In this document: one piece after another, positions 1 through 64,000 of the stretch
How the letters are laid out: each line of letters starts with the position of its first letter
How positions within the stretch are numbered: the stretch's first letter is position 1
From: Dacryopinax spathularia
Lineage: Eukaryota > Basidiomycota > Dacrymycetes > Dacrymycetales > Dacrymycetaceae
Length of the DNA: 64,000 nt
Reading direction: 5' to 3'
NCBI GenBank assembly: GCA_037974965.1
Contig: JBBPFI010000011.1
Location: 930,001 to 994,000, forward strand
The notes under the pieces: generated by a model
Told to the model about the DNA's origin: nothing
Databases searched by the model: none
The model's input: the letters and a program-made list of their open reading frames with translations, nothing else
Translations under genes and position numbers: made by a program

Positions 1-1608
1 GGAGTCTACAGGCCGACGAATCACCCATTCTTGTTCTCTGTGCGGTTTCTGTATTTCCTTTTTCCAAGAACCCTCTTGACGGTTGTCATGCAGATATATG
101 CGGGGGACCACCGGTGTGGACCAGGTGGACAAGCACGTTTCTGTGTTGTGGTTCCAGTTGACAGGCCCATATTGCGTCGCATGCATTGCGTATTGAAGGC
201 TGTCGGAATGCGCGGCGGGTGCATTCTCTTGCTCTTCTTGCGCTTCTACCCTTGTAGGCACGTGGTCCCTCCCATGAGCTGTTGCTGCCGAGCCATCATG
301 CGAGAATGGAAGAGATTCTCGGAGGGCGTCCTCCTCCATGTTGCGCACGTCAAGGACCAGCTCCTCAACAGGCAAAGGCGAAGATGAGGCTTCTGTGCAC
401 TGGAGTGCGCCGAGTTGATGGTCGAACAAGGCGAGCCTTCGCAAGCTATGCCGCTGTCCAGCGAGTAGACGGGAGATGTCCTGCTCTGGTCCGAGGATTC
501 CGGTGAGGCCGAGCTCCACGAGGTCCCATCTTTTCCGATACAAGGTAGTGAGAAGATTGGGAGCCTCTACCGCACTGGTCGGAAGGATTGCGCCGACAGT
601 ACCGTCGTCTCCGGTTGTCCGGACAAAGTGGAGCGAATCGAGATGGGGAGAATCGAGGTGCTGGAGGAACATGCTGTCCTCGTCATCAAATACAGGTCCC
701 AGAGCTAGCTTGCGTAGATTCGTTAACGATAGAGGTGGGCCTGCAGTCAAAAGCGCCTCTGGAAAGGGAGCCATTCGGTCGGTCCAACGAAATTCTTCCA
801 GATCCGGGAGATGATGAAGGAGCGTATGGAGGGTTTCATACCCCGAGTTGAATTTGCAGTTCTTGAGACGAAAGGTTTTCAGATTAGTGAGCAAGGGGAA
901 TTCCGATATCTTTGCGTTGAAGAGATCGAGCGTGTGTAGCGAGGCAGCAGAAGTCGACGCGACTTGGGTGAGCAAATCCCACATTTTGGTGCCAAGGTGC
1001 GGGGATTCGAACCAATCGGGGTCGAATACGAGCTCTTCAACGTTTTTAAGCTGGGTAATGGGGTGTTTCTCGATGTAGTTCAGCAGTCGACCCGAGACCG
1101 GCCCAAATTTCAGACTTCTGATGCGGGGCTGTACGTCCATCGACAGCGCCAGTGAAACGTATTCCGAGAAGTATTGTTCAACCTCATACAGGAGGTGATC
1201 AATTCGGGCCTCTGGCCCAAATGGAGCCGCGTCGGTGCGCCACCAAATCTCGATATCCAGTCGAGGGCAAGTAGCCGCCCGTGCGAAGTCGAGCCGAGTC
1301 ATCATTTGACGGTCCTTGACAACGGTCGTGCTTCGTGGAGCGATGCGGTTCCAAAGTTGTGGGGAGGAGAGTATCGCCCGCCGCCAGCGTTGGCAGACAT
1401 GCGTGAGTCGCAAACGCATGACGTATTCCGGGTAATCTTCGAGTAGAACATAGTCGACCACGTAGAGTAGGAGCTCCGTTGGGAGGCTCTGGATTCCGAC
1501 CTGCTGGAAGTTGCCTGCACCATGACGAGCGCCCGCCGGACCGGGACGGACGTCGTCGAGTTCCAACTGTGCGGGAAGGTTGGACTGGCTTTGAACAGCG
1601 TTCGTCAT
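1..1608 (-). CDS. F-box protein, C-terminus beyond the window
   Basis: Open without a stop from an ATG at 1608 to the left edge (536 codons), so the C-terminus lies outside. After about 36 poorly conserved residues comes an F-box: LPTELLLYVVDYVLL, then LRLTHVCQRWRRAILSSPQLW. F-box proteins bind Skp1 and recruit substrates to SCF ubiquitin ligases. The rest is leucine-rich, with irregular repeat-like strings such as TNLRKLALGP and SLHTLDLFNAK, as in the large Agaricomycete F-box/LRR families. No intron is needed. It is the first of five F-box genes in 16 kb. The substrate is unknown. Other start codons are possible because upstream frames stay partly open. Confidence 0.8.
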   Translation of the reverse strand, partial: MTNAVQSQSNLPAQLELDDVRPGPAGARHGAGNFQQVGIQSLPTELLLYVVDYVLLEDYPEYVMRLRLTHVCQRWRRAILSSPQLWNRIAPRSTTVVKDRQMMTRLDFARAATCPRLDIEIWWRTDAAPFGPEARIDHLLYEVEQYFSEYVSLALSMDVQPRIRSLKFGPVSGRLLNYIEKHPITQLKNVEELVFDPDWFESPHLGTKMWDLLTQVASTSAASLHTLDLFNAKISEFPLLTNLKTFRLKNCKFNSGYETLHTLLHHLPDLEEFRWTDRMAPFPEALLTAGPPLSLTNLRKLALGPVFDDEDSMFLQHLDSPHLDSLHFVRTTGDDGTVGAILPTSAVEAPNLLTTLYRKRWDLVELGLTGILGPEQDISRLLAGQRHSLRRLALFDHQLGALQCTEASSSPLPVEELVLDVRNMEEDALRESLPFSHDGSAATAHGRDHVPTRVEAQEEQENAPAAHSDSLQYAMHATQYGPVNWNHNTETCLSTWSTPVVPRIYLHDNRQEGSWKKEIQKPHREQEWVIRRPVDS

Positions 1609-2092
1609 CCTGGATGTTGCCGAACAAAAGACCTAGGCAAGGGGAAAGAGAAACAGCTGAGAGGGGGAGAAGGACGCGGCCGATGACTTGATCCGGGACG
1701 TTGCTGTGCATCGGAGGCAGAGCCCGGTTCTCGTAATCTCACGGCTTCTTTGATGGGAAGGTGACAATGCGAGTCGTCATGAGTGCCAGTCAAATATACT
1801 GTCCAATTTCTTCTGTATTCGGAAGTACATCCCGTTTAGGAAGGTTAGAGTCTCTGGATTTCAGAGTATGGTCCATATAGACTCTCGTTCTGTAAATATG
1901 ATGGCTCTCCGGCACTCCGCGAGTCCACTGACGATGCCGATCACCGACAGATAGTAATGCCAGCGAACTTAGCGTGACATGCAGTCATCTACACCGCATC
2001 AACGCATTCAATGCTCCTCCACCCACATCGCGTAGGTATTGCGACCCATGTAATCACCAAGCAGCAACATGCTGCAAGCACAACCGTCGACC
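1609..2092. other. Intergenic, shared 5'/3' region
   Basis: About 480 bases between the start of the leftmost F-box gene and the end of the AIM11-like gene. It presumably holds the promoter of the former and the terminator of the latter. I see no further gene. Confidence 0.5.
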
Positions 2093-3085
2093 TCATCTGA
2101 CCTCGTCTCTCTTCCCTTCCCGCGCAGCCCGTTTCCTCATCTCCCACTCCCTTTCCGCCTCTGCCTCCCGCTCAAACTGCTCGGCCCAAGCATTCGCTCC
2201 TCCCCTCTCATATGCGGCTGTAAGCCGCTCCCAGGCGTCCGACGTGTTCCATGCTTCCTCGCCTAACTGCGGTCGAGGAGCCGGGTCCACCGCCCCCGTC
2301 GGCCCAGAGCCTGATTCATTAGTTGGTGACGGGGTAGACGTGACACTATCGGAAAACGCACGATCCGTTGCCTCCAGCGCCCGATGTATCCTCTGATTCA
2401 GAGCCGGGAACGTCCGCGCCAGAGTCCGCCTTGCCTTGACCGCAAATTCGTCCACCTACATCCCTCATCAGCCTGCTTTTCCTATAACTCGGGCGGAAAA
2501 TGAGGACATACGGTCTCAACACCCATAGCCCGCTTCACAGTCCACACCGTCGCCCCCGCCAAGCCGACCACAGCAAGCGTTGCCAGGCCAAACGCACCAA
2601 ACGCGTGCAATGGGCTGAGCGCAAGACTCTCCGGCGGTACGATCCTTGTCGTTGGTCGTCGTGGGAGCACCAATCGCGCAGATGATGATGCGGCTGAAGC
2701 AGCGCGAGAGGGGAGAACGAGTGGCTGATGCTCTTCGCCTACTGGGGTCGTCGAAGGTAGGTCCGCTTGCAAAGTTGGACGTGTTGGTTCGACTGGCTCG
2801 GGACTTGAGCCGGCTCGTGCTGCTTCTTCAGCCTGGAATTTTGCTTGCGTTCGGCGTGCGTAGATGAGGGCACTGGCTACACCGGTGATGAAGAACACCT
2901 GTACCACGTCAGTCTGGTTGATCGTGCGACCAGCAGGTAAGGCTTGGACGAACTGTCGACGCCCCAAACAGGATCTTCGCTATCGACCGCTTTCGCTCCC
3001 TCTCACCTCCATCTCCAGCTGGTGGTGGTTCTATTGTTCCAGCTCTCTTGGAAGAGCTGCTCAAAGAGGTGTCATAGTCAGGCAT
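2093..3085 (-). CDS. AIM11-like mitochondrial membrane protein
   Basis: Three-exon model: 3085-2954, 2898-2512 and 2455-2093, 293 codons, all introns in phase 0 with GT-AG ends (GTTCGT..ACAG with a CTGAC branch; GTATGT..TAG). A basic segment (residues about 30-36) precedes a hydrophobic helix, ILFGASTVFFITGVASALIY. A long polar Pro/Ser linker leads to a second helix, FGLATLAVVGLAGATVW, followed by RAMGVETVDEFAVKAR. The yeast AIM11 family has the same order: two membrane segments, the second followed by a D-(I/V)-x-T-x-x-E-F-like motif. Yeast Aim11 is a small mitochondrial inheritance protein of unknown biochemistry. This copy is about twice as long because of the linker and an acidic/arginine-rich C-terminus that may form a coiled coil. 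The family assignment rests on recalled motif similarity. Confidence 0.62.
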
Positions 3086-3434
3086 ACAGACTGCACTGAC
3101 AACTGCGACTTGCAAACGGCAGCGCAGACGGTGTTGGACGTCACAGAGAAGGAAGAGGAAGACCCTGAGCCTTCGACGGGCGCTTGGAAATTAGCGCCCG
3201 TGCGTACATTTCGTCAAAGGACCAAAACGGCAAGTCCAGCTTACTTTCTCATTCCAGGCGTTTGGAGAACTACATTAGCATTAGGAAGCCCGAACGAGTT
3301 GGCACTATGAGCGTCTTCCGTCGTTAACCGTTCAATTACTCCTCGCACGAAACGCAGCCGTCTGAATAAGTTTCTCTCTATCCTCCCCAGTTTCGCCCTC
3401 AAGGCCAGGACCCAGCCGCCTCTTCCCAGCTCTC
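3086..3434. other. Short intergenic region
   Basis: About 350 bases between the AIM11-like start and the stop of the next F-box gene. Nothing further is recognised beyond presumed promoter and terminator. Confidence 0.4.
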
Positions 3435-6400
3435 TCAAAACACGTCAACCCTAACAACCTCCCTCCCCACCCTCTCTATAAGCCCCACAACCCTCTCCCC
3501 ATCCAAAAACAGCCCTCCATACAGCCCCGGGACCTCATAGTGCCTCAACACGAACGGCAACCCCGAACTAACGCGCTCAACGAACGTGTCCTGCGGGCGG
3601 AGGAAAGAAGGGCGCAGGATGACGTGTTCGTCTGCTGGTGCGCGGGTGGCGCGCCGGCCGTGTGGGGTGGTGGTGGTGGAGGGGTCGGGGGAGGGGTCGA
3701 TGAATATGCTGGTCGTAGGAGGGGGAGGGGGGATCCCGTCCTCTTCTTCTTCGGTGACGTGCATGATTTGGGCTTGGTCAGCGTCGTCGGCTTGTCCGGC
3801 CCAGTGGATAGCGTCTAGTCCTCCACCGTCATCCTCGTCGCTCACACTCTCCTCTTCCCCGTCTTCCTCCCCCTCCCCCTCCTCACTCCCCCAATCCGCG
3901 GCATCATCAAGCATATCAACCTCCACCACCTCCCCTTCCCAGCCCAAATCACCATGGATATCTCCATCAAGCCCATGCGGCCCATGATGCTGGGAAGTAG
4001 CGTCCAGCTCAATCAGATCGGCCAGCTCCATCGCCTGCTCTTCCACACCTTCTCGCTGCTGCTGCGGCTGCTCCTGCTGCGGCTCCGACTGAGCAGAGCC
4101 AACCGTTGCACCCTGAGCCGCCCCAGCTCCAGAGGCAGCTCCAGAGCGCGCAGTCGCGGCTTCCTCAGCAGCACTCGCCCGCCCAGGTTGAATACCCCTC
4201 TCCTTCTCCTTCTCCCACGCAACCCGCCGAACCATAGCGGGATTAAAGTCCAACACCGAGATCCTCATCCACAGCTGATCAAGGGTGATCTCTATGTCCA
4301 TCTGCCCTTGCCCTGCTTGCCCTCCTTGTCCACCTCCGCCTGCTGCTCCCTGTCCTCCTCCCTGTCCGCCTCCGCCTGCTCCCTCTGCTCCCGCTGCTCC
4401 TGCGGGTGCTCCGGCGCCGGCTTGCCCCCCGGGCTGCGCGGCACCCCACCCCACCCCAGGGGGCAAGAACGGCACCCCCGTAACGTACCTCCACCCATGG
4501 ACGTAACATACATACCCGGGCGGAGAATGGAGGGAATCAATAATGCGCGCCTCGTTATTCCATTGATTCCAAGGGATATTCAGGATTCCTTCAGGCGATA
4601 CGCTCGGGAGGTGGGAGGCGCGAGAGCCTGGGATTGGCTGGGAGGTGGTGCTGGTGCTGGTGCTGGTGGTGGAGGCGGGGAGGAAAGCCGTCCAGCGATC
4701 TGGATCTTGCACAGCACTGAGCAAAGTAGGCAGCAAAACGAAGACGGTCAGCTCGTCGCTCGTTTCCGGCGGGGCGTCCAACATGAGCGCGACGGTCAAC
4801 AACCTTGCATGAGCGGGGGAGGGGTGGAAGAGTTCTTGGTCTTGCTCTTCTGTTCTCCGTGGGTCGTCCTCTCCGTCCTCTCCCTCTGCTTGCTCTGCAC
4901 TCGATAAAGCATGTCGTCTTCCTGCTCCGCCTGCGGCTGCTCCGGCCTGCGGCTGAGGACCAGAACTGGGATGGGAGGCGAAGCCGGAGCCGGAGCCAGA
5001 GCCGGAGCGGGAGCCGGAGATGGAGGTTGAGGGTGTGCGGACAGGCGGAGGCGGTGCGGAAGTATGTGCCCTCGCAGGGATCTTGGACAGCCCAAAAGGC
5101 CCAGGCACCGGCGAAGGATCCGAGCGGGTCGTTATGCTCAGGATTGAGGCGGCGGACTCGCGCAGTTGGGGGAGGAGGAAGCGGGCGTGCTTTTTTAGTC
5201 TTTTCTGGGGGGGTTCTGCTGGGCCTGGGGGTGTCGGAGCGGAGGCTGAGGCTGAGGGTGGGGCGGTTGGGGGTGAGGTTGAGGCTTGCGTTGTTGAGGA
5301 AGCAGGAGGGATCGAGAAGATCTCCAGAGCGCCCGTCTTCGTCCCCGCCGTAAGGATAAGGTCCTCCGAAAGGAAATTAAACGTCTTGGGCGGCTCGAAC
5401 GCCTCGTTCCTCCTTTCCCTCTCTTCCTCCTCTTCCTGTGCCCTTGCTCGTGCCTCCGCCTCTGCCTCTTGCCCACCACCCACGCCAAGAGCGACACTCA
5501 TGCTCGTGCTCGTACCAGTACTTGCGCTCGCACTCGTCCTCGCGCTCGTACTAGTACTCGCACCCGGCCCCGAGTTCCCAGGTAAAGAACCGCCGTATAT
5601 AGCGCGCACCGCCCCCGTCCTCCAGTCCCACACCACAAGTTCCTCCCTCACCTCCCCCCTCACATACTCCGGCGTCCTCTCCCTCGGCAAGAACAGAACC
5701 CCCAACGCCCCGCCACAAACCTGCATCAGATACGCATACCTCGTCTGTCTTTCCCTCCCCGGCCTCGAGTCCGGACAGGTATGCTCCAGCACTGCCTCCC
5801 TCGCAGCCGGATGCGGTAGGCCAGAGGTGATAGTGAGGAGATGTAAGCGGAAGCTGGGGGAGGTTTGGGCTTCGGGCCGTTGTTCGACCAGGACGATCAG
5901 GTCGTCCGAGGGGGAGAGGGTGAAGTCTGCCCAGCCGTGCCTGGTTGAGCTCGTGCTCGTGCTCGTGCCAGAGCGCCAGATCCAGTCCCTCGCTGGGCGG
6001 CTGCCATTGACAGCGCTCGGGAGCTGAAGGATGTGCAAAGCGTCGGTGCGACGCTGATCGGGGTTGTCGGAGAGGCCGCGGACGAAGAGGGAGCCGTAGA
6101 GCTCGTAGGTGCTGCCTGTGTTCGTGGGGAGAGTGAGCGTGTGGGAGGAAGAGGGGATGAGTGTGCGCCAGCGCTGGGCGTGCGACTGCAGGCGGGTGAG
6201 GCGCTCGGAGGTCGGGAGGAGGGAGTGGGGGTCGTCGGATAGGCCGTGCAGGAGGAGAGAAGTGAGGTATTGGAGTTGCGTGGAGGTGGTTATTGTTCTG
6301 TGGAGATGTTTGCAGACCTGCGGTGCGCGTTAGCTGGCCTGTCTTGTGCTTGGATGGGAAGAGGTGAGAGGGGTGACGCACCTGTTGACAAGCCGCCAGG

Positions 6401-6465
6401 TCGGCCAACCCCAACTGAGCCAATACATGTATGAGCAGCTCAGGAGGCAGCTCGACAAGTCCCAT
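3435..6465 (-). CDS. Large F-box protein with disordered, Gly/Ser-rich C-terminal half
   Basis: Exon 1 (6465-6382) encodes MGLVELPPELLIHVLAQLGL, the first F-box helix. A 64-nt intron (GTGCGT..GCAG) follows, then exon 2 (6317-3435) resumes with VCKHLHRTI, completing the F-box. Total 988 aa. Residues up to about 400 resemble the beta-rich substrate region of basidiomycete F-box proteins (DLIVLVEQRP, LGVLFLPRERTPEYVRGEVREELVVWDWRTG). Internal segments are low complexity: Ser/Thr/Ala runs near 5500-5565, Gly/Gln/Ala runs around 4280-4420, and acidic tracts near 3790-3900. A folded-looking tail (FVLRHYEVPGLYGGLFLDGERVVGLIERV) ends the protein. It probably is a Skp1-binding adaptor. The promoter region is shared head-to-head with the F-box gene starting at 6976. 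Confidence 0.78.
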
Positions 6466-6975
6466 ATTGTCGACAGTACCTGACTTGTGCGTAGAGCTGG
6501 ATGTATGCGCTCGTTTGATATCGGACGTTGACGCCTTGGCAGGTCGTTGGTTGTTGTGGACGAGTTGAGGTTTGTAGGGGATTCGATGAGAATGCCGATT
6601 GAAAGCACAGCCACTGAGATGCGTCATACACCGCGCTCGGTGTGAGGCCGTCTTCCTGGAACAACGACGCAAGACAAGACGACCGAATAAGCGATCGAGA
6701 TGATAGGAAGTATAGGCTCCATCAGGTCAGTTCCTCCTACTACTAGAAAAAGATTGATGATACAAGAGAGAACAAGGGCTATGATCACTCATCGTCGGAG
6801 ATACCAGTACCGGGGACTGGACAAGAAGACGGCGGAACATAGTCGTCGCGGAACATTACTCTACCGTTACACGCGCTGTCCCTCCTAGCCCTTCACCGTC
6901 ACTTCGCACCGTCTCCCCCTGCCTCTCTCAACCTCACAAGGGCAATCCAGTACCCACCTTACAAAACAATCAACA
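6466..6975. promoter_or_regulatory. Divergent intergenic region between two F-box genes
   Basis: About 510 bases separate the ATGs of two head-to-head F-box genes, so it should hold both promoters. No specific motif was recognised. Confidence 0.45.
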
Positions 6976-8268
6976 ATGGCCCTCCCCCTCCCTCCCGAAA
7001 TCCTCCTGCTAATCATCGACATCCTCCACCCGCCCTCCTCCCCGGCGCCGAATCCGAAAGGCTGGAACAAAAAAACCGACAAGCAGACCCTGCTCTCCCT
7101 CTCCCTCGTCAACCGCCAACTGGCCCACCTGACCCAACGAGCCATCTTCGCCCACCCTCAACCTGCCACACCTGCCCAGCAGCTCAAACTGCATCTCGCT
7201 CTCCTTCGCTATCCTCATTTACGGGGCTTGGTGAGGCACCTCGCACCAGTGCCCAACATCCATCGTGCGCGCTGGCTCGTCCCCGCTCTCCTGAGACTGG
7301 TAACGCGCAACCTCCGCCTCCTGCCCAACTTGCGCAGTATAGCCTACACGCCCAGCGCAGCCGGGATCTTCTGCTCGCCGTTACTCGGACTGCCGGCCCA
7401 GCTGGAAGAGCTCAAGATATTCGCCTTTCTGACTCCTGACGTCCTGCGGGTCCTGGACGAACAGCCTGGGCTGGAGAGGCTCTCAGTGCTGGATATGTCC
7501 CCCAACCCGGAAGCGGCGCTCATTCCCTCCGCTCTGCAGGCGCTCCTCACTGCCCCCGAAGCGCTGCCGAACCTGAAAACACTCGTCGCCGGGCCGGAAC
7601 TGGCCATTCACCTCCTCCCCGGACGAGGGATTAGGCAACTGTCTATCCCCGCTTCGCTTGATGCGGACGCGACCGGGACGAGGCTGGCCTGCGCGCTGGG
7701 GAAGACGGGGAGGGACGTGGAGGTGCTGCATCTGCATACTTATTCGTTTGCGTCCCTGGAGGAGGCTATGGGAGCGCTTAAGGGAGAGGGTGTGGTGGGT
7801 GGGCTGAGGGAGCTGCAGTTGGATTTTATCGAGTTGCGGAATCAGCAGGTCCGTTTCTCCCTTCCCGCCCCTCTCCCCTCTGTTTCAGTTCCGTCCTCTG
7901 GCTCACCGAAGAATCAGACGCTCGAGCAGCTCACCTCCCCCCCTGGCCTGGCCCTCCTCCACCCGCTCAAAGCGCTCACCAAGCTCTGGCTAAGATTCAC
8001 CTTCCGCCCGTATCTTCTCTCTGAAGATCACGCGCCCATGCTAGCGCAGCTGGGCAAAACGTTGCCTGGGTTACGGGAGGTCGTGTTGTGTACTATGCTG
8101 AGGGGGGAGAGCGTGACTTATATGAGGGAGGATGGGGGGGATGGAGAGGCGGGGAGGGGGCGGACGGGGCAAGAGGAGGGATGGGGGCGTGGGGAGCGAG
8201 GGGGAGCGTGGACGAGGGGGAGCGTGGTCGTTAATGATACGGCGGCGTTTTATGCTGCGCATATATGA
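6976..8268 (+). CDS. F-box/LRR-like protein, paralog of the convergent gene at 8866-10126
   Basis: The protein begins MALPLPPEILLLIIDIL, a clear F-box helix, and continues LSLSLVNRQLAHLTQRAIFAH and HLRGLVRHLAPVP, ARWLVPALLRLVTRNLRLLPNLRSIAYTP. A continuous frame gives 430 aa, but 7849-7911 looks like a 63-nt in-frame intron (GTCCGT..GAAG). Removing it leaves 409 aa and matches the intron position in the paralog. The middle is leucine-rich repeat-like. The C-terminal 50 residues are Gly/Arg-rich and probably disordered. Expected role: substrate-binding subunit of an SCF ubiquitin ligase; the target is unknown. Confidence 0.72.
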   Translation: MALPLPPEILLLIIDILHPPSSPAPNPKGWNKKTDKQTLLSLSLVNRQLAHLTQRAIFAHPQPATPAQQLKLHLALLRYPHLRGLVRHLAPVPNIHRARWLVPALLRLVTRNLRLLPNLRSIAYTPSAAGIFCSPLLGLPAQLEELKIFAFLTPDVLRVLDEQPGLERLSVLDMSPNPEAALIPSALQALLTAPEALPNLKTLVAGPELAIHLLPGRGIRQLSIPASLDADATGTRLACALGKTGRDVEVLHLHTYSFASLEEAMGALKGEGVVGGLRELQLDFIELRNQQVRFSLPAPLPSVSVPSSGSPKNQTLEQLTSPPGLALLHPLKALTKLWLRFTFRPYLLSEDHAPMLAQLGKTLPGLREVVLCTMLRGESVTYMREDGGDGEAGRGRTGQEEGWGRGERGGAWTRGSVVVNDTAAFYAAHI

Positions 8269-8865
8269 TGTTCACTCTTCTCTGTCTTGGCGTCTTTCAC
8301 AGAGTAGAGAGTACCGAGCGGGGGCAATCGCATTCCTTCTGAGCATTGTAGGACCGTCGACCGAACTAGTACAGAGAGACTCTGCTCGCTGACCCTACGC
8401 CTAGTTACTTGATCCAGATTCCACTCATTGCCTGCACTTCTCCTCGCCCCATCCGCGGCGGCTCCCTGAAGCGAGGGCCAGGGGCATCCTGGGGGGTGTC
8501 GTTGAAGAAGGAGCGATAAGTCTGAGGCGCGGGTATGGCGGGTCAGCAATACAACATACGCTCTCTGTGGAAGACGCTCCTGCTTGCAATCTCCATCCAC
8601 GAGAAGACAGCGAATGAGCGCCTGCACGGTGTGCGAAATAAGAGATTCAGATAACAGTAGAGATCCAAGAGCACTCTCTCCAGTTCGAGGATAACAGGAA
8701 GAGCACGATTGTCAATTGCCGTCGGAATTCACCGATGCTCAACAGTCAGGATTGTGGAAGAGGACGGACGAATGGACGACGGCGGTTTAGGGAGGAAACG
8801 ATTGTCTGCCGGGGGTAATCAGACTGTCTAGACACTACGCATGTTCAGCATAAGACCCCGCGGGA
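8269..8865. other. Convergent intergenic region
   Basis: About 600 bases between the stops of two convergent F-box paralogs. It should contain both terminators. A reverse frame at 8250-8627 is open but shows no domain or codon bias that supports a gene. Confidence 0.4.
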
Positions 8866-10126
8866 TTATTGACGACCACCTTGCTCTTCACCCATGGCCC
8901 GTGACCCCGCTGCCCCGACCTCGCCAGCCTTCCGCCCGCGGCCTCCCGCCCTGCCGTACTTGCGGAAGGTTGATGTACCCTCTTCCTCGAATCTCGGCCG
9001 ATCTCCTTCCGGGTACGTCATGATCACGCGGCCCGACAAGTCGGAGAGAGTCACTTCCTCCAGCTCGGGGCAGACAGACCATAGGCAGTGCAACTCCAAC
9101 TCACTACGTTGCCTTTGCAGCCAGTCCGGAGAGTGCAGCGCCAACCAGAGGGTACGCAAGTGCGGGACGGGGCCGATGACATCTAGCACTTTGGATTGAA
9201 GAAAATCCACCACGACCTACAGGAGGTTAGCCCGATCTTGTAGACTCAGTGACCGCCCAGGGCAGGGCAGGGCGCTATTGAGAAGGGGTGAATGCGTGAC
9301 GTACCCGCAAGCTCCCCAGCTCCGAGAAGTCAAGCCTGAGATTCTCGAGCTCCGGTGTGAGAGATAGCAATGTTCCAAGGTGGCCGAACAAGCAATAGAC
9401 GTTCTCTGTCGAAAGATGGAGCGATCGGAGCGGGCTGGCCGCGTTTCGAAAGGCTTGGGAGAGCCCATTGGTTAGCTCCCGCTCAATCCAAAGTCCTTGG
9501 CCGAACGGCGTGAGCAGTGTGAGAGTATCGATCCGCCTCCCAGGGAGGAGGGCAAACACCGCCACGTCCGACCCGGTCAGCGTTTTCAGATGCGGACAGG
9601 TTGCGGGCGTTATCCATTCTTCCAGAAGCGCTTCGGTAAAGATGCCAAAAGAGGGGATGGAAAGGCGCTTCAGGGAGGGATGTTCGTTCAGCGCGCGCAT
9701 GGCCGCGGTGTCGATATTCTCGGACAGCGCAAGCTCTTGGAGCGTGTCGGGAAGACCAAGCAGAGGTGCGTGGCCGAGCGTTCTCCCCGGAGAATACGTT
9801 ATAGAGTGCAAAGAAGGCAGAGTCCGTAGAACGCGAGCGACGAGGCGAACCACAGCCGGAACGAGCCAGCGGGCGTACAGCTTGGGCGAGAGGGGTGTAA
9901 GGCGTTCCACAAGTGAACGAAGACGAGAAGATCTGGCCAGAGAGAGGAGGAGCTGGAGGTGTTGCGCCTGATTGAGAGGACGCGGGTCTTTGTAGATGGC
10001 CCGCTGAGCACGGCGAGCACAACGTCGATTGAGCATGCAGCAGGAGAGGAGTATATCTTGATCTCGTTGATGGTCGAGGATGTCCATGACGAGCAGGAGA
10101 ATGTCTTCAGGTAGAGTGACGGCCAT
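8866..10126 (-). CDS. F-box/LRR-like protein, paralog of 6976-8268
   Basis: Exon 1 (10126-9305) starts MAVTLPEDILLLVMDIL and ends LRLDFSELGSLR. Intron 9304-9217 (GTACGT..TGTAG) is phase 0. Exon 2 (9216-8866) begins VVVDFLQSKVLDVIG. Total 390 aa. Over the first 260 residues it tracks the neighbouring gene: ARWLVPAVVRLVARVLRTLPSLHSITYSP here against ARWLVPALLRLVTRNLRLLPNLRSIAYTP there, and LLPGRRIDTLTL against LLPGRGIRQLSI. The pair therefore looks like an inverted duplication. The C-terminus turns Arg/Gly-rich. F-box role inferred from the family. Confidence 0.75.
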
Positions 10127-10390
10127 TGCTGCAGGGTGAAGGCGTACCAGTCAACCGTCGAATGGGCTCTGCAGCTAGTTGGTATACCAGGAAACAGTGG
10201 AAGGAGCTGCCAGCGAACATAACGATGTTGCAACCGTACCGCACGCGGAACCAAACAGCCAGGAAAAGAAACAAGTGAGTGGATACGGGACGGAAATGGT
10301 ATTTAAGCGAAAAGAAACAAGCCTTTACGCCCAGAAGAGTAAATAGCAAAACATTATTTTAGCGTGTTCATTGGTTAATGATCAGTGTGA

Positions 10391-13045
10391 TCACCAGTCA
10401 TACCCCTCAACACGGAAGGTATCGCCGTACTGCAGGTAGCCTTGCATGATGCTGAAGATGCCTTCCGGCAGGCCCATGCTGATGAGCGTGTTGGCGAGCT
10501 TGGCCATGCCGTACTGCGATGCCAGCTTGTATAGGTGCTTGGCGACATCGGTTGGATACTACGGCCAAGATGACATTAGCAGCTGCCTAGTAAGCCGCAG
10601 GAAACACGTACGGCCATCTCCATGTACCATCTCTGCTGGAATGCACTGAGCCGAATAGCCGCGTTCAAGCTCTTCTGCAGCTCGCCCTCCTCCGCATACA
10701 TCTCCAGCAACTTGCTCCATGCCCTTGCGGAGAACTTGGCGTCCAAGCAGCGCTGGTACGCCTCTTTCGCTTCCTCTTTATGATGCAGGCGGAGCCCAAG
10801 ATCGCCCAGAATCTCCCACTCTGTGCCGGTTTTACGATAGGCAACGTGTTGGGTTTTGAAGTGTGCCACTTCGGCACGGAAGATAGTCCAGATACGGAGA
10901 TCCTGCGTCCAATCAGTCAGCGACGGAAGAAGGGCAGAGATGAGCCAGCCGAACCTCGTACAACACCATGAACAAGTTGTCCAACCACCGTTCACACAAC
11001 CTCTTGTTCGTGAACGAGAACCCCTTCGCCACCTCACCAGTAGGGACACTCTTCCTCTTCCCCTGCTTTTTCTCATGCTCCGCCGTAGCCTTCGGCTTGA
11101 CAAGCTCTTCACCATTCGGAGCTCCGTTCGCTTTGCCCTCTGCTTCGGGCTCGGCGGAGGAGATCTTAATGGTGGGAATATCGCCGCTCGCGGATGGGTC
11201 GCCTTGTGCAGGGGGAGGGATGGTGTCGTTCCCGCTCCCGTGACCGACCTCCTCAGCACTCAGCTGCTCGCCATTCGGACCCGTTTCCTGCTTGCCTCTC
11301 ATCGCCGTAGTGCTAGCATTGTCGTCTGCCCCCTCCCCGGCCTCATCTTCCTCCTCTTCCTCATCGTCATCCCCGCCCAGAGTGGTGCCCTCAATCTCCC
11401 CCATAGCCTTCACGTTCCTATACTCCTCCTCCATCACAAACACGCCACTTCGAGTCTTAAGCAGCTCGTCCCACCCAATCTGCGCAACAAGCTTCGCCAG
11501 CACCGAATAAGCCTTCGCGAATGTTCCCCTCAGCCCTGGGGCGGGGAGGCGGAGGAGGGCGGGGTCGGCGTCGGTCGCGGAGTTGCTGTCTGGGTCGGCG
11601 GAGTCGAGGATGCCGGAGTCGGCTATGAATTGTTTGACGGGGAGATGGGTCCGGGCGGGGGTGGGCATGCGATGATGATCTCGTTCGTTGTAGGTGAACA
11701 TGGGGCATGAGTTCAGGGTCAAAAGAGCCTGCAAAGCAATCAACACCTTTCAAGGGATAATGTCTGGGAGACTCCGCGCACCGACTCGAACTGCCCCATT
11801 TCGCTATACACCTCAGCCAGCTTCGCCCACGTCACAAACTCGCTCGGCGCGGAATTGACAGCCTGCTTGGCAAGCTTGACAGCCCAGTCCAGCTTGCCCT
11901 TACTGACCAAAAAGTCCACCTGGACATGCAGGGTCGTCCAGCTTTTAGGATTCGACTCGAGCGCAGCAGCGGCAATCTGAATCGCTCGCACTTCCTCATC
12001 TAAAACCGCATCTGATCAGCATACCGGCACCGAGTGATGCAACAGAGTGACGCACTCATTCCGATATATGCTTTTGCGAGCAAGGAGGCGACCTCCGGCT
12101 CGCGCACGTAGAGCTTCTCGAACAGGTTTGCGAGCGGCTGCCATCGCCCGCTATCGCCGAAGTACTTCAACAGGCCAGAAACGAGGTGGTTTGAGACGGG
12201 TGAAGCGACCTGGATCTCCGGGTCCGATCCCAATTGCCAGCCTAACCGAAGGTCATCATCAGTCACCTCCTCTGTCCTAACTGGCGCGAAAGCGGGGATG
12301 CGTACCGCGGAAGAACAGCGCTTCTGCCGCCTGTAAGAACCTTAGCTCTGCCTCGGGGGTCGTGATGGGGTCCAGCTTCCTATATCCCGCTAGCCGATAA
12401 CTCTGATCCTCCGCATATAGTACCGAACGGAGTACAGCGGACAAATAGGTCTCCTGCCAGAGCTCGGGTGTCGCCTCGTGTCTGTCCCCGTGCAAGTCGA
12501 TGATGTACGCCGAGACGCTGCCGGGGATCTTGACGTCTACGCGGGTGTCGACGCGAGAGAAGGCGTTGAAGCAGCTACCAACGTGCCACGATCAGCATCA
12601 GAACATAGTGCAGAGGAGCTAGTTGACGCACCAGTAAGTGCCGCTTCGCAGCTTCCAGGGCGTTTTGGCGCCGAACCAGCTACCGGGTTCGTCGAGCGAG
12701 TAGGTTAACGAGTTCAGGTACGCAGCGAGGGATGCCGATGAGGAAGCTTCAACACCAGAAACATAGTGATACGAGCCAGACTGGAAGCTCAATTAGGCGC
12801 GCCTCAACGAATATATGCAGGAGCAACGTACGTCCTTTTGTCCGCTCCGACCTGTGCTTTTGACGACATGACAGAGATCGGGCGGTCCGAGTTCGCGGAA
12901 TGACTGGAGGGACTCGGTTCTCGATAGGAGGGATTCCCCGAGCTCTACCTGTGGTCATTGGTTAGCCTGAGCGTTATTTGACTGGTAAAGTGAGGTATAT
13001 GCACACCTCGAAGAATTCAGGGACGTCCTTGAAGGCGTCCGCCAT
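10391..13045 (-). CDS. ChAPs-family (Bch1/Bud7-type) exomer cargo receptor
   Basis: Nine-exon model, all phases consistent, 736 aa: 13045-13007, 12948-12832, 12780-12632, 12574-12306, 12241-12056, 11999-11782, 11728-10955, 10902-10612, 10558-10391. Family hallmarks in order: FRELGPPDLCHVVKS, GSYHYVSGVEASSSASLAAYL, TYCCFNAFSRVDTRV, VHGDRHEATPELWQETYL, tetratricopeptide-like helices (SKGKLDWAVKLAKQAVNSAP), SCPMFTYNERDHHRMPTPAR and GWDELLKTRSGVFVMEEEY. ChAPs proteins, with Chs5 and Arf1, form the exomer coat that carries chitin synthase and other cargo from the trans-Golgi to the cell surface. An acidic/Ser-rich insert lies between the TPR part and the C-terminal helical part (encoded near 11050-11400). 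Nothing looks broken. Confidence 0.92.
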
Positions 13046-14108
13046 TGTTTGTTTACGTCAACGTGGACGTCGTGAGCTCCCCCCGACGTAGCAAGAGTTC
13101 AGTAAACCAGCAAGAGCAGCAGAAAATAAACTAGTTGGGCGAAATGTGCAGGTGTATGCTGTTTGTTTGATGCACTGCGCGACTCCCGCCGCGGTTGGGT
13201 CGTGGCGTCCCACTTTGGCGCGAAGTGGCGGCGCTGTGCTGTCGGAGATAGTGTCGGATTATCTCGCCGCGTCATCACGGTGGTGAATTAGGGCAGGCTC
13301 GACGCGTCGCGCATTCTGGAAGGGCTTCGTGCATCATCAACTTTTGACTGAGCAGAGGGTCTCTTCGCATTTGACGATGCGAGGATATCACGCCGTTGAT
13401 CATCATCTCTCCTTTGCTGAAGATGTCGCGATACCTATGATGAATTGGTTGCCAATTTCCACTGACGGCCGCCGAAATAAGGAAAATGCGTGGAAACTGG
13501 TGAACAATAGGTGAGAACTCATGTCCGTTTAAGGAGAAAGTTCATTCATATCTGAATGTATGCATTCAGTCACTTCATGCTTTCATCACTATCGAAGGCT
13601 GCGACGGCCTTAACGGTGTAGACTCGTTTTGCTTCATTTGGTTCGCTTGGCGAGTTTCTGGTTTTGCGATGGTTACGCTGGAAGCAACGTATGGGTTATG
13701 GGCTTTGCGAAACGGAAGTCCCGGATGGCAAACGCTGGCAAACAACTCCGCGAACACGATAGCCCACCCAGACATCGCTCGCACTACATTCCCACTGCGA
13801 CATGGACGCCCACTTCCCTCGTCGTGGGTTCCAACTCGTCGACGCAGGCTCGGGGAATCGGCAACCTTCGTAAGGAACCGGGGTGTGCACAGCCTCAACG
13901 AATTGACTTCCCCGCAACCCAAACCGGCGGCTTGGCGATCCCCTTCGGTCAGGGTCTTCTCCTGAAACGCGACCGCCTGACCCCAACCTGCCAACCTGCC
14001 AACGCATTACATTCTCGAGGCGTGGCAGAATGCTCAGATGCTTTTATTGGGAGAGCTGGGGAGGGGGAAGGGGTGATTACTTGACGTTGTCATCCCCCCT
14101 CAGCTCAG
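13046..14108. other. Divergent intergenic region
   Basis: About 1.06 kb between the ChAPs start and the next F-box start. Several overlapping frames are open on both strands at 13575-14007, but none has a motif, signal peptide or plausible splice partner. I take the region as promoter/UTR sequence. Confidence 0.4.
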
Positions 14109-15714
14109 ATGCACGGAACCATCGACGATGCCAGGCCCCGCGAGGGTGCACCCGGCAGCCCCGACAGCCCCTGCACGTCGCTACGACACCTCCCTGTCGA
14201 GCTCATCGACCACCTCCTTTCACATATTACCGAACCGGCCGACCTCCTGTCGCTCGCACTCTGCAATCATGCTCTCTACAACATCATCGCACCTGCCCAT
14301 CTCGCCTGGCACTCCATCTCCATCCCATCCCAACACGCGTCGCTCGTCGCCCACCTCTGTTCTCACCGACGGACAGCGCAGCTCGTCCGTCGACTCATCA
14401 TAACCGACACATGGACTACGACCGGACACGGGCATCGACTCTGCACCCATGCAGACGCCGGCTCGTGCACTTCAGAGGAGACGAAAGAAGTCGACTACGT
14501 GCTCTGGGAGTGCTGCGCAGAGGAGTTAACGAACCTTCGCTCGCTCGTCCTGCATGTCCGCGACCTCGGCAAATGGAAGTCCTTCCTCGCCATCGTCAGA
14601 CAATCGAGTCCAGATCTGCGAAGCATAGCGCTCCAGCAATACCTGGGGTTCATGTATCGCTATCGGATTGAGCCCCAACCCGCAATCTCGGTGCGCACCT
14701 CGATCTACCTAGATACAGCACCTCGCTGACCTTGCTGCGCACACAGACACTCGACGAGATCCGCAATGTCGAGGAGCTTGACTGGTATTCCGCCCTCGGA
14801 CAAGGTGCAGGCCCCGGGCTCAGCCTACAGGACCCGCTGACCTCCTCAGGTCCCGAGATCTTCAGCTCGCTCGTCCGCTGCTTAGCGCTAAACAGCGCCA
14901 CCCTCCGTGCGATCAAAATCAATATATCCTCAGATGATACGGCCTCAACCGCCTTTTGGACGTTGCGTTTCCCGCGCTTGAGGGAATGTAAGGTGCTGAA
15001 CGTACACGGTAGCCGGCACGTGGGCGAGTTCTTGGCTGCGCACGCCGGATTGGAAGTGTTTCATTTGCACACTTCGAGCGCATTGCCTTTCTGCTTGCCG
15101 AGCAATGCGCTGCGGAACGCGAAAGACGTCGATTTGCGATACTACGGCCATCCGGAGCTCTATATCCAGCTCGTCTCCCCACTGCCCGACGGCCGGTACC
15201 GACCGCTGGAAAGGCTCGCAATCTGTGCCCAGGCGCTGGGAAGAAGATGTAACGACGACAACGACCCTGCCCTCGACGTGTTCTGCGCACATTTGAAGCA
15301 CATCACGACGCTGAGAGCACTGACATGGATCGACCTCAGCCACTCCCTTTCCGAGAGCCGGTTCCTTCGCCCTGTAACAGAGGCAGCCCGAGGTGTGGAG
15401 GAAGTCGTGTTCGCTTGGAACCTCCCGACAGGGCCATCTATGGTACGTCCTCCCCCGTATCCCCAAGAACCGAACCGTTCACTGACGGAGCACAGGGAAT
15501 CCTATGCGACGCGCTCTCCACACTGCCAAAACTGCATACTATACGCTGTCCGGCTAGTACGCTCGTGCCGTACGAGATTTCTTGCCAGGCCGAGCTTCTA
15601 AGACGCGCATGTCCGGGATTAAGGAGGTTGAACGAGTGTGTTCGGCTGGAGGGAGATGGGGTTTGGAAAGTGATCAAAGATGGAAGGCAGTTCTGGGAGA
15701 GGGTTACGCTTTGA
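14109..15714 (+). CDS. F-box/LRR-like protein
   Basis: Three exons, all phase 0: 14109-14690, 14747-15442 and 15496-15714, with introns GTGCGC..CACAG and GTACGT..CACAG. Total 498 aa. Residues about 25-65 form the F-box: SLRHLPVELIDHLLSHITEPADLLSLALCNHALYNIIAP, then HLAWHSISI. Downstream come leucine-rich stretches (TNLRSLVLHVRDL, PRLRECKVLNV, AKDVDLRYYGHPELYI, TLRALTWIDLSHSL). The C-terminus ends LRRLNECVRLEGDGVWKVIKDG. Probable SCF adaptor. It is not obviously closer to the other four F-box genes here than to the general family. Confidence 0.78.
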
Positions 15715-16568
15715 GCCGTGGGATGGAATTGGAAAAGGTCGTCTGGGAGGCGGTTGCTCGCGCTTGGGTGGAACAAATGCTACAAGGACATGGGGCGACA
15801 TTAGGAACGAGTCTTCCCGAACAGTACAGCTTGATTGGGGGTGTCGGCACTAACATTCGTCACTCATTGCCTCTGCGGACGTTTACGTTTGACAGACAAC
15901 CGGGAATCTATGCTGAGTTCGACATCAAGGAATCGTGTCTGCGCTGTACCCAGCTTCCGGCTTCTCTGCATGATCATTTCTCACCAGCTGGAGAAGGTCA
16001 CGGCGATTCAACGTTCATGCTGTTGTGGAGGGAAAGATGCATAAGCAGATCAGCCATGATCCGAGTTGTCACAGCTGTGGGTTCGTCGCCTTCACCGCGC
16101 TGAGGAATCCAAGTCAGGTCGGATGAAGCATACTGCGTGCAATGCAGCAGCGGGCGAGCTCCGTATATTGCATACAAAAGCTGGGCTCATTTCGTCCCGC
16201 TTCCCATACGCCCTCACCGGAAACTCTTCGCTGAAGACGCGTTCTCCTGTCGACAATGCTGGCTGTCCAACTACCTACGTCCCGCCATCCAAGTCCAAAC
16301 GCCGATGAGACAAACTGATACGCATAGGTCTAACCTTTGGACAACGACTCTTCAGAATTACGATATTCAGCCAACCGAGTCGGAGTGAGACTGACGGTGT
16401 GTTAATGTATGAAGCAGGATTCGAGCACACTACTATAGTCCACAATCTGTATGGAGCGTGACAGCCTGGGTAAAAGGAATGACGCCATTTAGACCGAAGC
16501 GAGTTCCATCGTGTCGCCCAATTGATCTCCTCCGCCACGACACTCGTCAACAAGGAGAAACGGAGGCT
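15715..16568. other. Convergent intergenic region
   Basis: About 850 bases between the F-box stop and the stop of secreted copy A. Frames run on from the F-box 3' end, but I see no gene signal. Confidence 0.4.
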
Positions 16569-17793
16569 TCAGACGGGGAGAGCTGTGATGGTCTACGAGG
16601 CAGGCTGGTGAAGCAGTGCCATACACGGCCATAGATTAAGACTTACAACGGGTATCGGATCCAACGCCGCTACGAGATCCGATGAAGGGTCATAAGACCC
16701 GTAGATCGTCGCTGGCAAGGTGGACGCGAGTCCACTCAAAAAGAAAATCAGCGGGATCGCCGCTGGATATGACAATCAGTTGACAGCACTCCACAAGCCT
16801 ATGACGTGCTAGAAATTCGAAAATCGAAACGCTCACATCCATCCGTGGCAGAGACTGGGTTGATCCACACAGCATGGATGGTACCATCTGCATCTATGTG
16901 ATACTGTGCAGTTTCTCAGGTGGTTAGATGACGCCCGAGGGGGGAGATTGTATGACTCACCACGTCTGTCTCGTAATATCCGTACGACACACCACTAAGC
17001 GCATTTCCCCCGGGGTAGGGTTGGCTATACACTCCGGCTGAAAACGGTCAATTTCGTTCTGTGTAGAAGCCGCAGAACCTACTGGAATGCACACTCTCGA
17101 CGTTGAAGTACACATAAGGCCTGTAAGCATGACTGAGCAAGGGCTGAGGGCGGATAAGGAGGTGCACGCACTGAAGGCTATTGGATCCCTGATCTTGGGC
17201 TGTAGGGAGAACCTCCGCTGTGAAGTAGTATCCTTGCACCAGAGCCTTTTGCAGTTGATAGAGCACTAGGTCAGCGGATACAGGTCGCGGATAACAAAGG
17301 CGAAATACACACTGGAGACGTCACTGTAAGAGCGGCTGGTGTAGACGACCCGACAGGCTGAGTGGACGAAAAGGTGAATGCGAAGTCCCTGGCGGCACAT
17401 GCCCAAGGACCGCCTTGGCCGTTTTTGCCGACGTAGCAGTGAGGTTCTGTATCGCCATCTTCGTACACGGCAAGAAGGAAGCCGCTGGATGATCTGTTCA
17501 TGCTAATCAGCAAGACAGTGGACCAAAACTAGCGGCCGAAATTCACCCTGATCGACGCGCCAAGAATGGTCCTTTAGTCCGCATAAGTATGGTAAGTATC
17601 ACCAAACCTACCTCAAGCATAAGTCGAAGTTGTGCTCACCTGTGCGTGTCGCATTGTAGAGTCGTTCTGGCCGCAGGGGAGGGAGACCACGGGCTAAACG
17701 ATCGCCATTGGTATCCTTGGAAGGACGACAGAAGCTTGGAACCAGAAAACCACTGATAAGCAAAAGAAGAGCGTGATGGGTGAACAGCAACAT
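16569..17793 (-). CDS. Secreted protein copy A of the RGLPPLRP family
   Basis: Exon 1 (17793-17640) encodes a signal peptide (LFTHHALLLLISGFLVPSFC) and the family motif DRLARGLPPLRPERLYNAT. A 25-nt micro-exon supplies GPFLARRSG. Exon 3 encodes SGFLLAVYEDGDTEPHCYVG, ACAARDFAFTFSSTQP and SSTPAALTVTSP. Later exons carry VQGYYFTAE, NVESVHS and PATIYGSYDP..LDPIPV. The last exon, 24 nt (16592-16569), encodes TITALPV. About nine exons and 250 aa. Extracellular by signal peptide, without GPI or membrane anchor. I recognise no domain with an assigned function. Paralogs B-H lie in the same window. Confidence 0.72.
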
Positions 17794-17968
17794 GATGGAT
17801 CCCTGGTGAAACAACCCCTCCTGCTCCTTGGGTTCGCAGGCGAAGAAGGTGCACGACGGTTGCAATGCAGGGTGTATCGATCTTCCTGGGTTAAGTATGG
17901 GATTCGCTCAGAACTGAGTGGACATGACACGCCTGTCGCTCGAGCTTCTCCTGATCACCGATCGAACC

Positions 17969-18784
17969 TCAGTGGCACAGCGTCACCCCAAAGCCCTCTG
18001 GGAAAGATCCCATTTCGCAAGTGCCGCCAACCATCGTCCCGGCCAAAGGGAGCTGGTGTGCCGGAGTTCCGGCTTCCGACCTAGCCGTCTTTGAACCGAT
18101 ATGCTCCAGGCACCAGTGGCGCAATGCTATGAGTGTTGCCTCAGAAGAGCTTGGAGCGAGTGCAGCACCACCAGGGTTGTTCTTCCGTAGTCTCGCTGCC
18201 GGACAGGTGGAAGGGCGAGGTCTGCGTCCTGACCTTGTTACCAAGGCAAAGACATGGCTGCCCACATTGTGCGTATCGCCCTCGTTGTGCGTTGCATCTG
18301 CCGGCGCAGGACAAGGACGATCCGGATTGCAGCCGTGAACAGTCCCTTTCAACACGCCACAATAACAGTACCCTGAGTCCAATACATTCCATCGATGCAT
18401 CGGGTCCACCGGCGCCCCGAAAAGCCGACCCTTTTTCATCTTGCGTCGAGCGCATCTTCCCCTCGAAACCTGTGAAAGAAAGGAAGCGCCGATGCACATC
18501 GGCTGGCGGACCGCCTCGGGCCCCCCTACCCTGCTTGTTATTGACTCAGAAAATCGGGCGACGGGCAGAATATTGACATCAACAGTACTGGCTTGCGCCT
18601 CAAGGATTCTGTGGGAATATAATGTCACTTTGCTACCGTTCAAAGCATGATGTCTCACGTGTTCCGGACTCTTGAGGTGGCAATTGCCGATTACCTTCCG
18701 GCATAAGTTGAGGGTGTCCGTGAAAGCGACCATTCCGGCAGCGGCGAAAATGAGGACCCTCAGAGCCTCAGCAGGAGAGTACAT
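17969..18784 (-). CDS. Possible secreted protein, unsupported by homology
   Basis: A 271-codon open frame begins MYSPAEALRVLIFAAAGMVAF, which could be a signal peptide, and contains a Cys-rich stretch (GYCYCGVLKGTVHGCNPDRPC) plus scattered cysteines. It sits just upstream of copy A on the same strand. The opposite strand is also open here, which is common in GC-rich DNA, so this may be a chance frame. It could also be one exon of an intron-containing gene. I do not recognise it. Confidence 0.3.
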   Translation of the reverse strand: MYSPAEALRVLIFAAAGMVAFTDTLNLCRKVIGNCHLKSPEHVRHHALNGSKVTLYSHRILEAQASTVDVNILPVARFSESITSRVGGPEAVRQPMCIGASFLSQVSRGRCARRKMKKGRLFGAPVDPMHRWNVLDSGYCYCGVLKGTVHGCNPDRPCPAPADATHNEGDTHNVGSHVFALVTRSGRRPRPSTCPAARLRKNNPGGAALAPSSSEATLIALRHWCLEHIGSKTARSEAGTPAHQLPLAGTMVGGTCEMGSFPEGFGVTLCH

Positions 18785-19409
18785 AGGGCAATATCCGAAC
18801 GCAGTGGAGCCAAACCACTAGTCGGTTCATCCACCCGTCCATCCCCTGCGTGTCGGTGACGATCTGTTGAAGAGTGTTCGATACAAATGTTGCAGCAGGG
18901 CGAGTAGTATTGAATTGAGTCTTTCGTAAACGCGCCGCACACGGTTGGGTTGCGAAAACGGATTGCCGCCGGGCGGAAGGAGATAGCAGATCGTGGAATT
19001 CTCAGAAGCACATTGTCGGATCTAGGCCTAGGCCTACATTGGTGCCACCTCAGCTTCTTCCCCACCTCCACCTGAACTTCACCACCTTCGGTATGAAAAA
19101 CTTGGCATTCGGCCGGCCACCTTCGTCGCCGTTCCTCCCAATATTGCGACTTTCAACATTCCGCGTCTGCTCAATCATCGCGCAACGGTTATGTACTAGC
19201 AGTGCACAATGGGTGTAAGACTTCTGGGACAAACAAAAGGCAAGCTGAACTAAGAGAGAAAGACTCGGGATGATACTGATGAGGCTCGGGCACCATTGTG
19301 ATTGCGGCTAACTGGCTACCAATCGCAAGCATGGGCTGGGGCAAGCCATCAGCGACTGGAAGACAATACTGTATTCCGCTCACGACGAACGCTCACCAAT
19401 GGAATCGCC

Positions 19410-20570
19410 TTACGCCAGGGTGGCCTTCAGAGTCTGTTGAACATTAAGTACAGCGTACACATATGTCTGTAAGTTTGCAGACATACCACAGGTATCGGGT
19501 AGTACTCGCTTGCAGCACCGAAGGAGAGGCTCGGTGACGCATAAAGTACAGTGGGGGGCGTCGCTTGAAAGCGGTATAGCCAGAAATTCAGCGGAGTGGT
19601 TGCTGAGAACTGCGGTGAGCAAGCAACGCAGCGAGCCACGGGGACGCGACCGCGTGTTAACAGACGAGACTCACGGGCGTTCACCGAAGGGTTAGGATTA
19701 ACCCATACAGCACTGATTGTACCATCGCCTGACGTGTAATACTGCCCAAGTTGTCAAATACGCGGTTGGGCATGACGTAGTTAGTATGGGCGCTTACTAT
19801 GTCTGTCTCGTAGTATACGGGTGTCCCAGACCAGGCGCCAAACGGAGTAGGACCAGCAGGTGTTGCATTTGGCCCGGCTGAATTGAATCAGTACAGTGTG
19901 GGCTCAAGGTCGTGCAGGCGTACTGGATGCAACGCTTTCGATTCCGAATCGGAAGATATTGCTAGGATTGATCAGCACATCATTATATGTGGCCGGAAAG
20001 AGACCCAGGTGTACCTCGAGGTAGTGGGTCCTTGATCAGCTACTTGCGCTTCGGCGGTGAAATAGCGCCCTTGTTCGCCGACCTGTCCCCACGATCACGT
20101 CTTTAGCTTAAGGAAATAAGGCGAGAATACGACTAAAATGGCATACCGGGGAAGCCACGCTAAGCGCCGCGGGCGTAGACGAACCCGCAGGTTGGGAGAT
20201 AGTGAACGCGTATGCGCTGTCCCTGGTAACGCAAGCATTGTCGTCCCCAGGTGATGTGAGCCCGAGATAGCACCACGGCGTGGTTTGACCGGACTCAAAC
20301 ACACCCACGAGGAACGCAGTGGGCGAGCTAAATTTCGAAGGAATCACCATCAACTTCAGCCGGCATCCAGAGCATTACCACGTACATCGACCGGCGGGCC
20401 AAAGACGGTCCTGTGCGAGTGGCGTTGTAGAGCCTATTAGGGCGGAGAGGAGGCAGACCGCGGGCTAAGCGGTCCCCGTTGGTCTCCCTTGACGGCCGAG
20501 CAAGGAGGGGTGGGAGAAGAATTGCCACATGGAAGAGCAGGAGAAAATGTACGAGTCGTGTGTGCGCCAT
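19410..20570 (-). CDS. Secreted protein copy B of the RGLPPLRP family, first intron missing
   Basis: Signal peptide (VHFLLLFHVAILLPPLLA), then DRLARGLPPLRPNRLYNAT. Unlike its seven relatives, B reads straight through RTGPSLARRS: the position of intron 1 is closed exactly at the exon junction. Later exons encode TAFLVGVFESGQTTPWCYLG, DSAYAFTISQPAGSSTPAALSVASP, FGIESVAS and PPTVLYASPSLSFGAASEYYPIPV. The final 24-nt exon (19433-19410) encodes TLKATLA. About 250 aa, secreted, function unknown. Intron boundaries in the middle part were assigned by comparison with A, G and H. Confidence 0.7.
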
Positions 20571-21296
20571 GGTCGTCTTGTGCGACCCCAGCTGGGCAGA
20601 GGAGGCAACAACACCGGAAAGACGTTGATCCTGGCCTGCAATTCCATGTGAACTGTCATCGGAGTACTTATATGCTCTATACCGCTGGTAGAAAAGTCAA
20701 AGCGAGACGGTCCAACAAAGGGCAGACGACTCGGAGTGAAAAAAGATCCTTCTCCGAGCGGAAACAGAAAGGCACCACATCGCTCGCATTCATTCCCAGG
20801 CTTCCAACTTGGTACATCATTGTACATCATTAGGATTTTCTTCCAAAAGAACAGTTGTGGCGCTTCAGCTGTTGTGATCACGATATCTTGGCGGGGTCGA
20901 ATTCCAATATGCACGATCGGAGGCGCCGCAGCATTTGGGGTCCCCCATAACTGATACGTATAAATGCACGGGGCGATAAGTTAAAACACCATTCGTCACA
21001 CTTCACAAACACCACAGACCCTGCACCGTCCTGCAGCTGGGTATTTGTATGTTCAGATCACATACAATTGGGCTGGTGTTGTGGAGAGTCGCATGACTCG
21101 CACCCGGAGAAAAAGGTACAAGCTGGAAGGCGCGTAGCCCCGCGGCTCAGCGGGTCACCCAGCGAGCAGTAAACATCTCAGCGGGAAATGCCAAAACATC
21201 ACCGCTGGGAGCAGGGAGGAGACCTGCTCCATACCTGCACATCTGCGACCGCAGGTCGATCACACAATCCAGAGGCCTGCCCAGCTCTCGCTCAGG
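20571..21296. other. Intergenic region
   Basis: About 730 bases upstream of copy B and downstream of the Ser/Pro-rich gene. It should contain the promoter of B. No other gene is seen. Confidence 0.4.
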
Positions 21297-22556
21297 CTAG
21301 GCAGCAGCATCTCCGCTGCGCTCCTCACGAAGATCATCTCCTTCCTCCCGCACGCCCAGAGGAGACCGGGCAACCTCGATCTTCTTCCCCCAGCTGAGGA
21401 CGCTGAGCTTGCTCGTTCTGTTTTCGCGGCGGGGCAGGAGCTCGGGAAAGCTTGTTTCAGGTTCGTCAGAGAATGATTCTGGGTATAACATCGGTTTTAG
21501 TGGGTGCTTGGGGCTATGTGCTTGCGAGTGAGAGTGAGAGCGGAGGAGTGTGGGCGAAGGAAGGAGTGTTGGAGAAGGGAGGCCAGTTGCATGCAGTCCT
21601 GGGTAGGTCGAGGTAGGCGATAAGCCCGGAAACGGCGCCAGTCCGTGCGGATGATGGAACGAAGAGTCCGGCGTCGGTATGTCCGGCGAACGGGACGTGG
21701 GCGAAGGGGTGAACGTCAGTGCCGGCACGGACGTCGTTGTGCCCCTGGTCGTGGGCGTTGTGGGCGATGCTGTCTGGGTTGGGGTTGCAGAACCGGATGA
21801 AGGCGACGAAAGAGGGAAGACTGTAGTAGTCGTGCTTGCCGATCCTGGCGGGCTGGTAGGCTCCGTCGAGGTGCTCCGCCCTGGTCGGGTCGGAGAAACG
21901 GAAAGGAGTACATTATCCTCACTCTTCCCTGTCTCGTTCGTCAGCAATAGATATGAGGAAGGATCAGACTGTCACGCACCTCGTCTGCTTCCTTTCTCGC
22001 TACTGTTTGCGTCCTGCGCCAGCACAGGGATCGGTTTCCTCGATACCGTTCCCCATCTTTTCACGGTCCCCCTCCTGCCCATCCCATTACCCGCCCCGAA
22101 ACCATCTCTCATCCCTTCCTCTCCAGCTTCACCATCATCGGCCTTCGCATGCGCACTCCTGGCTCCGGCCGTGCTCGGTCTGCGAGGGAGGGTACCGGGG
22201 GTGCCATCGTAAACTTTGCTTGTACGTCCTGCGTCGGTGGAGGAGCTGGGAGAAGGGTGCGCAGTGGAGGGACGGAGTGCACGCTGGGAGGCAGCTCGTT
22301 TGAGGGATTGGAGGCGACGTGGTTTCGATTGCAAGGAAGGGTTCGATGGAAGAGACGGGGAAGGAGCGTGTGAGCTTGCGGTACGAGGCGTGGATCCGCT
22401 CAATGCTGAGCTCGTCGGGGTGGAGGAGGGCGGTGCGGTCGAGGACGACTGCGGCGTGCGGGGAGTAGGAGGGGTGTCGAGGGATTGGCGGGGAGTGGGC
22501 GAGGATGGCGGGGCTTTCTTGATGAGTGATTTAAGGAGGGAGGAGATGGAGGGCAT
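21297..22556 (-). CDS. Ser/Pro/Thr-rich, largely disordered protein
   Basis: Exon 1 (22556-21980) and exon 2 (21928-21297) are joined by a 51-nt phase-1 intron (GTGCGT..ACAG), giving 402 aa. The N-terminus MPSISSLLKSLIKKAP is a short amphipathic basic helix. The rest is dominated by Ser, Pro and Thr with basic patches (SKPRRLQSLKRAASQRALRP) and ends with a more conserved-looking block, PLKPMLYPESFSDEPETSFPELLPRRENRTSKLSVLSWGKK split over about 45 residues. I do not recognise a family. Composition suggests a regulated scaffold or a phosphorylation target; that is inference only. Confidence 0.6.
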
Positions 22557-23697
22557 TGCCGAATCTGTAATGACAGAATGGGTAAAGGAATGTCGGTGTG
22601 TAAAGAGCGTTTGTTGTAATACTGGATTACCGAGAAAGAAAGGGAAATGATGTTAGCGAGGTCACGGAGAGAGGAAAGGTGGTAAGGACTGCGCACCGTT
22701 CATAGAGACAGCCTGCACAGGCTCATAATTCACCACTCATCAGCGCCAAGTCCTGCATGATGCACGACATCACTCCCGTGCCCTGTCCTCCCAGCTGACG
22801 CGCGTATGACAACCCGATGCGCTCGTAAATCATCACTCTCCCAACCCACGCATGTGCGAAACAGATGGGGTTGAAGGATGGAGGGAAGGCCGCGGGTAGT
22901 CAGCTTGCCTCGTGTTCATCGTCTTGACGACCATCTGCGTATGTATAGGTTTCTGAGACCGGCGGCTGCGGCTAGGCGTAGTGGAGGTGAGTGATGCGGT
23001 GATTGCAAAGCTTAGTCCATTGGAGGATGCTTAATCGGACGGTTGAAGAGCGCAGAGACGTGGGACATTGAAAAGTGTAGCAATGATAATGGATGAATAA
23101 CAATACAGAATGCTCCTGCGGTAGTGATGGGGAACTGGACCGTCGTTGTGAGAAGCAAGGGACCAGGGTCGAGAAGCCCGCCTTCGTTACGGCGGTTACG
23201 GTCGGCCCGGCACGCATCCGACGCCAGATATCCGCTCACTTGCCGCACGATTGTCTTCTGCACTTCGTCATTCACCACTGGCTGAGGTCTAAAACATGCT
23301 ATCTTCAGAAGAAGGTTGACAATGGACAGCGAGCAGCTTGGCTTCGGTGGATTCACCCTTGCTCCACTCATTCTTCTGATTCGGGTCGGCGTTTTTTGGA
23401 ACGGTGGAAGGGGCAACCCAACTGCCATAAGACTGGCTTGGCTACCCTGTCCGCATGAACGGAGTTCCTGTCATCAGGTTCGGCAAGAACAATGGTATAG
23501 GAACACTCAGCGCAGTGTGAGGTCGCGCCGACCGACGAAAGGGAAAGGTCTTCGGGTCACGTGCCTCACATTCAGAACTAGTACTACAGTACAGCCTTGT
23601 ATGGGTGTTCGCGGACTACTTTACAATGGTGAGCCGTTCTCGCTATTTCGCACGGACAACTGTCCGCGGCTCCATGGGCTGACAGCGACTCTCAGCT
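22557..23697. other. Intergenic region
   Basis: About 1.1 kb between the Ser/Pro-rich gene start and the stop of the kinase-like gene. A reverse frame at 23012-23428 is open, but its translation shows no domain. I cannot support a gene. Confidence 0.35.
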
Positions 23698-25276
23698 CTA
23701 CATCGTCTGACTGCGCTTTGCCAGCCCCAGCCCAACGCCCAGCCCCAGCGTCCAAGACCGCTTCAGCCGCTTCCTCGGCAACACCTTCCCCCTCCTCCTC
23801 CATTCCTCCAACCAGTGCTCCCTCGCCTCCCAGCCGCTCCACGGCTGCAAAACAGCCTCGACGAGCGAACGGTGCATGTCCCATTCGGGCGCTGCGGCCT
23901 GCACCAGCAACCCACCCGAGCGTTTGTCGAGCCGCTCGAGCTCGCGCAGGTAGATCGTCTCTAGGTCTGTTGCCCCTGCTTGCCCGGCCGCGGAGAGGAA
24001 ATCGGGAGGCTTGGCGACCATCCAGAGTGGCATGACGGCCGCGCCTTCCCAGTCGACAACAGCGACGATCTGCCCCGCTTCGGGTCCATGGGTCTTGACG
24101 AGCAGATTACTGTTCAGGTAAGCTGCGGCAACGTGCTAACAGTGTATAACACACACCTAGGGCTGAGGTCGGGATGCCAGAGACAGAACGTGCGAGAAAG
24201 AACGTCCTTGCTGCTTGTATGCGGTAAGACTTGTAAGATGCCCATAATGGCTTCGTTCGCCCGCTTCAGGGCGCCAATCCCTCCCCCCTCGTCGTCGAAT
24301 CTGGCTTGGACGGCCTCGGGGTGTTCTTCCAGGAACTTGAGCTCGGTCCTCTCCAATGCTTCTGCCCATTCCTGCACGCTGGGGAAAGAGACCCGCGTGC
24401 TCCGGTAGGTCGACGTTGTCATTCTTGCTACGCGATCGGGGCGGGGGAGGGACATGCTCCCGACGCCGAACGTGCCGGAGCCATTTTTGTCTTGCCTGAT
24501 CGATCCCATATGCGTAAAGCGCATCTGAGAGAGTTGAAAGACGATGCGCGCGTACTGCCTTGCGAGCTCTTGCTTTGCGGAAGGGGCAAGGATGGGAAGG
24601 ACGGCGGAGAGCGGGGACGCATTTGTCTGATAACAAGTCAGAAGGCGTTAGGTGAGGGGGCGGGAGGTCGACGTACGATATGCTGCATTATGATGAACGT
24701 TGTTCCCAGCAGGGAACATGTAGTCCCGTACGCATATACTTGAGGTATTGGGACGGACATGCGGTTCCGGACGTACATCATTGTCTCGACCTGCAGGAGG
24801 CGTCATCGCATCAGCACCGTCAATGTATGCGCCTAAAGCCTTACCTCGGAGCGAACGCTCAGCAAGCTATTGACTTTGGAAGGACGAGAGAGACGGCATA
24901 GTACGGTTTCGGGGCTGTTGGGGTTGCGCTTGTTGCCAATGCGGAAAATGTATATCTGCATAGTGAGATGTCACGTGAGCCTTTCACAGCCAGTCCAATT
25001 TGAGTGACGTACTTGATTGTATGCGCCTGGAACGGCAGTCTCGTACGAGACATCGCCCATCCCGAAGAGCTGCTCGATAATGCGGACCAGCGCATGCTTG
25101 AGCGTGGACTCTGTCGGAGGGGCAGAGAAGAGCGGCGGCGAGGGCTGCCAGTTGTCCAGCGGGATAGGCTCGCCGCGATAACGGAAGTCCGAGACAGACC
25201 GCTTGCGCGTCGGGAGGGCGAGCTGCTGGTCAAAGGTGAAGGAGACCGGTGTCGTTGGTCGACTCTTGGTAGGCAT
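23698..25276 (-). CDS. Aminoglycoside phosphotransferase-fold (APH) kinase-like protein
   Basis: Five exons, phases consistent, 456 aa: 25276-25013, 24955-24845, 24790-24677, 24626-24157, 24109-23698. N-lobe strands are visible (YIFRIGNKRNPNSPETVLCRLSRP) followed by VETMMYVRNRMSVPIPQVYAYG and the hinge TTFIIMQHI. The catalytic loop WHPDLSPSNLLV gives H314, D316 and N321, and the metal-binding DWEG starts at D339. This is the APH/choline kinase family (PF01636 type), greatly expanded in Agaricomycetes, where members resemble the mitochondrial Aim9/Fmp29 proteins. The substrate is unknown; small-molecule or protein phosphorylation are both possible. All expected catalytic residues are present. 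Confidence 0.82.
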
Positions 25277-26854
25277 GATGAATGCTATCTGGTGCTGGTG
25301 TATCTTGTCGGTTTGTTGCTTGGCTAACAGTTAGGTTGTTTGTCGTCTGAGGAGAAAAGGTCTTGGCTGAGTTGTGCTCAGGATGCCAGCGTGTGTTAGC
25401 AACCCTGTGCCATCGCTCTCTTCGTCCTGTATTTGCGGCGTGGAAGGGCAAGCAGCATCAATCCTTTGCCACCAGCCTGGTCCGATATCGTTTGTCCGTA
25501 AGCAGGGATGAAAAAGCAGGGTGGATGACGACGAGTGCGAGTCAGGTAATGTGCGATACGAGTTGAGGTGATGGGAGAGAGCACAGCAAAGCACGTTCGC
25601 AGAGGATAGGACGATATGTAAGGCGGGGGCCGCGTCTGCGGATTGCTCCCTGTTCCACACACCACGGCCAATCCGCACCCGTTCCGCGGGGCAATCGGTG
25701 GCTTCTTTCTTCCTTCACCAAGATCGGATACCGGCGGATGCCGAAGTGATTGCCAGCGCATACACCGCCCTCTGATAAACACACCATCATGGGAATCACG
25801 CCTTCCCAAACCCTGACCGAGGCACCCTCGGACCTGGTTATCTTCCTTTCGCTGGCCTTTATAAGAACCTTCTCCACTCATTGTGTCGCCTGCATCTCCT
25901 TGGATGTCAAGCTTGCTCCCGGAAGGCGTGCAAGATCGCTCGCGTGATTGTCCAGCTGGGAGGAACAATCAGCGTTGGTTGCCTTGCAGAAGAGCTTATC
26001 TATCCACACCCTCTCCCTGCTTGGCAGGTACCCTTCCTTCTAACGCTGCTTCGCGATATGAACGGTCTGGAGCCTCTCCAGCTGGCATCCTCGTGTTTCC
26101 GCCTTCGTGGACCCAGCCTGTTCTTGCCGATAAAATTGCGTACCGTTTTTGAGCAAACCGCCCAGACTGCTGGGAACGCACCTGGGATGACCGAGGGATC
26201 CCATTGGCCGGTTCGTTCCGCACATTCCGCTTTGACTGGCGGACAAAGTCGGGTGAGACCAGAACGGTCCGATCATCGGAGGATCCAATGATCGTATCGG
26301 GAACGTTGAACGCGTCAGCGCCGGCGCCGGCAGACGGGGACGGGGTGTTCTCATTGTCCATCCCACTTGCCCTGTTAGCTCTCTGGTCTCCAGCCGTTCC
26401 TTTGCACTCCAAACAGCGACAACACAAAAATGACGCCGACTGTCGTGAAGCCAACCGATAGCAAGGGGACGAGGAAGGAAGACATGTCTCAGACCTTGAT
26501 GATGATGCTGATGATCTGCCAGACGCGTCCCCGGAACCTATTGGGCCGACTTGGCATGGATGACTCCTGCAGCGCTTCCTCTTCATCCTCTCACTTCGCA
26601 TGTCTACCAGCACGTATCTTGTCTTCGCTCAGGACAACATACTCCCTCAATATTATGGTAAAGATCCAGCAGATGCTCTTGCTCCAGAGATAGGGGATAT
26701 CCGTCCGGCCCCGGAGTACGTCCATCTGCGACAGAACGGCGCATCCTTACCGATCACTCCCCTGATCTTCTGATGTTGATAACTCCTGCTATGGTTCTCT
26801 AGCCCATGCGGACTGCACGCCTTTGCAACGCCTTCTACACCCACTCCGACCTAT
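25277..26854. other. Long divergent intergenic region, possible small membrane-protein gene inside
   Basis: 1.58 kb between two divergent starts. On the minus strand an ATG at 26485 opens a short hydrophobic stretch (SFLVPLLSVGFTTVGVIFVLSLFG) that stops soon after. A second minus-strand frame at about 26400-26200 (DNENTPSPSAGAGADAFNVPDTIIG, DRTVLVSPDFVRQ in pieces) could be its next exon after an intron ending CTAACAG. The donor is not clear, so I leave it as a candidate tail or single-pass membrane protein of under 100 residues. Elsewhere only chance frames are seen. Confidence 0.3.
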
Positions 26855-28054
26855 ATGAACGCCCAACCTTCGTCCGCAGACCTATTCCCCTGCTCTCCTC
26901 CCGTATCGTCTCCCAATCCAACTATGTCGACTGCGGATATCGAATCTCTCACTACGAGTCTCTCGACCGCTTCCCTCGCGGATAAGGCGGAAAAGAAGGC
27001 TTATGTCTACTGCACCACTGAGGAGTCCGTAGCGTCCGCTACGGCCGTCCTCAGCGCTGCGGAATACATAATCCTCGATTCCGAGGGACAGAACCTGGGC
27101 CGCGGGGACGGGAAGCTCTCACTGGTCTGTATTGGCACTCCTCACGCCGAGACCATCTACGTGTTCGACGCTGTCTCCGTCACTCGTTCTGTGGTGGACC
27201 CGAGCGGTCTTAAGAAACTGCTCGAGGACGAGTCGATGCGCAAGGTCGTCTGGGACGGCAGGATGGACTGGCTCGAGATGTCTATCTCTTGGGGTGTGCG
27301 TATGCGGGGCGCGATCGACCTGCAGATCGCTGAGATCCTCTCACGCTCCGCTGTAAGGGGTGAGACGAAGATAGGCAGGCTGAGGAGACTTGAGGACGGG
27401 TTCTTCAGCTCGATCGACGTGATTGGTAAGAGCGATTTGTTTGAGGGATTGCACCTCGTGCTGGGGATGCAGAAGTGCCTGGATTATCTTGGGCTGGAAA
27501 AGGAGTTCGCTAAGGATCGTATGTCCTCATTTTGCTCCGCTCTAAGGTGGGAAAGAATGCGGGCTGATGAGTAAGCAGCGGTGGTACAGGCGATGCACGC
27601 TGCGAATCGGACCGATCGATGGATGGAGCGTCCGCTCGACGAGCGGCTGATCGCCTACGCCGCACAGGACATCAAGCTCCTCGGCAAGCTGTACGACACC
27701 TTCCTCTCCAAAGGCTGGATCAAGGCCACCTCCTCTGCGATGGCCGAACTGGCCGCCATCTCCGAGCGGTACGTAACCATGTTCCAAACCCGGGGCGAGT
27801 CCGTCGCGTACAACGAGAAGCGGATCTGGATCGTCCTCCCGCTCGATATCCTCTCCCCCCCGACGCCGGGGAAGAAGTATACGTGTGGGTTCTGCAACCG
27901 CTACCTCTCGATCGGGTGCTTCGAGCATAGCTTCACGGGCGGGACAATACGCAGACGGCCGAGGTGCCGGCTGTGTCATGTCGTGTCCATGAAACGCGGA
28001 AGATCGGTCGACGGCTGGGTGACCGCAGACCCCTCTTTGTCTTTTCTTGCTTGA
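26855..28054 (+). CDS. DEDDy 3'-5' exonuclease with C-terminal CxxC..CxxC motif
   Basis: Exon 1 (26855-27518) and exon 2 (27579-28054) are joined by a 60-nt phase-1 intron (GTATGT..GCAG), giving 379 aa; a second possible start is Met24. Exonuclease motifs: I, ILDSEG (D75, E77); II, VVWDGRMDW with D134/D138 followed by AIDLQ; III, YAAQD (Y248, D252). These are the metal ligands of the RNase D/EXD1-like superfamily, which trims 3' ends of RNA or DNA. After the nuclease come C324, C327, C351 and C354 (C-x2-C-x23-C-x2-C), a likely zinc site that could bind nucleic acid or protein. The substrate is not evident. Confidence 0.83.
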
Positions 28055-28905
28055 ACCCCCGTCCAGTGTCTGGAAAGGCTTCTTGCAAGTCGCTGGACTT
28101 GCACGCAAGCCTTTCGTAGACTGCGGGGATGCTTCTTATCTGTGCAAAATCGTCCTTGTATGGTCTTGGTCCCATCTGCTTTCGCGATATCAATAACGAT
28201 AGCCATTCCATCATCGCAGGCAGATCCCGCGAGAAAAGTCCACTCTCACCCCCGCTCGCACGATCGTCGGTATAGTAAGCATTCAGCCTGTGCACCCAAC
28301 GATGTCGAACGGATCAGACACAAGCGGGAAATGTGCCTGCATCATACCGGTGCGCGGAAGCAACCTCCAATATCTCACTTCCAAATATAGTGCCCGTTGT
28401 TGCACGACCCTGAAACGCGCATCATCGGTTGTGGCTCAGCTCTCACCCACACAATCTCATGCATTTACTTACTTTATTTCAATTCATACTTTTCCAGGCT
28501 TCACAGCATAGATCGACCTTCTGGCCGGTCTGTCTGCCTACGAGAGAATGTGACAAAGCGATACCCTGACTCTCGGCTCGTGAAACGTTGTAAGAAGGAC
28601 ACTGGCGGGTGGGCCAGTCATCATAGACCCGGCGGTCTTCCTGGCGGTGCAACCGAAGGTCGAAACATGCTGCAAACTCCGCTGCCGATGTCGGCACTTT
28701 GGAGATAGGTGAGGGATATTAAAGGTGCGCATTATACCATCTCGGGTTCCTCATCCCTCTCGCTCAACTCGCTCAGGTGCAGGTCGCCTGAACTCCTCTG
28801 GTCGCACCCCCCTCTCGCATCACATCTACTTGGTGCAGGTCACCACTACCAACACACTCGCTCAACTACCTCTCTCCCCTTGCCCATTTACCAGACGATA
28901 TTAAC
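28055..28905. other. Intergenic region and K1 promoter
   Basis: About 850 bases. The last 150 bases contain a leader element shared with K3 (see 28780-28799) and a CT-rich stretch typical of fungal transcription starts. No gene is seen in the rest. Confidence 0.45.
28780..28799 (+). promoter_or_regulatory. Element shared by K1 and K3 upstream regions
   Basis: CAGGTCGCCTGAACTCCTCT ends 106 bases before the K1 ATG. The identical 20-mer lies on the minus strand at 32531-32550, ending 117 bases before the K3 ATG. K2 has a partial relative (GTGCAGGTTCACC, near 30555) and K4 a degenerate one near 35025. It may be a promoter or 5'-UTR element, or simply retained homology from duplication. Confidence 0.45.
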
Positions 28906-29838
28906 ATGCGTACTTCAACTGCAGTTTTGCTCACCGCTGCCCTTGCGGCTTCGTCCACTTTCGCTGCTCCTCTGTCGAGGCGAGCTGAGGAAAGCTCACT
29001 CGCTGCACGCGGTGGGTTCGGCCACGTCGTTGAAGCCCTGGCCAAGCACATCGAGGAGCACAAGGAGGCCTACAAAGTCCTCGGCAATGCTGCGCATAGC
29101 GTCATGCAGAGCGTGAGCGGGCGATCTATCGAGGACGATGATGTCATCGTGCTCTCCGAGCGGGACATCGAAGATCTTCTGGAACTGGACGAGCGCGAGC
29201 TGAACGACGTCCTGGAGGGGTTGGACGAGCGAAGCCTGTTCAGCATTGTGGAGCGTATCGGAGCCAAGATCTTGCACCACGGGGCGCACCACGCTGCTTC
29301 CAACGCCGGGAACAACAATAACAACAACCAGCACCGCCGGTCTCTTGAGGATGACGATGAGGATCTCACAGAGCGGGACCTCGACGATATAGATGAGCTG
29401 GACGAGCGCGAGCTGGACGATGACTTTGACGACCTGGATGAGCGCAACTTCTTGACCGGCATCATCGGAAAGCTGGTCAAGCATGGTGCCAAGCATGGGG
29501 CTGAGAATGCTGCCAACAACGCTGCAAACAACCAGCAGCAGCAGCAGCCACCGAACCAGCAGCGGTCGCTGGAGGACATCGACGACGAGGTCGACTTCAC
29601 CTCCAGGTCCGTCCCTGTCGACGAGCTCGAATTTGACATGGACTTCACCGCCCGTTCCGTCCCAGTCGAGGAGCTCGAGTTCGAGTCTCCTGACGCGCGC
29701 GACGTCGACGGTGCGGAAGTCGAGATGCGCGACCTTGTCGACGGCGAGGCGGAGCTCGAGGGCCGCAATGGGTTCACCAAGTTCCTCGGTAAGATCGGGA
29801 AAACCATCAAGAAGGGTCTCGGCTTCATCGGCCTCTAA
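28906..29838 (+). CDS. K1: secreted precursor with acidic spacers and cationic amphipathic segments
   Basis: Single exon, 310 aa. Residues 1-20 form a signal peptide ending AAP, then RR at 25-26. Residues 34-73 form a family block (ARGGFGHVVEALAKHIEEH..). Strongly acidic spacers repeat LDERELND/LDERELDD-like units and SLEDxDDE. Between them lie three glycine-containing helices with basic charge: residues 109-132 (SLFSIVERIGAKILHHGAHH), 181-201 (NFLTGIIGKLVKHGAKHGAE) and 288-310 (NGFTKFLGKIGKTIKKGL, then GFIGL). Asn/Gln runs follow the first two. The layout is that of a polypeptide precursor cut after Arg to release peptides, with acidic parts neutralising them. Cleavage sites are mainly single Arg, with HRR and SRR as better Kex2 candidates. 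Function is inferred, not shown. Confidence 0.72.
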   Translation: MRTSTAVLLTAALAASSTFAAPLSRRAEESSLAARGGFGHVVEALAKHIEEHKEAYKVLGNAAHSVMQSVSGRSIEDDDVIVLSERDIEDLLELDERELNDVLEGLDERSLFSIVERIGAKILHHGAHHAASNAGNNNNNNQHRRSLEDDDEDLTERDLDDIDELDERELDDDFDDLDERNFLTGIIGKLVKHGAKHGAENAANNAANNQQQQQPPNQQRSLEDIDDEVDFTSRSVPVDELEFDMDFTARSVPVEELEFESPDARDVDGAEVEMRDLVDGEAELEGRNGFTKFLGKIGKTIKKGLGFIGL

Positions 29839-30623
29839 GGAACGTGCCGCGCCCTTTCACTCTTCGCGATTCTGTAGCGCTACAACCGGCCCGTCATGTA
29901 TGTTGTACTGTAGACTGGAGATCATGCACGTCCGTGTACTACTCGGTGTACGTTCTGGTGTGAAGTTTAGTCCGCCTGCGCGTGGTCCCTTCCGCTGATT
30001 GTACTTGTAAAGCGTTTCACCATGGCCGTCGAACAACCGTGCGCATTGACGGTATAGATCATGCGCAAGAGTGAGTCACTACGGCTGGACATCAGCAGCT
30101 CACGGCATGACTCTGAAACGCGCCTGGGCCCATCGGAGGTTCAGCTGTTGATCGGAACAAATCTGATGCACTGCTTCATTTCGCCCACTAATAATCCCTC
30201 TCTCCCACGCTCATAAGCGAGAACAGCTTCTGATGGCCCTGAGCCTGTGATTATAGGTACGTGTGTGCCTTGTAGGACTTTCTCTCTCTCGCTGCGGAAA
30301 AAGCGATACCATGACCCTCCTAGCACCTGGGTCCGAAACAGCGCAGCTGGAGGTTCTGCAAGCTATCGATCGGCTCTCAGTCTGGCGATGCAACCGTGCC
30401 GAAACGTTCTTCAACTCTACTGCGTATGCCTGTGCAATGGAATGAATGAATGGATATTTAAGCTGAAGGATTGCCTTGGCTGGTTCGACATCGATCCCAT
30501 TCAATCGGTGCTGGTCACCCGATCTCTCCCCCTCCCCGATCCTTCAATCCAGCAGGTGCAGGTTCACCAACATAGACTTATTCTATCACTCCCACACCTT
30601 CCTTATTCCAAAGATACGCAATC
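29839..30623. other. Intergenic region between K1 and K2
   Basis: About 785 bases. It holds the K1 3' region and the K2 promoter, with GTGCAGGTTCACC about 60 bases before the K2 ATG. No other gene is seen. Confidence 0.45.
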
Positions 30624-31625
30624 ATGCGCTTTTCTACCACTGCAGTCGTCAGCCTCGCCGTCACCGCAGCTTCCATCCTCGCTGCACCTGTATTCAGTAC
30701 CGAAGACCCCGTACTTGACACACGCGGAGGATTCGGCAAAGCCGTCGAAGGAGCCGCCAAGCACGTCGAAAAACACCACCATGCCTACAAGGCACTCGGA
30801 AAAGCTGCAAACGGCGCATATCAAGCTCTCAATGCACGATCGGGATATAAGTTTCGGACACCTCTCTATCGAGACGAGGACGGGCTCCCTATCGATAGCG
30901 AACAAACTTTCGATGCACGATCCGGATACAAGTCTCGCACTCCTGTCTATCGCAATGAGGAGGGGCTCAGCTCGAGCTCGCTCATAGACAGGAATTGGGG
31001 CGAGGGGGACATGGACTGGCTGGACCGACGCGAGTTGGACGTAGATGACGAGGCTTTCCTGAACGGCAGGGGAAAGCACGAACTAGACTTCCACAGGATC
31101 TACCATAAACGTGAGGTTCAGGACGTCGTCGGGAGTCTTGACAAGCGGAACTTGGCAGACAACACCGTCATTGTGATGGCACGCGAGCTTGATCTGGGAG
31201 ACGAGGTCAGCCTGGATGCAAGGGGCAAGCACGAATTGGACTTCAGCAAAATCTACCATAAGCGCGATGTCGAGGACAGATTGGCGGAACTTGGCGAGCG
31301 AGACTTGTTGGATGAGGCTGGTGCTCTTGTAGTGCGGGAGACGGAATTCATCGCCAGGTCAGATCTTGATGATCCCCTGGAGCTCGAACCCCTCGGCGCT
31401 CGGGAAATCAACCAGGATGCGAATGCCCAACTGGAGCTGCGCGCCATCTCCAACGACGAGCAGCGATTGGAAGCGCGACAGCGCACCGCGTATCCCCGCG
31501 TCCGGCTCGGGAAGGCGCTCAATTTCGGCACGAAGCTTGCAAAGTACAAGGCGAAGCAGGCCTTCCGCAAGGCGGGTAGCATGGTCAAGGCGGTTATACC
31601 GCACCGTCGTGAATCCGACTCATAG
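30624..31625 (+). CDS. K2: secreted precursor with Kex2-flanked tandem peptides
   Basis: Single exon, 333 aa. Signal peptide to about residue 21. Family block at residues 34-72 (RGGFGKAVEGAAKHVEKHHH.. then ALGKAANGAYQALNAR). Two internal repeat pairs follow: ARSGYKFRTPLYRDEDGL (about 71-88) with ARSGYKSRTPVYRNEEGL (about 98-115), and RGKHELDFHRIYHKR (149-163) with RGKHELDFSKIYHKR (200-214). The second pair is bounded by Arg and the dibasic Lys-Arg that Kex2 cuts, followed by Glu/Asp-Val. DKR at about 173-175 is another site. The C-terminus (RVRLGKALNFGTKLAKYKAK, then QAFRKAGSMVKAVI) is strongly basic and amphipathic. This is the layout of fungal Kex2-processed repeat proteins. The released peptides have no relative that I recognise. 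Confidence 0.72.
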   Translation: MRFSTTAVVSLAVTAASILAAPVFSTEDPVLDTRGGFGKAVEGAAKHVEKHHHAYKALGKAANGAYQALNARSGYKFRTPLYRDEDGLPIDSEQTFDARSGYKSRTPVYRNEEGLSSSSLIDRNWGEGDMDWLDRRELDVDDEAFLNGRGKHELDFHRIYHKREVQDVVGSLDKRNLADNTVIVMARELDLGDEVSLDARGKHELDFSKIYHKRDVEDRLAELGERDLLDEAGALVVRETEFIARSDLDDPLELEPLGAREINQDANAQLELRAISNDEQRLEARQRTAYPRVRLGKALNFGTKLAKYKAKQAFRKAGSMVKAVIPHRRESDS

Positions 31626-31858
31626 TCAGCTGGCTTTTGGCACGGCCGTCATGTACCCGTAGTCATCACCTCAATTGAGAAGTATATGTACATTGAGCAC
31701 GTATCGAACCGCTGCCCGAGGGGAGACCAGTCGTCCGGCTCCTTACCCGGTACAAAGCGAGTCACAAAGACGAGGTCACGATCGAAAAGGTCGTACTCGC
31801 GGACCTCGCCGTAAACTCGGCTCCTCATCATTGCTCCCCTCTAGCGAGTGCCACCCTT

Positions 31859-32413
31859 CTAGTTCTGGTTGCTGTTGCTGCTCCCACCAGAGTGGCCCAC
31901 AACGCCCTTGACAACTTTCCCCACAATGCCGAACAGTCCGCGTTCGTCAAGCAGGTCTTCGTCGTCCATGTCCGACCTCGCACCAAAGTCCCACTCATCA
32001 TCGACGTCGTCCAGCGAGCGTTGCTTCTTATTCTGCTGGTTCTGGTTGCTGCTGCTACCACCACCAGACCCGCCCACGACGCTCTTCACGACCTTCCCGA
32101 CGATACTGAACAGCCCGCGCTCTCCCAATCCAGCAAGGAATTCAGCGCCGAGCTCGCGTTCGGCGATAACCTCATCGTCTTCGTCGTCGGAGATAGAGCG
32201 GCCGTTGTTGACGGCTTGATAGACGCCATTGGCGGCCTTGCCAATGGTCTTGTACGAGCTCGCATGTTTCTCGAGGTGGTTCGCTACAGAGTCGACGATT
32301 TTGCCGACCGTGCCGCGTGCGGTGAGTGAGAGGCGCTCTTCACTAGGGAGCGGTGCGGCGAGGGCCGAGGAAGCCCCGAGGGCGAGGACGAGAAGAGCGG
32401 TAAAGAAACGCAT
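31859..32413 (-). CDS. K3: secreted precursor with two near-identical GLF peptides
   Basis: Single exon, 184 aa, start chosen at MRFFTALLVLALGASSALAA because it gives a clean signal peptide like its paralogs; an in-frame ATG at 32506 would bury it. Family block at about residues 33-72 (RGTVGKIVDSVANHLEKH.. IGKAANGVYQAVNNGR). Acidic spacers (SDDEDDEVIAER, SLDDVDDEWDFGARSDMDDE) separate two copies of a hydrophobic-basic segment: GLFSIVGKVVKSVVGGSGGG (from residue 100) and GLFGIVGKVVKGVVGHSGGS (from 159), each preceded by ER and followed by Ser/Asn/Gln tails. K1 and K2 are on the opposite strand. Likely secreted and processed; peptide activity unknown. Confidence 0.72.
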   Translation of the reverse strand: MRFFTALLVLALGASSALAAPLPSEERLSLTARGTVGKIVDSVANHLEKHASSYKTIGKAANGVYQAVNNGRSISDDEDDEVIAERELGAEFLAGLGERGLFSIVGKVVKSVVGGSGGGSSSNQNQQNKKQRSLDDVDDEWDFGARSDMDDEDLLDERGLFGIVGKVVKGVVGHSGGSSNSNQN

Positions 32414-33152
32414 GTTTATGTACAGGTGTTGGTTCGGATTGGGTCGTAGATAGACAAAGGAGACAAAGGAATAAAGAGTGAGGACGAGATGTGAGGTGAC
32501 CGGCACCGGGTAGGGCTGGGATATGCGAGCAGAGGAGTTCAGGCGACCTGCGCCAGAGCGATGGATCTACGAATACACAGAGCCAGAGCAGTCAAGCAAG
32601 CACCTTTAATACCCGCATCCATTACGAGACCCATCAACCTTCAATGATCGGCCAAGCTACACCGTGGTCGATGCTGCAAGAGAAGCAAGACGGTTTGGAG
32701 GATGCACGGTGACGGTTCGCCGAGTGTTTCACGGCCAGGAAGCGCCGAGAGGTTGGAAACTGGATTGTAGCCTTTTGCCAGTCCAGACATCAGATCATCA
32801 GCGCTCAGTTTTCTCGTGATGTATCACTGAGAAAGTAGAAGGAGATAGATCAATGCAACTAGGTCTGGAGAGTTTGATCAAGAAGAGTTGAGCAGACCAG
32901 TTGACTGTAGCGTGAGAAGCAGTGCTCGGGGTTAAGCAGCAACTGAATGACCATATCACCGACGACAGATTCGGCTGTATTGTGACACCGCATGAAAAGA
33001 CGTAAATGCCAAGTGGCTTCTTAACAGCCCCGCCGAAAAATGGAAAAATAGAAAGTTCTCATCTACGCAGATCCCCGACCTTTGCGAAGGAAAGAAAACA
33101 GGAATGTGCCGCAAAATGTCGGGAAACCGAGGGTTCACGACGTCGTGGGCGA
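32414..33152. other. Intergenic region, duplicated at 34930-35628
   Basis: Holds the K3 upstream region and the 3' flank of copy C. Most of it recurs in diverged form at about 34975-35600; for example the stretch at 32950-33070 matches 35440-35545 closely. No gene is seen. Confidence 0.5.
32531..32550 (-). promoter_or_regulatory. Element shared by K1 and K3 upstream regions
   Basis: Minus-strand copy of the 20-mer described at 28780-28799, in the same relative place upstream of K3. Confidence 0.45.
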
Positions 33153-34353
33153 CTAGGCAGTTACGGCCTTCATTGTCTATATAATCAAGTGTTAAGAGAA
33201 ATATTCACACAGCGACCGGCTGCTGGCGTACCACAACAACAGGGTCGTATCCTTGGTTCGTAGCCGCTTGTAAGTTTGCCTGGGTAGATGCCTGAATGAT
33301 TGTTGGTGGCGTTAAGCTATTCCCGCGCAACCAAAACACCAACGGCTCGTTCTCTATGGGGAGGATCAGGACTATCCGAAACCATGCAGCCAGGACGGGG
33401 AGCGCACCGGGATCAATGTTGTGTGGGCCGTTATCCCATACCGCCGTGACAGTGCCATCAGCGCCAGTGTAGTACTACAGCACATCAGCGTTTCGTATGC
33501 TTTCGAGCTATAAAAGGGCCGGGCTTACAATATCCGTTTCGTAGAATGCAGATCCAAGACCTGGGAAACTTCCAGCGCCGGGCTCTCCGTTCGGTCCGGC
33601 TGAAGAGATCAGTATAGACCCTTGAATGGATGGAGAGCGAGAGGACATACTTGATGAAATGCTTTCAAGTGCGACCGTCAAAATGGGGCTGGGAGGCTCG
33701 ATAAAGGCTCTTGTTGATACCTGCCAGGCGAGACTCACTTGTTGGTGTATGTGCCTTGATCAGCCGTACCGGAGATGGCTGTCAGGTACCGACCCTGCGA
33801 AACACAAGCGTCGACGCGGTCAGCACGTAGCAGTACCTGTCCAGCATCGTGGGGAGTCACGTACGGAGGAACCATAAACCGGAAATGCGCCGGGAGTGGA
33901 GGAGCCCGCAGGTTGGGTAGGTGTGAAGTAGAGTGATGTCTCGTATACTGGCACGCAATTGGTAAAAGCACCAGGAGCCAGGGCTCCGACATAGCAGATG
34001 GGAGTCGGTTCGCCCGGCGTGTACAGCGCTAACTTGACGGGGGGATTGGGTAGCCTAAGCGAACTATCACTACCAGGGTTCTGCTATCGAGAGGAATGTG
34101 TCCTACGAGGATCGGCGAGCGAGCGACGCTCCTGGACAAAGGCGTGCGGTCTGTTAATGCTGTGACCGCGACGGGCGAAGGAGACGGGCGTACCTGTACT
34201 GCTGGCGTTGAACAGTCTTTCTGGCCGTAAGGGAGGCAGGCCTCGCGCGAGGCGATCCCCATTCGTAGCCCTTGATGGACGTGCAAAGGCAGCAAAGGGA
34301 ACACAGAGAGATCCGAGGAAGACAGAAAGGCAGAGAAGTCCCAGCACCATCAC
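33153..34353 (-). CDS. Secreted protein copy C of the RGLPPLRP family
   Basis: Signal peptide (MVLGLLCLSVFLGSLCVPFAAF), then RLARGLPPLRPERLFNAS. Micro-exon encodes GASLARRSS. Exon 3 holds LPNPPVKLALYTPGEPTPICYVG, split below 20 residues as LALYTPGEPTPICYVG, with a C-terminal exon containing PPTTI-like sequence and GYDPVVV. The last 24-nt exon (33176-33153) encodes TMKAVTA after an acceptor at ATATAG. Sister of copy D by segmental duplication; the two share the FNASSTG variant instead of YNATRTG. About 250 aa, secreted, function unknown. Middle exon boundaries are less certain. Confidence 0.66.
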
Positions 34354-34759
34354 GCAGACGGATAGGTCGAAAGGCCGCAGCGAGGTCGAAGACGTGGTTC
34401 AGGAGGCTGCTGCTACCTGATTGCGTGCAGACTTGCCAGTGGGGGGCGAGCAGGCCGTCTGACCATATAAAAGCCTTTGCATGGAAACGTTACATAATTG
34501 CTGTCACAAAGTCCGCCCTGTCCGAGAAGGTCGGACTCGCGCCAAGCAAATGCAATGGTCTACGGCAAACACGGCAACGTAACACTTTTCAATAGTCAGG
34601 GTGCTTGGATGAAAAAAGAAATCGGCACGATATCGCCGAGCCATCGATCGCTCTATGGCCTATCGCCGAACGTTTCTATCGCCGATGCACGGCCTACGAT
34701 CCAAAACTTTCACTCCTCTGCGCCCTCGCAAAGAACGCGGCATATGGTCCAGCATTGCA

Positions 34760-34930
34760 AACTGCTCCAATGTAACATGTTTCTCAGGTGGCCCGCCACT
34801 GAGTCCACGATTTGGCCAACCTTGCCGCGTGCAGCGAGGGGGAGCTGGTCATCAACAGGTAGGGCGCCGCGCTGGCGGAGGCAGTGGCGACTGCGATGAT
34901 GAAAACAGCGGGCTGGGTATGTACAGGTGT
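34760..34930 (-). pseudogene. K4: truncated relative of K3
   Basis: On the minus strand the stretch CACCTGTACATA that precedes the K3 ATG is kept, but the start codon position reads differently. Fragments in shifting frames correspond to the K3 signal peptide, then LPLAARGKVGQIVDSVAGHL against LSLTARGTVGKIVDSVANHL. Similarity ends near 34780, which is where the segmental duplication unit begins, so the copy lacks everything after about codon 46 of K3. It was probably truncated at birth by the duplication breakpoint and has decayed since. No product is expected. Confidence 0.68.
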
Positions 34931-37260
34931 CATGGTGGTTATAGCTAGACCTGCCATTTTGTGAAGACTGTGTGAAAGGGACTTGGCTAACCGGCACCAA
35001 CGAGGGTTGGGATATGCGAGCCGAGGCTTTCCAGGCGACCAGCAGCGGAGGGGGTTGATTGACGAAGACACAGACTCAGAGCAGTCAAGCAAGCGACTTT
35101 GAAACAGGGTGGCATGACCAAGGTCCACTCGAGTGCAGATATTGGCGAAGCTCCACCAGGTTTGATGCAAAAAGAAGAGCTACAGGTCGGACGATACACG
35201 GTGCCCGTTCGCCGAGAGTGGTTGAGTCACGGCCAGGAAGCCCGGAGAGGTTAAAGCAGGCATAGAGCAGTCCGCAAGTCATAACACCGTATCCTCAGAA
35301 ATCAGCATCCCTATGTTTGCGCAATGATCGAGTCGAAAATATGGGTGCATCCAGGTTTGCAGACCAGCAATAGAAATTGAGCGAGACGAGGTGACTGTAG
35401 GAAGAGAAAGCGTTGATCGGGGTTAAGCAGCAGAAACCATATCACCGACAGCGTCAGCTGGATTGTGACACCGCATGAAAAGACGTAAATGCCAAGTAGC
35501 TCCTAAACAGCTGCGCAGAAAAATGGAAAAATACCAGTTCCCATCTATGCATATATCCGACATTTGACAAGGAAAGAAACCAGGAATGCGTCGTATACCG
35601 CTGGGAGGATTTGTCTCCTCGTGGGCGGCTAGGCATTCACCGCCTTCATACTCTATACGATCAACTGTTCAGAGAAACATTCACACAATGACAGGCGCGG
35701 ACGTACCACAACCACAGGGTCGTATCCCATGTTTGCAGCCGCTTCTAAGTTTCCTTGGGCAGAAGCCTGAATAGTTGTTGGTGGCGTTAAGCTATTCCCG
35801 TTTAACCAAAACACCAAGGGCGCATAGCTCTCTGCGTGGAGGTTCAGCACTATCTGAAGCTATACGGCCAGGACGGGGAGTTCACCGGGATCAACATTGT
35901 AGTTGTAGTGCCCATTAAACCATACCGCCGTGACGGTGCCGTCAGCGCCGGTGTAATACTACACACGTCAGCGTTCAGCATGCTTTCGAGCGAGGACGCG
36001 GTCGGGCAGGCGTACAATATCCGTCTCGTACCATGCGACTCCAAAAGGTTGGAAGTATCTGTAGCCCGGATCTCCGTTCACTCCGGCTGAGAATATTAGT
36101 ATAGTCTTGAATTGAACAAAAGCGAGATGGCATACTCGGTGGATTGCTTCCAAGTGCGATCGTCAAAACGGGGCTGGAAGGTTCGATAAGACACTTATGC
36201 TACGTCGCCTGTGATACAGCGCGGGACTCACTTGTAGGTGTCGGGGCCTTGATCAGAGTCTTCAGAAAGGGCTGTCAGGTACTGACCCTGCCGAACACAA
36301 GCATCGAAGCGGTCAGCACGTGAACATTACCCGACCGGCGTCGTGGAGAGCTCACGTACGGGGCTACCATATACAACAAATTCTCCAGGTGTGGAAGAGC
36401 CAGCCGGTTGCGTAGGCGTGAAGTATAGTGACCCTTCGTCCAACGGTACGCAATTGGCAAAAGAACCAGAAGCGACGCTTCCGACATAGCAGATGGGAGT
36501 TGTCTCGCCCGGTGCGTACAGCGCTAGTTTGAAGGGCGCAGTGGGTAGTCTAAGCCAGCTATCAGGAAAGGGTCTTGGATTCGAGAGGAACGTCTCCCCA
36601 CGAGGATCGGCGAGCCAACGACGGTCCTGGGCGAAGACGAATAGTCCGTTAATGAAGACATTGTGACGGGAGGCAGACAAGAACATACCTGTACTGCTGG
36701 CATTGAACAGCCTTTCGGGCCGTAAAGGAGGCAGACCACGCGCGAGCCGGTCCCCATTCGTAGCCTTTGATGGACGCGCAAAGGCAGCAAGGGGCAGAGA
36801 GACCAAAGATCCGAGGAAGACAGAGAGGTAGAGAAGTCCCAGTTTCATTGTATCGACTGTGTAACTCAGAAGGATGTCGTCGTCGTCGAGAACACGGATC
36901 TGGTAGTAGGCAGACGCTACCTGGTCCCACTCAGACTTGCCAAAGGGCGGCGAACGAGTCAGGCCGTCTGTCCATGCCGCTGAATATAAAGTCTTTCCGT
37001 AGAAAAGTTACATAATGCCCCTCAAAAGTCCGCCGTGTCCGAGAAGGTCGGACTCGTGCCGAACAAGTGCCAAGCAAATGCAATGGTCTGCGGCGAAGTA
37101 ACAGTCAGGGTCCTTTCAATGCACTTCAATTGTTACAGTATCGCCGACCGATCACTTTCCTTATCACCGAACTCCCGCTCGCCATCGCCGACATGCCTAT
37201 CGCCGACGCATTCCTCATTGTCCAAAACTTCCTGACCTCTTCGCTCTCTCAGCGAGACAG
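34780..37260. repeat. Tandem segmental duplication, unit 2
   Basis: Diverged second copy of 32270-34745, containing K4, copy D and the promoter side of the histidine methyltransferase gene. Head-to-tail arrangement with unit 1 indicates tandem duplication. The many differences and small gaps suggest it is not recent. Confidence 0.72.
35629..36848 (-). CDS. Secreted protein copy D of the RGLPPLRP family
   Basis: Signal peptide (LGLLYLSVFLGSLVSLPLAAF), then RLARGLPPLRPERLFNAS. A 25-nt micro-exon encodes GPSLARRS. The next exon encodes LPTAPFKLALYAPGETTPIC, YVGSVASGSFANCVPLDEGS and LYFTPTQPAGSSTPGEFVVY in series. The C-terminal exons encode FWLNGNSLTPPTTIQASAQG and NMGYDPVVV, and the 24-nt last exon (35652-35629) encodes SMKAVNA. 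Closest to copy C. Its start is head-to-head with the histidine methyltransferase gene, 429 bases apart. Secreted, function unknown. Confidence 0.7.
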
Positions 37261-37277
37261 CCCGCGTACGTCGCATA
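36849..37277. promoter_or_regulatory. Divergent promoter region of copy D and the HPM1-like gene
   Basis: 429 bases between two ATGs. A diverged copy of most of it lies at about 34440-34745 beside copy C, with shared GTCCGAGAAGGTCGGACT and AAGCAAATGCAATGGTCT blocks. The GTCCGAGAAGGTCGGAC core is a near-palindrome (GTCCGA..TCGGAC), a plausible binding site for a dimeric regulator. Confidence 0.45.
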
Positions 37278-38710
37278 ATGTTCCAATTCAACTTCTCCCT
37301 CAACGACGAGGATGTCGACACCGACATCCAAATGGACGGCAGCCCGCCGTCCCATCCGCATCCCGATCCTTCCCCCGCTCAACGGGACGCGGAAGACCCA
37401 GCACAAGAGTCATCGAAAGAAGTACCTCTGCAGGAACTTGTACGTCCCCCCCCCCCCCCCCACCCCCCCAGTCCCCCGCGCTGTTGTTGGGCCGCATGCT
37501 GACGAGTGCAACAGATCAGGGCACTGCCGACCGAGCTGAGCTACACTGTCCTTTCCTATTCCGGCACATTATTGCCGAGGAGGGACTTCCACGATGCCCG
37601 GCTCTCCATTCTGGCCTCTCTATTCTCCGACGGTGATGGCGACGCAGAAGGACAGGAAGGCAGCGGGTGCAGCAGCGGCAAGGGTGGATCAGGAGTGGAA
37701 TCGCGAGCTGAGGAAGTGTTTGATCCTGCGAGCGATGTGAGGGCGGGGGTGTATGAGGGAGGGATGAAGACGTGGGAAGGGGCTGCTGATCTTGTGGGGG
37801 TGCTTGCGAGGGAGCAAGAGCAGGAAGGGTTGCAGTGGAAGAACGTGGTAGAGGTGCGCTCGCCCTCCCTTCCCTACCCCTTTCTCTGTCCCTTTCATCA
37901 TCGCATGATTGACTGAAAAACTGACATATCGACCAGCTGGGGTGTGGAACCGCTCTCCCGACTCTGTTCCTCCTCGCAAGACTGTTTGAGCAGGAAGGCA
38001 CAGGCAAGTGGGACGGCCAGACGCGACATGTCTGTCTGCAGGACTACAATCGTCCTGTTCTCGAACTGGTGCGTCCCCTCCCCCTGTCCCCTCCGCCTCG
38101 CCGCACCATCTGACACAAAGCGACAGATGACATTCCCCAACATACTCCTAACGTGGTGTACGCCCCCTCCCTTCCCAGTCACAACAACCAGCTAACCCAC
38201 CACCCGCGCTCAGTCCTCCATTCCCCCCGTGCAAAACCATACCGCTTCCCGCACCCACCAACAACGTCCCCGCAGGAACCTTTAAGCCTCGCCCTGGAAC
38301 CCTCCCTCCTCAGTGCCTTTCTCGATTCGCTCTCTGCCCTCCGGTTGAGGCTGTCGTTCTATTCCGGCTCTTGGGCTTCGTTCGACCCTCGCGCCGCATC
38401 GGCCGACTCTCCGCCCGCGGGAGAGGGAGAGGGAGAGGGACAGAGACGAGGAGAAGCGGCGTTCGACCTAGCCTTAACGAGCGAAACGATCTACCGCCCC
38501 ACCTCCCTCCCCTCCCTCGTCCGCTCTATCCGGCAGTGCATCTCCCCCTCCGGGAGGTGTCTAGTAGCAGCGAAGGACATATACTTCGGCGTAGGCGGGA
38601 GTATGAGGGATTTTGAGCTTCTTCTGGAAGGGGAGGGGATGAGCGGGCGGAGGGTGTGGAGTAGTGGGCGGGGGAGCGGGAGGGGTGTTCTGGAGGTTAG
38701 GGTCGTTTAG
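37278..38710 (+). CDS. HPM1: Histidine protein methyltransferase 1 (METTL18/HPM1 type)
   Basis: Five exons, phases consistent, 386 aa: 37278-37439, 37515-37853, 37937-38068, 38127-38157, 38214-38710. Begins MFQFNFSLND, the usual family N-terminus. GGMKTWEGAADLVGVL precedes the SAM-binding motif LGCGTALPTLFLL (from residue 168), then HVCLQDYNRPVLEL, PNILLTW, LRLSFYSGSWASF and SETIYRPTSLPSLV. HPM1 methylates a histidine of ribosomal protein uL3 in yeast and human cells, affecting ribosome assembly. The first intron contains a C-homopolymer run with one A. A housekeeping gene set inside a fast-changing cluster. Confidence 0.9.
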
Positions 38711-40602
38711 AGCGTGCGCCGAGTTGAACGAGGACGAAAAAGATGGATCCAGGAGTAGCTTGCACTTCAGGAGCAATGACTGGAAGATGATCCAACCTAT
38801 CACGTGCCTCGCTCCCTGAAGGATGGCCTGGCGCCGTGAAACGAGATGAAATGAGTGGAGATGGGATAAGAAGGAGTATTGCAAGCCACCTCGTCTCGAC
38901 CATTCGAGACCTGAATCACGTGTGCCCCGCCCGAGACTGCAATGTCTTGCTTCTCACATCCTGGCCTGTATACACGCGCTGCATTTTCGAAATTGGCATT
39001 GACATTGAAATTGACATTGGCATTGGCACTGGCATTGGCATTAGCATCAACATCAACACCCTGTGGTGGGAGAGGATTCGGATTGCATGCAACTATGAGA
39101 GAAGATCGAGCGGAAGATCGGGGCCTAGGAAACAGGCTGCTTCCGGCGCTTGTTTGTGATATCGAAAACCAAACCACGTTGATCCAAAAGAGGCACGGCT
39201 CAGAAACATGAAGCCGTCAAAAGCCCGTCTGATGCAAAAAGGTCGCTCCCATCGCAGCCGATGTGGCTCCAACCCCCCTCTCCGAACCCGTCTCCAAGCA
39301 ACCACGTGCCCCCTTCCCCGAAATCCCTGGGCAACGTAGTTGCACAGGGTTTTTTCCCTGGAGAACCGATTGATCCCGCCCTTGCAACCTGCCTTATTAA
39401 GTAATCTCTCTTTCAGCTGCCTCGGCTGTTTTCCTGTGTTCGGCTTCTCGGCCAACCTTACTTTACCACCCTTAAGCACTTAACTAACCTTAACAACGAG
39501 AGGTAACAGTATTTTTGGCGAGCTGCGGGCGGCCGGGCGGGCGGGGGGGAGGCCGCCGCAGCGAGCGTCTTTTTACTTCAACTAAAACGCTCGGATCTGT
39601 GAAGACTTTGCCCAGGGGGTGCGCGGAGCGGTTGATTATTCGCGGGACCTTTCCCCTCCCCTTACCCCTTCGCTTCGACGCGCGTGAAATGAGCTTTTAG
39701 CGCCCGTGGGGCGAGGCCCTTTCGTCTTGCTCGGGGTTGGAGGGCGGAGGGGAGCCCGATTGATGAGGTTTTAGCTTTTTGACGCGTTTGAGGGTTCATG
39801 TCTGTGACGAGCTGTGCAGTGAGGGGTGATTGATGATCGTCTGTGGCAAGTGTATGGGATGATGATATTCTTAGCACCATCAATCGATCTCAGATCATTC
39901 ACATCAGTGAGAGAAGCAGAAGCACATGAAAGGAGGTTGTCAGAAGCCCTCGGGGCAACGTGGAAGGCCGCTTCTATTCATCCCCCTGAATCCTAACAAT
40001 GACGCCGATCGCGCTGCATTCCGCCGTTTCGGTGGAATGAGAAATTGGGGCGTGTTTCGGCCCACTCCCTCTTTCATCCATTGCATCCCCTCGTTCACGC
40101 CGAGGCTCGTGTGGTCGGCGTGTACCGGCGTCTAGGCGTGCGGTGGTCGGCGTGGTGAACCCCTGTTTTTGGTGGGTTCTATAGGGGATTGTCTGTCATC
40201 CATGTTCATGACCTATTATTGTCGATCAACCTCGCCGACCAGCTAGCAAGAGGGGCTTGTCTATTCTGTACGACGAGGACGACGAGGACGACGACGAGGA
40301 AGAGGGCAAGCTCAACACAGGACGACCATCTCCCGTTCCATTCCACAGTCGCGGTTGCCGGTGACGCTGGGTTGGGCGCATCCGACACAGTGGGCGGCGA
40401 GTACGTCGGTGTTACTCACTTGGCACCGGTATCCACTACCTCACCTCTCTCTCCATCCTCTGCAATCTCCGACCTCTGCTCCTCCTCCTCGACCTCCTCC
40501 TTCTCCTGCCTTTCGCCTTCAGTCCCCTTCGCCTTCAGCTCCCTACGACCCTCTGCCCTCAACCCTCTACATACACTCTGTACCACCACCCACCAAAACA
40601 GA
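38711..40602. other. Long intergenic region
   Basis: About 1.9 kb without a supportable gene. A simple repeat of ATTGGCATTGGCATT type at about 38992-39056 (6-bp units) and CGAGGACGACGAGGAC-type triplets at 40268-40300 are visible. Short frames are scattered and unlike the neighbours. It could hide a non-coding RNA or 5' exons of the next gene, but I cannot show either. Confidence 0.4.
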
Positions 40603-43600
40603 ATGATCCTCCACCCCCTCCCCCCCTCTCCTCCCCCGCCCTCAGCCCCCTACTACCACCACCTAACCCACTTCCTCTCCTCCCACATCTCCCACCTCAC
40701 AGCCAACCGCCCACACCATATCCTCCCCACTCTCTCCTCGCTCGACCGAGCGAGCCTGACAGCCGAGTTTGAAGTGATCTTTGAGGATGTGGGGGAGAGA
40801 TGGAGGGCGAGGTGCTGGTTTGCTGAGGGGGAATGATTGGCTTGCCCGAGCAGGGAGAGGGCTCCCACCTCTATCTGCCTACTCTGGTCTTCCTTCCTCC
40901 GGTTCGGGCCAGGCTGCCTACGGGGCTCGCGCTGCCACTCAACCGTCAGCCTCAGCCGTATCCCTCCCCTCGACGACCACAGCCTCCACCTCCCAGGCAC
41001 GCGAAACAGCCAAGCTGGAGCAGCTCGCCCACTCCGCCCGTACGGAAGCGACAAAAAGAGCTGAAAGGGAGCTCTTTACGCGCGATCGGCTCGCTCTACT
41101 GGGGTGTACGACGGGGTATGAGATTGTGTGGGGGAGGGCGTTGGCGCGGGGGGAGGGGCTGCCTTGTGTTGTTTTCCTCTCCGAGCCAGCATCTGCTTCG
41201 TCTTTCTCACCCTCACCCTCATCCTCCACATCATTATCTTCTCCCTCGGCCGGGGGCTCGGCCAAAGCTATGCCAATGACGAGAGAACGATGGGCAGCAG
41301 CGACCCGCAAGCAGAGAGAAACACTCCTCCTCCAGCTAGCACAAAGCAGGGCCGAAGCCCTCCGAGGGAGCATAAAAGCCACGCGCTGGTACGCTTCCCA
41401 CGCACCAAAAGAGCTAGCGGGGTGGAGCGTTGAGGGTTGGTTCGACGACCGGCTCCTCACCCGCCTAAAACGGGCAAAGAAGCGGGAGGACGGGGAGGGG
41501 ATGCTGTACGGGCTGGCTGGAGGGGGTGAGGCTGAGGCTGAGGGAGGGGGAGGGGGAGGGGGGATCGGTGGGGAGTGGGAGGATGAGGAGGGGCTGGAGA
41601 GGCTGAGGGAGGAGGTACGGGCGGTGCTGAGGAGGTACGGCCTGGCCGACTCGACCTCCAGGGATGGAGGGGGAGAGGAAGCGAGAGGAAGAGGGAGTGG
41701 GAGGGGAAGAGGGAGTGGGAGGGGAAGAGGGGTGAGAGGGGTGTTGGAAGGCGTGCCCATGCTCGCTCATCCCGTGTTGGACGAGGGGAGCGTATGGGCT
41801 ACTGAGGGGTGGGGGTTGGTGTACGTCCCAAATCTTTCCTCCTTGTACGCTATGCGATCCGGAGCTGACTATATGCTATGCTCTAGATTGAGAGTGGACG
41901 ACACCCTTCCGACGCCAATACCCGGGTGTATGCTCCTCTCTCTCCCTGCCTTCCTCACCCCCAGCACATCTCCTGCGTTTGCACAACCCCGTACGTCCGG
42001 TCGAACTCGTACCCTCTCCGCCGTCCCGACTCCTACAGCAGCAGCACCGGCAGCACCAGCCCCACGTCCATTTACACCAGCAGGAGAGGGGGGAACACGC
42101 AAATTCCCCTTCCTCCCCCTCCCCCTCCCAAGGGGACGAACTCTGTCCCTCACCCGCCCCCGCTTCATCCTTCACAACCCCATCACCCCAGGGAAGCCTA
42201 GGGAAAAAGTAGTTCCCAGAGGAGAACTGACCGGAGAGCGGTTATGGGAACGACAAGTCTATGTCCAGAGCTTGCTGGGAGCGTTGAGGGAGTTTGACCT
42301 GCTAGGGCCAGCGTCAGAGCCAGCGTCAGAGCCAGCGTCAGAGCCAGCGTCAGAGGAGGGGGTTGAAAGGGGCGAGGCGGGCGAGGCGGGTGAGGCGACC
42401 GAGCGGACTGAGAAAGGACCAACCATGTCCAAATCTCCGACCAACACTACGCCTGCGTATGAGCGAAATGGAGCGCATACACCCACACCCACACCTACGC
42501 GCGCTCCTGGCTGCTCAATCAACAGCAGCACCACCACCACCACCACCACCACCAGGCAGAAACTAGCCGAATCAGACCTCCGCACTCTCCTCTCCGACAC
42601 GTACGCGCAAGTGACGCTGCTGGCTGCCTCGGGCCTGGGAGGCAAGAAGGCCTGGGAGCACTGGGAGAGGCTGTATGCGGAGAAGAGGGGTGAGGGGAGG
42701 GGAGGGGGGAGGGTGAGGACGGGACATGCGCACGCTGTTGCTGCCGGTCCTCATGCCGACGCTGGGCTGAGGCTGGGAAGGGCAGCTGGTGGAGGAGGCA
42801 GAGGAGTCGGATGGGAGGAGCCGAGGGATAGGTTGACGAGGAGCGAGTGGTCGTTTTACGCTCCTACTGTTCCTACCGACCCGCTCTACCCGTCCACCGC
42901 TGCCCAGAGCGGGAGAGGAGAATTGCTGACTGTGCCTGCTGGAGGTGAGCGTGGAGGTGAGCACGCAGGCGAGTACGCTGGGGAAGAAGAGGGGGAGGAA
43001 GATGACGGGATGGACTGGGAACGAGTGTCGGGCTGGCTTGCTCCTTCCCCCCAGAGTCTCGAGAGCGGCGTGGGGGAGAGTCGGGCAGGGAAGTTGGTCG
43101 TCGTCAATGCTAGTTCTGGCACTCACAGTGTGGCCGACAACCTGGAAGAGGACGAGAACGACGATGAGGACGAAGATGATCGTCTATCATTCAGCACGGC
43201 CTATGCCGAGCCCACACCCCCTACAATCCCCGACTCGCCACCCCACACCCTCAGCGTCATGTCGGAAGATACGGACGAGCGACAGCCGGCGCAGGAGCCG
43301 GAGCAGGAGCGGGACTGGACAGCCCACCGCTCGCTCAGCCCTGAACTTGAGGAACTTCGCCGGATCAGGGGTAGCTTGTTTCCTGATTCGGTGTCGACTT
43401 TTGGCTTCGAGGGAAGAGGGGGGAGTGAGAGTGGTGGTTCTGGTGCTGGTGGGGGGTTGGAGAGGGAGGGGATGTATCGACTTGCTGAGGAGGAGTGGGT
43501 GCCTGCAAATGAGCAACACGAGCAGCAGAGTGGTAGAGAGATGGATGAGGATAGAGTGGAGGACAATGCACCCCCGGTTGCGCGCTCGCCGGACTCGCAA

Positions 43601-44923
43601 AGTGTCTTCTCACCCAGTCCGAGCTGGCCAAACTTCTCGCTCCTTTCTCGTCGGATATCTCGCGCAGCCCAGGCCGGCATAGCGCGCAGCCGATCGCCCT
43701 TTGCTCGCAAGCCGGCTAATGCTACCGATGAGGCGCGGGAATTCGTCGCTGACCTCGGAAGCGAGAGAGCCTCGTTCCTCGACTTGGACATGGATACCGA
43801 CGCTTCCTCTCAGCCAGCATACGAACCGGGCGAACGGCCCTCCTTCCACCAACTGGCTGTACCGCCTTCCTTCGCCATCCGGGATGGGCGGACGCGGCTC
43901 TCGTCCTCAGCTACCTCCGTGAGCGTGAGCACGCGTAGTGTCGCACGACCTTTCCTCCTCCCGAGGGGTCAGGAGGAATATACGAGCGACTCGGACGTGA
44001 ATGACGACCTGTCGGGGACGTTCCTCTCCCGCTTTCCTGGGAGCTCGAAAGTCAGCCTACCCCGTACGATGAAGGACGACCGAGAGGGCAGTAGGACCCG
44101 AACCGACTCCCGGGCCACTTACCCGGCTTATCCGCCTCTGCTCGACGTGATGGACCTCGACCATCGCCCTCCGGAACGGTTGCACGCACTGAGAAGCGTA
44201 CTGGGAATGGAAGACAAGCCAGATCGATTCTCGATCGTTTCGGCCGCGAGCAGCCTCTCGAGCCTGGGCACGCTGGTCGGCCCGACCTCAGAAGCGTTCG
44301 TTGTGGAGCGATGGGAGTCGCCGCCATCCTCAATCGTCCGACATTCTCAAGCTCCCTCCGATGCAAGGGAGCGCACGCTTACGCCGCCCAAAGTAGGGCG
44401 CAAGGAGACGCCTTCCACTGCAGCCAGTACGCCCAGTCGGACGAGCACTATTAGCAGCAACAGTAACAGCCCCAACCGGATCAGGCGGGTACCTGTTCCG
44501 GCATACATCCCAGAGCTGGATTTTGAGCGGGAAGCATCCCGTCCACCGCAGGCCACAACAACAGCGGACGTTGAGGACGAGCAGCCCAGCACGCCCGATC
44601 TGAGCGCTTCTGGTGTGCGGACACCCGAGGCCACACCAAGACGCTGGAATTCCACTTCCCCCATCACACCCTCGTCTGCGAACGAGCTGTCCAACCCACA
44701 CATCGCGTCTGCTTCCCCGACCCCGCTCAAGCTGAAAATGCATTACGAACTGACTGTCGACCCGCCTACTTGTGCCTCACTCGAAAAGGAGAGGATGACA
44801 CCCACTCCACCTGTGCTTGTGGGATCCGGCCCGAAGCGGAGGGAGAGCGTGAAGCAGAAGACGAGGAGGGTGTGGAACGAGAGGACGGGGAGGATGAGGG
44901 AGGCCGTCAAGCGCGGTATGTAA
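40603..44923 (+). CDS. Very long disordered Ser/Pro/Glu-rich protein, N-terminal exon uncertain
   Basis: A long frame 40781-44923 (stop at 44921-44923) encodes up to 1380 aa. Its N-terminal part is folded-looking (ERELFTRDRLALLGCTTGYE, WYASHAPKELAGWSVEGWFD); the rest is disordered with repeats (EPAS x4 near 42309-42356, GRGSGR units near 41690-41735, Thr run near 42530). Two in-frame introns are likely: 41821-41886 (66 nt, GTACGT..CTCTAG) and 41991-42038 (48 nt, GTACGT..CTACAG). An upstream exon from an ATG at 40603 reads MILHPLPPS.. to ..FEVIFEDVGERWRARCWFAE, but I find no splice pair that joins it in frame near 40830; the two frames meet in a run of G. Family and function not recognised. 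Confidence 0.55.
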
Positions 44924-45524
44924 TACTAGGGATGCGCTCGGCAGGCCGGTATGGATGCGCACATAGGGCTCTGTCCGAGCCCAGATGCGGGTGCCATAAT
45001 CTTTCCTTCCACTGTAGATTATCTGATTACAATTGTAGCATAGCTGAGACCATCGAAATGAAGGGTTGCGATCTCTGCAGTTCCGCTCCAAGAACGGCAG
45101 GCTCCGGAGCGGCCGAAACGGCGCTCAGACGGATGACGTCACGTGATGCAGTCACTTGCAGAATGCCACAAACCACAAAATGTTTCGGCTCTGCTGGTCT
45201 TGTTGTAAAGTGGACTGGTGTACGTGAAATCTGGCCATCCGCTTCCGCTCCGTGCTTCGCTCCCGAAATATAACAATCATGACAGGTCCAGGGACCCTGT
45301 TCCATCAGGGAACCACTGGTACTATGCTTGCTCCGTGATGGACGGAGAACTTCATATGATTCGGCCGCCGCCAGACCTTAAGGGTTCTTTCCCACCGCAA
45401 ACCATCAGCATCATGGATCGGTTCTTTCCGCTCCCCCTCCTCCGCCCGTACCCTCAAATAACATCGCAGGATCTTCGCAGTTCTACGGGCATTGCTCACC
45501 CTGTCACGGTGCAAAGTCGCGATC
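44924..45524. other. Intergenic region with block repeated at 47655-47705
   Basis: 600 bases holding the promoter of copy E. CTGTAGATTAT..AT(A/C)GCTGA at about 45015-45050 recurs at about 47664-47700 upstream of copy F, and TTG(T/C)AAAGTGGACTGG near 45203 recurs near 47863, so E and F were duplicated with their flanks. No other gene is seen. Confidence 0.5.
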
Positions 45525-46707
45525 ATGGCCTTGTTATCGCGTCTCCGGCTCCTTTCTCTCCTTGTCACTCTCATTGCCTTCGTCAATGCTCGCTCGGCAA
45601 AGAGAGACACGAACGCAGACCGGCTTTCCCGTGGTCTGCCTCCTCTGCGCCCGGAGAGACTCTACACTGCAACCCGTACAGGTAAGCATTCTTCTGGTGG
45701 GACTGGTCAATGCCCTGATGATTTAACCAGGCCCGTCTCTAGCTCGTCGCTCTGGGTCGGTAGCGCCTCTTTCAAGCTCAGAAATCGACATTGACAGGAG
45801 CACAGAGTACCGAGTAGCTTCCTCTTAGGGGTATACACGCAGAACCAGATGGACCCACTTTGCTACGTCGGTCAGACGTCACCTAGCAGCTCGGCAGCGT
45901 GCGTGGACATCCAATATGCGTACTCTTTCACCTCAACGCAACCGGAGGATTCGGCAACGCCAGCAGCCATTTCTGTCGTCTCCCCCGTGCGTAAAGTCTA
46001 CCAAGCACCCTACCATACACTTTGACTGGCTGTGGTAGGCCTCGGTCCAGGGCCGCTACTTCACCGCAGAAGCGTATCAGGGCGCCGCCGACCAGGGATA
46101 TTCGGCAACCTAGTACGTTCCCGTTGCTAACACGACACGCTCGTCTCATGGGGGTTAGTCCTGTCCTGAGGTTCGATATGGAAGATGTACAACCCAGTTC
46201 GTTACCGCTCACCGTCCAGGCTCGCTTACTAACGAGACCCAGCGGGCCCGAACGGACAGCCAGCTCCATCGTCATCGCTTAACGGTGCTCTTTATATTCC
46301 AGAGGCTTATGAAACGGACGTAGTGAGACGCTCCCCACTAACCCTCCACGCAGAGACACTGACCGGTTCGCCAGTTCTACATCGCAGCGGATGGAACGGT
46401 CAGCGTCGTCTGGATAAACCCTACAGGATCAACCGATGGCTGTGAGTCGGCCGAATGTTGCGCGCCCGTCTCCCGGGTGTGCATGGGAGAATCCAGCTGA
46501 TTCCCAGCACCAGCTTCCGTTCCCGAGTTCTTCTGGCTGGATGGGTCTGTCACCGGCCCACCGACGGAAATCTACGCCTCCTGGAGCCTTGCGATCCCCG
46601 ACGTCATGATTTATAATCCGATAGCCGTGGTGCGTTTCCGGCATTTGCGCGCCGATACATGTACCTGACGGTTACCTTCATAGACCATCAAAATGATATC
46701 GGAATGA
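45525..46707 (+). CDS. Secreted protein copy E of the RGLPPLRP family
   Basis: Exon 1 (45525-45681): signal peptide (LSRLRLLSLLVTLIAFVNA), then DRLSRGLPPLRPERLYTAT. Micro-exon 45731-45755 (25 nt) encodes GPSLARRSG. Exon 3 encodes PSSFLLGVYTQNQMDPLCYV, AYSFTSTQPEDSATPAAISV. Later: GRYFTAEAYQGAADQGYSAT, DMEDVQPS, YETDV, FYIAADGTVSVVWINPTGST, VPEFFWLDGSVTGPPTEIYA, NPIAV. Last exon of 24 nt (46684-46707) encodes TIKMISE. Secreted, about 250 aa, function unknown. Start chosen at the ATG giving a good signal peptide; an in-frame ATG lies 33 bases upstream. Confidence 0.72.
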
Positions 46708-48255
46708 TCCCGTGACGGACAGGAGTACAGTCCTTGGCTTCGAGGGTGGGTGAAGTTGTTACAGTGGCTGCCGGGCGGTGGACCATTGTGATATATCGTG
46801 ATAGATACTCACTCTGGTGCACTATACCGCGTTTTTGGGAATGACAACGGGAGAGTCTGTTATTTAAGTCGCAATGGGGGATTCTATGTCTCTCATCAAC
46901 CGGCACTATGGTTGATCCTATGGGCCAACGTATGACGAGAAGTATGGGACTTATTACAATTCGCGAGAGCTCGGCATCACTCCGCACTAACTTGCCCGGA
47001 CCAGCCCGGACCAGCACCCATCAACCCTGAGCTGCGAGGATGTGCTCGCATATGCATCAATTCCCCTGATGTTGTGCACTATTTTCCCTCCAGTTCCACT
47101 ATTGTTTTCCGCCCTCTTTTGCTCTATGTCGCACCGTCAAAAATGCATTTTGGTGCTCAGCCCTTGGGTTCGTCGTAGGGCACGCCAAAATTGGGGTGAC
47201 AGATGGGTTATCCATCAGTGCCGCGTCCCAAACAGGTATCAGGCAGATTAGGGGAGATTAGGGGAGATTAGGGGAAGTGCAATGATACTGTAAGTCGGGA
47301 AGTGCAGGGAGAGCCAGGCACTGTGAGGGATATGTGAGTTGCTCGCTGCATAGTACCGCAGTTGCAGGCAACCTGGAGGCTTTCCATGTAGAATGGGTAA
47401 AAAGGTATTTGCAAACCATTTTTGTCCCAATGTACTCGTCATAGCCAAAGGGACCCTTGCTGCTGCAAAAGACCCTCTTGCTGCAGCAAAAGGGCTTAGC
47501 GAGAAGCACCGGTGGACCGCACGCTTCTGAGCTTCTTTGTAGGGACCCGGTGCTTCTTTGCAGCACCGCCCGCAAAGCGTGGCATGTAACTCTGGCCGAT
47601 ATGGATGTGCGAGTATGCCTCCGCTCGAGGACAGTGCGGCTTTTCGTGATTCGCTGTTCAACTGTAGATTATGCTCCTGCAACTGTACCATAGCTGAAAC
47701 AATGGAATGAGAAAAGTCCTGAGTGCTGAAGTGACTTGATGGCGCATCCGTCCAGATAATGTGGTTTTAAGTTCAGGTGAATGCGGTCCCCGCGAGACGA
47801 AGAATGTTGAGGACCACGGCTTTCCGTAGATCACAATACTCCTGCTATAACCGCACTCTCGTTGCAAAGTGGACTGGCTGAAAACGTCTAGACGCTTCAA
47901 CCGATCTTGAAATGAATCTGGGTGCCTGCCTTCGCCGCCTGAGGGTCGGCAATAATAACCGCCCTCCTTTCCCTTTATCTCCGAATAGACCCCGATGGAT
48001 GGTTCCTGGTCCGATCAGGTTTGCCCGGCGGCTTCTTGCTGTAGCGCACTCCTCCGTTCTAAACAGAAACGCCGTTCTTTTCTCCCAAGGCTGACTCCTT
48101 GTCGGGTCCGGTATGTAGCGCCGCCCCCAACTGGATTTCTTTTCGATGCCCACTTTTGAGGCGCGACGCGCTCAACGGCGCTTTACTCATATAAGCTTAC
48201 GCGTACCGGTCCACGCGTTGTTCGTTGCGTCCCCTTGCTCGGTGTAGCTCAAACG
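46708..48255. other. Long intergenic region with short repeats
   Basis: 1.55 kb. Contains (GATTAGGGGA)3 at 47246-47275, a 10-bp inverted repeat (GAAGCACCGG at 47504-47513, CCGGTGCTTC at 47548-47557) and the promoter of copy F with the blocks shared with copy E. No gene is seen. Confidence 0.45.
47246..47275 (+). repeat. Three tandem GATTAGGGGA units
   Basis: Perfect decamer array, thrice. Each unit contains TTAGGG, the fungal telomere hexamer, but the period is 10, not 6. Possibly a diverged interstitial array or a simple repeat. Confidence 0.6.
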
Positions 48256-49478
48256 ATGGCGAAGGCACATCTCTACTTGATCGTACTCCTGGCGACGCTG
48301 CTCTCACTGTCTTCTTTTGCCTTCGCGGGCTCGAAACGTACGAATGCCGATCGTTTGGGTCGCGGTCTTCCGCCTCTGCGACCAGCGAGACTGTTTGACC
48401 CCTCTCGAACAGGTAAAGGTTCCTTGTGTCAAGTTTGTGGCTTCGGGGCTAACGAGATGTTTTCGTGAAAGGACCATTCTTGGCTCGTCGGTCTGGGTCA
48501 GTCGCGCGTTCTTATGCCTCACCATCATATATCTGGCTGACCACCGGAAATAGGTTACCAAGCAGCTTCCTCCTAGGCTTGTATGAGGATGGCCAGACAG
48601 TCCCTACCTGCTATATCGGCAACACGGACCCCGGCAGCCCGATGGCCTGTGTCACGACAGCTGATGCCTACACGTTCACTTCCACCGAACGCGAGGGCGT
48701 CACTCCCACAGCCCTCACCGTAACCTCTCCCGTACGTGCCTAATCCAGCAGCTGCCTGCGCCTTTGGCAAACGAGCGCGTCTGAAAGCCCCTTCACAGAG
48801 TATCGCTCAAGGCCAATTCTTTACCATCGAGGCATATGCGGAGGCGCCTGATCAAGGACCTGCTTGTACTTAGTAAGTGGGAACCAAACTCCTGCTATTC
48901 ACCTCGTGCTTATTCGACTTAGCCCGATCATCGCCGTCGACGTTGAGAGCGTTCATTCCAGTGAGCTTGGCTCTAGCTTTGTCGTGATTCTGCTGAGCGC
49001 TTTCAGCCGGCGCCTATGGCCAACCGGTGTATGCCTCGTCTCTCAGCGTTTGGCCTGGGACGCCAGTAGACTACGAGACCGACGTAGTGCGTAATTCCTG
49101 TCGTCCTCCCGACCCGCCCGTCTCCTCATACTAGTACAGTTCTACATAGCAGGGGATGGCACGGTCAACATCGTTTGGGTCAACCCGACCGGTTCGACCG
49201 ATGGTGGTAGGTTCAAACCATACTGTTCCTAGTTTTCACATCTTCATGCGTCAAGTCGATTTACGTGCTGACTGTGCTCCCCAGCAACCGCTTCAATAAC
49301 TCTCTGGCTGGACGGCGCCCTGCCTACTCCGCCAACTTATATCTTTGGCTCACGCAACCTCCTCAACCCCATGGTGGTGCCTTACCAGCCTATCCCCGTG
49401 GTACGTGCGTCTCCTCGGATGCTCGGATTACGCTTCTCACGAGCTCGCACAAAGACTTTGAAGGTTGTGTCTGCTTGA
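48256..49478 (+). CDS. Secreted protein copy F of the RGLPPLRP family
   Basis: Signal peptide (HLYLIVLLATLLSLSSFAFA), then DRLGRGLPPLRPARLFDPS. The 25-nt micro-exon encodes GPFLARRSG. Exon 3: PSSFLLGLYEDGQTVPTCYI and DAYTFTSTEREGVTPTALTV. Then AQGQFFTIEAYAEAPDQGPA, VDVESVHS, GQPVYASSLSVWPGTPVDYE, FYIAGDGTVNIVWVNPTGST, SITLWLDGALPTPPTYIFGS, QPIPV. Last exon 49455-49478 (24 nt) encodes TLKVVSA. Ends about 310 bases before the retrotransposon insertion. Secreted, function unknown; nearest relative in the window is copy E. Confidence 0.72.
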
Positions 49479-49786
49479 CATGTTACCTTTCCCTATTGGT
49501 GCCGATCAAAGCTGCTGTGAAACGATGTCCTTGCTGCGATCTTGGTAAAGACGGGATGAGCGCAACACTTCGTTCTGCCTGATATGCCCTGTGCTCAGCC
49601 AACTCCAAGTACATCCATCCCAATAGGTGTTCTTCGGGCTGGCCGGACGTACACTTACTTGATCTGAGCTCCGTTATGTTGCATCCAGGAGTTCGTGCCC
49701 CAGCTTGGCCATAACACGCTCTTCCGACCGGCTGAGGAGCAATCTAAGCCACTACATATTTCTTGTTCGTCTTCTAAACCACGCCG

Positions 49787-49791
49787 CATGG
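49787..49791. repeat. Target-site duplication CATGG, left
   Basis: Five bases directly before the left LTR, matching 60220-60224 after the right LTR. Five-base duplications are normal for Ty3-type insertion. Confidence 0.85.
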
Positions 49792-50018
49792 TGTAAGGCA
49801 CGTACCCAAATTGGGTAAGTGCTCTTCCTCATTTAGGTAGTTTTACGCCCATAAGGCGAAAGGATCTTCTGGATCCGTCTATGTGTACTTTACGCGTTCA
49901 TGGGCGATTAGCCCTTCTTTTCTTCACTCTCATTAGTACACGACAATTGTATTAGATTAATATCTAATTTACACTTGTTCTGTGTACTTGTGAGCGAAAG
50001 GGCATTAAAGCCCTTTCA
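49792..50018 (+). repeat. Left LTR
   Basis: 227 bp, starting TGTAAGGCACG and ending CCCTTTCA. AT-rich centre (ATTAGATTAATATCTAAT) may hold the promoter. Confidence 0.93.
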
Positions 50019-50099
50019 CTTTTTTACACAATTAGTGTATCAACGTGTGCTAAATAGAAGCCCACCCAGAATTTGGGTAACAAGAGAGATCCGCGAAGT

Positions 50100-53000
50100 C
50101 CGCGAGATCAATCATGTGGAATGGGCCTGGCCCTCCCTCGCAGCCTGCGGGTTGGGGGACGAGTGCCCAAAGAGCATTCCCGCAAGGGATGCCATCTAGA
50201 GGGTCTAGCACCCCGGGAGAAATCCCAAATGTATGGGAAAATATCCCTACTCGCTCTCATGCGAGTTCGGCTACTAGCCGGGAAGTTAATCCCAACTCGC
50301 TGACTCGAGAAGAGCCAGAAAGTGGTGAGTTCCCACTTGAGGAAGAGGTCGGGGAGCAAGACGCCCCGACGAATGCTTCCCGCATAGTGGAAGAGCTTCG
50401 AGACGAAGCTGGTTGGATCCGGCGAATTGCCGACGATTATCAACGTCTGATAGATAGAGATCCGGAAAATGCGGATCAATACGCCCAATTGGCGATACAA
50501 GTTGCCTTCCTCCATAGGGAAGATATGAGGAACCGAGCTGGCACGGCGTCTAATACGTTCGCCCCTTGCTCGAGATTCAGCTCCTCTGAACATCGTCAGA
50601 GTGTCCCACAGTTTGGGCAAAGTACGCCTGCGTTGAGGCACGCAAGACCCGATTTGGGACAAGGAGGCTATACGCCGTCCGGAATGGCACAGGCTGAATC
50701 TTCGGCCAATGTCCATGTACGAAGAGACATGGCTTCTTCAATAGCGCGTAACCGCGCAGATGCTACACATGGTAGCGTTCCTTTAATGAGGAACAAGTCC
50801 GAATTAGGGACAGGCGCACTTCTGCCCGATACTCCTCTGAAGAGGATAACCCATTGGGTTGAAGCGGCGAGTGATGATCGCCATTCGACTCATTGGTCTA
50901 ACCACCCAGGGTTGAAGGTAAAGCACCCGGATGAGCCATATGATGGCGAGTCGGATGTCGACAAGTTCGTCGAATTCATCTCAACCCTGGTGAGAATGTT
51001 CCGCAATTCAGGAACCATAGGCCCAGAATATGGTGCCTGGCAAGTTGATGCCATGAGCCAGTACTTGACTGGAGAAGCTTATCGTTGGTTTGAAGCCAAC
51101 ATAGAGCTAGGTGACCTTCCCCGAACGGATTGGACATTTGCCAAAGTGGTGTGGGGAATGTACCACCGCTTCTTCTCTTCGGAAGAAAAGCATAAAGCAT
51201 ATTCTGCTTTTGAAACCCTTAATCAGGGAAGCCTCACTGTCGAGGCATTGAAAGATAAGTTGAGCGGCATATTAGGCCGAATGCATGAGCGTCCAGGCGA
51301 CTATGCCGTGCGAAGAAAGTTTCTTCTTGCTCTTCGCGAGAGCCTTAGGACGAAAATCCTAGAGGGAGGTTATGACCTCGATGCTGATCCTTTCAGTGAT
51401 CTCTATGCGAGAGCGATAGAGATTGAACGCGGCCGAGAAATGGCTCGCGAAGTAAATGCCTATAGGGCAAAATCTATAGAAGGATCTGGGCTAAATAAGC
51501 CCGCAGGGAACAAGTTCGTCCCGAAGCATGATGGTGCGAAACCATCAGAGCGTACAGATGTACGAAAGACAGTGACCTTCGTCACTTCTTCCCATCGTCA
51601 GGGGCGTGAGCATAGCCACAAGAACCCTATTCGGGAAGCGAGGCGAAGTGCCCCTGCCAAGATCAATAATGGTCGAGCGCCTAATTTAGGCGCGGATAAG
51701 CGCCATGATAAGCGCCCAGCCACTAATAGTGGAAATGACGGAGTTGTCTGTTACATATGCAGACAGCCCGGTCATTACGCTACTAGTTGTAGCCAGCGTA
51801 AAGGAGTACGCGTAGGAGCTACTAGCTCAGGGAACGAGGATCTTGTCCTCACAGATGATGGCGTACATGCCATTCTTACAGATGGAGAAGCAAATTCTGC
51901 TTCACTCGAAACTGTCGAGTCCCCTCCTGAAGGAGCAGAATGCCATGATGATGGCTGGGAGACTGCAGATGAATCATCTGTCGACTCAGATTATGAGGAT
52001 GATCACCAGGAAATGACTGGGGCGTCTGTGCACGTCATGTCCATACAACCTGTAGGATTACAAGTTGTAAGGGCCGCTGCGGCACATCCATCTTTTACTC
52101 CAGATAAGGGAGTTAAGCCAGAAGTATGGCGACATGACGGTACTATCCGTCTGGGCAAAAATCAGCCCGTAAGAGACGTAATTACGTCCACTCCAATCGA
52201 GTGTTATATCCTCATTGATGGACGACCCGCTTGGGCACTGGTAGACAGTGGTGCTGAAATAGACACCATATCTGCCGAGTTCGTCAGAGCGCACAATCTG
52301 CGTTTCATTAAGCTGGAATCTCCAGTCGCTCTTCAGCAAATGAGTCGCGGAAGTCGCACTATAATCCAATATGGGATTAACGCTGAGATTAACGTATCGG
52401 ATCGTAAAGTCGATCATTACTTCGACATTGTCAATATGGACAAGTATCAAGTGATACTAGGTCTCCCCTTCGGAAGACGCTTTGAGATCATGATAGATCT
52501 GGCCCAGAAAGGCATCCTCATAGGAGGACGTGAAGGGAAATGGATCCCATCCGGAGAACCTCTCTCCAAGGGAATAGAAATCCCTAAGAGCCCTCAATCA
52601 GGGAAGAAAAGTTCGAGAATCTCGAAGCCCAAGATAGTAGTGGGCATGCGTGCCTCTACCAGTATGGGCGCGACTATTAATTCGCCAAGTAGGCGAAACC
52701 CCGCGATATTGGGGCTTAAGTCTTATCCCGAAGCCGATCTTCAAGAGATCAGGAATACGCTGATAGCGGAGATAAGTGATCTCACCGGGGATATTCCCCC
52801 CGTTCTCCCACCTTTAAGGAAGGTTAATCACAAGATCAATTTGATCGATGACAAGGCCATCTACAGGACTAGACGTCCTACTTGTCCCGAAGTACATCGG
52901 GAAGAGCTTCATCAGAAGACTCGGTGGTATATTACCGCGGGCTGGTGGGAGCCAGCGCAAACGCAAAACGCGCTTCCCATGCTTTGCATTACAAAGCGAA

Positions 53001-56000
53001 ACGGTAAGTTAAGAACTACCGTAGATTGTTGAGAGAGGAACTCGAACACGGTGAAAGATGTCACCCCGATGCCGGATCAAGATGAGATCCGAAGATGGGT
53101 TGCTAAACACCCTTTTAGATCCAAATTGGATCTGCAAAACGCTTTCGAGATGCTCAGGATAGAGCCAGAAGATGTGTGGAAGACTTCCTTCCAAAACCCA
53201 TTTGGGACCTACCTAAGTTTGGTAGGGCAACAGGGCGATTGTAATCTGCCCGCGTCCTTTCAGAGGATGATGATGGATATTCTCCATCCATATTGGATGA
53301 GAAAGGTAGTATGCTACCTTGACGATATTTTCGTCGTGGGGACTACTCTCGCCGAAGCGATCGACAATCTCCGAATAGTCTTTGGCGTACTTAGAGAGCA
53401 GAAGCTCTATCTGTCAGCTGACAAAGTGGACTTATTGTCCCCGAGTATCGAGTGCCTAGGGCACAAAATTACGGATGACGGCGTGTATGCCGATGATGAC
53501 AAGATGTCTGTCATTAGAAATGCGGAATTCCCGCAGGATGCGAAGTCTATGCAACGCTTCCTAGGCATGGTAACTTACCTGTCGCCGTACTTTCCGGACT
53601 TGACTAGATATTCTAGTCCTTTATCTGCGCTTACGCACATACACAACAAGTTTGTGATTACTCCCATGCACGTCTGGTGCTTCAAGAAGATTCTTGACTT
53701 GGCTACGTACTATCCTGTGCTGAAGCCAATAGACCCAAATAACGGAATTCCCGTTTTCGTCATTGTTGACGCCTCGACTTGCGGGGTAGGTTGTTATTAC
53801 GGACAAGGTCCGTCTTGGGATAAAGTACATCCCGCTGGATTTCATTCCAGGAGGTTCACAGATGCGCAGATGGCGTACCCGACCTACCAGCAGGAGCTAT
53901 TAGCTGTGTTGGAGGCGCTCACCAAGTGGCAGAGTCAGTTGATAGGAATTCCTATCACTATATGCTCTGATCATGAGCCACTGAAATATCTTCAGTCTAA
54001 AGCCAATTTGGCTGGTCCTAGAGTGACTAGAGCACAGGAATATTTACAGCGCTTTAATATAGTGAAGATTCTTCATGTACCCGGAGAGCGCAATATTGTT
54101 GCGGACTGGATGTCAAGAAGTGAGGGGTATAAAGACCCAGTCTCTGCCGATGTGCGGATAGATAAAGATATGGACACTCTATCGTCCGCTCGAATTGCCG
54201 AGCTCTTGCCTAAAGTAGCAGTCTGTCAAATGACGACCCGGTTTAAGGGGAATAAAGTACCCCTTAGGTACAAAAATGATCCGCAAATTGCGGAGGAGGA
54301 GAAGCAAACAGCTTCTCAAAATCGGAGAAATCGTTTGGAGCCAAGAGCTCGAATCAGCCAGAAGCTGAACTCCGGCGTCCCATACGCCGAGCCTGCCGTT
54401 ACCGCAGTGGAAGGATCTATTCCTCCTAATACGGCATCGGCAGACGCAGAGAATGAAACGGCAGAAATACCGCCAATGGTTGATCAAGGCCGATCTTCCG
54501 ATCCCAAATCGGGATACTTCCCAAGAGGAATGACCGCTCTGATTCGAGCGATAAAGCATGCCTATTCGGCAGATGTTTTCTACAAGAAGATTAAGGCAAT
54601 ATTGCCTGGATCCAATAGTTGGATTGAAGAGGATGATCTCCTCAAGTTGAAGCACCCGGAAGGACAACTCGTCCTTTATGTACCAGAGTGTACCTTTCAG
54701 GGGAAGCTCCTGAGGCCGAGGCTAATAGCCAATGCTCATACAAGCGTAGGACACTTTGGTCCGCGGAAAACATTGGCCTACTTGAGGCATCAGTTCTGGT
54801 GGCCGCGGATTTCACGCGAAGTACAGACATTCTGTAAGGCATGTCCTCTATGCCAAATGTCGAAAGATTCGACGACTAAGCCATTTGGCTTATTACACTC
54901 ACTGCCCATCCCGGCTGATCCGTGGAGGGCTATAGCCATGGATTTCATGGGACCATTACCCACGAGTGATGGATACGACTATCTATTGATAGTCATCTGT
55001 CGGATGTCGACTATGGTACACTTGATACCGTGCATGACTCCTTCGTCATCTGCAGATATTGCAGCGAGCTTCCTAAGGGAAGTGGTGCGTTTGCACGGCA
55101 TGCCGGAAAGCATAGTGTCCAATAGAGACTCGAAGTTCACTGCCAAATTCTGGCAAGAGTTGCACAAAAAGGCAGGGACAGCGCTTTCGATGTCCACTGC
55201 CTTCCATCCCCAAACAGATGGAATAACCGAACGTATGGTTCGGACTGTGACGCAAATTCTGCGAACGGTCGTAAATGATGACCAAACAGATTGGTGTAAT
55301 CATCTCCCCATGGTGGAGTACGCAATCAACGCGAGTACCAGTACGAGCACGGGCTTTAGCCCTTTCGAACTGGTTTACGGTCATATACCGCCCTTGACTA
55401 GAATAGTCAAACACTCAGAATCTGAGTTCCGCAGAGTAGATCGCTTCCTTCAAGCAGCGCGATATAATGTGCGCATCGCAACTGATGCGATTATTGAAGC
55501 CCGAGTTGATCAGGGCGTACATGCTAATAAGCGTAGACAGGAATCGCCTGCATTCCAGATAGGTGACAAAGTATATTTGTCTACACGGAACTTGTCCGTA
55601 CCTAAAGGGCGTGTAGCCAAGTTGATGCCCTGCTATGTGGGACCTTTTGACATCCTCAAAGTGACGGACACAGACAATTGTCTGCTAGACTTACCGCAGA
55701 GTATGCGTGATCGGAGAATTCATCCGACCTTCCATTCTAGCCTACTTAGGCCTTACGTCAAAAATGAGGAAATGATCTATCCAGATCGCGACCCCGACAC
55801 TGTGTTTGGGGATGTTCCAGATGGGGAACAGTACGTGGAGGTGATAGATGATCACCGATGGCAGCGCAATAAGCTGCAGTTCCACTTCGTCTGGTCCGAC
55901 GGAGACCAAACGTGGGAAATGGCTGATAAAGCCGATAGATTAGTCCAGTTGGACGAGTACCTTGCTCTGCAAGGAGTCCAGGATATGGACGAACTCCCAA

Positions 56001-56032
56001 AATTAGGGGGGAAGGGACGTGATGCCCAATGA
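50100..56032 (+). other. gag-pol coding part of the retrotransposon
   Basis: Gag-like region up to about 51.8 kb ends in a CCHC zinc knuckle (CYICRQPGHYATSC). A retropepsin-type motif (ALVDSGAEID) lies near 52.2 kb, reverse transcriptase about 52.8-53.6 kb with the YLDDIF active site near 53.3 kb, RNase H about 53.7-54.1 kb, and integrase about 54.6-55.5 kb with an HHCC zinc domain and DDE core. A chromodomain-like C-terminus near 55.8-55.95 kb (EVIDDHRWQRNKLQFHFVW) is typical of chromoviruses, which read histone marks when integrating. Treated as a fossil element; no product is claimed. Confidence 0.88.
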
Positions 56033-57245
56033 GATTGATAATAATCTCATTAATGAAAGTCGCGCCAATAGCGCGTCGAGGACACGATGTATGCGCTCGC
56101 GTAAGCACGTGCCAAGCTAAGGACCCTATTTGGGCCATCACGTGTCAAGGGCAGTGCAGACCCTTTGATAGGCCTAATCTGCCCCCGTGGTCTCGGACGG
56201 AGGCATTTCGTCCAGCGTTAATTACGCGCTCGAGGAGACAATCTCTCCCTCATACCATCATTTGCACCTCATCGGTGTATGACAGTCAATTGCTGTCAAT
56301 GTTGTCTGACAAGGTTGGCCCTCCTAGGGTCAAGAAAACAGTGGCCCGCAGGGTCAAAGCGAACAGTGTCGCTAATAGCGACAATAACGCACTTGGCGTT
56401 GTACTAAGTGGAGAGTCGTCCACGACGCCTTCATCATCGAGTGCGACAAAATCTGTCGCGGACTCCCAAGTCCACATCCCACCTGCGGATGACGAAGTCT
56501 ACATCCCACCTCCTGAGGAGATGGATGTTGACTACGTTCCTCCTACTTCGGCAGAATCTGCTGAGCCAGCTCAAGAAGCTAATCCGGTTGCGAACGCTCC
56601 GGACCCAACGACTACCGAGTCGGATGAGGCAAATTCTGCCTCTCGTATCACAACTTCCGCCGACTTGGCATTAGCCGCTGTGACTTTGAGCGTGACCCCA
56701 TCCGCCCAGGATCCAACGACTCTATCTGCTTCTTCAAGCATGGAGTTGGTTCTTCACCCCAGCTCGAGCGAATTGCTCAACTTGGCAAGTAGCCCGGAGG
56801 ATTCTCCTCGTATGCCTCCCAGGTTCGGGAGAAGGGACTTCACCCTTGATGATGGCCTTCCCGAGTGGAAGACCATGTACTCCCATGATCCAAGGACTTG
56901 GATCGAAGGCGAGCGGCGAAATGCCGAAATGATGGCGAAAGCCAATGTCGACAACTTGATCGACGAAATAATTGGGCTGCAGAGGGCCCAGCGGAGCCTT
57001 TATCTGCAAATCGATTCCCTGCAAAGGGAACTTTCCCACCAAAAGTTGGTACACTCGGATCTTAGATCGAGTTATGTACTACGACTCCAAAATCTGGAGG
57101 CTAAGTCCAAATCGGACTCGGAAAACTTGTCCAACGTGCTTGCCGCAAATGTGGTGTCGCAACAGACTATTGCGAGTCTCCAGATCGCCCTTAATGAGGA
57201 GCGTGCACGGAGCGAGAAGCATCGCAATAGCTCTGACCACTGGTA

Positions 57246-57288
57246 CAGTAGCGCGCAAAAGTAATGACCCGCGACGCGCGAGTCCCTG
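57246..57288 (+). repeat. Left terminal inverted repeat of Tc1-type element
   Basis: 43 bp, exact inverse complement of 58562-58604. Rich in CGCG, unlike the AT-rich ends of many Tc1 elements. Confidence 0.95.
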
Positions 57289-57376
57289 GTCGTCGTCGCG
57301 CACCTCTCGTCGTTTCTGTTTACCTACCTTGTTAGCACTGTAGCTCGATTCTCTACTTCATAATCTACTTTGAAAT

Positions 57377-58450
57377 TTGGATATGGTAACCACCCGGGCT
57401 GCTGCTAGAAATGCCCCTAAGCCACCAAAGCCTAAAGTCTATGCTACACCAACAAAGCCGGCTCGACTCCATGTCCTTCGAAAACTTGGCATGACCTACC
57501 ACGAGATTTTGAAAGAGCTCAACCTCTCGATTTCAACTATCAAACGACACCTCAAACGCCTGGACAGTGGAGAAGAGACCTATTACTCCCCCATACAGCG
57601 CCCAGGGCGCAAACCATTGATTACACCAAGATCTCTGGGCCGAGCCATCCGGTACATCGACACAGGCGAGCTCGACAATGCGGCAGACTGCCATCGGATT
57701 CTCTTCCCCCACGTCAGCGCTTCGACAGTCCGACGAGCACTTGCAAAGCGGGGATTACATGGCCGGGTAGCTGCCAAGAAGCCTTTGCTTGATGCAGAGC
57801 GGGCTGCACTTTGGCTTGAATGGGCTCTGGAGCGGCGAGACTGGACGGCAGAGGATTGGAAACAAGTAGTCTTCTCGGACGAGTCGGCTGTGAGTGTGTG
57901 GGGTAGTTTTGGGCGGCGGTATATCCGGAGGAGGGTTGGGGAGAGATTTCGCAGCGGGAAGACAGCTGTACGCATGCGCCATCCCAAGAAGGTCTTTGTC
58001 TATGGTTGCATCTCAAGTCAGGGAGTCGGTCCGCTACATCGTTTTGAGGGGAAGGTTAATTGGGTGAAGGTCATTGCAGCGGTGGAACACAGCTATCTGG
58101 GCGGTCTTCAGCGCTGGAACAAGCATACAACAGACTTTATCTATCAGCACGACAATGACAGAAAAAGCAAAACACCCGGAGCAATGCAATGGCTTGACGA
58201 GCATGAGATCTTCCGAATGGACTGGCCACCATACTCCCCAGACCTCAACATCATCGAAAACTGCTGGCAATACCTCAAGAGAAGGCTCTACATGCGCCAC
58301 GGTTATGCTAGGACGCCAAATGAAGTGTGGGAGGCCGCTCAGGAAGAGTGGGAAGGAATCCCACTTTCATACCTTGAAACTCTCTTTGATTCTATGCCAC
58401 GTCGCATTGCTGCTGTGATAGAAAACAATGGTTATCATACCAAATACTGA
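57377..58450 (+). CDS. Tc1-type transposase, DD34E, whole
   Basis: 357 aa, no interruption. N-terminal helix-turn-helix DNA-binding part (LRKLGMTYHEILKELNLSIS, TIKRHLKRL; then RPGRKPLITPRSLGRAIRYI). The catalytic triad is in place: D168 in VVFSDESAV, D259 in YQHDND, E294 in SPDLNIIENCW, with 34 residues between the second and third, the Tc1 signature. It cuts the element at its TIRs and inserts it at TA. A second in-frame Met lies two codons downstream and could be the true start. Confidence 0.93.
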   Translation: MDMVTTRAAARNAPKPPKPKVYATPTKPARLHVLRKLGMTYHEILKELNLSISTIKRHLKRLDSGEETYYSPIQRPGRKPLITPRSLGRAIRYIDTGELDNAADCHRILFPHVSASTVRRALAKRGLHGRVAAKKPLLDAERAALWLEWALERRDWTAEDWKQVVFSDESAVSVWGSFGRRYIRRRVGERFRSGKTAVRMRHPKKVFVYGCISSQGVGPLHRFEGKVNWVKVIAAVEHSYLGGLQRWNKHTTDFIYQHDNDRKSKTPGAMQWLDEHEIFRMDWPPYSPDLNIIENCWQYLKRRLYMRHGYARTPNEVWEAAQEEWEGIPLSYLETLFDSMPRRIAAVIENNGYHTKY

Positions 58451-58561
58451 TTCTATACCGTTGCCTCTACATACCATACTAATACCTTTTAATGAACTTC
58501 ATTGTAAAAAATACGCCTTTCTCCCCCACGAAAATGAGCTCCGGCGAAAGCGACGACGGAA

Positions 58562-58604
58562 CAGGGACTCGCGCGTCGCGGGTCATTACTTTTGCGCGCT
58601 ACTG
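58562..58604 (-). repeat. Right terminal inverted repeat of Tc1-type element
   Basis: 43 bp, exact inverse complement of 57246-57288. Confidence 0.95.
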
Positions 58605-59992
58605 TACGACAAGTACGAGGCCGTGAAGGCCGAATTGCACAAGAGTCAACGTGACGTGCGCAGTCTTAATCAGACTATTGACGAGCTCCGTGATGAAAAC
58701 AAGGAGCTTCATTGTCGATTAGACAGGATATCCGCTACTTCAGCAACTCGCCCATCTTCCGGGCCTACCGAAAAGACTGCTGGCAAGCGCCCAGCTATAG
58801 ACGAATTGCCCTCTGCTCCTCCTTGGAAGCTGGTTTCCCCTTGAGTGGACGACGTCCCCATGGGTGAAGTGGAGGAATTCCCTCCTTTGCCTGAGACCTA
58901 TTCAAAGGTCGCGAGGATTCCTCCTCCTCCTGCTGCTCTCGCCGCAATTAGCGGACCTTCGTCTAGCGGACCATCTGTCCGTAAAAGGGATATTACTCCT
59001 ATCCCTACCAGCGTTCCTGGGTTCACTCCCATGGGCAAAAGTAAACCCCCGCACATGCCGGGAGCCTCAGTCGTTATCCCGAAATGGGAGGATCAACGTG
59101 ATCCATGGAGAGGGACAGTGGACCCCAAAGTCCTCAAAGCCATTTGGCAAGAGCAACGTGCTCAATGGACGGCTCTTGTAGCCAACGCGGATACCAAGTT
59201 CCCGGAGGGATCTCCAGCGCGGAACTCTCCGCTATTCCAGGCTTATATCAAGCTGATTAGCAAGAAGTCCCCTGAGGAAAACAATCCGCACCGTCATAAG
59301 GGGCCAGGCGTACGCCGTTCTCCAGATGGGAGATACTATGTCCCAGATTTGGACACGTATCAAAAGATACAAACTATGGCTCCATCAGCCCCGCTATTCT
59401 CGACTTCTTTAGTCAGGAACTTCCACCATATGTTGGAAACCGAAATCTTCACTTCGAAGGGAAGTTTCCGCAAACTGGTGATGCAATACGGAGTTGCCAC
59501 CGACTTAGTCCCCAACCGTCGTTGGAATTGGAGCGACTCGCTCGCGGGGGACAAAAAGTCCTGGGACCTGCTTAAGGTCCTTTGCGGACTAATTGTCCTC
59601 GGCGTTGGCCCAACAGTGGCTGACAAAGAACTCGTGCCGTACTTTGAACGGCGGCGTAATAAAATGGCAAATGGCCATTTCCTGAACGCGGAGCAAGCCG
59701 CTGAATTACCGGCGACACTTGCTGATGGACGTCCAGCTTGGACGCAGCCGTACTTAACGGCGTTACCAGCTTCTTTGCGGCCGAGCGGAACGGCTGCCCC
59801 CGGTGCCCCAACCGGATATGTTCCTCCATTATTTGGAGATCTCAAAGTAGATGATTGGGACGATGATGTCCGCATAAGTCAAGGGGATTCCCCTTCAGCG
59901 CCATATTCTGGCACTCCCCAATATGAGGAACGGTCGTCTGACTTTGATGACCTACCTTATGACGGCTAGACACCTGTTCTAGCGGGGGAGGG

Positions 59993-60219
59993 TGTAAGGC
60001 ACGTACCCAAATTGGGTAAGTGCTCTTCCTCATTTAGGTAGTTTTACGCCCATAAGGCGAAAGGATCTTCTGGATCCGTCTATGTGTACTTTACGCGTTC
60101 ATGGGCAATTAGCCCTTCTTTTCTTCACTCTCATTAGTACACGATAATTGTATTAGATTAATATCTAATTTACACTTGTTCTGTGTACTTGTGAGCGAAA
60201 GGGCATTAAAGCCCTTTCA
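59993..60219 (+). repeat. Right LTR
   Basis: 227 bp, two substitutions relative to the left LTR (near 60112 and 60146). Preceded by a purine tract AGCGGGGGAGGG that fits the polypurine primer site. Confidence 0.93.
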
Positions 60220-60224
60220 CATGG
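60220..60224. repeat. Target-site duplication CATGG, right
   Basis: Second copy of the 5-bp duplication flanking the retrotransposon. Confidence 0.85.
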
Positions 60225-60909
60225 TCACCGTGCTATTGGGAGTCTACTTATGTAGCATTTTTGGAGGAGTCGACAAGGTGTTCGCCGGAACGCCAAGCTT
60301 TTCCAACTGTGTATGCGTTCAAGTGGAGGTGGAACGAGACCAACTCGATACCGTTACCGGGAGGCCGGGTCTAGATATGGCCGATATTTCCTAGATTTCT
60401 ACGCGTCGCTCCAATTTCCTTCCGGCCGGCTGCAACACGAACCCTGACGGCCGAGCTTACACCAAAATCTCCTGCGAGGTGACAGTCAATATTTTTCACC
60501 GTCCGCTTCACAACTTCCGGCCATGAGGAAGGAGGTGCGGGAGCACAAATTGCCCAATCTATGGGGCTGCTGCGGGGTGACGCTATCTTGAGCACAACAT
60601 CTACAGGAGCTGACATCCCTCATTCCTAGCGGTACCCCGGTGCATCCCTGCTACCCATAGCGCCGGCAATCGCCGCCTTACACCTCCGGAACACACCCAG
60701 ACATCCTTCTTTGAACGGCAGCAAAGTGGCATTGTTTTACAAACGACCCTTAGAACCGGCGAGAGGGTACCCCTGAGGACGATCCAATCATTCACGAAGC
60801 TCATCAGCGCACAGAACTCGTACAAGGGCTACACGCTTCCTCGTCTTCTGCCCTCCTTGCCCTCTAGCGTACAGCCTACTCTCCGCCTTTGATCGTCCAG
60901 CAAACGCCG
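60225..60909. other. Intergenic region, promoter side of copy G
   Basis: About 685 bases from the insertion point to the copy G start. No gene is seen. Confidence 0.4.
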
Positions 60910-62092
60910 ATGCTTTTCGTACCTGCCGCTTGGCTTCTCATTCTGGGGGAGCTAGTGTCTTTCGCCCCATTCACCTTCGCCCGTCCCTCGAAGGCTACGA
61001 ATGGCGATCGTTTAGCACGTGGCCTTCCTCCTCTGCGTCCCGAGAGACTGTACAACGCAACCCGAACGGGTAAGGGAATATCATCTGGCATCGGTTACAT
61101 CACGCTGATGTGCACGCAAGGTCCGCTCTTGGCTCGCCGGTCCGGGTTAATGATGTCGCTCAACGTCCAAGGATATACGTCCTGATTGAGACTGCCAGAT
61201 TGCCGACCTCTTTCCTTCTTGCGATGTACGAGGATGGAGAGGCGAGCCCTTACTGCTGGGTCGGCCAGACTAGCCCGGGAAGCGCTTGGGCGTGCGTTCC
61301 CAGGGCATACGCATTGGTGTTCTCGTCCACTCAGCCTGAGGACTCATCCACGCCTGCGGCTTTCATCGTCAATCCTCCGGTACGGACATCACTGTTTTTT
61401 GGCAGGGGTTCGACTGCCCAACGCGCGAGAGCTGATAGCAAATGTTGGTACAATAGGGGAGCTCTCAAGGTCAATACTTCACAGCCGAATCACCCTTTAC
61501 CCAACCGAATCACGGCGGTTCCTCAGTTGGGTAACCTCAGTTTCGTGCTCATCATGACCTCTCGTACTGACTAGACCTAGTCCCCTCGTCTTCGACGTGG
61601 AGAGCGTGACGGCCCGTACGTGCGGATTGTTCGTCTGCCAGACTTACTAATTGCTGCCAGTTGGACCGAATGCGAACCCCCAGTCATCTTCCTCCCTCAA
61701 CGGCCGGCCTGGGATGTCATGGTATGAAACGGACATAGTAAGTTCACATTACTCCTAGCCGTGACAACAAGGTGATAAAGTGATCAGTACTACATTGCTT
61801 CGGACGGCACCGTCACTGCAGAGTGGAAGAATCTCAATGCTCAAAGTACCTGCCCGTACACCAGCCAATCGCATATTCACGCTGACTTCCGCCTACAGCC
61901 ATCGGTCCTGTGCAGTTTTTCGTGTCCGGCCTTGCTGCTAGCCCGCCGACCACGATTTATGCCTCATACAAGCCTTCATCTGCCACGATATCTTCCATGG
62001 ACCCAATACTCCTGGTATGTATCTCACCTCCCTTTGTACGCGTGATGTCCTGATGCGTTCGGGTTTAGACTCTAAAGGCAATTACATCCTAA
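60910..62092 (+). CDS. Secreted protein copy G of the RGLPPLRP family, best-resolved model
   Basis: Nine exons, phases consistent, 249 aa: 60910-61069, 61121-61145, 61199-61379, 61457-61530, 61581-61615, 61661-61737, 61788-61845, 61899-62014, 62069-62092. Signal peptide (PAAWLLILGELVSFAPFTFA), family motif DRLARGLPPLRPERLYNAT, micro-exon GPLLARRSG, then LPTSFLLAMYEDGEASPYCW, AYALVFSSTQPEDSSTPAAF, SQGQYFTAE, VFDVESV, WYETDI, YYIASDGTVTAEWKN, FFVSGLAASPPTTIYASYKP, DPILL and the terminal TLKAITS. Beta-rich, few cysteines, no anchor. Secreted; function unknown. Used here as the template for the other copies. Confidence 0.75.
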
Positions 62093-63406
62093 TGCTGGTT
62101 CGCCCGGTGGATGGGAAGATGATGGCGAAACGTGATCAGATGACATGCCCTGATACCGCATACTCTACTGCTAAGTATTCTGCCTTCCCACCTCTTCATC
62201 CTTTGTCATTGTATGCTGGAACTTTGTACGCGCGAGCTTCCCGGGACAACTTCGTTACTGCCGGTGCGAACCTTTGAGCTCAGTAGACGGATCAAAGCAG
62301 CGCCACCTAATCTGGTGGAGCAGGAATAGGCAGGGGATAGTGATCTCGACCACAGCGGGTTGGCATTGACACCTTTGGACGAAGGAAAGTAGAAGGCTTG
62401 CGCACTTTTGCTTCAGTACGCTGAGGACGTGCTGTTCCGTTCCTCCATTCGACTGGGGCTTCATCCATATGAACCAACCCCCTCCCGCCCCACCCCACCC
62501 CTTTCCCCCAGCTCGCCTCTCATCCTCCTGCACTGCTGAGTTGCTTCAGAGGGCTCAACAGCTGCCGGAAATAGTGCGCCCTCACAAGAGAAGAATTTGA
62601 AACTCAGACTAGTTCCCATTCCCTGGCCCAGCGCGATCCACCAGGCAGCGTCACACTTCGAGCTCATTTCATTGACATGCATAGAGAACAACAGCGTTGA
62701 GCGCTGGACTGAGAAAAGGTAGTTGGGGCCCTGGATACGGGGCTTCACGGAGGCATTTCTGAAAATTGCGATAACAGAGGCACGCCCGGCTGCAATCCGG
62801 CACGTACGGTCTTTGCCCCGGGAATGTAATGGACAATGGGCGATGGGCGGCGACTGACCTAAAACACCCAAGGCCCTGCCTTACGATATGACGTGGGTGA
62901 AGGCAAAGGCTTCGTCTCCTTTTCTGCAATATTTCGACCATAAAGGATCAATCTAGCTTGCTCCCATTCCTAGCGCAAAGGAGCGGCCTCCTGGGCAAGA
63001 AATAGAGGTTCGGTAGGACTCTTTCCAACTTCTGCCCAACCGATTGCGCCACTCGTGCCTGAAGTGTACTAGACGGGCCGAGCAGGTTTCATGTCGGCAA
63101 AGGGAACTCTGAACCTCCGAAGTTGGGCGGCAGCAATTTCCATCGAATGGGATCTTTCGGCCGGTAACTAAGTAATAGGCCTGTGAAACGACCTCATTTT
63201 GATGGTCGGGCACAGCTCTGCGGAGGAAAATATTGAACGGCCCGATAGGCGCCTTCAATATCAGTGGACTTTTGTTGTCGTGAGCAATCTTCTACTTATT
63301 TAATACACGAGGATGTTTATGCGCGCGCTTCCTTCCGTCCCGCAGCTCTGCTTCGCAAACAGCCAGACTCAGCCGGCGAACTCCTTGAACGGCAACCTCC
63401 CCAAAC
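62093..63406. other. Intergenic region between copies G and H
   Basis: 1.3 kb. Minus-strand frames around 62255-63258 are open, but I see no domain, signal peptide or splice partner. TATTTAATA near 63297 could be the TATA box of copy H. Confidence 0.4.
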
Positions 63407-64000
63407 ATGTTGCCGTTCATCCATCGCACTCTTCTTTTGCTCCTCCTTGCTCTCGTCCCGTCCGCGTTTTCTCATCCCACCAAGAGTACGAATGGCGATC
63501 GTTTAGCCCGAGGCCTTCCTCCTCTGCGCCCGGCGAGATTGTACAATGCGACGCGCACAGGTGAGCATAATTCAAACCTATGTCTGAGCTGCGTTCGGTG
63601 CTACTTACATCATGATGCACCAAGGACCATTCTTGGCGCGTCGATCAGGGTAATGGCTGGTCACTAGTCTCGTCCCTTCTCTAGCTGATTGGAACGGTCA
63701 GATCCTCAAGCGGCTTCCTTCTTGCTGTCTACGAGGATGGCGACACAACTCCCCACTGCTACGTTGGTCAGACCGTTCCGGGTAGTCCTTTTGCGTGTGT
63801 TGGCAGGGAATCGGCATACGTATTTGTGTCGACGCAGCCTGTCGGATCCTCCACGCCGGCGGCACTTGCGGTTGTGTCTCCGGTGAGCGTAACCCATGAC
63901 CAGCCAACTTCCTGGGACTGACGCGCACCTCATTGTGTCAGTCCAGCGTGCAAGGTCAATACTTTGTAGTCGAGACTTCCGCTTTGTCCCTGGATCAAGG
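63407..64000 (+). CDS. Secreted protein copy H of the RGLPPLRP family, 3' part beyond the window
   Basis: Exon 1 (63407-63560): signal peptide (IHRTLLLLLLALVPSAFS), then DRLARGLPPLRPARLYNAT. Exon 2 (63625-63649, 25 nt) encodes GPFLARRSG. Exon 3 (63702-63882, 181 nt, same length as in copy G) encodes SSSGFLLAVYEDGDTTPHCY, SAYVFVSTQPVGSSTPAALA. Exon 4 starts at 63942 with SSVQGQYFVVETSALSLDQG and runs off the edge. Nearest to copy A (SSSGFLLAVYEDGDTEPHCY), although A lies 45 kb away on the opposite strand. Confidence 0.72.

What the first reader, a model, noticed from the sequence alone, without database searches (positions are those of the whole stretch)
28906..34930. Cluster of secreted precursors alternating acidic spacers with cationic amphipathic peptides (K1-K4)
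Seen: three intact single-exon genes and one remnant share a signal peptide, a block like RGGFGKAVEGAAKHVEKHH / IGKAANGVYQA, and alternating acidic (LDERELDD, SLDDVDDE) and basic glycine-helix segments, often with Asn/Gln tails. Known: acidic pro-parts neutralising basic peptides are a recurrent design in antimicrobial and venom precursors. Inference: a lineage-specific fungal peptide system, secreted and processed after Arg.
Basis: partly seen in the sequence, partly recalled or inferred. Interest (0 to 1): 0.85.

Follow-up and report, generated by a model that had tools for sequence, protein, structure and literature searches.

The report
Fungal precursors of acid-spaced cationic peptides
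This stretch of a fungal genome encodes secreted proteins that look built to be cut into positively charged helical peptides kept apart by acidic spacers, and proteins of the same design turn up in jelly fungi, mushrooms and a mould.

Summary
K1 (310 aa), K2 (333 aa) and K3 (184 aa) are intact single-exon genes; K4 is a truncated, frameshifted remnant; K2 is the weakest case. The finding is larger than described: three more precursors lie upstream on the same contig (K5-K7), one on another (K8). Proteins of the same plan occur in Calocera, Flammula, Clonostachys solani, unlabelled (probably metagenome) proteins and, with weak E-values, Candolleomyces and Agrocybe. Best reading: secreted Kex2-cut polyproteins that release cationic amphipathic peptides. 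Their signature is the extended Kex2 site Leu-x-x-Arg, not dibasic KR/RR. Over 29 proteins, 237 of 568 Arg have Leu at P4 (52.7 expected; 0 of 1000 shuffles reach it); 58 of 68 hand-picked core starts follow LxxR. The three K5 cores are nearly identical in protein but diverged at 19-30 of 34 silent sites. All six contig-11 genes carry GGTGCNGGTCRCC, a motif with 21 sites in 29.2 Mb, within 140 bp upstream on their own strand. Cleavage and membrane activity are inferred, not shown. The family fits the KEP concept as a non-dibasic variant. 'Lineage-specific' fits only the K1-K3 N-terminal block.

The parts
28906..29838 (+). K1 precursor gene, 310 aa, single exon
   Evidence: alignable to P0001 of Calocera viscosa over its length
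29011..29124 (+). K1 N-terminal block (GGFGHVVEALAKHIEEHK...SGR)
   Evidence: helix in low-confidence model
29233..29340 (+). K1 weakly basic, His-bearing segment 1 with Asn tail, preceded by LDER
29446..29565 (+). K1 basic segment 2 with Gln tail, preceded by LDER
29767..29835 (+). K1 C-terminal cationic amphipathic segment NGFTKFLGKIGKTIKKGLGFIGL, preceded by LEGR
30624..31625 (+). K2 precursor gene, 333 aa, single exon
30726..30839 (+). K2 N-terminal block
31506..31607 (+). K2 C-terminal cationic region
31859..32413 (-). K3 precursor gene, 184 aa, single exon
32018..32116 (-). K3 segment GLFSIVGKVVKSVVGG... with Asn/Gln tail, preceded by LGER
31862..31939 (-). K3 segment GLFGIVGKVVKGVVGH... 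with Asn/Gln tail, preceded by LDER
32198..32314 (-). K3 N-terminal block
34779..34930 (-). K4 remnant of a K3-like gene: gap over start codon, single-base gaps, truncated
28776..28788 (+). promoter motif GGTGCAGGTCGCC upstream of K1
28832..28844 (+). promoter motif GGTGCAGGTCACC upstream of K1
30507..30519 (+). promoter motif GGTGCTGGTCACC upstream of K2
32495..32507 (-). promoter motif GGTGCCGGTCACC upstream of K3

Best explanation
K1-K3, with K5-K8 elsewhere in the genome, are secreted polyprotein precursors of the KEP type. After the signal peptide is removed, the Golgi protease Kex2 cuts after Leu-x-x-Arg, and a Kex1-type carboxypeptidase probably trims the Arg. This frees cationic amphipathic helical peptides without cysteine, such as the SKIGxKIKNFFKKVGG and GLFxIVGKVVK types, from acidic spacers that neutralise them while they pass through the secretory pathway. 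The freed peptides most likely act on membranes of competitors or other neighbours (antimicrobial or cytolytic). Shown here: gene structure, site enrichment, charge segregation, purifying selection on repeated units, a shared promoter motif, and a kexin gene in the genome. Inferred: cleavage, trimming, neutralisation, membrane activity.
For: Leu at P4 of Arg: 42 of 137 in own K1-K3 and K5-K8 (11.2 expected), 18 of 41 in three Calocera proteins, 39 of 82 in four Agaricales, 34 of 47 in Clonostachys, 104 of 261 in 14 unlabelled proteins; 0 of 2000 shuffles reached any of these. LxxR outnumbers KR/RR in 29 of 29 proteins. Of 68 core starts picked by eye (all after Arg by choice), 58 follow LxxR. 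Cut sites fall on charge boundaries: 14 of 29 proteins in the top 5% of circular shifts, median rank 0.063. The three K5 cores differ at 19-30 of 34 silent sites and 1-4 of 92 replacement sites; the two K7 cores at 7 of 21 and 1 of 75. A kexin gene with S8 and P domains is present. Kex2 prefers LXXR and tolerates Glu at P2 (papers). Peptides apparently ending at single Arg were seen when mushroom KEPs were expressed in Pichia. In five relatives (P0005, P0010, P0016, P0019, P0020) 20 LxxR sites are followed by x-Pro, the STE13 trimming motif of KEPs; own proteins show it at 0 of 42. Promoter motif: 7 of 21 genome sites lie upstream of the six contig-11 genes.
Against: No peptide, transcript or activity data. 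The hydrophobic moment is not above shuffles (p over 0.05) in 7 of 20 listed peptides, among them both K3 cores (0.22, 0.29), the K2 C-terminus and K5 core 2. K1 inner segments carry only +1 and +2. Charge patterning is weak in K2 (z 1.8), K6 (1.7) and P0009 (1.2), and absent in P0021 (-2.0) and P0023 (-0.1). In K1 against P0001 the acidic spacers are conserved about as well as or better than the basic segments (25 of 36, 17 of 35 and 30 of 67 against 19 of 36, 16 of 40 and 9 of 23), and the acidic 14-mers of K7 also differ mostly at silent sites (dN/dS 0.06-0.26 where defined), so the spacers may have a function too. Asp at P3, common here (LDER), is reported as unfavourable for Kex2. The shared promoter could reflect shared descent only. 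E-values of such biased sequences may be too good.
Confidence: 0.6

Rival explanations
1. Surface-active structural peptides, like the Rep1 repellents of Ustilago: the freed amphipathic, Asn/Gln-tailed peptides self-assemble on hyphae and make them water-repellent.
For: Asn/Gln tails in K1, K3 and K5. Rep1 peptides are Kex2 products that form amyloid-like fibrils (papers). The acidic spacers could hold assembly in check.
Against: The SKIG-type cores of K6, K7 and K8 carry +6 to +8 and no Asn/Gln tail. Homology to Rep1 was not searched for directly.
Confidence: 0.15
2. Signalling peptides: conserved cores act on a receptor of the same or a partner organism.
For: The SKIGxxIKNFFKKVG core is kept, with small changes, between own, Calocera, Flammula and unlabelled proteins, more specifically than amphipathicity needs. 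Some relatives have the x-Pro (STE13-like) dipeptide after the site, as in alpha-pheromone precursors. Other KEP products are pheromones (papers).
Against: Cores differ greatly between precursors of one genome, and x-Pro follows 0 of 42 LxxR sites in the own proteins.
Confidence: 0.13
3. The proteins are not cut: they work whole as disordered polyampholytes, for example in the wall.
For: Acidic spacers are conserved in K1/P0001. No processing data exist.
Against: Leu at P4 of Arg is enriched more than fourfold, and cuts fall on charge boundaries.
Confidence: 0.1

Closest known systems
KEX2-processed repeat proteins (KEPs; PMC6339444, PMC7329392, PMC9769878)
   Same: Signal peptide, several peptide units between kexin sites; some relatives also have the STE13-like x-Pro after the site
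   Different: Sites are mostly single-Arg LxxR rather than KR/RR/KK, units are long cationic helices, and acidic spacers alternate with them. One method of the Coprinopsis survey cut at dibasic residues only, and another survey names KR, RR or KK as the sites, so they may have missed such proteins; their tables were not checked.
Candida Ece1/candidalysin (PMC5784256, abstract and outline seen)
   Same: Kex2 then Kex1 release a membrane-damaging peptide from a larger precursor
   Different: One discrete toxin within a 271-aa protein. No sequence comparison was made.
Spider linear-peptide precursors with PQM/iPQM (PMC9788040, passages seen)
   Same: Linkers rich in acidic residues alternate with cationic helices, cut after xxxR with Glu nearby; works alike in plan
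   Different: Fungal, with Leu at P4 as the stronger signal; resemblance of plan only, no homology tested
Ustilago Rep1 repellents (described in PMC9769878 and PMC8528282)
   Same: Kex2 products, surface-active
   Different: Not compared by sequence; the SKIG-type cores are strongly basic and untailed
K2PP effectors with LxxR pro-domain sites (PMC8528282, first of three parts read)
   Same: Extended Kex2 motif LxxR
   Different: There a single N-terminal pro-domain is removed; here many sites cut a polyprotein

Membership tests
KEP | N-terminal signal peptide | tested here: met
   Hydrophobic N-terminus in K1-K3 and K5-K7, followed by A-A-P or a similar site; by hydrophobicity only, no SignalP run
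KEP | Repeated peptide units | tested here: met
   K5 three, K7 two, K3 two copies; Clonostachys P0008 seven cationic units. K2 has only short repeats; K6 and K8 show no clear repeat of the core
KEP | Dibasic KEX2 sites between units | tested here: not met
   K/R at P2 in 15 of 137 Arg of the own proteins, 19.0 expected; K3, K7 and P0008 have no KR/RR; 6 of 68 core starts follow KR/RR
KEP | Extended Kex2 sites (LxxR) between units | tested here: met
   237 of 568 Arg with Leu at P4, 52.7 expected
Dikaritin RiPP | UstYa (PF11807) gene next to the precursor | tested here: not met
   Five matches, on contigs 6 and 2, none on contig 11 (counts are lower bounds)
Spider PQM precursors | Glu at -2, -3 or -4 before the cut Arg | tested here: met
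   227 of 568, 186.6 expected, 0 of 1000 shuffles; 47 of 68 core starts; a modest excess and a likeness of plan, not of descent
Spider PQM precursors | Glu within three residues after Arg (iPQM) | tested here: inconclusive
   204 of 568, 184.5 expected, 36 of 1000 shuffles
Spider PQM precursors | Homology of the peptides | not tested
   No spider sequences were compared
Candidalysin/Ece1 | Sequence homology to Ece1 | not tested
   Sequence not fetched
Rep1 repellents | Peptides form surface amyloid | not testable with these tools
   Needs peptides

The most novel reading that the evidence does not exclude
A widespread, unrecognised superfamily of fungal peptide precursors, present in Dacrymycetes, Agaricales and Hypocreales, uses LxxR kexin sites and alternating acidic spacers to make arsenals of linear membrane-active peptides. 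It would be a fungal counterpart, reached independently, of spider linear-peptide precursors. Dibasic-site genome surveys would tend to overlook it.
Probability: 0.45. Interest if true: 0.8.

Novelty: new variant of a known kind. Interest (0 to 1): 0.63.

Why it matters
To my knowledge (recalled, not searched as such) few linear, cysteine-free, membrane-active peptides are known from basidiomycetes. A family recognised by LxxR plus charge alternation gives a simple rule for finding many more, suggests that dibasic-only searches undercount kexin-made peptides, and offers ready test molecules. It also bears on how a fungus stores self-harmful peptides safely.

Tried and rejected
Pfam gave no informative domain. 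K5 passed cut-offs for AIM3 and Yae1_N with no single stretch passing on its own, which I read as repeat artefacts; other matches to precursor proteins were below cut-off. PDB sequence searches gave one weak polyketide-protein match at E 0.48; for the K7 core three chains whose names I take, from recall, for designed coiled coils (E 8.5e-9, 2.6e-5 and 0.69), matched through their repetitive Lys pattern; and nothing for a K3 core. AlphaFold on K1 (4 sequences) and P0020 (5 sequences) gave mean pLDDT 38.4 and 38.2; helices fall on basic segments and on some acidic ones, without confidence, so no fold search was run. The random-cut control was badly matched in fragment length (no protein below p 0.05, lowest 0.147) and was replaced by circular shifts. 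The 14 other genome sites of the promoter motif had no precursor-like frame within the stretch looked at; five lie in one repeated sequence and two in another. The search with Clonostachys P0008 found nothing at E 0.1 in the own genome. The search with K3 alone found no homologue; the K1-K3 profile found one. Weak own-genome matches at C16:403888 (E 0.054), C12:527353 (0.16) and C9:306123 (2.88) were not followed.

Dropped rows: P0011 (frame apparently lost in the model) was left out of pooled counts. One search failed part-way and was faulty for K1-K3 (empty sequences); one search replaces it.
Full report
What is there. The window lies on contig 11 of a 29.2 Mb, 24-contig genome without a name, fungal by its genes (inference). 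K1, K2 and K3 are intact frames of 310, 333 and 184 codons with no cysteine. Cutting on paper after Arg gives a hydrophobic leader, a block of about 38 residues, and then acidic pieces (mostly net -2 to -7) between basic, Gly-rich pieces, in K1 and K3 with Asn/Gln tails. K2 is the odd one: short basic repeats and a strongly basic C-terminal region. Charge segregation against shuffles is z 5.2 (K1), 4.2 (K3) and 1.8 (K2). K4 is a broken partial copy of K3, at the edge of a tandem duplication of about 2.49 kb that also copied the neighbouring gene.

The family is larger than the window. K1 as query found a fourth gene just outside the window, and further searches found more. K5 (contig 11, 927281-928333, 350 aa) has three near-identical units after LDER. 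K6 (925227-925868, 213 aa) and K7 (911241-912059, 272 aa) carry SKIGDxIKNFFKKVGG cores after LQER or LQAR. K8 (contig 15, about 537560-538062, one predicted 56-base intron, 148 aa) carries nearly the same core. A simple filter (Cys at most 1, LxxR at least 3, 12% acidic, hydrophobic start) picked six of 107 ORFs from the window and three fetched stretches, exactly K1-K3 and K5-K7; the filter was set after seeing them.

Relatives elsewhere. K3 alone found none. The K1-K3 profile found one, a Calocera viscosa hypothetical protein (P0001), alignable to K1 over its length: 152 of 310 K1 residues identical. A profile of K6-K8 and P0001 found 23 proteins at E up to 1, P0001 among them: three of Calocera cornea (1.9e-36 to 7.9e-5), Clonostachys solani (5.3e-7), Flammula alnicola (two, 2.1e-4 and 9.3e-3), Candolleomyces eurysporus (0.028), Agrocybe pediades (0.10), and 14 without an organism name (sources jgi, lgn, ena; presumably metagenomes; 3.8e-32 to 0.21). 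Only 7996 candidates were scored in each profile search. The weak hits are kept because they show the same plan when read. A profile of P0020 and four unlabelled proteins matches the K6-K8/P0001 profile at 97.4% probability, and Clonostachys P0008 at 98.5%; biased composition may inflate both, so common descent of all branches is likely, not proven. K8 and P0002 of C. cornea agree at 122 of 148 positions, so the host is probably a dacrymycete (inference). The K1-K3 N-terminal block was seen only here and in Calocera.

The site. Pooled over 29 proteins (all but P0011), 237 of 568 Arg have Leu at P4 (52.7 expected) and 387 have L/I/V/A/P (180.8 expected); no shuffle of 1000 reached either. K or R at P2 is below expectation in all five groups tested, whereas Glu at P2 is raised in all five. 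LxxR outnumbers KR/RR in 29 of 29. I listed 68 starts of basic segments by eye, all after Arg by choice; 58 have Leu at P4, 65 one of L/I/V/A/P, and 6 KR/RR, one of them counted in both. Circular shifting of the cut pattern shows that cuts coincide with charge boundaries: 14 of 29 proteins in the top 5% (K1 0.042, K2 0.010, K3 0.233), median rank 0.063. After LxxR, x-Pro follows at 29 of 237 sites: 0 of 42 own, 0 of 18 Calocera, 4 of 39 Agaricales, 0 of 34 Clonostachys, 25 of 104 unlabelled, and 20 of the 29 in P0005, P0010, P0016, P0019 and P0020. Published work gives Kex2 a strong preference for LXXR and a P2 choice that includes Glu, with Asp at P3 unfavourable (PMC8528282, first of three parts read; PMC6258133, passages). 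In a mushroom KEP study several products seemed to end at single Arg, and x-Pro/x-Ala after the site is the STE13 motif (PMC9769878, abstract, passages and discussion). The own genome has one locus found with a P-domain, joined to a subtilase domain.

Selection and regulation. The three K5 cores (42 residues each) differ at 19, 24 and 30 of about 34 silent sites but at 1, 4 and 3 of about 92 replacement sites; the K7 cores at 7 of 21 and 1 of 75; the K3 cores at 8.5 of 14 and 4.5 of 37. The acidic 14-mers of K7 are also constrained (dN/dS 0.06-0.26 where defined), so constraint is not confined to the basic parts. Between K6 and K7 the core is tighter than the pro-part (pN/pS 0.11 against 0.56); against K8 the core is looser (0.33, 0.44). 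The motif GGTGCNGGTCRCC, drawn by eye from several of the upstream regions, has 21 sites in the genome (reversed pattern 12). Seven lie 60-140 bases upstream of K1 (two), K2, K3, K5, K6 and K7, always on the gene's strand. Of the 14 others, five are in one repeated sequence and two in another, and none precedes a precursor-like frame in the stretch examined. Shared control or shared promoter descent both fit.

Peptide properties. The maximal 18-residue hydrophobic moment exceeds shuffles (p 0.035 or less) in 13 of 20 listed peptides, strongest in P0012, K8, P0001, P0020, K6 core 1, K7 and the K1 C-terminus (0.67-0.81). It does not in the two K3 cores, K2 pepA, the K2 C-terminus, K5 core 2, K6 core 2 and the P0010 core. 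The 20 were chosen by eye.

How it most likely works. Secreted precursor; Kex2 cuts after LxxR; the terminal Arg is trimmed; cationic helices are freed from acidic spacers; the helices disturb membranes of competitors. Only the sequence-level statements are shown. A result against putting all weight on the basic parts is that K1/P0001 acidic spacers are as conserved as the cores. In K7 against the unlabelled protein P0003, by contrast, cores (19 of 32 each) are better kept than the pro-part (29 of 141).

What is known. KEPs are the nearest named class (PMC6339444 and PMC7329392, passages; PMC9769878). These proteins share its logic but not its dibasic sites. UstYa tailoring genes of dikaritins were found on contigs 6 and 2, not on contig 11. 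Spider linear-peptide precursors work alike in plan (PMC9788040, passages). In the listings of nine library searches I saw no paper describing this family; the library lacks most subscription papers, and the KEP supplementary tables were not read, so it may be listed there.

Noticed in passing
window about 32290-34569 and 34779-37097: Tandem duplication with offset about 2.49 kb, 72-94% alike in pieces, containing a neighbouring gene (second copy frame 36330-37007, -) without Pfam match; it explains K4.
   Followed up: partly
window 50081-56029: Ty3-like retroelement: gag/protease frame and reverse transcriptase/integrase frame.
   Followed up: no
L037:2057-2105: Just after the K7 stop codon the same frame continues with a decayed further SKIG-like unit, read by eye.
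   Followed up: no
G000 contig 6, 1456385-1473948: Four UstYa-family matches within 18 kb, a possible dikaritin-type cluster.
   Followed up: no
P0018 and P0021 (unlabelled proteins): The SKIGNFFKKVGG core sits near the C-terminus of proteins with quite different repeats (VSKIPVHEGGEF-like in P0021), so the core may have moved between precursors.
   Followed up: no
P0005, P0010, P0016, P0019, P0020: Basic units begin with Asp/Glu/Ser-Pro right after LxxR, the dipeptide pattern that STE13 trims in KEPs; the window's own proteins lack it.
   Followed up: partly
P0011 (Calocera cornea CALCODRAFT_21434): K1-like N-terminus, then the sequence changes character after LDERGAS and gains cysteines, as if the model leaves the frame.
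   Followed up: no
G000 sites listed, loci L041, L044, L045, L047, L052: The promoter motif also occurs inside a repeated sequence present at five places.
   Followed up: partly
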